Source of the DNA: Adineta ricciae
Taxonomy: Eukaryota > Rotifera > Eurotatoria > Adinetida > Adinetidae
Reading direction: 5' to 3'
Assembly: GCA_905250025.1 (NCBI GenBank)
Contig: CAJNOJ010000027.1
Span: 496,001-560,000 of the forward strand
Length of the DNA: 64,000 nucleotides
The translations under genes were made by a program, and so were the position numbers. Shown piece after piece: positions 1 through 64,000 of the stretch. Numbering within the stretch: position 1 is the first letter of the stretch; each line of letters starts with the position of its first letter. The notes below the pieces were generated by a model. The model ran no database searches. It saw only the letters and a program-made list of their open reading frames with translations, and had not been told where the DNA came from.

Positions 1-2211
1 ATCGAGATTTATTCTCAAATCATCACGAAATGTAGGAGTCGTTTTCTCTTCTTAGCGTTCATTATTCTTCTTGTTTTTAGATGACAATGAGTATTTAGCA
101 TTTTATGGCCGAGCAAAAACATATGTGAAATTGAAACAATTCGATAATGCACTAACTGATACTGACCACGTTATTCGATTGAAACCATTCTGGAGAAAAG
201 TAAGACATATATTGGAAATGTAACTAGTAACCAATGATCTACACATAGGGTTATTATTGTCGTAGTCAAATCCTGTTTGAAACGAAGCGTTTTACATCAG
301 CATTATTATCGTCATTACATGGACTCACTATTGACCCCGACGATCAAACAGGAAAACAACTTATGGCTCAAGTATGTAATAATCATCTAGAGATTTTACT
401 TTGACGGATTAGATGCCTTTCTTGCAGCACCTTCATGCAGTTTTACATGATAATGATCAGCCGGAAGGTACATTTCCGACAGAAACACGATCATCCCCAT
501 TGATACCAAATGACACATCGACAATCGTAACTAATTCTGGTATGAGCAAATTTTAATTCATAAGAGAAACTACGAGGGTATTACTCTCTAAGTGATCTGT
601 CGTTTACCCGTAATAGATTCTAGTCATGACACGAACGCCTTCTTTTTCTTGCAGGTACATGTGGCACTAAATTACTTACATGTCGTTCAACATGTATGTG
701 CCCTTCGAACTAAAAATTTCTCTATTGATTTGTAAAACTTTAGCGACAAGTTCCTGTTTTTGTTCATTAGCTGATCATAAACAATTGTCTGTCAAAGATT
801 TCGAATGTTCTATATGTGTTAAGTATGTATACGACTGGTATTCAACGATTCTTGTCATGATATTCTTCGAACATTTTAGTCTATTGTGGCTACCGATGAC
901 AACACCTTGTGGACATGTTTTCTGTCGAGAGTGTCTAATTCGTTCGATTGATAATACGCAAGCTCAATGCCCAATGTGCAAGAACCCATTGGACGAAGTA
1001 CGGGCTTTTGTCTACAAAAAAGTTTGTCAACTCCTATCCTTGTTTGTTCAGTTTTTCCCATTGCTGATTCAATCCTACGTGAACACGACGGAAATCATTT
1101 CGCAAATAATTGAAAGTTTTTTTCCGGAGGAATATCGAGAACGACAAGCTCTACACGAACAAGAAAATATCGATGGGTAATGCACTACCCTGTAGTAAAT
1201 GTTCATCTAAAATTGCCTTTTTTCTTAGAGTACTAATTCCAAAGTTATTGTCAAATAATACTGACGCATCGACCATATTCGAAATTCCAATATTTGTCTG
1301 TGTATTACCTTTGCCGTTTTGTTCTTGTCCATTGCATGTATTCGAGCCACGCTATCGATTGTTGATACGACGCACAATGGCTACGCAGTCGAGAACGTTC
1401 GGCATGTGTACATACGACGAAGAAACAGAGTAAGACTATTAAGGGAAATATTCGATTTGAGTAGTTACATTTCTGAACTATGTACGTATATTGACGTACT
1501 TGTTTTTTGAGTCAAAGAAATGGCTTACTTGAGAAAGAATGCCGCAAAAACGAAGAAATGCATTAAATTTCAATGTACCTTTTCTTAGAATGTTTACCGA
1601 TTACGGAACATTGTTATACATTCGTGGTCTCGTATATACTCGTGACGGACGTTCCATTGTGGATACGATTGGTCGACGACGTTTTCGTGTTGTTGATCGA
1701 GGAATGAGAGATCAATATTACACGGCGCGTGTTCAACTTATACGAGATCATCCAATCGAACAAGAAGACTTTGACGGTCCGTTTGATGATTCATTTCTTG
1801 TTTTCAATCACTGCTCTCCTTTTGTGTTCTATTAGGTCTGTCTGAACTGAATCGTAATATCTATTCAGATGTTCGTCATTGGTTTGACCAACTCGACACA
1901 CATCGACAAGATTTAATCTCTCGTCAATTAGAAGAATATCCATCATGTGACGATTTCACTCGTGATTCAAGTAAAAACTGCATTGGAGTCTCACGATTCT
2001 CATTCATATGTCTTTTTTTTCTCTTCTATTAGCGGATGGGCCTAGTTGGGCTTGGAAAATACTGGATGTTTTGCCAATTGAATCCCAACTCCAGTACACG
2101 GCATTCATTTCTCAATCTTTGCGTACACGTTTACAAATAATCAAAGATACGATCGATTTTCTACAAAATCAAATTCAACCCGCAACAGTTTCTTCGAATA
2201 ATGATTCCTAA
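1..2211 (+). CDS. LONRF: LON N-terminal domain and RING finger protein (LONRF-like), 5' end outside window
   Basis: Probable E3 ubiquitin ligase. The gene enters from the left edge. Exons 1-31, 81-199, 249-371 and 428-539 encode TPR-like helices (FDNALTDTDHVIRLKP). A RING finger follows: FECSICV near 802, then TPCGHVFCRECL and CPMCKNPLDE at 903-996. The C-terminal half is a Lon-protease substrate-binding (LON) domain beginning FVCVLPLPF, CPLHVFEPRYRLLIRR, then RSIVDTIGRRRFRV and GPSWAWKILDVLP. This order (TPR, RING, LON) is the LONRF1/2/3 architecture. About ten short introns split the gene. The stop is at 2209-2211. Which vertebrate paralogue it matches cannot be decided here. The family call is firm; individual exon edges in the LON part are less so. 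Confidence 0.85.
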
Positions 2212-2843
2212 ACTATTTATTTTTTTATATTTAATTAGGATAAATCTCGGACGTCTTTTTTATGAGACTGAACGAAATGTTGAGCGAGTAAAAGAGTACC
2301 ATATTATTTTCTTTTCATTTTATAGTATTTAACATATGTGATGTGTTTTGTATCTCGATAAAAACTTCTTTTCTACGACTACAGGCATACTATTTTATCA
2401 TTTCTTCCGATTTCAATCCATCTCAAATAATAATAGACACTATACAGATATACATAAAATGAATCAAATTCAATTTCAACGGTTATTTCACACTAGTGAA
2501 TCATCGTGGACCCATAAACTAGACCTATTGTTTAGTGCTGTCCTCTATAAATTTCTAATAGCAATTAATTCATCCTGATAAGTATTTTTCTATACTGGAG
2601 TTTTTCGATTTTGAAAATATGTCAAAGCAACTAATTGCCAATAGGATGTTTGTTACTATAATCAGCCTCTTTAGCGGTAAATTAAAGTGTAGTTCAATTC
2701 AGTTCAATCTATACATACATACATACATACATATATTCGAATAATGAATCTAAATGCAACATTACCATCCACGGCTGCTAATCGTGCTTCGGTGGTAACG
2801 TATTTTTTATCAGAAAGTTTCTCATTCAATGATATGATAGGAT
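2212..2843. other. Intergenic stretch with a tetranucleotide microsatellite
   Basis: No convincing gene. It holds the 3' UTR of the LONRF-like gene and AT-rich DNA. The only distinct structure is a (CATA)n run at about 2710-2736. A 76-codon open frame at 2348-2578 has no recognisable motif. Confidence 0.6.
2710..2736. repeat. (CATA)n microsatellite
   Basis: About six CATA units ending in TATAT, seen directly. It lies about 110 bp before the likely start of the RNF212-like gene. Confidence 0.9.
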
Positions 2844-4060
2844 TTGGATTCATCCATGCTGAACAATAGTATCGGTGCGCCAACGCCGAAGTCAGTTCAA
2901 TCGGAGATGACGAAAACACCTGTACCTATACCTCACTTTACGACACCCGAATGGGTTCACTGTGAAGTTTGCAAACGACGCGAACATAATGGCACGAGCA
3001 ATACTCGATTACCATTAGCTTATTGTCATCCATGTGGCCATATCATTTGTCGAGATTGTGTCATGGAATCCATGAACAACAACAACAACAACAACAACAC
3101 TTGTAAATCGAGATATTTCTATTTGAGCTTTCTCTTCATAATTTTTCTAGGCATAATCTGTTCGAAATCTACGCATATCTATCCAATTAATTCTAATGTA
3201 AGCCACCCGTAATCAGTATTTGTGTGACTGCAACGCAATATTTAGTTGCCACCACAGATAAAAGTTTTATTTATACCACGCCATGAACTGATTCATGTTA
3301 CTGAAGTTCAAGTACGCGAACAAATCTGTAAACTTTATGCCAATATGTACAAACAGCTATTTGATGTAACAGTGTCGATATGTCATAAGAATATTTCTGG
3401 TAAGGAATTCTCTGTTTCATAGGTGTTTGATTATCAAGATTCGAAATGGAATCAACTAATGTTGCATAGAATCGAATATGTACGATGAATTGTGTTTATG
3501 AATTACAAAACTAATGTCTGATCTCATTTTTAGATGAGACAAATGAATAAAATCAAGAAGGGAATGACGGAGTTGGAAGAAACAAAACGTATCAACAAAG
3601 AGTTAGTTAAGATTTTCCATGAACACGAACAAATTCATCGTCAAGATGCTCGACATTATCAACCGGTATAGAATGACCACCAAAAAGTTGATTTCTCGTT
3701 TGATGTTCTTATTCAGACTACTCCGTCAGTACGACCAGCCTCTGTCGCATCATCAGTATCATTAAACTTCGGACCACAGCAACGACAACAAATGAATCCC
3801 AGCGCCTCATCAATTACGAAGCCGATGGCTATGGGTACATCACCAAGTCCTCATTTTCATCATCATGTTCCTCCACCTGAATCGGATAAATTAATGACTT
3901 ATGAACAAGCAATGATCTACGCTCATCCATCGTTGAAAGATGCTTGTAAGAATCGTTTTACGATCATCACATAGAAGATCTGAGATATTGTATTTTAGTA
4001 CGATTAGCACATCGTCGCAAAATGACATCGAAAAATAGTGGACCTATTACTTCGAAATAG
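2844..4060 (+). CDS. RING protein of the ZIP3/RNF212 (ZHP-3) meiotic crossover family
   Basis: Likely SUMO/ubiquitin E3 of the ZIP3-RNF212 type, which in other animals marks crossover sites on the synaptonemal complex. The start may be 2844 or the in-frame ATG 12 bp later. The N-terminal RING reads CEVCKRRE, then YCHPCGHIICRDCV and CIICSK; an AAC-encoded Asn tract (about 3076-3099) sits in the second zinc loop. After the RING comes a block with FDYQDSKWNQLMLHRIEYM, resembling the FQxxxRxxLLxxY segment of RNF212/ZHP-3. Then follow a coiled coil (MNKIKKGMTELEETKRINKEL) and a Ser/Pro/His-rich tail ending NSGPITSK. Introns are at 3102-3150, 3198-3245 and later ones. HEI10/CCNB1IP1 is the main alternative; its longer coiled coil fits less well. 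Confidence 0.65.
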
Positions 4061-4302
4061 ATTCGAATTTTTTATCATTTTTTCCTGTTATTTTATATTT
4101 TGTATACACATATAGATAAAAAATTTCCTACTTCGATGTCGATATAGAAACTAGCGTACTCTGTCGCTCATAAAATCTCATTGGTTCACTCTCGGATTCA
4201 TTTTACCTACTTTTTTTGTTTATTTGTTCTGTTCGTTCTGTTCTACTCGACACATTACATTGCCTTTCGTCCGTCCCTTATTCACAAACCACATTTAAAA
4301 AA

Positions 4303-4979
4303 ATGAAACTATTAGGCTCGTTAGAATTCTCCGATATGAATTTGGGTCCACCCAATAAAAATATTTCAATCCTCTGTCCATCATCTCGATTCACGGGCAG
4401 CCAAAAGTCCAAAGGCAAGTCTTATAACGTCGATGTTATTTTTCATCATGTCGACTTAGAACGTTCATACATATGTGGATACTTGGGAATAACGGGCTTA
4501 ATTGATGAATATCCAAAATTATCGACGTTCTTCGATGCAGAAATTATCTCAAAACGTTACCCATTCTTGACACGAAAATGGGAAGCTGATGAAGAAGTTG
4601 ATCGACAACATTGGAGTAAATTCGATGCATTCTTACCCTATGTAGACACATTCAACAACGATTCGTTTGATTATGATCAATTACAACGTGGAGTGAATTC
4701 CGATTTCGTTTTCATGAGATGGAAAGAACATTTTCTTGTTCCTGATCATACTGTCCGAAATATAACTGGTTCGTTTACTTCATTTAATTATTTCTTCGAG
4801 TCAAAAAAGCAAACTTTTCTTTTCTAGGCGCATCGTTTGCTGGCTTTTACTATATTTGTTTACAATTAAGTACAGGGAAACTACAGGGTTACTATTATCA
4901 CAATTCATCTGAATGGTTTCAAAGTTTAACTTTGGAACATGTTCCACAAAAAACATCGAGCGTGTTTCAATTTCGATAA
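4303..4979 (+). CDS. GID4: GID4, substrate receptor of the CTLH/GID E3 ligase
   Basis: Binds Pro/N-degron substrates for the CTLH ubiquitin ligase. Two exons (4303-4768, 4828-4979; 59 bp intron) give 205 residues. Signature blocks match vertebrate GID4 closely: [85 protein letters not shown], and the C-terminus ending SVFQFR. I chose the ATG at 4303 because it opens the conserved part. An in-frame ATG upstream at 4216 would add 29 residues with no family resemblance. Family length is normal, without the long low-complexity N-terminus of vertebrate GID4. Confidence 0.95.
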
Positions 4980-5391
4980 ATGCAGATTGATTTGTTTAAA
5001 GAACAAAGAAAAAAATTCTTTGCTTGTACGTGCGTGTATTCATTTGTTTCTTGTGTATTATATTGAACTGACTGGGAAACAATGTTACCTTATTTTTTAG
5101 TGTATGCGGTCTCCGTGCAATTCTTCTTACTATATATATATATATATATACATATATATATTTTTTGTTTGTGTGTCTGTCAATGTTATCTACTCAAAGA
5201 GAAATGATAGAAAGTTTAGAAATTGGGAGAAATTATACCAAATCGTGAATATAATAAATATTATTCTTTTGAATTGCTCCTCATTTTTCATCTGATTAGC
5301 AACACTTCGATGGGCAATAGACGTGATTTATGATGATAATTAACTGGTTTTGTATTTTGACTTGGAAAGCCAAGTGAAACAAAGCAATTTA
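4980..5391. other. Convergent intergenic stretch with TA microsatellite
   Basis: Lies between the 3' ends of GID4 (+) and the antiporter (-). It contains a (TA)n run at about 5132-5161 and otherwise AT-rich DNA. No coding signal. Confidence 0.7.
5132..5161. repeat. (TA)n microsatellite
   Basis: Alternating TA over about 30 bp with one C interruption, seen directly. Confidence 0.9.
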
Positions 5392-7283
5392 TCAAAAATT
5401 CGTCATATAAATCGGACGACGGGGACATACAGGCATTGCCACTATGTTACCAAGAACGGCTAGTTGGCCTCCTTCTGGATCTTGGTTAATTTGTGGATAA
5501 TTCAATTGTTCCTCAACTGTAAACAGTGTATTGAGTGCACCATTACTTGTCGATAGCTGTGCAGTCAAAGTAGATGAACTACGTTTTAGTTCATTTCTTT
5601 CCAAATCGGTAATTGGCTCTGTTTGATTCATATTGCTGTAGTCATCCATAACGATATCACCTTCTCGAATGTGTCGCAATTCATCGGCTACTTGTGGAGC
5701 TGACAGCTTTTTTATATTGAAATTTTTGCGATAGAGTAAATACAAGATAGGCGAGGTCAGAAATGTTAAGATCGTTGCCATTAATACGAATAACGCGAAG
5801 ATAATTTCCGAGATAACTTTCAATTGAACACCGATATTCAGAACAACCAATTGAACGATACCACGTGTGTTCATCAGAACGCCAATTGATAAACAATAAG
5901 ACCAAGGCTTCTTCGTACACAGTTTCGTCATCAATGCCACCGGCACAATCTTAGCTGTCGATGCTAGAATGAGTAGAACAACTAGTGTCCACCAAACTTT
6001 GCCGGAAGTAAGTAAATTCAAATGCGTATTAAGGCCACTATTTGCAAAATAGAGTCTAAAAATCAACACATATTTCGAATCACTTGAGATATTTCATCAA
6101 ACCAAGATAAAACGCTTACGGTAAGAAAAATTCTACGATGATAAGTTCGATTCGTACACCTAAAAAGTCTGTTAACTCTCCTTCGCGTGGAATGCATAAA
6201 CCGCTGATAAAAGCACCGAAAAAAGCATGAATACCTAGACAAACGGCGTGGAAAAGTATTTTCATAAACTTTTACATTGAAATCGATTTCAACTCTCACC
6301 CATAACTTCGGTTGTAAATGCCGAAACAATAAGTAATAGAAAACATCCAACAACTAAGTAAACATTTGTGTCATCGTGCCGTCGCCAATAATATTTATGA
6401 ATTCGTTTGAGAATTGGTCGAATAATGAGAACCATGATCGCGATAAAAGCTAATGTTAATAACAGTGTATAGAGACCTTGCAGAGCTGAACCTCCTGATG
6501 AAAATGCACTAGCAATTGCTAAGATTACCCAGACACAAATATCTTCTACAGCAGCTAATGAAATCGTTTGAATACCGATCGGTTTGTTTAATAGGTCCAT
6601 CGCATTGAGCAACGTAGCAAGTACAGGAAAAGCCGAAAAACCAAAACCAGATGCTATAAGAATAATATTTCATATCGTTAAGTTCATTCTGTCGTTGGCC
6701 TTACCAATAAATAATATAAATGCAGCTTTATTTGTATCTAGACCTGTGTTCATGTCATAAAGCCAGAGAGCTACGGCGCAGCCGATGCCAACTATTTGAG
6801 TGCATATTTGGTTTTCCCTATGGAATGATACATACTACTCACCTGGAATGATAATACTTGCGCAAGCAATTGGTATTGTAGTTTTCCAACTGGTTTTGAT
6901 TTGTTCGAGATCCAATTCAAGTCCAAGGAAAAACATGAAAAAGATTAAACCTAAATTTGCGATGAGCTGAAAGACGGGGATGCTTGAGGGCGGCCAAATG
7001 GCTTCGGTCCAAGCGTTAATTTGGCCTTTAGAATGAAGAAAAAGAACAAAATACTATTTCCTATCTATATATATATATATTTCTCCAAACCGAGAAGGGA
7101 TGGACCAAAAATGATTCCTGCAATAATTTGGCCAATAACTTGAGGTTGTCGAATGTATGAAAGAATTTTCGCCAGAATCTTGCATACAACTAACGTAATG
7201 AACACTTGCATTAAGAAAGTTGCCAATGGAGAATCACTCGGATTCTCGAAAAGCTTTACCATTATGAACAATCGACCTACCAT
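5392..7283 (-). CDS. CPA2-family cation/proton antiporter, Kha1/CHX-like
   Basis: Multi-pass membrane exchanger, probably K+ or Na+ for H+. Translation begins at an ATG at 7283; the conserved part starts NPSDSPLATFLMQ, then IRQPQVIGQIIAGIIFGPSL. Further blocks are LIFFMFFLGLELD, GFSAFPVLATLLNAMDLL, AAVEDICVWVILAIASA, EVMG followed by IHAFFGAFISGLCIPR, LYFANSGLNT and MNTRGIVQLVVLNIG. These are the motifs of fungal Kha1 and plant CHX exchangers, not of animal NHE or NHA. At least five short introns are seen, for example 7026 to about 7095, with phase-consistent GT-AG joins. The last ~100 residues form a hydrophilic tail with no recognised domain; yeast Kha1 is longer here. Horizontal origin is inferred from motif resemblance only. 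Confidence 0.85.
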
Positions 7284-7911
7284 AAACAAAGAGACTCATT
7301 GTTTTCCGTTAATATTGTTCGTCATACCGGATCTTTAATATATGCTCAGTACTGTTTGTATAAATTGATAGAGATACAGATAGCTAAGCACCCATGAATG
7401 ATACAGATGAGAAAAATGAAAGGAGAGAACATAGTTGTCGAGGATATTTATTAGCCAGCCCAGTATATTCGTTTGATAGGTAAAGATTGTTTGTCACGTG
7501 CCGATATACGTGCATATAATGGCGCTTTACATTTTTTTTATCAATAGAATGATGTTTGAAAAACAAAAATAAATAACTAATATATCTAGATACACTATAT
7601 CGATGAAAGGTATACTGCATGCGATGCATTCATCATTTGCTTTTCTTTTTACACCCTAGGAACAGGTATAGGCGTTGTCGTAATACATTTTTCGCGAAAC
7701 GATGATTATAAGTAGTTTACATAGTTTGGTGATGTCGCCCATTAACTCAAGGTTATCTTCTATTAAATATATATCGCGTTCTACCTCCGATAACTATCAA
7801 TACTCGTCGTCAGATGGGTTTCTAAATAGGCAGACAAATCATCACTGTATGTGGCATTTTTACTATAGAAGAAAAAGTTATTCGTCAAATTGTTCAACAC
7901 GTGAGCGAAAT
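7284..7911. other. Intergenic stretch, nothing recognised
   Basis: Between the antiporter start and the histidine phosphatase stop, both on the minus strand. Open frames at 7384-7629 (-) and 7702-7950 (+) lack any family resemblance and look like chance ORFs. Confidence 0.6.
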
Positions 7912-8568
7912 TTATTTCAAAATCAAACGTCGAAATTCAGCTCTTTCTAAATGTTTCAGATGTCTTTGTTGATTTGCATTTGGAAGACGTTGAAAAGCAG
8001 TTTGTAAAATTTGTAACGAATCGCCGTGGCTGACGAGAAAAATGGTTTGATTTTCGTATTTATCTTCAAGTTCCTTAACTAAAGCTGTTGTTCGTTCTCG
8101 AACGCTCTCCGGAGGTTCTACCTGATCAGTAACGTTTTTCGTTGGATTATCTTCATCAGTTTTCCAAATGAGCTCATAATTCTCATCACTTGTGCCATCA
8201 TAAATACCGAAGAAACGTTCACGTAAGCGTGGATCTAGCTGAACATCTGGTTTATTTCCATTAGATAAAGACAGAGTCGATGCGAGAATCTCGGCTGTCT
8301 CACGGGCACGACGAAAATCACTTGAGATAATTACATAAGAAGCATTAGGTGAGCTGCTCTCAAGAAACGATTTTGTATTTTCCACAACTTGTTTTTGTCC
8401 AGTTGGAGAAAGTCCATGGATGTTAGTTCCTACAGGTGGATGACTGCTGATAAGATGAGCAACGTTTGCTTCGGATTCACCATGTCGTACGCCAATGTAT
8501 TGATTACGAAGGCTATTAACATTAAGTAGCTGATTGGTAAACGACATGTGGTAAATAGAATGAGACAA
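7912..8568 (-). CDS. Histidine phosphatase (phosphoglycerate-mutase-like) superfamily protein
   Basis: Predicted phosphatase or mutase using a phospho-histidine intermediate. The single uninterrupted ORF of 218 codons carries the catalytic RHGESEAN motif (H29). It also has LSPTGQKQV, SSDFRRARETAEIL (the second basic pocket), LRERFFGIYDGT and LVSHGDS with the second catalytic His. The order and spacing are those of the branch-1 PGM-like phosphatases; length is normal. The start could also be the ATG at 8547, which removes only seven residues. Unlike nearly all neighbours the coding region has no intron. Substrate cannot be told from sequence; SixA/CobC/GpmB-like small phosphatases are all possible. 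A 14 bp palindrome lies 36 bp upstream. Confidence 0.85.
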   Translation of the reverse strand: MSHSIYHMSFTNQLLNVNSLRNQYIGVRHGESEANVAHLISSHPPVGTNIHGLSPTGQKQVVENTKSFLESSSPNASYVIISSDFRRARETAEILASTLSLSNGNKPDVQLDPRLRERFFGIYDGTSDENYELIWKTDEDNPTKNVTDQVEPPESVRERTTALVKELEDKYENQTIFLVSHGDSLQILQTAFQRLPNANQQRHLKHLERAEFRRLILK

Positions 8569-10449
8569 TACGAGTGTATGCGTTAAAACTAACTATCTAA
8601 CGCCGACGTCGACGTCGTTAAAACTTGTCGCTGATTCGTTATTACATTTGGCTATTTACAAATACTTTCGTTTATTTTGCGAAAAGAAAGATGTCCTTTC
8701 TCATAGTTGCCATTCATGGCTGTATCAAAGTTAGTTTCAATCTTCATTTCTATGTGAGTCGACCTTCACATCATTCAGTTAGAGATCCATGCCGTGTAAA
8801 CACCATTTCCCATTCGTCTTTTTCTCTATGTCGAAGAATGAGCCATACGTATTCTAGGGAGAGAACAATTGTTCATATCAAAACAACATCATTTGAACTC
8901 GATACAGGTCTAGTCGTAGTCAACCTCGTGAGTACCGATTGATTAACTTTCGGTCAATATAACTGAAAAGTAGCGGAGCGGCCGAATAGAAAACTAAAGA
9001 TAAGGATTTCAAGATTATGCTTCGTCACACTGCAATCTTATATGTGTGCTCTCGTCGCGTTCTTTCATTCGAAGTCACCCTGTGGACGATCCAGCATAGT
9101 TTTGTATGCAAAGTATTTTGTGTTTGCATAAATAAATAAATATACTGTTAGTAGTTGCTGCGCCAATGATGAAGTGGGCCCTCCTGTCTACCGACGGGCC
9201 ACAGCTATGCAAACGAAGGGAGGCAATTGTATCTCTGATATTTCTTTGTCGGAGTTTCAAGAAATGCATTTTTCAGCAAAATTGCGTTTATTGTCTCCCT
9301 TCTCCCTTGAAACAAATATCTGAACTCGCTGGTGCTTCGTTTCAAACTGAGAGTTACCGAATGAATACAAATAATAATACGAAGGAGAACAGGTTATACA
9401 GCGGGACAAGTTGAGCTGTCTCATTCATATACATCTTCATCCGTTTAGAATGCAAATAATACGAAAAGCGAGTTATCTCAAAGCAAAATAACCCGGATTT
9501 TATGATCAGTGTGTTTTTTTTTGAAAGAATGCGTGGCATAGTTCGCTATTGAAGTTCGTTTCAGACACTGAATTTAACTGAAGATGATTAAAACGAACGA
9601 TTTCTTGGCTTCATTTTAAACCAATAAAATTTTGCTTTCGTACCTTCGTTATGAAATTCATGTCTTTCCTTAAGCGATTAAAGTCACAATCGACTATGAA
9701 TATCCTGGCGCGATTTCTATATGTTATACTCTGTCATATATTTACATATCTACAGATCTTTCGTGTCGCGAACTGTCTCCCTTTTTCTTGAGTATAAATT
9801 GAAGCGAAAGTGAGATAAGATAACAGTTATTGCTGGCAATAACGGATAGTACATTATCATCACTCGTTGTTTTTTTCATTTTGAATATATGCATCCTATG
9901 CGCAGCTCGATGTTTCGATATACATATAGAAATATATGTGTTTTTCTTTCTCTCTCTTTCACTTCTATTTTGCGGTCTGCCATTTTGGATTTAGTTTGTT
10001 CCTTCGCTCCAGCTATTTTTCAACTGCAATTGATATCAGTCATTTTTCGTCCGGCTTATTAATGTTGAACTAGTTGGAGACTAAGTACAATAGAAAGCTG
10101 ATATTTAGTGCCAAAACTGGATAGCTGTATGTTTTCTTTCCTGCATCGCTTTCTAAAACAACGAGGGATTAGCGCGTGTTATTAATCAGTCGACGCTAAA
10201 ATAGAGATTGAATAGATTCTTTCAGTTAAACTGCCTTAGGACATTTGCCTGAACAGCAGAAGATGTAGGATCAAGTCCTCAACGCTTATTTTCTCCTCTT
10301 CTTCGTCTCCCCTGTTGCTCTAGTATGAAACTAGCGATTGTGTTCCAACTGATTTCGAACATAAATAGCTTTATAACTAACGAATATAACAAGTATCAAC
10401 ATATTATTTAGAGATCGCATAGAAATTTGGAAAAAAACAATTAGATTAA
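8569..10449. other. 1.9 kb without a supported gene
   Basis: Besides the palindrome at 8604-8617, it has a short inverted repeat at 9826-9843 (GTTATTGC, 2 nt, GCAATAAC) just after a TATAAAT at 9793. Open frames at 8625-8942 and 9166-9414 resemble nothing known. The last ~300 bp should contain the promoter of the PAN-domain gene. Confidence 0.5.
8604..8617. promoter_or_regulatory. 14 bp perfect palindrome flanked by 10 bp direct repeats
   Basis: CGACGTCGACGTCG is its own reverse complement and holds two overlapping GACGTC cores of the type bound by bZIP factors. CGTTAAAACT occurs at 8581-8590 and again at 8616-8625. It sits just upstream of the histidine phosphatase start. A regulatory role is inferred. 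Confidence 0.4.
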
Positions 10450-11301
10450 ATGAAGAATTTTATATGTATATTCAATTTAATTGGCTTATTCCTGGTAAAT
10501 GGCTTACATATTCCCCGCATTAAGCGTTCTGACGATTTTGATTGGAATGCAAAGGGATGGGCAGTGGGATGTGATTTTAAAGGAAGGAATTTAAAAGATA
10601 TCCGCGCTAGAAAACAACATTGTGTTACCGTTTGTGAAGAAACTCCGCAATGTACTCATTTTACATGGACGCCCTTTCGACAGGGTACATGTTGGATGAA
10701 AGCGGGACGTGTTAAAAAAAGCGATGCAGTAACATCAGATGACCCAGAAGCGATCTGCGGTTCACCACGTTTCGTCCGAGATTATAAGTATGGACAACCA
10801 ACACTTTGTAAGTCATTAGGGAACGACAGTGTCTTTTATTCTTGTTGATTTTGACTAATCTGTCGTTTACGAATCTTTTAGACGGTGGTTATTCAAACAA
10901 AGGTAAAATCAATTGGAATGGGAATAACTGGGCAATGGGCTGTGATTTTAATGGAAGAGAATTCAAATCAGTCCAAATGTCAGGTGAAGAATGTGGAGGT
11001 GCATGTGCAAAGAATCCACGATGTACTCATTTTACGTGGTCGAGTGATCGTGACGGTACATGTTCGATGAAATCAGGTTATGTCACACAAGATGATGCAA
11101 TAGTGTCTAAAGATCCAAAAATGGTTTGTGGCTCACCAACTTTTCCGACGAGTGGAGAATCAACGTCAAAAGTAATAAGTAGTGAGTAACTTGTTTTGTT
11201 ATCACTGATCGTATTTATTTGACAACTTTGTTTTGAAAATAGGTAACGTTTGTGGCAATGGAGTAGTGCTCCTGATTAATTCGACAATTTCTTGTTCATA
11301 G
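10450..11301 (+). CDS. Secreted protein with two PAN/apple-like domains
   Basis: A signal peptide opens the protein (KNFICIFNLIGLFLVNGL), followed by a possible dibasic processing site (RIKR). Two tandem copies of a ~75-residue PAN domain follow. Each contains GWAVGCDF or NWAMGCDF, a cysteine cluster, CTHFTW, GTCWMKxG or GTCSMKSG, and a closing CGSP. The copies lie in exon 1 (10450 to about 10809) and exon 2 (about 10882-11180). The third small exon adds a short tail ending at the TAG at 11299-11301. PAN domains bind proteins or sugars; the target here is unknown. The two copies are clearly related to each other, which points to internal duplication. Confidence is high in the domains and moderate in the last exon. 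Confidence 0.8.
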
Positions 11302-12057
11302 ATGTAAAAACGAGAGAATTTGAATAATAAACTTTTCTGTGGGAATTGATACAGTGCAAAGCACTGCGTGGAGGTAGCTTGACACCACTTTTCTTTCTTT
11401 ATCGACGGATGCGTTTCTGTTTGTGATGTTCAACTTGAATGATCGAGATAATGGTATGGACTGTACGGACTGATTTAGACGCGAAAATAGATTATTCAAA
11501 CTGAAATTATGAATGTTTTTCGCATTCACGTACCGTATTCGCTGAACGTTGATCAGACGAAACTCTTCTGAAATGATCATTGAAACAAAACCTATAGGCA
11601 TCGCCTGGATGAAACGAATACATAAGAACAATTTAAAAATGAGTTCTTTTCTTCTATTTAACTTGATGAAAATGTGTCAGAAGCTGAACTGAGACCTATT
11701 GTTTTCGAGATTAAAATACGACCATGCTGATTTGCACCATTGAATCAGGACTCTATTTCTCGCTGTACACTGCATTTTGTGTACGTATGTGAATTCATAT
11801 GCTCTTCGATCTCTACTATGCTATGTAATAAAGATGATCGATTTCACATATGTGTCATTCGATTTGATAGACTTGAAGCGTAAAACGAAACATTTCGAGA
11901 ACGAAGACGAGTGTAAATAAGTGCCATCTATAGTAACTATAACCTATATTGGCTAGTTGGTCGACTAGTTTGTGATTCATCATTATTTGATTTGTCGATA
12001 TGTAATGTAGTGTTATTTCATTTTATTTCTGATTGATCGTAATTTCATAGTAGTTAA
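11302..12057. other. Intergenic stretch, nothing recognised
   Basis: AT-rich, with one small perfect hairpin (CAGTGC, AAA, GCACTG at about 11352-11366). The 111-codon minus-strand frame at 11296-11631 has no family resemblance. An acceptor-like TTTCATAG lies just before the CTU1 start. Confidence 0.6.
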
Positions 12058-13344
12058 ATGCCGAGCGCGACTTGTGTATCATGTCAAGGCCAACGACCAG
12101 CGGCTCTTGTTCGGCCGAAAACAAGTGAGCCATACTGTAAAGTATGTTTTTTCGAAGCATTCGAGCGTGAAATACATGAAACAATCGTTAACGAACAACT
12201 ATTTAAACCCGGTGAAACAATTGCTGTAGCCGCTAGTGGTGGAAAAGGTATTGAGGAAGAAAATTTCAAACGTGATTATAACGATACCATTTAGATTCAA
12301 CTGTTCTTGCTCATGTATTAAAGCTATTGAATGAAAGACATTCATACGGTCTGAAACTTGTTCTACTGTCTATTGACGAGGGTATTACAGGATATCGAGA
12401 TGATTCACTTGAAACAGTTAAACGTAATCAGCAACAATATGATTTACCTTTAATTATTCTTACATATAAAGAATTATACGGTTGGAGTATGGTAATGAAC
12501 TGTAAAATTTCAATAAGCAATGTGTACACGTGTGTATGTTTTATAGGATGAAATTGTCAAAGCAGTGGGGCGTAAGAATAATTGTAAGTGATGAGAATTT
12601 CAATGAAAGTTTGCAAACAAACTGGCATTATTGTTCTTCCACTAAGGCACTTTCTGTGGTGTTTTTCGTCGTCAAGCGCTTGATCGTGGTGCAATGAAAT
12701 TATCTGTGAACAAAATTGCGACTGGTCATAATGCTGATGACATTGCTGAAACGATTTTAATGAACATACTTCGCGGTGATATAGCACGATTAAAGCGTTG
12801 TACGTCGATTATAACCGGTGACGAATCCGATGAAAATGAAGGTTCAGTAATACCTCGATGTAAACCATTGAAATACGCTTATGAAAAAGAAATTGTTCTC
12901 TATGCTTTCTACAAACGCTTGGATTATTTCTCAACCGAATGTCTCTATTCTCCGAATGCGTATCGTGGAAATATCAGAACGTATATTAAAGATCTGGAAC
13001 GATTGAGACCATCATCAATCATTGATATTATCCATAGTGGTGAACAAGTGTTAGTTAAACAAACCGCCAAAATGCCTGTTCAACGTGTTTGTGAACGGTG
13101 TTCGTATTGTTCATCGATGCCAATCTGTAAAGCATGCTTATTAATCGAAGGTTTGAATAAGGGTGTACCAAAATTAGGTATTGGAAAAACCGAACGTTAT
13201 CGAAAAGAAATGCAAAAGAAGGATGAATGTTGCAGTAAGTAATTTCATGCGATCTACAACAACTGACCGTTGCTTTTGTCATTAGATGATCAATCTCTGT
13301 GTCATTGCATGCAAGAGAAACTAACAGTGAATGGAGATAAGTGA
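12058..13344 (+). CDS. CTU1: CTU1/NCS6, cytoplasmic tRNA 2-thiolation protein 1
   Basis: PP-loop ATPase that, with CTU2, thiolates U34 of Lys, Glu and Gln tRNAs in the cytosol. The N-terminal zinc site is CVSCQ followed by YCKVCF. The PP-loop AASGGKDST spans the first intron (about 12248-12293). Then come [68 protein letters not shown], and the C-terminal zinc cluster [18 protein letters not shown]. Length is about 355 residues, normal for the family. Short introns have consistent phases; the last exon ends NGDK with the stop at 13342-13344. It is the first gene of a tight plus-strand series with ARID4, whose start is 115 bp downstream. Confidence 0.95.
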
Positions 13345-13458
13345 TATATAAAAATGAAAAATGAAAGTTGAACAAGAACACGTGTGATTTTCTTTTTCGA
13401 ATAATATATTTTCATTTGTTTGTTTTTCAGATAGTTTTGAAGTATTTTAGTTTTCACG

Positions 13459-16400
13459 ATGTACGGTGTTAGAGACAGACGATCTTCATCGACACTGTCA
13501 CAATCTATCTATACCGATGAATCGAATACGAATACATCTACATTAAGTGAATCTGCATGCCTTCCAATTGGTTGCTCGGTGAGTGCCAAGTATCGAGGAG
13601 CTTTTTGTTCAGGTAAAATTCTTTCGTAGAGCGATTCGCTTGTCATCAACGCATTCTTTTTATAGCACAAGTTAAAACCGTAGTTAAGCAGGTTCAACTT
13701 AAAGTAACACTCTTGACTACTGGTGAAACGATCACTATCTCTGATGAGCAAATTGTTCAACCCGCTTTGCTGCGTATGGGACGTATAGTAACCGTACGTT
13801 TACCCATATCCATTCGCCATGAAGCCTCGCCACATTTATCTCGAAGTAGTCTAGCAGCAATTATCAATGCTAGCAATAATTACGAAGAAAAACAAGCAAC
13901 TATCAAACGAATATATGATAATAGTACTTATACCGTAGTATTCAATGATGGTGATGAGAAATCTTTAAGACGTTCATCACTCTGTCTCCAAGGTATACGT
14001 TTATATCAAAATCAAATCGATCAACAAAAACTTCTCGAAGACATTCCAACACCAGCTATATTCACAAATAGTAATGATATGACATCGATTATTGCTGTCC
14101 AACGCAGTGGAACAAACAATCAACAAGTTTTTCCTGCTTTAAAGCTCAAGCGTAAATCGCTAGCAGATTACATGTGGATCAAAAGTTTTCTCGATGGTCG
14201 AGAATACATTGTTCACAAACGTGATGATGTTTATCCATACAAGAATAATTCCGAAATTCAATCTCTCTGTCGTTCAACGTCGAAACAGGCGACGAAAGCA
14301 TGTGAAAAGTTTATTAAGTACAATCAAATACCGGTTATTTGGCAGAAGAAGAAATCTGTGATAAATGATTCGACTGAAGAGAAACATTTGAGTGATAATG
14401 AATCGAGCACAAGCGATACCGACGTTGACGATAGTGATGAAGAAACAACTGAAGAAAAAGATTCATTTGTTGCACAATTATTTGCCTTCATGGAGGACCG
14501 AGGTAAGTAACGATCGAAGTAAGATGAACTTGAATGTGATGGAATGTCTCTTTCTAGGAACACCAATGAATAATATTCCGAAAGTTCACGGCTATAATCT
14601 CGATCTTCATCGCTTATTTAAAATTGTTCGACGCTATGGAGGATACAATAAAGTTCGTCGTTTTCTACTCAGTTTCCTCCAGATTCTATGAATTATCTTT
14701 CATAGGTTGTGAAAAATGATCAATGGGGGAAAGTATATATCAAAATGGGTTTACCTGATGAGTCATCTGTAAAAAATAGTCGTCTGGTTGAAAATGCTTA
14801 TAAAAAGTTTGTAGAACCGCTTGAAAACGCAAAACTACATCTGTCATACGATTTGCATCTAGATATTTATATGCCTATGAAGAATTGTCAAAAAAATTAG
14901 GTACAATGACGACATCAAATACATACTTTGGTGGACGTACCACATTTAGTGATTCGAGACGAAGTTTAATTCGTGTGCGACAACTATCAGATGAGAAGAC
15001 GAAATCAAAATACAATTCAACCTCGAACAAGCGTCAGGTAAGACTCGAGTCAAACGTCACATATATATTTTCTCATATCCATACTTCTAGTCTTCAAAGA
15101 GACAATCCACTGATTCGAAACCGACATTAACATCAGGCAAGCCTCGACGAAAAACTTTACCAATCGGCAAAACAAGGTCATCCAATGTATTATCATCGAG
15201 CGCATCTGATTCCGAGACATCGGACGATGAAACAACAAATTCGTCGACAGTATCAAGTAATAATCGCATCAAGAAACAAGCGAACAGCTCGCCAGTGAAG
15301 AAGTTCACGCCCTCGTCTGAGGAGAAGAAACAACCGAAAAACCAGACACAAAAAGTAACGACGGGGAAAAAACCGAAATCAACGAACGATGCGGAAAATG
15401 ATATGACACCAGTTATCAAAATTGCGAAGATTTCCGAAGAACTTTTGTATGTTGAACATTCATATGTTTTCTCGATAGATGTTTCAATTTATAGGAAAGA
15501 ATCGACACTAGCAACCCACAAAAACCATCGAGAACGTATATCGAAGCAAACAGAAACACATGATTTGACACCTTTACCAGTCACACCTGTGTCGCCATCG
15601 CCGCCACCTTCAGCGGCCGATGGATCACCATCAATGCCAACGAGTAATCACCAAATTAAAACTTTATCTGATGATGTGCCAGGTAAACGAAATCAGTTTT
15701 TCGCACCGTTTCACTCGTTCTGTATTCACATATTCAAGTTCTTGAAGTTTCCACAACATTACCAACAGTAATTCCATCATGGCTAACGAAACGAGCCTAT
15801 TCGGACGACAATTTCGAATTCAATTACAAAACTGAAGAACAACTATCTCCATCGAAACGTTCTCGATCATCTCTAGATAGCACTGATACGAGCAGGTAAC
15901 GTGATTCTCATTCAAACAACGCGTCTATTTCAATTCATTACGTTCTTGTAGCAGTAGCAAGCATTTCACGTATGCTGATCTATTTGTCAATGACAAACTA
16001 GTGATAAAACGTGATACAAATCACAGGAAACAGTACCGTGTACAGTGTTTAGAAAAGAACGATCATACAAAAGAATTACGCGTTCAATATATCGACGTGG
16101 ATTCGAAGTAAGCTATCTACTGATGATATAGAATGTGTTTATAACACCATTTGATTGATTCTAGACATGACGAATGGATTGCATTTGAGCAGGTTGTAAA
16201 ACGTCGAAGCCATTCGATTGAAGGAGAAATCAGTGTCGATCCAACTGTGGCATTCATATCAATTGAAGAAGAGAAGGAACGAAGAGAAGGGACGAATAAA
16301 ACTATGACAAGTAATCCAGATGATGGAAGTAAGATCATGTGGTTTGATTGTGTGTCAACAGAAAATATTTGAGTAATCTTGTTTAGTATGGAAAAGTTTA

Positions 16401-17642
16401 GAAATCATATCGTTAAATGAAAATAATTCGGTACCGAATTTCATAACGAATGATAACAAGTTTCCGTAAGTTGAATGGAGAGCAAACTAGTACGTTGAAA
16501 CTCATCCTCGTCTTTGGTCTATTTCATTAGCTCAAGTGAACGAACTACATCTACCACGACAAGTGAGAATCCAATCTTCAATAGCACTGACGATGCGTTG
16601 GAGCCCACTGATGATAATTCACGTCAACAAGCAATTCCTGATACGCAATTATCAAATCTAAGGATTGTTTCAGCCGAGAGTGTTCAAATCGACGACAATA
16701 CATCAACACCTGACATGTAAATTGCCCTCTGTGTCCGTTAGAATGCTTTGTATCCGATTGTTGATTTTAGCTTTGTGCATCCAGTTTACGTCAAAGAAGA
16801 GATCATCGATAACTCTTCCAGTAATCAACCAGCAACTTCGTCTCCAAGAGAATCGTATGTTCCTAATAATATTCTGCCATATTCACCTATGGACAATCGT
16901 CGTGCTTCGACACGCCAACCGAAACGACGTACATGTCGAGAATCATCGATTTCTGCAAAGAAACGAACGAGATTGGAGACAGATTTAAATAGCAATTCTT
17001 CGATCGATAATCTTCCGAACAATAACGAACAAATTTTAATGATAAATGATCAACAACAACAAACGATTGAACGTAGGTAGACATTGATAAAATCCTAATT
17101 GGTCATTTGGATTTGTTTCCTAGTGAAACGATACCGACTGGGTGGAAAACGAGGGGGAAAACGAACGATTAATCCAACAGGTGTGTTCTTAGTTTGTTTT
17201 GATTCTTCCACATCACTAAATGAATTGTTTCAGATAATGAAAATGAAGATTACCATATGAATTCTTCAGTTAATTTAACATTGCGAGAACAACTAGAAGA
17301 CATGTTCAAGAGCCGACCAAGTCGTTACAATTTTCTTGATCTCGGTAAGATTTTTCTTGACATGTTTCCATTTTCACTCTCGACTCACTTTAGACAATGA
17401 CATCACCGGCGATGAACGTTTAGCACACATAAAAGATCGTATGCGACAATGCCAAAAAGTCTTTCTCAATCTAAAAAGTGCCTTGACAAGAGTAGAAAAA
17501 CAGAAAAGGATTTTTATTCGACGCCAAAAATCAACGAGTATGTCAAATAACACTTCGACTTTCGACTTCCACATCATCTCTTTGTCTTCTAGCTGCTCAA
17601 TCGACTGCCAACGAGCTTCTATTATCATCTTCTTGTAAATGA
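13459..17642 (+). CDS. ARID4: ARID4-like (RBP1/BRCAA1) chromatin protein of the SIN3-HDAC complex
   Basis: Nuclear scaffold that links SIN3/HDAC to DNA and histones. Domains in order are: an N-terminal Tudor-like region opening GCSVSAKYRGAFCSAQVK, with YTVVFNDGDEKSLRRSSLC; a second Tudor/PWWP-like segment with IKSFLDGREYIVHKRDDV; and an acidic tract. The ARID domain follows (FVAQLFAFMEDRGTPMNN, then HRLFKIVRRYGGYNKV). Then come a long Ser/Thr-rich linker and a chromo-barrel (DLFVNDKLVIKRD, VQYIDVDSKHDEWIAFEQVV). A C-terminal coiled coil (GDERLAHIKDRMRQCQKVFL) ends the protein. This is the full ARID4A/B order. At least a dozen short introns occur; the stop is TGA at 17640-17642. Linker exons (15.0-17.1 kb) are the least certain part. 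Confidence 0.9.
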
Positions 17643-17820
17643 AAACTTCTTCGATCGACCATATCTTGTTTTTTTCTTTGTTATTCGTTACGTTCAATGC
17701 GTTACAGTGCGTTCTTTCTTTCAAGTGTTTTGTTTCTGAAAATGAATAGAACTATTTTCATTTGTTTTACGAATAGAAACCGATTCTTAATAATTGTGAT
17801 TTTTCTAGTTTGTAATTTTC

Positions 17821-18616
17821 ATGGAGATTTATAAATTGACGAATCTACCCGATTCACTCTACTATGTACCGAATTTTATAACCAGCGAAGAAGAAGAACA
17901 ACTACTTTCATGTGTGAATAATGTTCCTCGCACACGTTGGGTCCAATTGCGAAATCGAAGATTACAAAATTGGGGTGGACAGCCACACGCGAAAGGAATG
18001 ATTCAAACAGAATCATTACCGAAATGGTTAGAGCCATTTACGGAGCGAATACTTCAACTTGGAAAAGACACGATCTTCACTGATTGTCTCTTCCAATTTA
18101 ATCATTGTTTAGTGAATGAATACGAAGCAGGTCAGGGAATTATGGCACACACGGACGGACCTGTTTACTTTCCGATTGTCACAACAATTTCATTACAATC
18201 ACATACGATTATTGAATTTTATCGACCGATCGATAGTCTAAATACCGAGGTGAGAACTAATCTAATTTGTTGAAATGCATTTCAAAACGATTCTGGTTGG
18301 TTTCGAGAGATAATGAATGTTTCCAATGTCATTTATTTAGGACACATCTCTATCTACCCGGTGTATTGCACGAGTCCTTCTTGAACCACGTAGTTTATTC
18401 ATCGTCAAAGACGAGATGTATTCGTATTATCTGCATGGAATTGAAGAACGTTATGAAGATCCAATTAGCCGTACACTGATCAGTAATTTCGATCGATGTT
18501 TGGAAGATGTTCAAAGTGGAGACGAAAAGACATTGACGCGTAAAACACGAATATCTTTAACTATCCGACGTGTTGAAAAGACATCGAAAATACAATTCGG
18601 AGCGTTGCGTAAATGA
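17821..18616 (+). CDS. ALKBH6: ALKBH6, Fe(II)/2-oxoglutarate dioxygenase
   Basis: AlkB-family oxygenase thought to act on nucleic acids. Conserved blocks are YVPNFITSEEEEQLL, RRLQNWGGQPHAKGM and LVNEYEAGQGIMAHTDGP (the iron-binding HxD). They continue with VTTISLQSHTIIEFY, LLEPRSLFIVKDEMY, YLHGI (the second iron His) and the 2-OG-binding RISLTIRRV. Two exons are split by an intron at about 18249-18340. Length is about 234 residues, normal for ALKBH6. The stop codon is only 33 bp before the CRLS1 start on the same strand, leaving no room for a normal 3' end and promoter. This suggests co-transcription. Confidence 0.95.
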
Positions 18617-18649
18617 GAAAATGCTTTTTTACCATTATTTTTCTTTCAG
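18617..18649 (+). promoter_or_regulatory. Candidate spliced-leader acceptor between ALKBH6 and CRLS1
   Basis: The 33 bp between the ALKBH6 stop and the CRLS1 start end in a pyrimidine tract plus CAG (ATTTTTCTTTCAG) directly abutting ATG. It is a textbook 3' splice site with no upstream donor other than inside the preceding gene. Bdelloid rotifers are known to trans-splice a short leader onto mRNAs, so this is best read as a trans-splice site of a two-gene operon. Confidence 0.6.
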
Positions 18650-19525
18650 ATGTTGCTACTCGGACGATTGTTAGCTACTCGCTCATCGTCGACTTTGATT
18701 CTACAATGTCGATCGCGTATTTGTTCTTCGTTGACATGTAACAAACGATTATTATTTCCTTTACAATCATCATCGACAAACTCTCTCATACGGCATTCGT
18801 CAAATTCAATTGATCAGCCGAAAACTGATCGGGTATGGACTATACCGAATATTTTGACCTTCGCGCGAATTGGCACATCACCTATTCTGGGCTATTTGAT
18901 TGTTAGCCATCATTATCCAGCAGCATTAACGCTCTTTCTCATCTCGGGTTTTACAGATTTACTTGACGGTTGGATCGCACGTCGTTATCCATCGCAAGCA
19001 TCGGCATTAGGCTCATTCCTTGATCCATTTGCAGACAAAATGCTTGTTGGAATTGTTGTTATATCACTTGCCTATGTTCATCTTATCCCATTATGGTTAC
19101 TCGCTCTAATTCTCAGCCGTGACATTGCAATCATGTGTGTTGCTGGTTATTTACGAGTCAAATCTGTGCCACCGCCAAGAACATTGAAGAAAATTTTGAA
19201 TATGAAAAACGCGACAGTACAACTCTATCCAACACTCATCAGTAAAGTATGTTGAATTCTTCGGTCGATCGATACAGGAAATATCACGTGCACGCCTTTT
19301 CTTTCCTCAAAGGTAAATACTGGCGTTCAAATTGGACTGTTAACATTGTGTATGGCAGCACCAATTTTTGATTATCATAATACTGGCTGGATGTCAGTTA
19401 TCTATGCACTCTCTGCTCTTTCAACTGGAGTCTCTTGGCTTTCCTACACAGGCAAAAGTGGTCGAGCGACATTTAAAATGCTTTCGCAACAATCCAAAAC
19501 ACCACCTCCTTCATCTTCTTTGTAA
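18650..19525 (+). CDS. CRLS1: CRLS1, mitochondrial cardiolipin synthase
   Basis: Joins CDP-diacylglycerol and phosphatidylglycerol to make cardiolipin in the inner mitochondrial membrane. The Arg/Ser-rich N-terminus lacking acidic residues looks like a mitochondrial presequence. The core opens WTIPNILTFARIG. It has the CDP-alcohol phosphotransferase motif from DLLDGWIARR to LGSFLDPFADK, with all catalytic Asp residues present. Several hydrophobic helices follow, including LIPLWLLALILSRDIAIM. One intron (about 19246-19314) precedes the last exon, which reads NTGVQIGLLTLCM and ends PPPSSSL at the TAA at 19523-19525. Length is about 270 residues, normal. It sits immediately behind ALKBH6. Confidence 0.95.
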
Positions 19526-19620
19526 CTATATTCCTCTTCTTCGTTTTTTATACAAACAAAAAACAATCAAGCACATTGAATAAAACAGAGAAAAAAAGAC
19601 GCAAAAGTTATTATTTTTTT

Positions 19621-22510
<2,890 letters not shown>

Positions 22511-23257
22511 GTTAGTGCTAATGTTTGATAGTGAAGTATTGTAACTGTGAATAGTAAATCATGATCATTTTCTCTAGTCTCTCTTATATAGGAGCTTTTT
22601 TTTCGTGTCAATTTGCATTTTCGCCCCATTATGTTTGTTCAGAAAATGTTCTTGAAATGCATAGATATTCAGGTAGAATAAGAAAAAGAATAGGGGCGTG
22701 TATTTGTCTTTCGAAAGAGTATGTATCTTATCATTCATACATTCTCATTTTCAATGATGAAAAAAAAGAGAACTGCTACTGTTCCCTTTCAGACACACAT
22801 ACTTCAATCTTTGATAGGCAAACATCTTTATGTCGTCTAATTAAAAATGAGATACACATATATACATATGCACATTCACTCCTATAATGATAATAATAGA
22901 TGTGTGCTAGCAATGATCACAATGGCAAATAGAGAAAGAGAAATGAAAGTGAGATGAGACACATTCTTCAGTGTTAAAAGCAAATAAATCGTGAAGTTTG
23001 ACATAAATCACAATAGTAAACTTTTTCCTGAGCGCGGTGTGGAGAGCTATTGATTATGAATAGAATACTTTCTTTAGTTCTAGGCTTGATAAGATTAGTA
23101 TTGTGTATCGGAAAGAAAGTCATTAGTCGTGCTTCACTTGATTCCGAGTATGTTCAATCATGTTCTATTTGAATATTATACTTCACGCAATATATTTCAT
23201 TCATTTGGAATATAAATGAACAATTTCACGAGAAAAGATAAGCATAAAGAATCAACA
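22511..23257. other. Intergenic stretch, nothing recognised
   Basis: Upstream of RBPJ and downstream of LTO1, both minus strand. The 108-codon plus frame at 22561-22887 is low in complexity of pattern and matches no family I know. Confidence 0.6.
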
Positions 23258-23656
23258 CTAAAATGTGAGATTGGTTTTGTCCGTGGAATGATTAGTTGAA
23301 CCCGTCAGATGTTGATATCGAGCTCGTACAGATGAAAGTAGTTCCGCATATCTTGGTACATCAGGTGCCAATGTGCGAAATTCACGGCACGATTCCATGA
23401 TGCCATGAACTAAACGTTTCTGTCGTGGATCGGCATCAGTCGTCGACGAAAGCTTTTGATGTAGATCATCGCAATAAGCAGCAATCAGTGCAATTTCGCG
23501 ATGGTTCTCCCATGCGTAATCCAAGCCACGATTGAAACCTTGTCGAAAACCACGTTGGTAACCATACCGATGGCCTTGCTCTTGACCATTTTCACTTAGA
23601 TGGTTATCAAGTGTCGATGCAAAGTCCAACGGATCGATGTTTCGATCATTAGTCAT
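23258..23656 (-). CDS. LTO1: LTO1/ORAOV1-like Yae1-domain protein
   Basis: LTO1 works with YAE1 as an adaptor that loads an iron-sulfur cluster on ABCE1. The uninterrupted 132-codon ORF shows the family's repeated Gly-every-fourth-residue pattern: GHRYGYQRGFRQGFNRGLDY. An Ala-rich helix with AWENHREIALIAAYCDDL follows, then a C-terminal part with FRTLAPDVPRYAELLSSVR. The length agrees with LTO1 (about 137 residues in human). The call rests mainly on the GX3 repeat and length. The related YAE1 cannot be fully excluded but has a different C-terminus. Confidence 0.7.
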   Translation of the reverse strand: MTNDRNIDPLDFASTLDNHLSENGQEQGHRYGYQRGFRQGFNRGLDYAWENHREIALIAAYCDDLHQKLSSTTDADPRQKRLVHGIMESCREFRTLAPDVPRYAELLSSVRARYQHLTGSTNHSTDKTNLTF

Positions 23657-23889
23657 CTAGAATCGATCGCTATGATTTCAGCATGAAGGGAAAGAAGAGT
23701 GTGAATCGCATGTCTATATCAAATATTTATGATGTCAATGAAAAAAAACCAAGATTTTTTTTTGTTTTCGAATAACAATTAAATACAGCACCGCAAAAAT
23801 ATTCATTCATATACACAGCAAACAAAGTGCGATAAAAAGATTCTATTTGACTAGGAAAGAAAAACAGATACAAACGTGAAAAGAATGAA

Positions 23890-24726
23890 TTAATCAGTTT
23901 CTTCAAAACCTTCTTCACTCAGCTTCTTAATTATAGCTCGTACCATTCTCATACAATCATAACAATCTACACAATGACTTTCATGTCGTGAGCAATGATC
24001 GAATTCATCATTGTAACCTGGCAATTCTTTGATATTACGAAATTTCTCATTGGCACATGTTACTTTACGTTTGTAGGAATCTAAAACAGTTTCTAGATGT
24101 TTGACACGTGATACTAAGAGCAAGTTGATTGTTTTCAGGGATAATTCATTCAATCGGGGATCACTGTTACCACAGTTTGGTAAAAGATTTAGATTCAGAT
24201 TGTGTTTCAAGTGATCAGCACAACGACGAATCACATCGTCAAAGTTGTACTTCTGCGCTAATAATAAGGAATCGATCGTACCACGTTGTTGCATTAAATA
24301 AGCTTGACAACGTTTAGTCAATTCATTCATTTGATATTCCTAGAGAATAAACATCAAAATCTTGTTTTTTTTTAAATAAAAAATTCGAGCTTTAGTCGTT
24401 ACATCAGCTAGTTCGAGTAAACGTTGAACATTTGTTGCAACAATAGGTCGATTTGGTGGATAAATAACTGCGAGTAATTCTTTGATATCATCAAATGATT
24501 TACCAGGTAAAGTGACCTCCATGGAATCACGTTCACGGAAATTTGATTTGAACATCGTTTCAAATACCGGTGACCAAATAGCCAGCAATGCCCGATTGCA
24601 ATATAATTTTTTGTCTTCGATATTGAGAATCACATCATAAAATGGTGTTGGTTTGGTAAAATCGAATTGTTCCATTATAGAATTCAAAAGAACAACGCTA
24701 TTTGTAATGAGAGACTTCTGTATCAC
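23890..24726 (-). CDS. BTB/POZ-domain protein
   Basis: Probable adaptor for a Cullin-3 ubiquitin ligase. Exon 1 holds the BTB fold: TPFYDVILNIEDKKLYCNR, ALLAIWSPVFETMFKSNF, EVTLPGKSFDDIKELLAVIYP. An intron of about 60 bp (near 24340-24400) joins LLELAD to EYQMNELTKRC, the start of a BACK-like helical part. A cysteine/histidine-rich tail (HCSRHESHCVDCYDCMRM) near the C-terminus could bind a metal. No MATH or Kelch repeats are present, so it is a short BTB-only protein like those expanded in nematodes and rotifers. The start at 24672 (MEQFDF) is as likely as 24726. Confidence 0.85.
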
Positions 24727-25174
24727 ACGGACAAGCTATAAATAGCTGCTATCTATCAACATTGGATAGATAGCTACCCGAATGACGGAAACGGATTATC
24801 CATTGTCAGATGTACCAACTAGATGTCTCTAGTTCTTTACACCGATCGATCTGAAAGCACATATTGTACAGAAGTTGACATTCTCTTGTTCTTCTCTGTG
24901 TAAATACGAAGTCCATTCTCTAATCAGGTACATGTTTATTCTCATGAAATTCGTCTAGAAACACTTCCATTAAACTCAATTATTAATATTCATACAAAAA
25001 AAAGCACATTGTCTAATATTCAAAATGAAAAGAGAAACCCAGACTGATTACACTAAAAACAATATTGAACTGAACTAAAAGAGAAGAAATCTAATCTAGT
25101 TGAATACATATAAACATAAATAAAACAGTTCCTGAGATTGAAAAACATGTTCTATGAACATTTCATCACAGCAA
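24727..25174. other. Intergenic stretch, nothing recognised
   Basis: AT-rich spacer between EZH (3' end) and the BTB gene (5' end), both minus strand. No coding or structural signal stands out. Confidence 0.7.
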
Positions 25175-27799
25175 TTATGTATCAAGTTGATCTGCCGAAG
25201 TGTTTTTCTCGACACCAACAAATCGTAAATGATGATTCGCTCCGTAACGATAGTCGAAAAACAATTCTTCGCCGGCGTTGATCGAACGTTTACAGTAAAT
25301 ACCAATTCGATGATCGCCATTGACCATAATCACTTTCGCGTAGCAGTTTGGGTTAATCGAATGATTAGCAAAGCGTATTTTATTTCCACGACGTGTGGCA
25401 TCTACCATATATTCTTCGTTAAGATCAAATAAAAAACTGGTTCCTATTGTGTCATACATCCGACCGCGCAATTCACCTTCATCTTGAGTTAACTAGAACG
25501 AAAACCTATGACAAAACAAACGAAACTCTTTTGTCTATTTCACTTACAATCTCTCCACAATATTCAGCGATAAATTCGTTTCGTTGAATATTCACTTGGG
25601 TGAATATGCCCCAACCTGCAACATCTGACTCAGCTAACAAGAGTGGCTTATGCAAACTACGTTGTATTGCAACATTATGACATGAGCATGATGTACTCGT
25701 TTTTAATTCATTGTTAACACTTCGGAAATCATCGGCACCACATTGTGTACATAGGTCCGGATCACATTCACGTGCAGCTGCATAACATGGACATTGTTTG
25801 GTTGTACACGATGACCGGCAACGACAGCCAGGAAAACGATTATCACATTTGGTTGACGAACAACAGCAATATTTTTCACAAAAGTTACCCGAACGAACAC
25901 AAAAGCAATCTTCATTGCACGGCATTGATCGATCATGATCACAAGGATAGTAGGTATGGCGTTTCTTTTCTGACGAATGATTGTTATGATGATTTTGTAA
26001 GATCTGTTGATAACTGCGTTGGCGACGAAATGACGAGGAATGAGTACGACGTGATGTTGATGATGAACGACAATGATTCGTCTTAAAAGAAGTATTTGTA
26101 TTAGAAAAGAAAACGGTAGATTTTCCTCACGTACCAAATTATGGTCATCCTTTCCATTTTCCTTAGGTAAAGATCCTTCTATACCGTCTGTTGTTGTTGC
26201 TTTGGCTGCGTTCAATTTTTTCTTCTTATGTTCACCGTTGATTCTTACATCACCAGAATCCGAGGACAACGACGAAGTTATTCCGGAAAATGATTCGATT
26301 GTTGATGTGCTTGCAGATGAATTTTGCCGTTGTAGAAGAAGATTTTTCTCGTTAACTTGCACTTCATTGATATAAAACATGTAAACTTGTGAACACGGCT
26401 TACCGAGCAGATCAGCAATCATACAGATATTGTCGCCATAGATCGTATGAAAAACTCGAAATAAAGATTTGTCACTTGGTGACCATTCCGAAACTTCATT
26501 GGTTAGTTTTCGTTTGACAGATGGCTTGAGAAGAAACCCATTAGTCAAACCATTCTGATTTGGTGATAATGGTTCGCTTTTCACTATGGATAACTTTGGA
26601 CGTTTCGAATGAAAACCATTGACAGGAGTTATGAATGTTTTATTATCAGATAATTCACTAAAACTTCGTTTTAACTCAATTTTTGCTCGTCGTGATGAAA
26701 CACCGTTCATTTGATAACAGTGACGACCACATGGACGGTAAAGAGAATGGAATTTCTTTGGTTCAACAGTTAAGTCAGGCGTAGGTTGTTTATCTCTATG
26801 TAGAAAACAATCGTAACGGTGGCAGCGACGACAGAATAGCATAAAATATGAATGCAGAATATTGTCAACAGTTGTATCCAATGCTAACGAGGAATTATCG
26901 ATATTGGGAGTGAACTCTTTAGGTTGTGCTCGTTTCGATTCGAATACAGTACCGAATCGATCACGAATGAGGTCCGCAGAAGCAGGATAAAGTTCTACAG
27001 AGAAAAAAATGGCATGTTGCACTCGACTGTCTTTTGCCAAGACTTATTACATACGCAGTAATGTTTCGAGAAGATGTAATTCATCATCAGGTGTCATCGG
27101 TGTTGCGGTATGTCCTGGTTGTTGCTTCAGGCGCTTTAATAACTCCAGCAAATGTTCTTCGTCGAAAATATATTCATTGTCTTTATTGTTGATAGGTGCT
27201 GTTTTCGACGAACGACGTGTTCGTTTCGACGAGGAAGATGATCGCATGTCTTTGCTTGATTGTGGAATTGATGATAACTGGTCTGATTGAACTGATCTCA
27301 GAAGATTTTTAATATCCTCATCGTCTTCTTCTAGTATCAAATCAGATAGATTTGTCATTGTGTCACACTAAAATACATAATGAACGATATGTTCTGTACT
27401 GAAAGAAAATATCTTACGACGAAATTTCTTTGCAAAGGAACATAGGTAAACATATGTGGTATTTGATCAATGTGAGGTAAGATTGAAAGTGCACAAGTTA
27501 AGTTATCACCCGTTAATTCATTATAGGCACGGCTTGTGTAGAGTGTTGAGCATTCGTCAGCTGGTTTAGGTTCAGAAACAATAGTTGGACGTCGTACATC
27601 TTTGTATCGTTCGGCGATACTTGCAAAAAGTGGTCTTCAATACAGAGAGAATAGAGCAGGTTGACCAAGAGTATTATACTTACATAGCATCACGTCGTTG
27701 TTTCATGTCAATCGTACGACAAATATGTTTCAATGCTCGTTCAGCTCGATCTTTCCAAATAGGATCGATCATGCTGTGGATCTTTACAGCATCAGTCAT
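25175..27799 (-). CDS. EZH: EZH (Enhancer of zeste), PRC2 histone H3K27 methyltransferase
   Basis: Catalytic subunit of Polycomb repressive complex 2. N-terminal exons contain [10 protein letters not shown] (compare the SPLQQNF of EZH2). A central block carries [27 protein letters not shown] and CGRHCYQ. A SANT-like block has [19 protein letters not shown]. The CXC zinc cluster reads [26 protein letters not shown] and [18 protein letters not shown]. The SET domain has [46 protein letters not shown] and ELFFDYRYG. Catalytic and cofactor-binding motifs are all intact. Short introns have consistent phase, for example between GEIV and LTQDE. The ATG at 27799 has an acceptor-like site just upstream, so an earlier exon is possible. 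Confidence 0.95.
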
Positions 27800-28156
27800 C
27801 TTTTTCACCTATTCGAACAATGCAGATTTCATCTGTTTATTGTATAATAGTTCAGATCTTTAATTATATGGTAGGGAAACCTTCCTCCTTCTTTAACAGC
27901 TGTAAACAGCTGAGTGTAAAGAAAGTTGTTTTCTTATCATCAATCATCCGGTGAACGCACACTGTTGACGTCAGAGAAAAAGTAAATAGATATGCAGCGC
28001 TCGCTTGCCAATGGTTGACATGATCAGTTGAAAATAGTCAATGATAAAACAAAATAGATATTTATGCATTCGAAAAATAAGATTTCTATTGTATCAAAGT
28101 TGATTTGTATTGACAAAAGCACATGTTTGTCTACGAACTTTTGCTTTACACGTAAG

Positions 28157-28200
28157 TACTGAATCTTTCTCCGACAGATGTCGGTAGAAAGATTCGAGTA
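28157..28200. repeat. 44 nt near-perfect inverted repeat (hairpin)
   Basis: Left arm GAATCTTTCTCCGAC (28161-28175) pairs with GTCGG plus AGAAAGATTC on the right, with one unpaired base between them. The outer TACT/AGTA bases also pair, with a second single-base bulge. The central loop is only four bases. The arms are seen directly; the function is unknown. Confidence 0.85.
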
Positions 28201-28666
28201 ATATTGCGAGAACTCCGAAAGAAGAATTGTCTTCGTACAGTAACCTTCCGAGATCTAGTTCATATTTTATTTTTTGCCTTGTGTCCTTTCAAATATGATT
28301 CAGATATCCTCTCAATATCTTTTAGAAATTTCCCTTCTATTCTATTTACTTGAGAATGACAATAATAGTGGCGATATAAATTAAAATGCATCCATTCGCA
28401 CTCACCATTTTTTATTTAAACAAATTGATGAAAGATTGAGCAAAATAAATTATTAGGGTAACATTATTTATTATCATTATGAGAAACGATGGAAAAAGAC
28501 CATAGTCAACACTATGGCACTATGTTCGATGTAGGAATATTATAACGCATTCTGGGCTTTTTCTTTCGATATGAGCAAAGACTGATTCATTGACGAATCA
28601 TTTTTTATCACTGTCGGAATAAATAATATGTCCGACTCTCGGAAAATTCCAACCGTTACTGACGTC

Positions 28667-28674
28667 TATATATA
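28667..28674 (+). promoter_or_regulatory. TATA box of the SleB-like gene
   Basis: TATATATA lies about 62 bp before a 5'UTR splice donor (28729) and 117 bp before the ATG. The spacing allows transcription to begin near 28697. Predicted from sequence only. Confidence 0.5.
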
Positions 28675-28783
28675 GTGTGAGATTACACAGTTATATGCAA
28701 TTCATTACAAACACATAAAACGAACAGAGTAAGTCATCAAAAGCAAAAGTGAATCGTATATGCACCGTTTTATTGTATAGAAA

Positions 28784-29185
28784 ATGGCCCAACTTTCAGA
28801 ATTAGAAGTATTTCGAAAAACTGTTTATGCTGAAGCAAGAGGAGAATCTGTCGAAGGTCAAGAATGGGTTGCTTGGGTTATTAAGAATCGAGCAAGTCAG
28901 AATCGATCTTACTGGGGTGGACCTACAATAAAAGGTGTTTGTTTACATCCCCGTCAATTTGAATGTTGGAATGGTGTAGATGATATTTATATCGGTGAAC
29001 CAGAAGTGTATCGGAAAGTGTGTAAAGTAGTTGATGCTATTTACCGTGCTAATCCTAGTGATGATCCAACGAATGGAACTGACCACTATCATAATCCGGA
29101 CAAAGAAGATACTCCATCATGGGTTCATAATTGTGTATTCGTAAAGAAAATCGGAAATCATACATTTTACAAAAGCAAATCTTGA
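28784..29185 (+). CDS. SleB/CwlJ-like cell-wall hydrolase (Hydrolase_2 family)
   Basis: Peptidoglycan-cleaving enzyme family of bacteria. The 133-codon ORF has no coding intron. It opens with VYAEARGESVEGQEWVAWVI, containing the catalytic Glu of the family (E17). It continues with KNRASQNRSYWGG, GVCLHPRQFECWNG and DHYHNPDKEDTPSW. These are the standard blocks of the SleB catalytic domain; length equals the bare domain. No signal peptide or peptidoglycan-binding repeat is present, so where it acts is unclear. Upstream are a TATA box and a GT-AG 5'UTR intron (28729-28780), so it sits in a eukaryotic transcription unit. Horizontal acquisition from bacteria is the likely origin. Confidence 0.88.
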   Translation: MAQLSELEVFRKTVYAEARGESVEGQEWVAWVIKNRASQNRSYWGGPTIKGVCLHPRQFECWNGVDDIYIGEPEVYRKVCKVVDAIYRANPSDDPTNGTDHYHNPDKEDTPSWVHNCVFVKKIGNHTFYKSKS

Positions 29186-29657
29186 TTACCAACATCTATC
29201 ACATCGACTATTCTATTCCAGAAAATTATCGAACTTCATTTTAGTTCTAAGACTGACCATAAAAAACCTTCCATAGCCTGTATAATTGTATTGAAGAATT
29301 AAAAATAAATATTCGCGAACTAATCACATATGCTTTTTCTTCCATTGATAGCTTGTTTCGTACATGACAGATTGATTTATTGTAGATCTATCATCGATGT
29401 ACTTTCACTACTGCCATCTATCAAACAGCAGGCATTCATTGGTTATAAGATAAACTGTTATGAATACTGAGAAATAACAATAAACAAGAAGCTAATTTCA
29501 CCATTTCTCACTAGTGATTCAATCACCCAAATCATCAATTAGATTCACCAGCGTCGATATTGTATTTACGGATCAGTTTTCTTCACAATCTTTTGATTTT
29601 TTCCAGTGATACCGTTACATATCGAAAAGCGAACGTACGCACGCACGCGCACTGACT
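29186..29657. other. Intergenic stretch, nothing recognised
   Basis: Holds the 3' UTR of the SleB-like gene with an AATAAA-like signal near 29305 and the upstream DNA of the RING-H2 gene. No other feature seen. Confidence 0.6.
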
Positions 29658-30881
29658 ATGCCACCTTCATCAGCACGACTATCTCGGAAACGAACACGTT
29701 CAAGAAATCTTTCAGACAACAATGATGATCATGAACCGTCAACATCAACCATAGTTTCATCTCATCAAACAAATCCAGCTTCTCGGAAGCGTAAACGTAA
29801 TAATCAATCCTCAACAGAACCACACAACAACTATCCACTTCGAAATCATTCAACAACGCCCGAAGCACAATCACAACGTTACAATTTACGACCACGATGT
29901 CCACCAGTACAAATCCATTTACCTCAAGTTTCTAATTCACATCTGACTACAATACCACGTCGCGCTCGACGTCAAACATCAACAGCAATATCTACTCCAA
30001 GTAGCATCACCCAACATGATCACCCATCATCTTCATCGTCAACATCACCGTCATCTACTATGCAACCACGTCAATATCGTCTTGTTTATATTTCTGATGA
30101 TGATGATAACAATCAACCAACAACTTCATCATCTTCAGCAGCAATTGTTAATCTAGGAAGTGATAATGAATCTATTCCACCTCGGCGTACAGCAAGATCA
30201 ACATCTAATGTTATCCATCACACACGGTAACTGATTCAAAAAATCCTTTCATTCGTCAGTACATATTCGTTGGTTTTAGTTCACGCACCGCAACCGATCC
30301 AACGAACACCACGCGAACGGACAGTCAAAACTTTTCCAATGATGGCGTCAGTCCTGTTCATATCGATCGTGCTATTGAAATTGTTATCGATTCTATTCAA
30401 TCTCTCGAAGGTGCTGTAAATAATTTCGATCAACTTTTCTTTAGTCTTATATATGGTCGATTGAATACACGTACAGAATACGATGGCACAGAGGTGAGTC
30501 TGAACAAAAAACTGCTTCTTCTAATTGTCTTTCGTTTCAACAGGGCATGATACGATTGTCTCGAATATTGAATATTAACTTTCCATCCCGTCTAACTCAA
30601 GATGAAATTGATGCTTTGCCGAAAATTCAATTTCTCGATAAATCGGACTCGTCATCGATTCTTTTAGCTGAAAAATGCCCTATTTGCTTAACGGAATTTA
30701 CCGATCAGGAAGTTATCAATAAACTACATTGCGCACATTTATTTCATCTTCAATGTATATCAACATGGCTTAGTGTAAGTTGTTCATTTCGCCGTCGAAA
30801 GAAAATCATACACATGTCGAATTGCTTTTCTAGGAAAATGATTCATGTCCAACATGTCGACGAAAAGTGAATGGAGATTAG
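29658..30881 (+). CDS. RING-H2 E3 ligase with SUMO-interaction-like motifs (candidate STUbL)
   Basis: The first exon encodes a Ser/Thr/Arg-rich disordered region with basic clusters (RKRTRSR, RKRKR). Two hydrophobic-plus-acidic motifs follow (VYISDDDDD and AIVNLGSDNES) that resemble SUMO-interaction motifs. A helical middle exon has EIVIDSIQSLEGAV. The C-terminal RING-H2 reads CPICLTEF, LHCAHLFHLQCISTWL and CPTCRRK, with the last zinc ligands in exon 4. Stop TAG is at 30879-30881. The layout (disordered SIM-bearing N-terminus, terminal RING) recalls RNF111/Arkadia and RNF4. The RING itself is solid; the STUbL idea is inference from the motifs. Confidence 0.8.
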
Positions 30882-31456
30882 AAGAATATGTTTATTGTTT
30901 ATGTGCTATATAAAAACCAAATCAATTAGAAAAAAAACTCGCCACAATCTCAAGCCCGGTGACAGTGTTTTCTGTTTTTTTTTCTTCTTCTTCTTTCTCT
31001 CTCGCTCAATGTTAAACTTTGTGTAAATATATTGAACGAGTGATTCTTGCTAGGTATTCCTTACTTGTTCTTCTTATTTCTGTATAAAAAAAAAACAAAC
31101 TAATGGCGTGATATCTATACTTATATTTCACTGTTTTCTTTTTCTGTTTGTTCTTTTGATGTTGATTATTTAGTAGAATGTTCGCGTGTATGTGTGTACC
31201 AAAGCAACAACTGTAAACAGATCTATGAATAAAACGATAAAGCAACGCGCAAAAATCTATGCATGTCTTATCAAGTCGTTAAAGTTTTACATCGAACACG
31301 CTATGATGTTAATCTAAATGCGTGTTTATTGACAGAAGAATTAAAGTGATAAAATATCTTCTTATCTACCCCGAAATAAATCTTTCATTGACAACTTTTT
31401 CGGAGCTGCGAAAAAACATTCTTTTGTTACGAAAAAAAAGGGAGAGGCAGACAGCA
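30882..31456. other. Intergenic stretch, nothing recognised
   Basis: AT-rich spacer with poly-T runs (30975-31005). The ATG at 31322 is in frame with the dipeptidase gene but would add a long non-conserved leader. The ATG at 31457 fits better. Confidence 0.6.
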
Positions 31457-33195
31457 ATGGTGTTTACACAAAAGCAATGGATTGTCATCGGATGCATTGC
31501 GACTTTTGTTGTAGTTGGTGTCGTCGTCGGTGTTACCGTAGGAGTTGTTGTCGGACGAAGAAAATCTGATAGTGTAGCAGTCGAGCAGCGAGTGAATGAT
31601 ATCCTAGCGCAGAATCCATTAATTGACGGGTAAGATCTTTGAAAACTTCATTTGTTCGTGAGATTCTTAAACGACGGATGGTGTATGAAGACACATTGAT
31701 GATAAGCATAAGATGAATCGTTGACGAACGTGGCTAGTCCGACTCTTGATGAATTTTAGTCACAATGATTGGGCTTGGGTTATTCGTAAATATTTCCGGA
31801 ATAATATAACTGGTCTGGATTTGAACGATATGACTAAATATCGTAATATAACGACAATACACACGGATATAACACGATTGCGAAAAGGTCAAGTGGGCGG
31901 CCAGGTATGTAGTACAGTTTGTTTTGTAATTCATCTAACCATTTTGAAATGTTTAGTTCTGGTCCATCTATACACCCTGTGAGCATCAAGGAAGAGATGC
32001 AACTGTGAGTTTTATGGAACAAATCGATTTGGTGAACCGAATCATAGCGAAAGAACCAGAGGCATTCCAGTTGGCCAGAACAGCTGCTGAAGTTCGAGAA
32101 GCGTTTCAAGCCAAACGTATTGCTAGTCTCTTGGGAGTGGAAAGTGGACAAGCTATCGAAAGCACATTTTCCATCCTGAGACTTTTCTATCAACTGGGAG
32201 TACGATATATGACATTGACACATAATTGTAATACACCCTGGTAGGTATTCTCTTTCAATCTGAATTCGTATCGAAAGATTTCGTTTAAATATGAAAGGGC
32301 TGATCAGAATCGTGTTGATCGACCTGGTTCAACTTTACCCAAGAATGAAGGGTTAACTGAATTTGGAAAGAAGATTATTGCAGAAATGAATCGTCTGGGA
32401 ATGTTAGTTGATCTAGCACATGTTTCGAAAAAAACTATGCTTGACGTATTGGATGTCACTCGATCACCAATCATATTCAGTCATTCATCGGCGTGGGCAT
32501 TGTGTAACCATTCACGAAATGTTCAAGACGATGTACTTCGTCTAGTAGTACGTACATTTCAAGAAGAACACAGGATGAATTCTCACGCGATTATCCTGTT
32601 CTTCTAGAAAAATAATCGTGGTATAGTTATGGTGGCATTTACACCCGGTTTCATTACATGCGACAGTAAAAACTTGGGAAACATTTCCAATGTCGCTGGT
32701 AATAGCACACGCTGTTTTGTAGATGATAATTCCTAAGCATTTCTATTTAGAACATATCAATTATATTCGTAGTCTAGTTGGTGTCGATGGTATAGGTTTG
32801 GGAGGTGATTTTGATGGAATTGATGAGTATGTTAACGATGAGTTTTTTTTCTCTCCATAAAATCGTTTCCTTTATAAGAACACCGTACGATCTGGTCGAT
32901 GTATCGGGCTATCCGAAATTGATCGAATATTTGGTTTCACAAGGCAACTGGACAGATGAGGATATCATTAAACTGGCTGGTGGCAACATCTTACGAGTTA
33001 TGGAAGAGAATGAACAGGTAGTTTTTGGGAAAATGTGAACTATCGTAAAACAACACGCAATTGATTTAGATTGCCCGCGAATTACAAAAAACGATGCAAC
33101 CATTGGAAGACATGATACCGATAGCAGATCTAATAAAAAATAATATTACATCATGTCGATACTTGGATATGTATCCAAATGCTGCTGCCGCTTAA
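31457..33195 (+). CDS. DPEP: Membrane dipeptidase, peptidase family M19 (DPEP-like)
   Basis: Zinc enzyme that cuts dipeptides outside the cell. The N-terminus is a single hydrophobic helix with Gly/Val repeats ([16 protein letters not shown]) followed by RRK, a membrane anchor. Conserved blocks are LIDGHNDWAW (first zinc ligands H and D), [20 protein letters not shown] (bridging Glu), [14 protein letters not shown] and LVDLAHVS. They continue with [32 protein letters not shown] and [11 protein letters not shown]. Exons are joined by short GT-AG introns. The gene ends AAAA at TAA 33193-33195. Vertebrate DPEPs are GPI-anchored; here the anchor seems to be N-terminal and no C-terminal GPI signal is visible. 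Confidence 0.92.
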
Positions 33196-33452
33196 TTTGA
33201 CATAACAGTTCTTATGTATTGGACTTTCTTCAGTGAATATTGATTCATTCGAGTTTTTGAAAAAGAAGAAGAAGTCAATGTAATGAGCCCTTGTAGTTTT
33301 CTTAGGATAAACATCTGTTTATTCTCCATATAAGACGAAATCATATCCAGCTTTACTGATATAACCGGACGAAAAATCTGTCATACAAGTAGTTATGATT
33401 CGGTTCAAAGAGAATAATAACAAACAGAATATGTCAATTTACAATCCATTGT

Positions 33453-34569
33453 CTATTCTTGATCATCGTCTTTTTCCTAAAAGAAAATCGAAACATCTTC
33501 TTCAACATCCACCCTACATGCACAATCTTACCTCGAGATCATCATCTTCGTCATTTTCTCCGCCACTCTCGTCATCTCCATCGTTTGCTGTTGCAGCCTA
33601 TTCAAAACGAACAACATCCTCATGCTCCGATTTCAATCTTCCCATCTTACCAAATAGTATTGTAAAGGATTCACAAAGATATCATCTTTGATTATCTCGC
33701 CAAATTCTTCGTTATTACCTTCGTTACTAGTGTCTGTAAACCATGCCATGAATGCTCCATGATCATTGTTATTTTCTACCTCATGAGCACGTTTTCTTGT
33801 TTCGCCATCACTCTTCTTGCCGCTGTTACTCGCTGATTGACCATTTTTCGATTCCTACAAGTACATTAAAAGAAAATCGTTGAAAAAGAACAGAATTTAA
33901 CAAACATTTTTCCATCGGATCGGTGTTGATTTGCACGTTGTTTCACTTGATTCACTGACGCTGATTTCTTTGACAATGGCATCGTTCTCAAAATACTGAT
34001 TAGGATCAAATGTCTACGGCGAGAGATTCATTGAAACCAATTGATAAAGTTCAAGAAACTTACGAATTTGATTCGATAACCTGATTTGATATCGTCATGC
34101 TAAAACAAAATTCAGTGAAGAAACTTGATACTAAACTGAAAAAGAAAATTTACTTCTTCGACGTCAACACGTTTGAGGTATTGTAAAATATTTTCATCGT
34201 TTTGATCCAAATGACCCGACAATTGAGGATGATTGAGAAACACGCTGATCCAGAATGATGGAATTTTGCTAATTAAATCCGAGCCTTCGAAAAAGAAAAG
34301 TCAAAAATTTGTCTTCTTTTACAAAGACTAAACATACGTTTTTTATAATTCGGTTGTCGAAGTTTATTGTATTTCTGTTCAACTTGAAGAATCTCTTCAC
34401 TGGCTTGTTCATTAAAACGATCAATTTCGTTTTGAACATCACCGATAACTTCGAATGCTTTTTGCATTTCAGCTTCTAGAAGATGACCATAATGACGTAA
34501 GACGACTAATCTTGAAAAGCAAATAATCTTACCATCAAGTTTGATCTGTTTCGTATTTGGTGCTGACAT
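33453..34569 (-). CDS. SET: SET/I2PP2A-like nucleosome assembly protein
   Basis: Histone chaperone and PP2A inhibitor of the NAP family. Exon 1 encodes [12 protein letters not shown]. After a short intron the protein continues [39 protein letters not shown], then [36 protein letters not shown] and KSTPIRWK. A Lys/Ser-rich loop follows, then [11 protein letters not shown] and [12 protein letters not shown]. The last exons give the typical acidic tail ([18 protein letters not shown]) and end KDDDQE at a TAG (33453-33455). Order, length and acidic tail are those of SET. It converges on the dipeptidase gene, with about 260 bp between the two stop codons. Confidence 0.92.
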
Positions 34570-36198
34570 TATGTAAGATTTTACGTTTGAGATGATAATA
34601 ATTTGAAAGTGAAAAAGTGATAAACAAAGACAAACGCAACCACTTAGTCTATTCTTTCGTATTGTGTAATCGATTGGCCAATGGTAATCTTAACGGATTG
34701 ACGTTTCCATACTTTCTTTCCTCTCTTCCGTTATTTTGAGTATTAGAATCATCTGATGATAGCGACATCAGTTCGCCGCTGTTCAAATTTCGTCACAGTA
34801 CATTTATATGATTTTGTTAATAACATTACTTTCGACATACACAACTATTCATTATCATTGACAGTTACTGTTTCTAATAATTACAATAATTGATTATGAT
34901 CACAGCGTTTCATCAAACGAATTACAAAGTCTAATGTAGACTTCGTCTTAAATATCCTCTTTCTCTTTTACTGCGAGAGTATTTTGTCATGGTTTATGTC
35001 AAGTCTTTTCTTTTTCAAGATGCTGTTGCTTTTTCATCCATTCATCATTGAATGGCGACAAGTTCGCAACATGAATGTCCTTGTAACACATAATATGTTA
35101 ATATAGAGATTGTAAATCACTTTGAAATCTACCGCACTGCAAGTAAGTATAAAACTGTTCGAACGGTGTTATTAGAAATCGGTTTTGAGAGTTCTCGAAC
35201 ACTTTCATATCAGCCGTCGAATAAAAGAAATCATCGACTAGCCTCCAAGGATATGTTCGGTGTCTCGATTCGTCTAATCATTGTTGTTGATTAAGACGGA
35301 AAGGAAAGGTGACATTATAGATCCATCATTGTTCATACGCGATTTCCGTTTGTAAATATCATAGAGTAAAGAGTGAATATTTAACTTGTTACCTCGATGG
35401 AAGATTTATTTATTATTCAGTGCACCTACGGCGAGACCGGAAATTTCTTTGTGAACGAAAGAGAAACAGAAACCCGCGGAAGAATTGAAATATCTTGCCT
35501 CGTTTTTAACGATCGAATAAATTATTCGAATAACATTTACATAAAATCTATCTCCTTTGTAGAGAAAAGAAATGAAGTTTTGTTTATCGTTCAAATACAC
35601 CGTTCTTCGTTCTTTTTTTTTGTTAAAACTAATAATTGTCTATGCGTCCTTCGACATTCGTTTGTATGGTTTTCATCCATACATTTATTAGCGAGATGTT
35701 GTTTTGCTTCTCCACCGATATGAATGACACCCGACTCCGGATTTATGCCGAATAATACAAAAGGGAAATATTTCATATAGAAAACAATTACTTTATGACA
35801 AAGAACAATTTGATCATTGTAATCTATAGCCATTTCACATGGTTAAACAATCATTTTTTAGAATGAATGAAAAAAAAAAGGTCACCTATTCTCTTTTCTT
35901 ATTGAGACAAAGATTGTCAATTCTACTCGTTCGAAAGTGAAAGAAGAAAAATTTTCTTTTTTTCTCTTCTCCTTCTCTTTTCTCTCTTTAACGTCCACCT
36001 ATCTATCGCTGTGTTCACTCTCCCGATTACAATCGACCACCGGTACCGTCATTACCTTTTTCTCCTTTAAGTTCAACCGAATACACACACACGTATATAT
36101 ACATATATATACCAGCCAACATTTGTCTCGTCAATAGTACTCTTGATTCTTTCTTTTAATGTTGGACAGTACGATTGAATTACACCGTATTATTCTAG
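34570..36198. other. 1.6 kb divergent spacer, nothing recognised
   Basis: Between the SET start (-) and the CH-domain gene (+). Open frames at 35397-35723 (+) and 35591-35833 (-) overlap one another and match no known family. TA/CA-rich DNA is present near 36080-36115. Confidence 0.6.
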
Positions 36199-36690
36199 AT
36201 GACATCATCCTCTTTACGTCCATCGTATAAAGAAGCACAAGAACGGCTTTTGAAATGGTGTCAAAATGTCACTAGGAATTATGAAGTAAGCCATTAGAAA
36301 GTTATGACCTATGTCGCTCACTTTGATGTCTTCATCTTGCTTCTAGTCAGTGAAGATACGTAATTTTACAACAGATTTCGCTGATGGATTGGCATTCTGC
36401 GCCATCGTTCACCATTATTTTCCGAATGAATTCGATTTTAATACGTTAAATCGTGACGACAAACAAACAAATTTCGACTTAGCTTTCCGCGTCGCTGAGT
36501 AAGTCGAGCGATCCACGTTGATCGAATCTGATTTATTTTCTAATGTAGAGAAAAAGCACAAATTCACCCGTTGCTCGATAGTGATGATCTCATTCATGGT
36601 CATTTGGATAAAAAGTGTGTCTTTACTTATTTACTTACTCTTCATCATGGATTAAAAAATCATGATACAAATAAACATCTACGAAATTAG
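36199..36690 (+). CDS. Small smoothelin-type calponin-homology (CH) domain protein
   Basis: A protein of about 125 residues that is essentially one CH domain. Blocks are AQERLLKWCQNVTRNYESV, IRNFTTDFADGLAFCAIVHH, FPNEFDFNTLNRDDKQTNFD, LAFRVAEEKAQ, HPLLDSDDLIHG and DKKCVFTYLFTLHHGLKNH. These match the C-terminal CH domain of smoothelin and smoothelin-like proteins rather than that of actinins. The start ATG directly follows an acceptor-like TATTCTAG. Three exons are joined by short introns (first about 36285-36345). Stop TAG is at 36688-36690. No other domain is encoded nearby, so a stand-alone CH protein or a truncated relative of smoothelin is likely. Confidence 0.8.
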
Positions 36691-37736
36691 AATAGAAAGA
36701 AGAAGAAGAAAAAAAAAGATTATTTTCATTATTGTTTTGTCCTGTCTTTTCATGTTTTCAATCAAATCTATCATATATAATAATAATACGAATAAATTTT
36801 CCATAGAGAATAAAATAATAAGTAAAGAATACTCGACATTTTCAATGAACATCTAGTGCCGGTGTTACATAGGTCGGTTCGACAACAATACACGCCATTA
36901 TTGAGAACATTAACTGGATTACATGTTGATACCGAATCCTTCACAACAAGAGTGCCGGTTACTGTTTTCTATGAACGACAAGGCGAAAACATCGACGCCT
37001 CTTTTCCGTCAGACATGATCGACTTACGCGACAATAATCATTGATTGTTGATGTTTGAATAACTTGAGCTGCAGCAGGATTCCATGTTGTTCCACATGGG
37101 TTACATGAGTAGCATGAAGATGCTCCATAACTGACTAGAAGAAAATCCGAAATTGGACAAACTTATCGATGAACTGAGTTGATTTTTACCATCAATGGAC
37201 GAGATGAATATGAATATGACGATAGGTAACATTGTCATCGATGAGCGATGAAGAATTGCACTGAGGTTGATCTTTCTTTTTTTGACACTATTAAATATGC
37301 TTCAGTACAAAACAAATATTAAATGGAAGTCAATAATTCAAGATAATTATCAAATCGAATGATGATGACCATCAATAGAACTAATAGAATAGTGACACAA
37401 AGATCAATGTCAATCATTCAAGGTGAAATTCAAATCGAATCGATTTCAATGACAAGTGTTTAACATGGAACTCATGATGTCAGATTGAATTTCCATGTAT
37501 AAATCATATGTTCTCGAATAGAATTCCGTTGTTTAGTTAATTGATGTTGTTGTGTTTCTATTTTCATCACCGAAGTTTAACTAATAATCACAGAAGTTAA
37601 AAACAATAAAAAGAACACATCTTATTCGAACAATAACAGAAAGCACTGGGGTGAGAATAGTCAATAACAAAGAAAACAAAACGTATGTCTAAAAACCTAA
37701 ACAAAGCATTCAATCGAGTGTTTTGTGTCTTTCATT
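36691..37736. other. 1.0 kb without a supported gene
   Basis: A 62-codon open frame at 36856-37044 reads like normal protein but I do not recognise it; it may be a relic. The remainder is AT-rich with repeated ATCGAAT/ATCAAT words and no clear structure. Confidence 0.5.
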
Positions 37737-38445
37737 CTATTTTTGTCCAGTTGAAAAGAGAAAAACCATGGCTGTTGAGAGTGCAACCGAGAACAAATAA
37801 TTGACTGTGGGTGAGAAGTTCTTCAAGACAAAGAATGACAAGACAAGCAAGCAAACGAGATAGAAGGCATTGTTGTAGAAGATGGAAAATGTTGTTGCTT
37901 CAAAGTCAGCGACTTCATTTTTGCGTGTTAAAACTCTATTAGACAGAATATGATGAACTTCGTTCATAGTTAACGATGAAAAATATCGTACCGATCATCT
38001 TTGTCTTTCTTGTTGGCACTTTTGTCACTGGCGAAGATTTTCGATATTTCACGGTTCACAGCTTCTTCACGTTTTTGTGCAATCCTGAAAACATTTATGC
38101 GTTATGCACAATCAGACAAAACATCGACACTAACTTGTGTTTCAGAATGAATTTCATATTCTGATAAGCTAAATTGAGAAAATACGTGCTGACAATGGTA
38201 CCAAGGATGAAATGAATGAAATAGGAGGAAAAATCCATTTGATGAATGCGCCAGAAAAGCCCTATAACATCGAAACTTCAGCTTCGATTGAACATTCTCG
38301 ACAAAATCATTAACTTACAAAGCGGTATGGCAGATACAACGGCAGCATTACCACTGAATAAAGCCCGTGATTTAGTTGTTACATTACGGCTAAAGTCTTG
38401 AAGAAGTAAATCTTCATCGCGAGATGTTGATCGTTGGTTAGACAT
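37737..38445 (-). CDS. SSR3: SSR3, translocon-associated protein gamma (TRAP-gamma)
   Basis: Four-helix ER membrane subunit of the TRAP complex beside the Sec61 channel. Exon 1 encodes [20 protein letters not shown] and [12 protein letters not shown]. The next exon gives [10 protein letters not shown] and [18 protein letters not shown], then [17 protein letters not shown] and a Lys-rich loop. The last exon is [35 protein letters not shown] and ends FLFSTGQK. These follow the human protein almost residue by residue in the conserved parts. Introns of about 50-75 bp join with correct phase (AT..GG at W; AA..G at K; CG..A at R). The ATG is at 38445. Confidence 0.95.
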
Positions 38446-38753
38446 GGTTTTTCTACTAAAATTCGATCTAACAAAAGAGTAAGAAATGAATGACTTGAAG
38501 CAATCGAATCGTCGATGTTTGGTAAAAGAATGAATCCACACGATGTTAAAATCCAGATCTAGCCACGTCTTGCCATAAACAAATCAATCAAGTCTTACGC
38601 CTTTTTTCAACCGTATCGATATACAAAAGAAATCAAATAGTAAATTTTTCGAAAATTGTTCATAATTGTTCATTTATTTACAATAAATAATGAGATTTCC
38701 ATCGATAGATGGCATTAGATAACAAAATCAAAATGAATAAAAAAACACCACTT
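38446..38753. other. Short spacer, nothing recognised
   Basis: About 300 bp between two minus-strand genes (SSR3 promoter side and 3' end of the HIT-like gene). No feature seen. Confidence 0.7.
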
Positions 38754-39684
38754 TTAAGTGCGAACGAAATGTTGATTGTTTCGAAATTCATGAAGCCAAG
38801 TCCGGTGAAAAATTTCGGGCAACCAACGTAGATAGAGTTGCTCTTCCATTTGTACATAACCAACAATTCGTTCAGTTTTAATGCGTTCAATTGTATTAAA
38901 TAAAACACGATCGGTGCGTTCGACAACATGCACATTCTTCTTCTTCTTGCCACCAACATGTAGACATAGATGAGCACCGAAATTTTCATATAAAGGGTTA
39001 ATTGCACTTAACTTTTTGCGAGCAGAAAAATAGAAATTCTCCATAAAATTATATAAAACTTTTAATTCAGTCGTTTCCTTCTTCGCTATCACGCCGATTC
39101 GAGGCGAAGAAGCAAGAAATACTAGAGTAAATTTTGATGTATTGAATTGACTAAGTGGAAGATAACGTGAAACTGGATCATTGAAACATCGATAGGCCAT
39201 TACTAAACACTTCGTTTGATATTCACTGTATTTTACTTTCGAACAGATTAAATTTTGCTCCAATCGATTCAGATAATCTTTTGACGATAGCCATTGATTG
39301 GACGATATCTAATCGAACGCGAAACAAAACTGAAAAATCAAACAATATTTTTTTAAAAAATGTTCCTACCATGCGTTGTACTTCTCGACAATAGGATTTT
39401 CTTGGAACGCAGAGATGTGCATGAAAATCAGGACACTTTTGTTTATACCAAAGTCCTCGATGAAATGAAAGAATTGTATTACTGTCGTAATCGGGCTTTT
39501 CAATGAGAAAATCTGTTATTAGTTTCATCACGTCTTTTAATTCATTCTCAGTCGGCGTTGCTTTTCGAAATTCTGCCTTGTGTTTTATAATGAAATGCGG
39601 CCGAGGTGTGAGAACATCAAAAACTAGTTCCACTGGAAGATCTGACGATGGATTCGCAGGAATATCGATCAATTGCTTAATCAT
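38754..39684 (-). CDS. Uncharacterised protein with a HIT-like HxH motif
   Basis: I do not recognise this family with certainty. Exon 1 (about 39369-39684) contains LVFDVLTPRPHFIIKHKAEF, ILSFHRGLWYKQKCPDF and FHAHLCVPRKSY. The FHAHLCV sequence recalls the histidine-triad core of HIT hydrolases, though only two of the usual three His are adjacent. The second exon (after an intron of about 60 bp) begins ISSNQWLSSKDYLNRL. It continues with RYLPLSQFNTSKFTLVFLA, YENFGAHLCLHVGG and ends WLHEFRNNQHFVRT. The total is about 290 residues. The fold is intracellular and soluble by appearance. Both exons read like real protein and join in phase, so the gene is probably real. Confidence 0.6.
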
Positions 39685-40040
39685 TGATTAGAAAGGCGTA
39701 GAGCAAGAAGCACAAGAGAGAAGAAAACAATGAAACTGCGCTTATATGAAGTTAACTAGATAAAGAAACGAGGAATAGTTGACTCGACAGCTTTGTACGT
39801 TAAGAGAGAAGAATAGTCTACAAATTTTCCGATGATGATTCATTCAGACCTCTTTGTGCTTTGTTTTCATGGGCAGAATAAAGGCAGATTTGAAATTATT
39901 ATCAAGTTTATTCATATTAAATTCAATCAGTCAAAAGAAAAAAAAAACAGATTCTATATATATAATTGCACACATTCGAAATAAGCAAAGTATACAAACG
40001 AAAAAGACGAAGTTCGATGTATTATAGTCTGAAATGTCTC
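39685..40040. other. Short spacer, nothing recognised
   Basis: Upstream DNA of the HIT-like gene and the 3' end of the aminotransferase gene, with (TA)n near 39955. No coding signal. Confidence 0.7.
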
Positions 40041-41800
<1,760 letters not shown>

Positions 41801-43834
41801 GGTTATTTTGTACCAAAATTACTTGATATATTGAACTTAATACGTTGTCTCTTATAACTACGATATGTGATACCACCTGCCGTCGATTGAATCTTGTTAC
41901 AAAGGGGTTCCGTATAAACTTCCACCATTAAGTCTTCAGACTGTCCGTCAAAATCTCTTCCCGGTCGATTTGTTTCTTGACTTAGAGAAGGAAAGATCAA
42001 GAATCGAATACTTTATGAAGTAGTGGTTGAATTCTTCACTTTATATATGCATATTCAGATAAGAAAGGGGGAGAAAAAGAGGGAGAAAAGAGAGAAAATT
42101 ATCTATCGATATTCAGATAGAGAAAAATCATTGTGTGAAGCATAGCACCTGGACAGAAGAAGAGAAAAATGCAACGGGTTACAGTCTTATGAGACACACC
42201 CCGTTCTGTGAAAAGAGAAAGAGAGTGAATAAGAGAAATAGATAAGTGCCCGAGAGAGAAAAGTTAGCTTAGATGTTAATCTTTCTGTCTCTCTCACGCT
42301 CACGCATTTCTGACGGCGCATATCCATTGAATCAAAAAAAAACGAAAGCTTTTATTGACGATGTCACCTGATGTTTCTATTGCTCTTTGTCCTTAAGAAA
42401 GTACATTTAAAAATATCATCAGCAAGCAAGAATCCAACTAAATAAATGTAAGTATAAAGTACAGACGAAGATCAATATTTCCATTTGCACTTCGATACTT
42501 AAATTTATCTAGCGGATTCTTGCTATTATAAAAGAAAGAGAACATTTGTGTGTGCATGTCTATGTTCGAACCTCACATTTACCACTCCCAGTGTTTTTCA
42601 ATTCATATAAGTATTCGCACACATTTGATATGGTGCAATGCTAGGGATAAAAGTAGGCTTAGTTTGAAAAGAATCTGATCTGTAGAATCAAGGCAATGTT
42701 CCAAGAGCACATATTTCGTGGCGAGAAGAGCAAAATGGTTGTTTCGTTATCTTGGATGAATCATTCTTTGTCAGCGCTGACGAAGTGATAAAAGTTTATA
42801 TCATGTGACCGACAATAACATAGATGTGAAAATTGCCGGATGACGATATTGATAACGAATAAATAAAGAAATCGCTTCTTTCTCTCGCTCTCTTTTTCTT
42901 CTTTATTTAATATTGATTTAGTTTTTTTTTTATTGTTTGAATAGAGGATAAAAATAACCGGAATGCTTCATCATCAAATCCTTATCATTTTTATTGATTC
43001 CAGCTCGTGATCTAGGATTTAAAAATAGTCTACAGTTGCATTTCATATCACGACTAAAGCCTGCATACATTCACATGATGTCTGATAAAGTCGATGGAAT
43101 CTTCTCGAATTTTCGCGTTTCTATACTGTCATTGAAGGATGCACCTGGTGATTGATGTCCTGTTCTAAACTAACTCTTACTGAATACTGGACAGAATCGT
43201 ATTCTAGACATCAGAATAAAACTCGAGTACGTTTTGAATATAATCAGAGATATTTCGATGTTCTTCATGGTTGATTTAACCAAAGATTAACCTCGTGTAC
43301 AATGATGCTCATTAGGTATATTTAGATGAACGATGATAAAGATAGGTGAATAGATATGAGCATTCATTGAAGTTAAATGTATTATAATTCTTCATGAATT
43401 ATCGATGTCGAAACGAAACTATCAGAGTCAGTGGTTTCTTTTGAGATAATGGTTTTATTGCATCAGATCTTTTGATAACCGATAAGAAGATGTCAAAACC
43501 AGTGTATTCACTGAATTTTCTCATATGTAGAGTTTCTTTTACTATGAAAGAGAACTTGAAGAAGAAGAAAAAATCTTGAAAAACAACTTCACTAGCCAAT
43601 TACAAATAAGTTCGATAGGTATCGTTTATACTCCCTTTAATCTTCATTTTGAACACTATCGTTCATCAATTTCTATCCGAGAATCCGATTGGCATTAATA
43701 AAAAGGCGCATGTAATATATCGGTAGTATTTACTCATATATTCTGTCCAATCAAAATCATCCAAATGGGTTGGTGAGTGAGGTGTTGTCATATTACTTTA
43801 TTGCACTTCACGATAAAATTTTTTTTTTGACTCA
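41801..43834. other. 2.0 kb divergent spacer, nothing recognised
   Basis: Between the aminotransferase start (-) and LMAN2 (+). Purine-rich (GA)n-like tracts occur at 42060-42260 and CT-rich tracts near 42280-42305 and 42880-42905. No ORF with family resemblance, and no terminal repeats of a mobile element were visible. Confidence 0.6.
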
Positions 43835-44955
43835 ATGAAATTCATTGGGAGTATCTCGTTATTGCTGATTATTCTCGTTGGATATACATATGAAGATGAA
43901 TCTGATCCATACGAAGATCGTGAGCATAGTCTAGTTCGACCATATCCATCCGGTAATGATTCGATGTTGAAAAAGAAATCCTTGAATTTATTTCTTTAGT
44001 TTTTTCCACGTCGAATTCCTATTGGCATTTACATGGCTTTTCGTTGGCTACTGATCGATACATTCGTTTAACATCAGATACTCAGAGTAAATATGGCGGA
44101 TTATGGAATATGATACCAGTGACATATGCTGATTGGGAAATGCATGTTCATTTTCATGTGCACGGAGAAGGAAAAGGATTCTTTGGTGATGGATTTGCTA
44201 TCTGGTATGCAAGAGATCCGAAACTAGACGGTAAACACGAAATTTCATCTGCATATATTTTCAGTTGACCATATGCATTATTTATAGGTCCAGTTTTTGG
44301 TTATACTGACTATTTCTATGGTTTAGCTATCATTATGGATACTTACGCTAATGATCATGAACGTCAGAAAGTATGTTACTCTTATTTGTTCAGCTGCTGA
44401 ACGAATGTCTTTTTTTAGCATATATATCCATACATCTCAGCTATCGTGAATAATGGTACACTGCATTATAATCATGATCGCGATGGCACGGATATTAGTA
44501 TTGCTGGTTGTGAATCATCCTTTCGTGGTCGTGCGACTGACACACTTGTTGCTATTCGTTATGAAAATAATCGGTTAACCGTTTCGACGGATGTCGATGG
44601 GAAAAATATCTGGGTTGTATGTTTTAGCATTGATAATGTTCATTTACCTACGAATTATTATTTGGGATTCACTGCCGCAACCGGTCAGCTCAGCGATAAT
44701 CATGATATTGTTTCAGTTCGCACTTTTCAATTAGGTGCATCTGAACAACGACGATTGGAAGACCGCAAGAATATTATGCCTGCAGCTCCAGCAGCAAAAC
44801 CAGGTTCAACTGAGAATGATACTTCGAAAGGGAGCAGTTGGTCGGTTTTGAAAATCTTCCTTCTTGTGGTATTTGTTATCTTGATCTGTTTGGGCGCTAT
44901 CGGTTCAATTTGGTATATGCGAAACTATAACCATCGGTCGAAACGATTCTATTAG
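43835..44955 (+). CDS. LMAN2: L-type lectin LMAN2/VIP36-like cargo receptor
   Basis: Type I membrane lectin that sorts high-mannose glycoproteins between ER and Golgi. It opens with a signal peptide (KFIGSISLLLIILVGYTY). Then come REHSLVRPYPS and the lectin domain: YGGLWNMIPVTYADWEMHVH, HGEGKGFFGDGFAIWYARD, GPVFGYTDYFYGLAIIMDTY, YPYISAIVNNGTLHYNHDRD, LAVRY-like VAIRYENNRLTV and YYLGFTAATGQLSDNHDIVS. One transmembrane helix (SVLKIFLLVVFVILICLGA) precedes a short tail ending KRFY, exactly the VIP36 ER-export signal. Calcium/sugar residues D and N in DTYANDH are present. Three short introns. VIPL (LMAN2L) is the close alternative. Confidence 0.93.
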
Positions 44956-45347
44956 AATGTTTTAGAATACTTTTGTGAACTAATCGAGAATGATAATACT
45001 CAATGTATAATCGTCTTATTTATATAGGTTATTTTTCTTATAATACGCTCAAACAAAATTTTCTTTGTGATAATCTTCTGTGATGCCACTGGAATACCCA
45101 TTGTATTTTTAACAAGAAATTTAATTCGTAAATAAACAAATGTTTCACGTACACATCAGTCGATAGTCTATTCGATTACACGCGACTCTCTGAATACAGT
45201 AGTAGTTCGTAAAAAGTGGCGGCGGAGGAGAACAACAAAATATGATGGTGTATGTAAAGAACGAAAGAAAGGCACAACTGATTCATTTCTGCTTCTTATC
45301 GCTTTGCAAAGGCAAAAGACTATTGACTCGGTACATTGGAGGTCATT
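44956..45347. other. Short spacer, nothing recognised
   Basis: 3' UTR of LMAN2 and upstream region of MMADHC, including a GC-richer GGCGGCGGAGGAG stretch near 45222. The frame open from 45242 is not supported. Confidence 0.6.
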
Positions 45348-46244
45348 ATGGATCGTCTTTTAGCATCTTCTTCTTCTCGTTCATTGTTATGTCTTCTTCC
45401 AACACGTCATTTGTCATCATTTAAACCGACATCATCCGAACTGAGATCTCGAGCGGTGTTAAGTCTCGTCAATCAATTCGAATCATCCAAACAACGTCCA
45501 TCGGTTCCATCTTTAACAAGCTTCGATTCGACCAATGAACTGAACACACTTTTTCCTTTACCAGGACACGTCGGATTCGCCAGTCTCGAAACCAAAAAGC
45601 TACTCAAACAGAATTTAAATCATGTTAACAATGATTTATTAAAACAAGTCAATACTATAAAGGATATTCTATCAGCACCGAAGAAAATCGAAGGAGAATA
45701 TTTCGAAGTTCGTAGTTACAATTGCTCACATAAGATTCGTTCAGAATTCAATTCATTATTTCTTAATTACGATACTGTAACACAACCGCTAACAGCCATT
45801 ACAATAGTATTTCAAACGGAATCCGATATGTCAAAGTGGTCTATCAAAATCGAAGAAGAACGAAAACAATTGACTGAAAAATTCATTCAAGTCGCCCAAG
45901 AAATATCAACTTATCTTAGTAATCAACAATATTGGGTTGACTTTATTGATCCATCGAATGGTAAACCCTATTACGGTCCACCAACATCCGATGCTCTTTT
46001 CGAAACTGATGAACGTTTCCGACACTTCGGCTTGAATGTTGTTGATCTAGGCTGCTGTCGCGTAATCGAACATCTCCAACATGGTAACTGCAACTTTGAC
46101 GAAAAAACAAACATCTCTTTTCATTTTCTTCTAGGCACGAATGTATTCGTTGGTTGTATATTTACAAGTGCACCAAAGGCCGATCCAAGTATTCAACATT
46201 TACTGAAGGAATTTCGAACCCAGCATCCTACACAACAAGATTAA
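45348..46244 (+). CDS. MMADHC: MMADHC (cblD), cobalamin trafficking protein
   Basis: Directs vitamin B12 to cytosolic methionine synthase and mitochondrial methylmalonyl-CoA mutase. The N-terminus is Ser/Arg/Leu-rich (DRLLASSSSRSLLCLLPTR), like a mitochondrial presequence. The core shows FPLPGHVGF, RSEFNSLF, LTAITIVFQTESDMSKWS, IEEERKQLTEKFIQVAQEI, YWVDFIDPSNGKPYYGPPTS, LFETDERFRHFGLNVVDLGC and CRVIEHLQHGTNVFVGCIF. These match human MMADHC closely through the C-terminal nitroreductase-like domain. One intron (about 46085-46135) splits the HG-T codon region. The first ATG of the frame is 45348. Stop TAA is at 46242-46244. Confidence 0.95.
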   Translation: MDRLLASSSSRSLLCLLPTRHLSSFKPTSSELRSRAVLSLVNQFESSKQRPSVPSLTSFDSTNELNTLFPLPGHVGFASLETKKLLKQNLNHVNNDLLKQVNTIKDILSAPKKIEGEYFEVRSYNCSHKIRSEFNSLFLNYDTVTQPLTAITIVFQTESDMSKWSIKIEEERKQLTEKFIQVAQEISTYLSNQQYWVDFIDPSNGKPYYGPPTSDALFETDERFRHFGLNVVDLGCCRVIEHLQHGNCNFDEKTNISFHFLLGTNVFVGCIFTSAPKADPSIQHLLKEFRTQHPTQQD

Positions 46245-47135
46245 TAATTTTATTTTCAATAGATTATAAACAAATCACATCGTCGTGAAAGACTATTTAT
46301 ATAGATTTCTTAATCAATAAAACATAAGCACAACGAAAAGAAAGACACATTTCTGTCGATCACATGTTCGAGACGTTACTAGATGATGCTGAATGAAGCA
46401 CGATCGTCGATTATTTCTTTCTTATGCTAATTTTCTTTTAAGATAATATGGAAAATAGACATGCACTTCAAATGGATTAGATTGTCGCAAATTAATGCTG
46501 ATGATTCAATCAAGTAATTTGAAACATTTTACAATTCAGCAGCCAGATCACATGCAGACTCATAAACTGATGAATAGAGTCAATCTGTTGCTATAGTAGA
46601 GAAAAAAAGTAAAGAAAAAGAACGCGAGAGGGAAAAAATTCTCATTCTTCGTCAAGAACGACTCAATCTGTGACAAGGGCGTTCTACCGCATTTTCTTTC
46701 TTTTCATTCTTATGCTCAACATTTGTCATTTTAGTCTACAGTTGTGCACGCCACTTCCCTTCTTCTTCTTCTTTTTTCTTACACACATTTATTAAAAAGC
46801 TGTTGCCTTTCATTTCGAAAGGCATTCGTTTTCTTCGATCATTAACATACGTTTTGTTGTTAAATACAAATCTATTAAAGGTAAATTGACTCAACATTTT
46901 ACCTAACTTTGCAAATGATTGATTATCAAAAAAAATAAGAATAGCAGCATTTATATACGATATTTTCGTGTATTGTATATTAACATTGAATCTTGGACGG
47001 TATAAAGAGTGACAAGTTATAAGAAGGAAAGAAATTACGATAGTAGACACTCTAGTCAACAGTGCCTATGCTCGATTATGTTGTTTTTTTTTGCTTTTAG
47101 TCGTATCGCATTCGTACATAGCATAATTTTTAACA
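46245..47135. other. Intergenic stretch, nothing recognised
   Basis: AT-rich, with no recognisable gene. The minus frames at 46736-47059 and 47056-47473 run opposite to the ninjurin gene's first exon and its upstream DNA and are treated as shadows. Confidence 0.6.
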
Positions 47136-48088
47136 ATGCATTCGGACTCCGACGATGCCAATCGGCCAAAACCACCTGTTCGCGCAGAATATGCAAACGA
47201 CGCTCAACAAGAACCTTTCTTGCCCAAAGTACCAACACGAATGGATGTACCTGAACAAAATACGTCAACTTTGTCGCGTCCGGTAAGAAAACGAATTGTT
47301 TGAAACTCAGATTCCACATGGGAAATTATATTTCTCTCATCTTGTGACATCATATGATAAACTATAGGAGGAATATTGATGATGTCGACTAAATAAACAT
47401 CTGCATAGTCTGTTTTCGTGAAACATAAATAAATCTGGTGCCTACTTGCTAAAGTATAATAACGAGACGACAAAGCTAGAAAATACTGTACTACAAAGAA
47501 AAGAAAAATGATGCCAGTAAGAGTTAAATTGATATTGAAGTGAAAGATTTTATACTCGTTTTGATGTGTGTTCGTTTTTGTTTCTTTAGACTGAATGCAC
47601 TTGCAATTATAATCGTTACGCTACGAAAAAGACAATTAGTAAGATGATTGTATTCACTCAACAAAATATAATTTCATTTTCCTCTTCAGGTCACGGTTTC
47701 TTAGAATTTGCTTTACTCAGTACGTGAAATTTGTTTTCTCTTTTCGTAGAAATCACTTTTTTATGTTTGTACAGCTAGTAATGCAATGCAGTTACGAACA
47801 TTAATCACTCAAAAGCAACGAGATGGAATTTGGATTGCTTCTCTCATTCTTGTTTGTGTATCGATACTCGCACAAATAGGCTTAGCGTTTCTTCTCACTG
47901 TCGTCGGCAAAGGTAACATTCAAAATCCACAAAAACAAATCAGATTAGAACGGTATAACAACTTGGTCTTATTCATTACCATGTTAATTTCCATAATCAA
48001 TGTGATAATCAATGTCTTCATGTCGACAACAGATCCAAAGAAATACTTAGACTCTTCTTCTTTGGATATCTTAGGAAAAAATAGTTAA
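47136..48088 (+). CDS. NINJ: Ninjurin (NINJ) family membrane protein
   Basis: Ninjurins are small double-pass membrane proteins; NINJ1 oligomerises to rupture the plasma membrane during lytic death. Exon 1 gives a hydrophilic, proline/acidic N-terminus. Short exons then encode NYNRYATKKTI, HGFLEFALLTSNAMQLRTLI (the amphipathic helix region) and QKQRDGIWIASLILVCVSIL, then AQIGLAFLLTVVGKGNI (first membrane helix). RLERYNNLVLFITMLISIIN and VIINVFMSTTD (second helix) follow. The order and hydrophobic pattern are diagnostic of ninjurin. The N-terminal ~65 residues are family-variable. Four exons, stop at 48086-48088. Confidence 0.9.
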
Positions 48089-48613
48089 AATTCTTCTTCG
48101 TTCTGTTCTATATGTAATCATTTTGAATATTTTATCGGATGATGTCGATATCTAATCCTTTTTCTCTTCTGTCATTAAATCGTGTGTTGCTCTTCGGAAA
48201 AAAAAGGTAAATATGAATTTGGCTCAGCTCTTATCTATACCATCTTTGTGCACCGAGTAAAAAACACGAAAAGGAAAAAGAAAAGTCAAACAAGATGACG
48301 TCAACTACGACAACAAATTTATTTTTTTCTATGTGAACATAGAGAAAAATATAGCATAGAACGACAATATATATATATATATATACGAGAGGTATGATGC
48401 GTTGAAAAAGAAAGGCCGGTAACCTCACAGTCTTCGCGTCTAGTCTGGCAAAAACACGTTTCTTTTTTCTTATTCGACAACGCACAGTGGCTGTTTTTTC
48501 TTGTGTAACATACGCGTTCGCAGTCGAAACGTACAAACAGATTCTCGCCTCTACATCGAGCACTTCAGGAATCACCTAGAACCAACGACGAAAAAACGAA
48601 AAGCAACAATCCA
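48089..48613. other. Short spacer with a TA microsatellite
   Basis: (AT)n at about 48368-48386. The 114-codon minus frame at 48231-48575 has no family resemblance. Confidence 0.7.
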
Positions 48614-50061
48614 ATGAGTGAATCAACTGTTCGACATTCCAATCCCTTTTGGATCGATGAAAAACATGAATTCATTTCAAATCTATTAAAACATCCGCGA
48701 ATCATTCATGCAGAATCAGCAGCCAACAATGATGAATATGATGTTGTCATTATCGGCACGGGCTATTCAGGCATTTCGTGTGCTTATTGGCTACGAAAAT
48801 TATATCCTGTTGAGCGTTTTCCACGAATATTGTTATTAGAGAAAAATGCTCGACCCTGTTCAGGTGCTTCTGGTCGTAATGGTGGTTTTCTTTGGCCAAG
48901 CTATGATTACTTAGCAGGTTATGTCGAAGATTTTGGCTATGAAAATGCCTGTCAATGGGTAGATTTTCAGCACGAAAATATTCGACAAATAGCAGAGGCT
49001 ATCAAAGAAAATCATATTGATTGTGACGTTAATTTAACACGTGGTAACGCTGCTCTCGCTCGGAACAGTGAAGAACTGAAACTCATTGTTCAATCCTATG
49101 ATATTATTGAAGGTTATATCAAGAAACATCCCGAATCAAAAATGACGATGGACAACATCGAATTTTGGGACGAAAAGAAATGTCAAGAAATGTTGCATTC
49201 GGATAAATTTATTGGCGCAATGTTCATGCGTGAATCAGGGACTGTTTGGGTAGCAAAACTTGTCTATGGTCTATTGAAATACTGTTTAGATCAGCCTGGT
49301 GTGGATTTAATTACACAAGGTAAAGTTATTCGTATTGAAGATTCGAATAAAGTCATTCTGGAGAACGGTCGAGTGATTGTGGCCCGACAAGCTATTGTTC
49401 ATGCAACGAATGCGTATGCTGTTGAATATCTCGATTTTGTTCGAGGAAAACTCATTCCAACACGTGGACAATGCAGTCTTTCAAAACCTATGGAGATGAT
49501 CTTCTGGCCATTTGGTTTATCAGCACATGACGGAAGAGAATACTATCATCAATCGCCCAAGGATGGTCGAATTATGTTAGGTGGTTGTCGATGGAGAAGT
49601 CCTGATACGGAACATCTTAATCAAAATGATTCCGAAATTAACGAACTGATTCGCGAAGAACATCAACGATTTTTTAGCCAGTGGCATCCAGGTATTGGAG
49701 CAAACGATCACACAGTCGAAATCGAACAAGAATGGACAGGTATTATGGGATTTACTGTTGATGAACTACCATTCGTCGGTCCATTACCAGGCGACAACAA
49801 ACAATTCTTGCTATGTGGTTACAACGGTGAGACTTGACTCATTTGATCAAAGAGACTATATACGTTTCTTATTCGTCTTTAGGAAACGGAATGCCGAATA
49901 TATTTTTATGCGCAAAAGCTATCGCTCGAATGATTGCAAATGATGATCCTTACAAGGAAGGGAAAGAGAACCATACCGTTACTTTTCTTAAAATGTTTTT
50001 ACCAGAACGGTTTCTTAATTCAACAACGAAAGATTCATCAGTATCAGAAAACGGACATTGA
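48614..50061 (+). CDS. FAD-dependent oxidoreductase of the DAO superfamily (fungal-like)
   Basis: Flavin enzyme of the D-amino-acid oxidase/glycine oxidase fold. The Rossmann dinucleotide motif is DVVIIGTGYSGISCAYWL near residue 43; the second FAD contact is LLLEKNARPCSGASGRNGG with FLWPSYDY. A substrate-domain block follows (NVNLTRGNAAL-like), then ATNAYAVEYLDFVRGKLIP, EQEWTGIMGFTVDELPFVG and FLLCGYNGNGMPNIFLCAKA. One intron (about 49828-49883) splits the final Gly-Asn-Gly. About 465 residues. The RNGGxLWP and GxxxDxLPxVG blocks are those of a large fungal family with no set substrate. An origin by transfer is inferred, weaker than for the aminotransferase. Confidence 0.88.
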
Positions 50062-50523
50062 GAAATCCTTTTTTCTTTTGAATTCTTGTTCCATGATAAT
50101 TCGTAGATAGAACCAATTGTTCTCTTTTCTTTTTACTATTCATCAAAAATAAATTAAAATCGCCTGTGCAGCCGTACAAAAGTCAATAATTCATAATGAA
50201 TATGGTGATGTGTCTATTTTTAATATATGAGAAGACTTATGACGTACGGAGAAAGTTGATATGAACCAATTGCATTTCGATCGAGGGGAATGAAGATTCA
50301 CGACTCATCATTCTTGGCATACTAAAGTAATCATTATATCGAAAAACCCTACGTCATTCTTTTCTTATCTTTCTATATTTCTCTTGCCTCTCTTTTTCTC
50401 GTATTTTTCGTTTACCTAACATACCGAGAATCCTATCTTACATAACCAGACAAACACGTCTTTATTCGACTCAGAGGTACATTTCTTCTTCCAAGATAGT
50501 AGCTAACTGCACCACTTACACGA
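50062..50523. other. Short spacer, nothing recognised
   Basis: 3' UTR of the oxidoreductase gene (AATAAATTAAA near 50148) and upstream of the GFRP-like gene. No other feature. Confidence 0.7.
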
Positions 50524-50817
50524 ATGGCTTTACCAATTTATACAACTGTTACTATTTCATGCGAAGAATCCGAAGAAGAATTAGGACCAACTATCGTTCA
50601 TAGTACAGGCGTTGAAAGCTATCGTGTTCATCCTGAAATCATTCGTATTCTACAAGAATCATGTTCAAATGAAAAATTATGCGATCATGAACAAGGTGTT
50701 CAGTGTACTGATCCAGCTGAACATATCATTGAAGCATTCAGCCGTTCTGGTTTTACGGTTACCGCTACATCAAATGCTGGTAGTCGTAAACTATGGATAC
50801 TGACAAAAACAAATTAA
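50524..50817 (+). CDS. GCHFR: GTP cyclohydrolase I feedback regulator-like protein (GFRP)
   Basis: GFRP binds GTP cyclohydrolase I and lets tetrahydrobiopterin and phenylalanine adjust its activity. The single-exon 97-codon ORF is slightly longer than vertebrate GFRP (84 residues). Shared features are the early beta strand, ELGPTIVHS (compare EVGPTMVGD), a middle helix and PAEHIIEAFSRSGFTVTATS. The end KLWILTKTN is also similar (compare VWCLHKE). The first 20 residues and a Cys-rich insertion (SCSNEKLCDHEQGVQC) are unlike the vertebrate protein. The match is real but modest. Confidence 0.65.
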   Translation: MALPIYTTVTISCEESEEELGPTIVHSTGVESYRVHPEIIRILQESCSNEKLCDHEQGVQCTDPAEHIIEAFSRSGFTVTATSNAGSRKLWILTKTN

Positions 50818-51438
50818 GCTGATGTTCGTTTATGAAACGATCAAGATGATAAGAGAGACAAGAAAAAAACAAATTTAACCAAGATTTTTGTAAGCAAAAA
50901 CTTCTTCACTTAGTTAGTCATCTCATTTATAATTTCTACGTACGGTAATAAGAAAAAGTAGATCAAATTGAAATTGTAACAGATAAACTATAATAACATT
51001 TATAGTCACGATTCTTCATTTCTATCTCTTATTTTTCTTTCCTATTGATAATCTTATCTCGAAAATGTTTATAATATATTAGAATAAAATATTAGTGATA
51101 TCCAGCTTTATCAACACAGCATATCTGCATTTGATTGTATACTGATCCCTAGAAAAAGATCCGAAATGAATCATTCGTATAAAATCATTTATTTCAATTA
51201 TGATAAACAAAAACAGAAACGTTCTATGAATACAACTAATACTTATACAATGTTTCCTTGTTTTGTTCAAACTCGTTTAGGTTCTTGAATAAAAAAAACA
51301 GTAACATAAAATGCCGACAGTAGCACACAGGGAAAAAAAAGAAAGCATGGCTTTTTTTAAAGCACACATCAGTGGCTTATTGAATGTCATGATCAGCTTA
51401 TATCACTCGGTTTGATTATCGAAACAAGTAGTCAATCC
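50818..51438. other. Convergent spacer, nothing recognised
   Basis: AT-rich 3' ends of the GFRP-like gene (+) and the RdRP gene (-). No structure noticed. Confidence 0.7.
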
Positions 51439-54400
51439 TTAAGTTGAAAACAAGCAACCTGTTGCAGCCATTTTTTGCAAGGCTGAAACTAAATATTCGT
51501 TTGCATGGGCATAATCTCGTGGTTGAATTGTGTCCTCTGACTTCCGTGCATCATAAGCACATTGAATGCTTATATCGATAAGACGTTTCAAGGCTGTAGA
51601 CGCTTGTTCGTCTGACCAAAAGGGCAGATCTTCGATGAATATTGCAGTTGTTGCTCGTGAAATGATCCATGGTGAACACTTATCAAGAACAAAGCGCGTT
51701 AAAATATGTTGCCAAACAGCGTCGACAAGCGTCGGATTTGCTGATTTTACGTCCGATGCTTTTGCTGATAAGGAATTTTGAACATAGTGTTGTAGCATTT
51801 CAATAACTAAATAATCAATGAACGGCAAGTTTGGTTTACGTAACAGACGTTTTGATAATGATTTTGGACCGATCGAAACAGTAACATTCGTTGGTGTTTG
51901 TGATGAATATGTATGATCGAAATGACATGGTATTTTCTTCTCGATGAAATACATTACTGCACATCGTAAAGATTGGCCAATTGAACGATGCGGTTGAATT
52001 TCAAGCATGGGTGCAACGAGAGCTGCTGACACTAAAATAAACAATGGACTTTTACTTTTGCCGATATTATTACGAGAAATATTTACATAATTTGGTTTGT
52101 TTTCTAATATTGACAATCCGTGTTTTGAGTAGTAAAGATGCGAATAACCATGGTAAGCTTAACATTGGTCGTGCGTGACGTGTATCCGTATAGCAGAAGA
52201 AGTACAATGCACTGGCTTTTGCCATTTGGTTGTCAAGACATTGATCACAAGTAGGATGACATCGATGAAATGTTGATTTGTTTGATGAACGTAACTCTTC
52301 GAAGAATAGTCGACGTATGCGGTGTACCAATTGCCGTAACTCGATTTGTGCTGAATCAGCAACCAAACAAGCGGATTCGGTTTGTTGTTTACTCAATGGA
52401 GTGTGATATTGAGATGATGATGAGTCGAATCGACAGAAAATATCCACATCCGACGAGAAACGATAGACATACATGATATCCATAATTGATTCACGATAGA
52501 TTCGAGCAAGTTCTTCAGCAGCTGGCGTATATTCTTGATGACGATCGTGAACAAGTAATGGATCAATTCGAGAAGCACAAACAGTCGTGGGTGGTGTTTG
52601 AACTTTGATCCAATTCGGCTCAAAACGAAGGCATGAACGAAACAGTTGACCTTAAATGAGAAAAGTTTTTCAAATCGATTTATCGTCTTCGTCTAGTATT
52701 GATCTCACCAAGAATATGTGAAGATGGATAGGATTTATAGTAAGGTTTGTCAAAGTAGTCAGGTCGTTCATTACCCAATTCAGCTTGCAGCTCTGAAATT
52801 TGTTCAGGTGATAATGGGTGTTGTCCAGTCTTAGGTGCGTCTAATTCTTCCGATATATGTCCAGCAATAGCCAATGTTTTCTTGTGTCCGACACCATGAC
52901 GATCCATGTAAGCTAAATGAAGTGAACATAGTTTCCCTGCACAGGATTGTTCACTAATATCTAGAACAGTTCGTTGAATATCGGATCGGTTGACTGGCCG
53001 ATCAACAACGCGCTTCATCGGAACGTGTGAATCATATTCATACGGAGTCGCATTTGGTGTTTTAGGAATAAATTCCGGATCCCATATAACAGCATATTCG
53101 TCACCATCGAGATCCGAACCAGATATTTCGTTTGGATGTGGACGTTCGCCTCGCTGTGGGAAAACAATAACATCTTTTAAATGTTGTAATTGCGGTACAT
53201 TGACTGCTGAGAACACTCGAATATCACCAGGATGATGACATGGATTTTTCGTTACAACGACTGATTGTTCGAGTATAACGGTTTTCTCTGTTTTCGATTC
53301 GTTGTTCTTATAATCACTATTCAATTCCGTATATTGAACAAATACTAAATGAAAACAGATATTCGAGAATGAAACTAATTTGCCTCTTCTTTCTCTCTCT
53401 CTCTCTCATCCTACCTTGCCCGTACTCGAGAATTCTATACTCATCGACAATACCAATCATATTTCTCGCAGAATTCTTCGGTAATTTTAACCGTGTTCGT
53501 TCTTTCATTTGTGCTAATTCGAATTTGCCAATAGTGATCAATAATTGATGAAAGAATGGCTCGGCAATTAAATTCAAATGTGCTTCATCAATCAGTGCTG
53601 GCGATGGAAACAGTTTTCGATTTAATTTCTCTGATAGCAATTCCAGAGCCTTTTCAGGATAAACAAGCGACTCGGAAAGAAATTGTTGATGTTTGTTTTG
53701 CAGAAGAAGAAATGTTCGATCATCAATTAATCGATGAGACAAGAGAACAATAATTTGTCGATTCAAGTACAATGGACCTACATGAGAAATGAGAAATTAC
53801 GAAAAGATAACCGATAATAGACTTACGAGGTTTGGATATCCGACAGAGTTCGAGGATGTCATGATCACATTTGAATTTTCTCATCGATTTACGTATACGT
53901 AATTGATGGTCAGCACCATCGAGATCTGGATTAACAGATATGACACCCTTACAACCACCATAACGGATTTGCATTGCTGAAAATTTCCGATGGGAATTAA
54001 TCTGACAAGAAATAAAATATTAAGCACTGTGATTTGACTGAGTAGGATATTTGTAGTCACTTACGAGATCTCGAACAGCAGTTGACATTGTTCCAACTCC
54101 ATCGGTGAAATTGTATTTGGAGTCTTTCGTATGGACATCATCAATGTATTCGACTTTTTCGGATGGAATCTATAGAACAAAGTAATCGAATGTTGAACAG
54201 CAAAGGTCCGCTCTACTTACCGGAATCGTTGCTTCAGCACTAGTAAAACATTGTGCGATACGTGCAGAATGTTTGGCAACAATCGTCTCTTCTTGAAAAT
54301 CACCCATCCAGGCAAATGCTTGTTCGAAGGAGAAGTTCGTTTTCTTATCATGATAGTAAAACCAGAATTGTTTGTCTTTCAATTGCGATTGAGAATGATG

Positions 54401-56011
54401 TAGATATCGATAAATTCGTCCTCGTCGTCCGAGATCAAAACCCGATTCAAGTAACATTTCTGTTTTCCAACGTAATGCTCGATCTAATAACAACAAAAGC
54501 GAAATATCGACCTAAATGATAATGAAAATAGCAACATACAGTCATGTGGAAATAGATCGATTTTGCCATTTTCATCTTTGACATCAACTAGAGCAAACAT
54601 CAGATTACCGCCGAATTGTGGTTCACGTAAAACTCGATTTGTCTTCACTAATTTCAATGGCTTGACACAAATTGTCGTTGGTGTGAGTGTCACCGATGGA
54701 ACGTATGCATAGTTTGGTGGTGGTGTATGAATACTCCAATGTTGCGGTATCTGTTCAGTTTCAGTTTTCTTGTCAGTATGATGATGTCTATTCATTTGAT
54801 GTGACAGGGCAGCTACATCAGCACTTTTCTTTTGGTAGCGGTATAGCTCAGTGAGTAGATTTATGAAATAGTATTCACTGGAACGACGCCACAGATGAAG
54901 CGATGTCTGAAATAATCAGTAAAAAAGTTTTTGTTTTCAAAGTTAGCTTATTGATTTCTTTTACCTGATAAAAGTCATCATCGTCCTTAATTGAATTCAT
55001 ATGTTGAATAAAGGTGTCAACTAATCTTTGTTGAAAACGATAACCAATTGAAAACAACATTTGCCAGCAGTACTGTTTAATAAATGACATCGATTCGTCG
55101 TTCATGAACTTTGCTATCATCGATGCGTAGTTTTTCATCGACGACATACTATTGATGAGACCGAAACACACATGTATACGATTTCGTTGAAAGAATTCAA
55201 TAAAATTCTGTCGACACTTCTGGATGTACTGATTTTGTACTTGATGATCGTCTTCTTTTCGGTCAGTAGTGTTTGAAAGTGAAATAACAAGACGAATTGT
55301 CGAATAGAATGGTTGAGCTTCTCGATCAGCTGTACGTCTATATGTACTCGTTGGTTTCTGCAAAGCAGAATCTTGATCTAATTTGTTATCATCAATCACC
55401 GATTTGTAATCCACCGAGTTGCCTGTCACATTCAGAAATAACGTTAAAGTATCCGATCCGTCCATAATCACAGCACATCTATCCATTAGTTCAGCTTTGA
55501 AAGTTTTCCGCAATTTATTCTCTTTCGATCCATAGTCAAGGTCAATTCTATCATGGTAAAACACTAGACACCAACCATCTCGAATTTCTGTGACAGGATC
55601 ATAAATATATTGATTTAACTGAACAAGTGAGCCTGCAGTAAATTGTATCTGATATGTATCATTCGTATAGAACTTCCCTAATTTAACATTCTTTTTTATA
55701 GTCTCACATGGTGCTAACAAGGACGAAGTTTGCTGATGACACTGCTTAAGAGATATCCAATATGGTGGGAATTGGGTTTGCAACTGTTTTAATTTAGTCA
55801 TTACATTGTTTATAGCTTCATCATCATCTTTTGAATAGAATGGGATTGTGTACGAACGTAGGCCACCAAAGTGCCAGTAATGATGATCACGATTGTCAGG
55901 AGGTTGAACTGATATGTGACTATACAGTGCTTTATAATTCAATGATGATGCAGCGGGATCAACAATAATACTCAATTGGAAAGTAGGTGTAGATTCAATT
56001 TTGGCATCCAT
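51439..56011 (-). CDS. Cellular RNA-dependent RNA polymerase (EGO-1/RRF/QDE-1 type)
   Basis: Makes double-stranded or secondary small RNAs in RNA silencing. About 1,300 residues in roughly ten exons. A poorly conserved N-terminal half is followed by the double-psi-barrel catalytic core. Key strings are NFTDGVGTMSTAVRDLI, IRYGGCKGVISVNPDLDG, PCHHPGDIRVFSAVN, VIVFPQRGERPHPNEISGSD and the catalytic LDGDEYAVIWDPEFIP, with the three catalytic Asp intact (about 53099-53114). Later blocks are CAGKLCSLHLAYMDRHG and DYFDKPYYKSYPSSHILGQLF. Introns are short and in phase; the last join (near 52035-52092) gives KL-LSAALVAPML. An acceptor-like TATTTTAG touches the ATG. Gene expansion of RdRPs is known in bdelloids. 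No viral features. Confidence 0.93.
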
Positions 56012-57138
56012 CTAAAATATAAACTGAAATATAAATACAATTGATTTTATCGAGACGTTTTATTGTAGTTATGAGTTGTCACGCAGTGAGTCATATCAGG
56101 AAATCGATGCAAGTTGGAAAAAACGACTCGAGAAATTTGACGTCGCAAAATTCTATTTGATGATTATCTAACCTAGATAGATATCTAGAAATGAAGAAAA
56201 AAAAGCAGTATTTGAAGAATATCTACGTCTGTTTTCTTTGGCTATTTATCATTGTTAGAATTCCGCGAAGAGACAAACGTGACTTTGCATCGTAAAACTA
56301 ATATAACTATCTACCTGCCTAATGTTTAGTAATCTAATGCATATATTGATACAATTAGTAAAATATTGAATGTATATTTGCTAGAAAATAAAATAGAATT
56401 GAATATTTTCATGAAAACTGACCATTTTATAAACGACGGTAGAGGACAAACAGTTTGTTTTTCTTTTGCAATGACAATGGAGACGCGCAATTACTTTTTT
56501 AACTGCGGGCTAGTCTGACTTGAAGTGAAGTTTGTCTCTTAGCGAATCAAACATTTAAAATAATGGATGAATCATGTCGATTCAGGTTATCTTGCTTAAG
56601 CAAAGTTAAGTAACTAAAGATAAGACATCTGCACTGCGCTGTTTTACTACCAACGTTTTTCAAGACAAAAGTGAAGGGGAAAAAGAGCAAGGCCAATTCC
56701 ATGTGTTTGTTGGATTCGATGGTAATCTATTGAGAAGCAACGAAATAAGAAAGAAGAAAAACGAACTGCCTATGATTCACACACATTTTGAATAGAACAG
56801 GACTAATAAAGATGCATAGAACGAACGAAAAAGAATAAATGCTCGTGGGTTAATGTGGTGTTCTACGATGATTATATAGAACTTTTCCGTTAGAATGATA
56901 TGAAGTTGTATGAGACTTTTCGTATGCAGGTAGATTTGAAATCAAGAAAATGAGAAGAAAAAAGAAAAGGTAAAGTGAATGGTAGGTTGTCAAGTAAGTA
57001 TAGAAGTAACAAAACACCGAAGTGTTCGGACTGTTACTTAAGAGGGCGACACATATCATTTCAGATTATTTATTGATTTAAGAAAAGAATACAAAAACGA
57101 ATCACTGCGAAATCTTGTTTTTCGAATAAGGATTCCAT
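56012..57138. other. 1.1 kb without a supported gene
   Basis: Upstream of the RdRP gene and downstream of the small myristoylated-type gene. AT-rich, no convincing ORF, no repeat ends seen. Confidence 0.6.
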
Positions 57139-57581
57139 TCATTCTTCGGAATTATTTGCTGGAAGATGGACTTGTCTTACATGTTGATCATCAATGAAGT
57201 ACCCACTCCCATGTCGAGGAGGCGATTCTTCATCAATTATTGCTCTCAGTTGTCCTAGAAGAGCACTAACATGTGCTTCGTGTCGAAGAAATGTTGCCTT
57301 TTGTTCGTACAGATCATCGATCGTATGCAATGCTCTTGTTCGCCAAGTATCTAGCGCTTCTTGGTTATGTATTTGATAATATTCAGCAGTCAGACAGGAA
57401 AGTGATGCTGCGCCTGTTGATATTGGATACTGAGCCATTGAAGTCGACTTCGCACCGACGGCATCATCCATACGAGTAATCAATAACGATGGTGACTATA
57501 AAACAATCAGGAACAATGATAATAGTTGTTTTTCATAGAACGAACCTGTTTCTTCGAAGATTTCAATGATTTATTACCCAT
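57139..57581 (-). CDS. Small protein with an N-myristoylation-type start, unknown function
   Basis: Two exons: the first encodes MGNKSLKSSKKQ, then a GT-AG intron of about 50 bp, then SPSLLITRMDDAVGAK. The start MGNKSxK is a consensus N-myristoyltransferase substrate followed by a lysine cluster, suggesting membrane attachment. The body is mostly helical (LDTWRTRALHTIDDLYEQK, ATFLRHEAHVSALLGQLRAI) and looks like a coiled coil. It ends HLPANNSEE. About 130 residues. I do not recognise the family. The alternative start at 57483 lacks the first exon and has no such signal. Confidence 0.6.
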
Positions 57582-57718
57582 ATGACGGTAAAAGAAGCAG
57601 AAATGAGAATGCACGAACCAGTGGTTGTGGTTTGATACAGGAAATATTTCAAATAGTTTGCTTCATTCTTGTTCTATTTTATCTGCATTTTCTTATTTAC
57701 TGAATGCCAACGATTGAA

Positions 57719-58705
57719 TCAATTATTCACCGGTAAAGGTGTGATTATCGATATGTTATTCAATTTCAAATCGGAATCTCTCTTGTGTTGTGCTTTTCGA
57801 CGTCTTGCAAATGAAAACATAGAAATGAATGTCAATATCGAATATGATTGCACAATTACGGTATTGATAATGTTCATGATTGTTTTCGAACGAGGAGAAT
57901 GTCTTTCTCGGCTAATGATGATACTTAAATTATAGAATGACAAAGGACAATAATATAAACAGGACCATGTAACATAAATGCTCATTTATGTGCCAATCTT
58001 TTGTAAAACTGACCATTCAGGTCTTTTATTGAAATTTGTTCGTTGATGGTATTGACGAACAAGTATATAAATAGTCGAAATAATCATAATCATCTGTAGA
58101 AAGAAAAAAACTTATTGTTACCCATGAAATCATATACTTCAAATCGGTTATATAGCAACTAAGACATGGCATATAAATACATGTCGGAATAAACGTGAAT
58201 GGAATAAAAACGGATAGAACTGGCACCAACTGACGTTTCCATGTTAACAAACCATTTTTGCGAAATAAGAGAAAATGTCGTTCAACACTGGCGTAAGCTA
58301 ATGATGTTACCATACCAATACTGATAGTTAAGTGATGAGCTGATGTTGTTTGACAAAGAGAAATCGAGTTGTTGAAAATATTGAGGTGATAACCCATGAA
58401 AAATATTGGTACGGCAATAAATGATGAGATTAAACAATAGATCAAATTGAAATAAAACTAAAGAAGAAATAATTAACAGATGATATGTGATGATCCGTTG
58501 TCTTTGATTTCTCCTACGATATATGTGTAATGAGTACGAAGGACGGGATCTGTGATATATCTGACTATACACACAATGGAGAAAATTGTTCCAATTACAA
58601 TATCTATTGATGTAGTGATGACTAGGAGTGGCTCTAAAGCAACTACACTGGACCTATAGTCACATTCGTCGAAAGATTTTGTCCTTCTAAAAGAAATGGA
58701 TTCAT
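57719..58705 (-). pseudogene. Decayed rhodopsin-like GPCR
   Basis: Seven-helix receptor remnants are recognisable: a glycosylatable N-terminus (MNPFLLEGQNLSTNVTI), then TM1 (TTSIDIVIGTIFSIVCIVRY). TM2 is CLISSFIAVPIFFMGY. TM3, with the DRY-like SVERHFLLF, reads HHLTISIGMVTSLAYASVE. TM4 is LSVFIPFTFIPTCIYM, and a later helix is IISTIYILVRQYHQR. It resembles the large bdelloid orphan-receptor group. Two defects are seen: the N-terminal segment and TM1 lie in different frames near 58650 with no usable intron, and a TAA interrupts the frame at 57986-57988 before the last helices. A 28 nt intron would also be needed near 58110, shorter than any other here. A living receptor with misread exons is the alternative. 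Confidence 0.6.
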
Positions 58706-59337
58706 ATGCAACCAGTTGTATTCACGTTTCAGTTCGTAGAAATCATAAAATGACTTAGCACGTAACAATTTTGTCACGAGAATGCTCGCCTAATGTTACA
58801 GATGACAAAGAGCAAGACTTTTTTTTATAGATGAATGCCAAAAATGTCGGCTCCAAAAGAAATGTGGTGGTTACACGCAAAGAGTACAAATCGTACTTTC
58901 CATAAAATCAGTCAAGTGACTGTTATTTGGTTTCGTTACAAAAAGAAACCTTATTATTTAACTTTTTTTTGCATCGCTCATACAACAGATCAGATATAGA
59001 ATCAAAGAAAGAATAAATGAGGAATATTTTCTTTATAATCGTCAGAGTAAACGTCTATGAAATTCTATTTATCACACAAAAGAATGATGTTTATCTTAGT
59101 AATTTGTTTTTGATTATCGTATTCTATCATATTATAGAAGTTTTCATCATGTATAGTTCTGTTTGATGTTATAGAATAACTTACAAGCTGTAAAACATCA
59201 TTTCTTTTATTGCCAGAATAATAATTGTAAAAAAAAAGGCAAACGAATTAGGACAATAAAGAAATGAAAGTTCTCAGTATCTAATACTAAACTAAGTATT
59301 TGGCTAGAGAAAAAAAACAAAATCGTTCAGAGAGGAT
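58706..59337. other. Intergenic stretch, nothing recognised
   Basis: AT-rich DNA upstream of the GPCR remnant and downstream of SLC25A3. No coding signal. Confidence 0.7.
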
Positions 59338-60472
59338 TTATTTGCCACCAGTTGTTCCCATGCCCAACGCTGTTTTGAAAGTATCATAGATCCACCATTG
59401 AAGGCCAGTTAGTGTACCAATCATCAGAATACGTGTACCAAGACCCTGTAAGAGACATGTGAAATCATTTGAAATTATAAGAAGAAATGAACAAACCTTG
59501 GTAGCAAGTTTGGCAAAGCCTGTTTCATTAATAATTTGCCCTAAGCTTTTACCCTTATTGGCTGGTTTACCAAGAAGAGAAACAAGCGAATCGGCCGGAT
59601 GTGATACAATAGCACAGATAACACCAGCTGTATACCCTGACGAAAATGTCACTCCAAGTTGTGTAGTTTTCGAATACGTTTCTTTTGGTTTTGTAAACAC
59701 ATATGTATAGAACAGTTGTACGACCTTCAAACACAAAAATGAGAAAATTGAATCGATTGGTTCTACTCGACGAACCTTTTCAAAGAAGAAAAATTTTGCG
59801 ACAGTGTATGGCACTTGTCGAGACCATAATGGCACAAGTGATCGGTATGGAAAGCCAGTTTCTGCTCGCTGAGCACTCATCTGCGACCATGCTGCACCGA
59901 ATGCTATTGGAAATGTACCCTTAGGTGCTGTTTGTACTTTCACTTTAACCATTTCTAATGGACATAATGCAACATCAGCAAACACTTCAGCTGAAGCTGA
60001 TGCAGCACACCAAACAAGACCTTTGTATTTTTCGAAATTTTCTTTGCCAAGCATATTCGCATACTGATCTTTGAAAACTTCATAGAGACCATATTTGAAT
60101 GCTCCTTGTGCCGAATAACCAAGAAATGTTGGTAGCCATCCTTTCCAAATAGCTTGACCTCCTTCTTCGGCAATAATCAATCGAAGACCCTTTACTAAAC
60201 CTTTATACTTTTCAGGATTAACCTATATACCAAAAGCGCAGAAGTTTACACTGATCAAATGAAATCTCTAGAGAGGAACTAACTTGCATGTTACATTTTG
60301 TTACATCAAGCGGACAGATGGCTGTGTGTGTAAGTCCACAAGCAAGAATACCACCGAGAACACATTTCGAATAGTAGGACAGATCGTGAGGAACATGGCC
60401 TGCGTATCGAGAATCCCATTTCGTTACTAGAACGCTTGACGACGGTGTCGACTGATTTGCTTGTGCAGCCAT
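59338..60472 (-). CDS. SLC25A3: SLC25A3, mitochondrial phosphate carrier
   Basis: Imports phosphate into the mitochondrial matrix for ATP synthesis. Three carrier repeats with their signatures are present: CPLDVTKCNMQ, CPLEMVKVKVQT and SHPADSLVSLL. Family-specific strings are YYSKCVLGGILACGLTH, AIWKGWLPTFLGYSAQGAFK, YGLYEVFKDQYANML, SAEVFADVALCPLEMVKVKV, WSRQVPYTVAKFFFFEK and GLGTRILMIGTLTGLQWWIY. Four exons are joined by introns of about 55-60 bp. The start at 60472 gives MAAQANQSTPSS, a short leader as in SLC25A3. The stop is at 59338-59340. It shares a 539 bp divergent promoter region with MIER1. Confidence 0.95.
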
Positions 60473-61011
60473 TCTCGGTAAGTAAAAAAACAAAACAGCT
60501 TTACGAATGTAAATTTTTTGTTTTCAATCCTTTCGTCGATGTTTATTTGCTTTAAGTACGCTTGAAAAAAGCCAAAATTTGAGAAGAAAAATCACCATTG
60601 CGGTTACATATTCGACTTTCACTGAGGAAAGTTAAACTACAAAAGCAGTAGAACTAACGTCGGAATCTCCGTTATGAAAAAATTGAATAGAATTGAATTT
60701 AGTGTCCTCTTGTACATACGCACTACGATCTTTTTCAAAAAAAATTTGCGAAAAATGATAAATCGTATGCTATCTTATTGAAAGAGATTCTCAGGTGTTA
60801 CTATTAAATAACGCTTTTCCGCTCCCGAACGTTCTTTTCTGTCGTTAAGTTCACGTTCAACGCCGTTCTGTTGTTCCATGTCGAATGCAGCCAATCTGTT
60901 ACTACCGTCATCTATAGATCGAATATTATTGCTCGGAGAAGTTGATCCAATGGATGATATGAAAGAACTAGACATTGACTTATCGTATTCAGTTCCTTTG
61001 AATCCTTCAAA
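60473..61011. promoter_or_regulatory. Divergent intergenic region between SLC25A3 and MIER1
   Basis: 539 bp between two start codons pointing away from each other, so it likely holds both promoters. No TATA box was obvious. The 66-codon minus frame at 60775-60975 is unsupported. Confidence 0.5.
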
Positions 61012-62660
61012 ATGGCTTCGAATTCAACAGATCCATCCACGAAAGGTTAATTAGATTAAAAAAAAGGTCAAGTTCGATTGGAAAAATGTATGAAAATATT
61101 CTTTAGATGATGATGAATATCAAGCTGGTTATGACGAAGAAGATGACGAGCAAACTATCGAAGAAGAAGAACAATTCGGAGATGATGACGAACAAAACGA
61201 ACTGGATGATTTAGAAGCGGTAATACTCACAATCACTTATTTGAATCACATCGTTCTTGTTTGAATCGCTTAGGATGCAAATATGCCTCTGGATGAACTA
61301 CTCAAGATGTACGGACAGAACGCACCAGTCATTCACAACATCCCACATAGTCATCATGATGTAGGACTATTTTCAAAGAAAAACCTTGTTTTGAACTCTG
61401 TCACCTTTTAGACAAATACCTCTTCAGATGATGATGAAGATGAAAACAATCGTCCACCTCAACTGCATCATTTGCTTCATGTTAATGGTAGATTGTTGCC
61501 GGATAACGATGATGATGATGATGATACAGATGACTCATTCGAACCAGAAATTATTAAAGTTTGTGCTGTTGTCGCTTTTTGAAACTATTCAATTGAACTT
61601 TTTTCGGATTTTTTTTTCAGACAATTCGTGTTGGTGAAGAATATCAAGCAGAAGTAGAACCACAAGCGGAGTTTGATTCAACAAATGAGAATTCAGATGA
61701 CAGAGAACGTACGATCAAATACGCATAAAATCCCAACTAAAATTGTTTTTGCTATTTCAGTACCTGTTGATGAAATCCTTTGGTCACCATCTTCAGTTGA
61801 TGACGATATGAATGAGAATATTGATGAATATCTGAAAACAATTCGCAGTGAATGTAAGTCAATTTTTGATCTTTTCATTCGACATCGAATCTATTCTATT
61901 CAAAGATCCACTTTCGGATGATGAAATATCACTTCAAACGTTATTCAACTGTCAAATGAATACAGAAACCGCTCTTACTAAGTTTCGTCAATTACCTGTG
62001 AAAACTATCTGTAAGAATGTTTTCCTCTCTCCGCACTTGCCCTTATTTCGTCAATCTACATTAGATTCTTATCCGGAATGGTCACTCGATGAAATTCAGT
62101 CGCTCGAAGAAGGTTTACGCGTATATGGAAAGAATTTCTTCAAGATATCTGAAATCAAAGTAGCACTGACAGTTATTTCGTCACTTGTGATAGAAATTTT
62201 TCGTTTTTTCTAGTGTCCCAACCGAAGTGTTCGTGAAGTTATTCACTTTTATTACCAATGGAAGAAAAGTGAACGATATCAATTGTTTATGGAAGAACAA
62301 CAGCGTCTCACTGCGATCACATCTGTCACGTATGTTGTTTTCGTACGCGTTACTCTCGAAAGAACGAAATTCAATCATTTCTTTAGCGATATGATCGAAA
62401 AGCTAATTGAAGAACAAGAACAACAATTATGTACAGCTGTAGGTGTTATCAATTCAACCAATTCTTCGTCAGTACTTACACATGATCTTAAACGCAATTC
62501 TCCAAATTCTTCAATCTCAATTGTAACTATATGTCAACAAGAAACGAGCACAACAACAACAAGCAAACGAGCATTTGATCAAGTGGACAATGATACGGAT
62601 CCACCAACGAAGAAATCTTCACTTAATTCTAATAATTCTCCAACAGCAACCATCGTATAG
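61012..62660 (+). CDS. MIER1: MIER1-like ELM2/SANT corepressor
   Basis: Recruits HDAC1/2 through its ELM2-SANT module. The first exon encodes MASNSTDPSTK. Acidic exons follow (EEDDEQTIEEEEQFGDDDE). The MIER-specific motif MPLDELLKMYGQNAP corresponds to MPIHELLSLYGY of the human protein. The ELM2 domain reads TIRVGEEYQAEV, then LPVDEILWSPSSV and DDEISLQTLFNCQMNTETA. The SANT domain is PEWSLDEIQSLEEGLRVYGK, NFFKISEIKCPNRSVREVIH and FYYQWKKSERYQLF. A Ser/Thr-rich tail with KRAFDQVDNDTDPPTKK ends at TAG 62658-62660. About eight short introns are present. Domain order and MIER motif separate it from MTA and RCOR proteins. Confidence 0.93.
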
Positions 62661-62847
62661 TCACATCATGAGAAAACCACAGATGGACAAAATCGAACAC
62701 GAGCGCGTCACATTCGTTTGTTTATTTTCTTTCTTGTTTATGAGTATTTAAATACATATTAGTGTTTGTTGTTGTTATTGTATTATTCTTTCTTGATCAT
62801 TACCTATACGTAAACAAAATCTAAAATATTTAGATCATTCTATACCG

Positions 62848-64000
62848 ATGGCTCTGTGGTCTCCAGTACCACAATTGGGTAGTCGACGCGGCATCCAAAT
62901 ATCTAATTTTAATACGAATCAAAAGTTTACAGTGAGTAAAGTTTATTCAATGTATCGTTATGCGAGACAAATTTCATGTGTCTTTGTAGGAATATACTAT
63001 TGACATATGTTTGGATGATATTCGTTGGCAAGTGTCGAAACGTTATAGTGAATTCGCTGATTTTCATGAAGAATTGATCAAAGAAGTTCCGCAAATCGAC
63101 GCGAAAAGTTTGCCACCGAAGAAATTACTTAACAAAACTTCACCTGATTTTATTCAACGACGACGACAAGCGTTAGACCATTATCTAAAATATTTATTTC
63201 AATTTTTTACCAATAATACAATGCAATTACCTGAATGTTTTGTCCAATTTCTGGATTTTCATGTTTATGTAAGTCGAATCGTCAATCCTTCTTACATCAT
63301 TTTTCCAATGTCAATTTTCCAGGAAGTTCATGGTATTGTTCGAAAGCTAGCGAAAGAATTATTTTTAAACGGTGATAAAATCTTAGCAGCGCCGGGCAAG
63401 AAAGTATTCTCTATTAGTCCACTACAAATACATGCAATCACTCGACGTATTAAACTACCCGAACCACCGTGTGGTAACTAAAACCTTTCCACTTTTTCTC
63501 TATTAGTCAAAGCAAAAACATATCTTTATAATTAGAGAGCAACGATCCTGCTAAAGATCTAAGTCATGTTCTCGATTTCCTTTGTCATGTCAAGTATGTA
63601 CAAGTATGTTGCCACAACTTAGGCAATGAAGGTGCGAGAGTAGGACAAGCTTATCTAATGATTTGACGTGTTTTAGATCATTGGCAGTCCTGATAACTTT
63701 GGTACAAGTACAGTGAAAACACAATTTCTTCCATTCGATGTTTCATTCTGTAAATCAGTCGAAGAACTTGAAGTATGATCAAATTCTTCGCAAATCAATT
63801 GATTCGAATTCGATTTTTCATTTATAGCTCGATTGCGTTCAAACCAGTCAAATAACTGGATTAGACAATCTTAAGAAAACTGTACGTCGTCTTTCCATTC
63901 ATCGTAGTCTAACATCCATTCGAGTACGTATACCATTTTTGCATACCAGAATAATATGTTGATTCTTTCGTTTACGCAGGAAATTGCACTTAGCTCACTG
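62848..64000 (+). CDS. NISCH: Nischarin-like protein (PX domain plus LRR), 3' end outside window
   Basis: Endosomal scaffold that binds integrin alpha5, Rac/PAK and Rab proteins. The first exon starts at 62848 with ALWSPVPQLGSRRGIQI. The PX domain contains YTIDICLDDIRWQVSKRYSE, FADFHEELIKEVPQIDAKSL, PPKKLLNKTSPDFIQRRRQA and LPECFVQFLDFHVYEVHGIV. The nischarin-specific continuation is RKLAKELFLNGDKIL, PLQIHAITRRIKLPEPPCE, DPAKDLSHVLDFLCHVKYVQ and GTSTVKTQFLPFDVSFCKSV. The LRR part begins near 63880 and runs off the window. An acceptor-like ATATTTAG lies 16 bp before the ATG, 188 bp after the MIER1 stop. Confidence 0.93.

Follow-up and report, generated by a model that had tools for sequence, protein, structure and literature searches.

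How is a gene expressed when its start codon lies only 33 nt behind the stop codon of its neighbour? This is the question raised by ALKBH6 and CRLS1 (cardiolipin synthase-like) of the bdelloid rotifer Adineta ricciae, which lie on the forward strand of a 64,000-nt stretch of DNA (hereafter the window, to whose numbering all coordinates refer unless a contig is named). The initial annotation had read the two genes as a trans-spliced two-gene operon that unites unexpected partners. Our analysis gives most support to trans-splicing from a shared transcript and suggests that two genes are probably too few: ALKBH6 and CRLS1 quite probably close a multigene operon resolved by a spliced leader (SL), which probably comprises a CTU1-like gene, an ARID-domain gene, ALKBH6 and CRLS1.

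Identity of the two genes

ALKBH6 (17821–18616; exons 17821–18249 and 18341–18616; 234 aa; TGA at 18614–18616) matches human ALKBH6 (PDB 7vjs) over residues 2–224 of 234 (E = 1.5e-49), and its HxD and later H, which we take to be the iron-ligand motif of ALKBH6, align with 7vjs. The CRLS1 protein (18650–19525; exons 18650–19246 and 19313–19525; 269 aa) contains a CDP-OH_P_transf (CDP-alcohol phosphatidyltransferase) domain (Pfam, E = 6.1e-28), and inspection of the translation by eye revealed DxxDG...AR...GxxxDxxxD, presumably the motif of this domain. Its sole solved relative at E ≤ 0.001 is a PgsA; the name CRLS1 is given by analogy with animal cardiolipin synthases, and cardiolipin synthase was chosen over PG-phosphate synthase because the animal PGP synthase presumably belongs to another family. 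The N terminus is rich in Arg, Ser and Leu, contains no acidic residues and presumably resembles a mitochondrial presequence. A genome search placed ALKBH6, CRLS1 and CTU1 in two copies each (contigs C27 and C1), with a weak additional CRLS1 match on C195 (E = 9e-4). In the accessible text of the literature, ALKBH6 and CRLS1 occur together in one paper only, a study of migraine.

Anatomy of the 33-nt spacer

Genes were predicted with a home-made hidden Markov model (HMM) trained on the window and C2:200001–400000 (264 kb), which yielded 96 genes with a median intron of 55 nt and whose predicted starts are uncertain. The spacer between ALKBH6 and CRLS1 (18617–18649) measures 33 nt from the TGA to the ATG at 18650, as originally described, which makes it the shortest among the 62 gaps predicted between same-strand genes. 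The polypyrimidine tract and CAG noted at its pyrimidine-rich 3′ end are likewise present (last letters TTTCTTTCAG), at zero distance from the ATG. This acceptor scores 7.80, the 96th percentile among 576 predicted cis acceptors, and only 4 of 11,512 ATGs in the 264 kb (CRLS1 included) are abutted by one as strong. The spacer contains no GT dinucleotide and neither AATAAA nor ATTAAA; on the forward strand, neither hexamer occurs between the one at 16295 and the AATAAA at 19579–19584, which begins 54 nt beyond the CRLS1 stop and is the sole one up to 20000. The contact between acceptor and ATG was considered as proof of trans-splicing and dropped, given that the genome-wide share of ATG after TTTTCAG (1176 ATG to 3665 ATH) does not significantly exceed the share among predicted cis exon starts for all acceptors (20 to 77; p = 0.47).

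The nearest good-looking donor to the CRLS1 acceptor, at 18609, implies an intron of 41 nt, which is unusually short here (of 576 predicted introns, only 2 measure ≤44 nt). A 66-nt cis intron (18609–18674) would instead join ALKBH6 in frame to CRLS1 as one fused gene, a chimaera without the first CRLS1 residues. Such a length is inside the common intron range here, and the gene model, which separates the two genes at a start penalty of 0, picks this join at −2; however, ALKBH6 ends approximately where its alignment with the human protein ends, the join would remove part of the presumed mitochondrial presequence, and the donor, the acceptor and the whole intron rank at the 9th, 2nd and 0.5th percentiles, respectively, of predicted cis introns. 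Fusion by cis-splicing is disfavoured, and we regard it as very improbable.

CRLS1 could also be transcribed independently, from a promoter within ALKBH6, in which case the two genes would simply be close neighbours; a short 5′ exon might or might not be cis-spliced to 18650. For a nematode, the accessible part of PMC7986045 speaks of ‘hybrid’ operons that contain an internal promoter, and ALKBH6 offers candidate donors, of which that at 18540 is best. As the spacer contains no GT, any CRLS1 5′ exon must sit in ALKBH6 sequence, which speaks against this reading; the best internal donor reaches a combined score of 3.27 (approximately the 10th percentile of predicted cis introns), and the spacers further upstream share the acceptor layout. 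We consider an independent promoter unlikely. A third possibility concerns a minor product beside trans-splicing—the donor at 18250, behind ALKBH6 exon 1, could be joined to 18650, skipping exon 2 and fusing ALKBH6(1–143) to CRLS1. The frame would be kept without an internal stop, the acceptor at 18650 outscores the normal one at 18341 (7.80 versus 5.11), and flatworm SL acceptors, as reported in the accessible text of PMC12582326, often double as cis acceptors, mostly in monocistronic transcripts. Set against this are the loss of ALKBH6 exon 2 and an intron of 400 nt, far over the 55-nt median, and we would hardly expect such a product. With regard to the idea of TGA readthrough, the 11 codons from the ALKBH6 TGA to the CRLS1 ATG are open in both genomic copies of the locus, which is unremarkable at such short length.

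Spliced-leader genes in the genome

Trans-splicing, the preferred reading, had been put forward on the understanding that bdelloids use spliced leaders, for which a 2005 paper is said to be the source cited. The accessible parts of two papers give a 23-nt SL sequence for three rotifers (PMC3795323) and report the SL on over half of bdelloid transcripts, with none found for monogonont rotifers in that 2007 expressed sequence tag study (PMC1925144). We scanned the 130-Mb assembly for the published 23-nt sequence with two mismatches allowed, using the reversed sequence as a control, and obtained 44 matches against 0. Of the 44 copies, 41 depart from the published exon at base 1 alone (22 of 23 bases identical) and the other 3 at one base more (21 of 23). 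Ten overlapping loci were read, and all 12 distinct copies in them are directly followed by GTAAA, a splice donor, so that, at the level of the DNA, the machinery required for trans-splicing is present. The SL RNA folds stably in one type (z = −6.4) and weakly in the other (z = −1.8). No canonical U-rich Sm-binding site was recognised by eye in the copies read, and the Rfam matches of three SL loci included no SL family. All 44 copies start with T, whereas position 1 of the published consensus is G, suggesting that the initial G of the published sequence could be cap-derived or species-dependent. The copies are mostly arranged head-to-head (17 pairs <600 nt apart, 12 of them at exactly 153 nt), with such genes on contigs C6, C8, C43, C77, C79, C99 and C146.

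A probable longer unit upstream

Two further same-strand genes precede ALKBH6. The first, at 12058–13344 (5 exons in the gene model), matches ATP_bind_3 (E = 5.5e-16) and zn-ribbon_14 (E = 6.9e-13); we take it to be CTU1-like, of a tRNA thiolation enzyme family, and it is a possible first gene of the unit, with a weak acceptor by its start (score 3.05). Spacer 1 (13345–13458, 114 nt) carries the acceptor TTTTTCAG at 13431, 28 nt 5′ of the next ATG. The second gene, at 13459–17642 (17 exons in the gene model) and presumably ARID4-like, has an ARID domain (E = 1.3e-23; first 420 of 1,103 aa scanned). It is separated from ALKBH6 by spacer 2 (17643–17820, 178 nt), in which the acceptor TTTTTCTAG at 17809 lies 12 nt 5′ of the ALKBH6 ATG. 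Both spacers are without AATAAA or ATTAAA. On the other side, CRLS1 is followed by an RBPJ/Su(H)-like gene in convergent orientation. The transcription unit is thus probably longer than two genes, consisting of the CTU1-like gene, the ARID-domain gene, ALKBH6 and CRLS1.

The DNA offers features expected of an SL-resolved operon: genes on one strand with spacers of 114, 178 and 33 nt, SL genes with a donor, and an acceptor at distance 0. Of the original proposal, the trans-spliced shared transcript has the best support, given the SL genes, a junction without GT or either hexamer, the excessively short 41-nt intron from 18609 and a layout that is kept in a second copy of the locus. The restriction to two genes probably gives way to the neighbours at 178 and 114 nt, and an acceptor in contact with the ATG is by itself no diagnostic sign.

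Divergence between two copies of the locus

A homologous region on contig C1 carries the same genes at 92–94% identity over window positions 6385–36165. Its spacer 3 is also 33 nt long and has two substitutions, with the acceptor, stop and ATG intact. Between the copies, 1 of 114, 6 of 178 and 2 of 33 sites differ in spacers 1, 2 and 3, respectively, or 9 of 325 when pooled (2.8%), compared with 323 of 3,482 in predicted introns (9.3%; p = 1.2e-5) and 596 of 7,618 in other intergenic DNA (p = 2.5e-4), the sites behind these p values not being independent. In predicted exons 652 of 15,825 sites differ, and the pooled spacers look to diverge at an exon-like rather than an intron-like rate. This low divergence is due to the two upstream spacers; the 33-nt spacer shows no unusual conservation by itself (2 of 33). 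Likeness to the degree of spacer 1 is also found elsewhere—among 394 other non-coding windows of this length (114 nt), 46 differ at no more than one site. Two longer intergenic stretches, at 30882–31456 and 22155–23257, are also conserved between the copies (3.5% and 3.7% divergence).

Tight gene pairs elsewhere

In the 264 kb, 62 of 94 adjacent predicted gene pairs lie on the same strand (p = 0.0013). Distances within 300 nt occur in 15 of the 62 same-strand pairs, 1 of the 16 divergent pairs and 8 of the 16 convergent pairs, and from the last count closeness is partly a matter of a compact genome. We counted an acceptor as present if one lay no more than 40 nt from the downstream ATG and reached at least the 25th percentile of cis acceptors in score, a threshold that was set after the pair listing had been seen. 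On this measure, an acceptor accompanies the second ATG in 8 of 14 tight same-strand pairs, versus 559 of 3,440 random intergenic points (p = 6e-4). The 14 exclude a 182-nt pair whose downstream model scored <20 and retain a 74-nt C2 pair, although by eye this looks like one split LRP-like gene. Among Pfam-validated tight pairs away from the ALKBH6–CRLS1 locus, an acceptor is found in 5 of 7 (p = 0.0018 versus intergenic points; p = 0.034 versus the 12 of 44 wider-gap same-strand starts that have one). Acceptors are also frequent at divergent starts (12 of 30), as expected if single genes are trans-spliced too; an acceptor alone is thus no proof of an operon, as what it marks is either trans-splicing or a cis-spliced 5′ exon and not co-transcription as such. 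AATAAA occurs in 5 of the 15 tight spacers (7.06 ± 1.83 expected), and as this depletion is not significant we do not treat a missing AATAAA as typical of tight pairs in general and note it solely as a property of the ALKBH6–CRLS1 locus. One further tight same-strand pair in the window (61012–63993, gap of 187 nt) has TTTAG 14 nt before its second ATG, with a sub-threshold score of 2.31.

Operons elsewhere often combine unrelated genes, and an oxygenase that is paired with a cardiolipin synthase therefore need not be its partner in function. Nor is the pairing special in this genome, because unrelated genes are closely paired in other places. All 10 of the 15 tight pairs in which both members were Pfam-scanned (three in the window and seven in C2, with longer C2 proteins scanned as 260-aa ends) join different families, for example TMEM17 + CFAP97, IFT80 + WDR93 and UDPGP + OPA3. 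The five pairs outside this count have gaps of 242, 233, 187, 74 and 182 nt; Pfam gave nothing above the cut-off for the upstream protein of the 242-nt pair and no family for the downstream protein of the 233-nt pair. TMEM17 + CFAP97 and IFT80 + WDR93, whose four members presumably all have cilium roles, lie on C2 from 205608 and 221077 onward (L023, L025). Also on C2, from 231905 onward (L026), a gene for a mechanosensitive channel, a family common in bacteria, follows an NF-X1-like gene at a distance of 240 nt and may be a possibly acquired gene that entered a tight unit.

Proposed processing of the unit

In the operon reading, the whole unit would be read as one RNA, ending at the AATAAA 3′ of CRLS1. 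The spliceosome would join the bdelloid SL (about 23 nt) from the SL RNA to the acceptor at 18649/18650, bringing the SL 3′ end (...ACTTACCAAGAG) against ATGTTGCTACTCGGACGATTG at the CRLS1 start, and the freed CRLS1 mRNA would have the SL itself as its 5′ leader, with the ATG directly after. The upstream genes, as far as the unit is predicted to reach, would be released likewise, each at its own acceptor, and the 3′ end of ALKBH6 would perhaps be made by coupling to trans-splicing. There is, in our estimate, about an even chance that bdelloids use multigene operons genome-wide, resolved by a single SL (CTU1–ARID–ALKBH6–CRLS1, TMEM17–CFAP97 and IFT80–WDR93), with some spacers so short that the upstream 3′ end must couple to trans-splicing.

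Comparison with known operons

The SL-resolved operon is a known kind of unit, and on our best reading what would be new is its occurrence in rotifers. In the accessible parts of the sources, rotifer operons are entered as ‘ND’ in a 2008 table (PMC2481426) and given as not reported in 2021 (PMC7986045), leaving open in both whether the bdelloid SL serves operons, and a 2025 paper loosely lists rotifers with lineages that have trans-splicing and operonic transcription (PMC12460157). No report of rotifer operons is among the literature matches listed, which comprise titles and abstract starts, most subscription papers lying outside their coverage. Candidate units with exact junctions make the question testable with RNA reads and, if the reading is true, add one more animal lineage that combines spliced leaders with operons.

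Bdelloid SL trans-splicing shares its SL exon with this genome. Candidate operons in parasitic flatworms (same-strand genes within 300 bp; PMC12582326) and in the chaetognath P. gotoi (genes <250 bp apart; PMC12460157) were, in the accessible text, defined by distance and then checked for SL evidence; the pairs described here satisfy the distance rule, whereas their assignment, unlike that of flatworm or P. gotoi operons, comes from sequence alone. Almost no spacer is likewise present in the operons of Ciona intestinalis and the SL1-type operons of C. elegans, and in Ciona, according to the accessible parts of PMC7986045 and PMC12582326, the SL acceptor of the downstream gene directly adjoins the upstream poly(A) site; the median Ciona spacing is 1 bp between annotated gene ends, compared with 33, 178 and 114 nt between coding sequences here. 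The most similar known system is that of the tunicate Oikopleura dioica, which is backed by SL reads. There, in the accessible text of PMC7986045, a single SL serves both monocistronic and operon genes, and predicted operons have a median spacing of 57 bp by default and of 33 and 31 bp after distance cut-offs, near the 33 nt between ALKBH6 and CRLS1.
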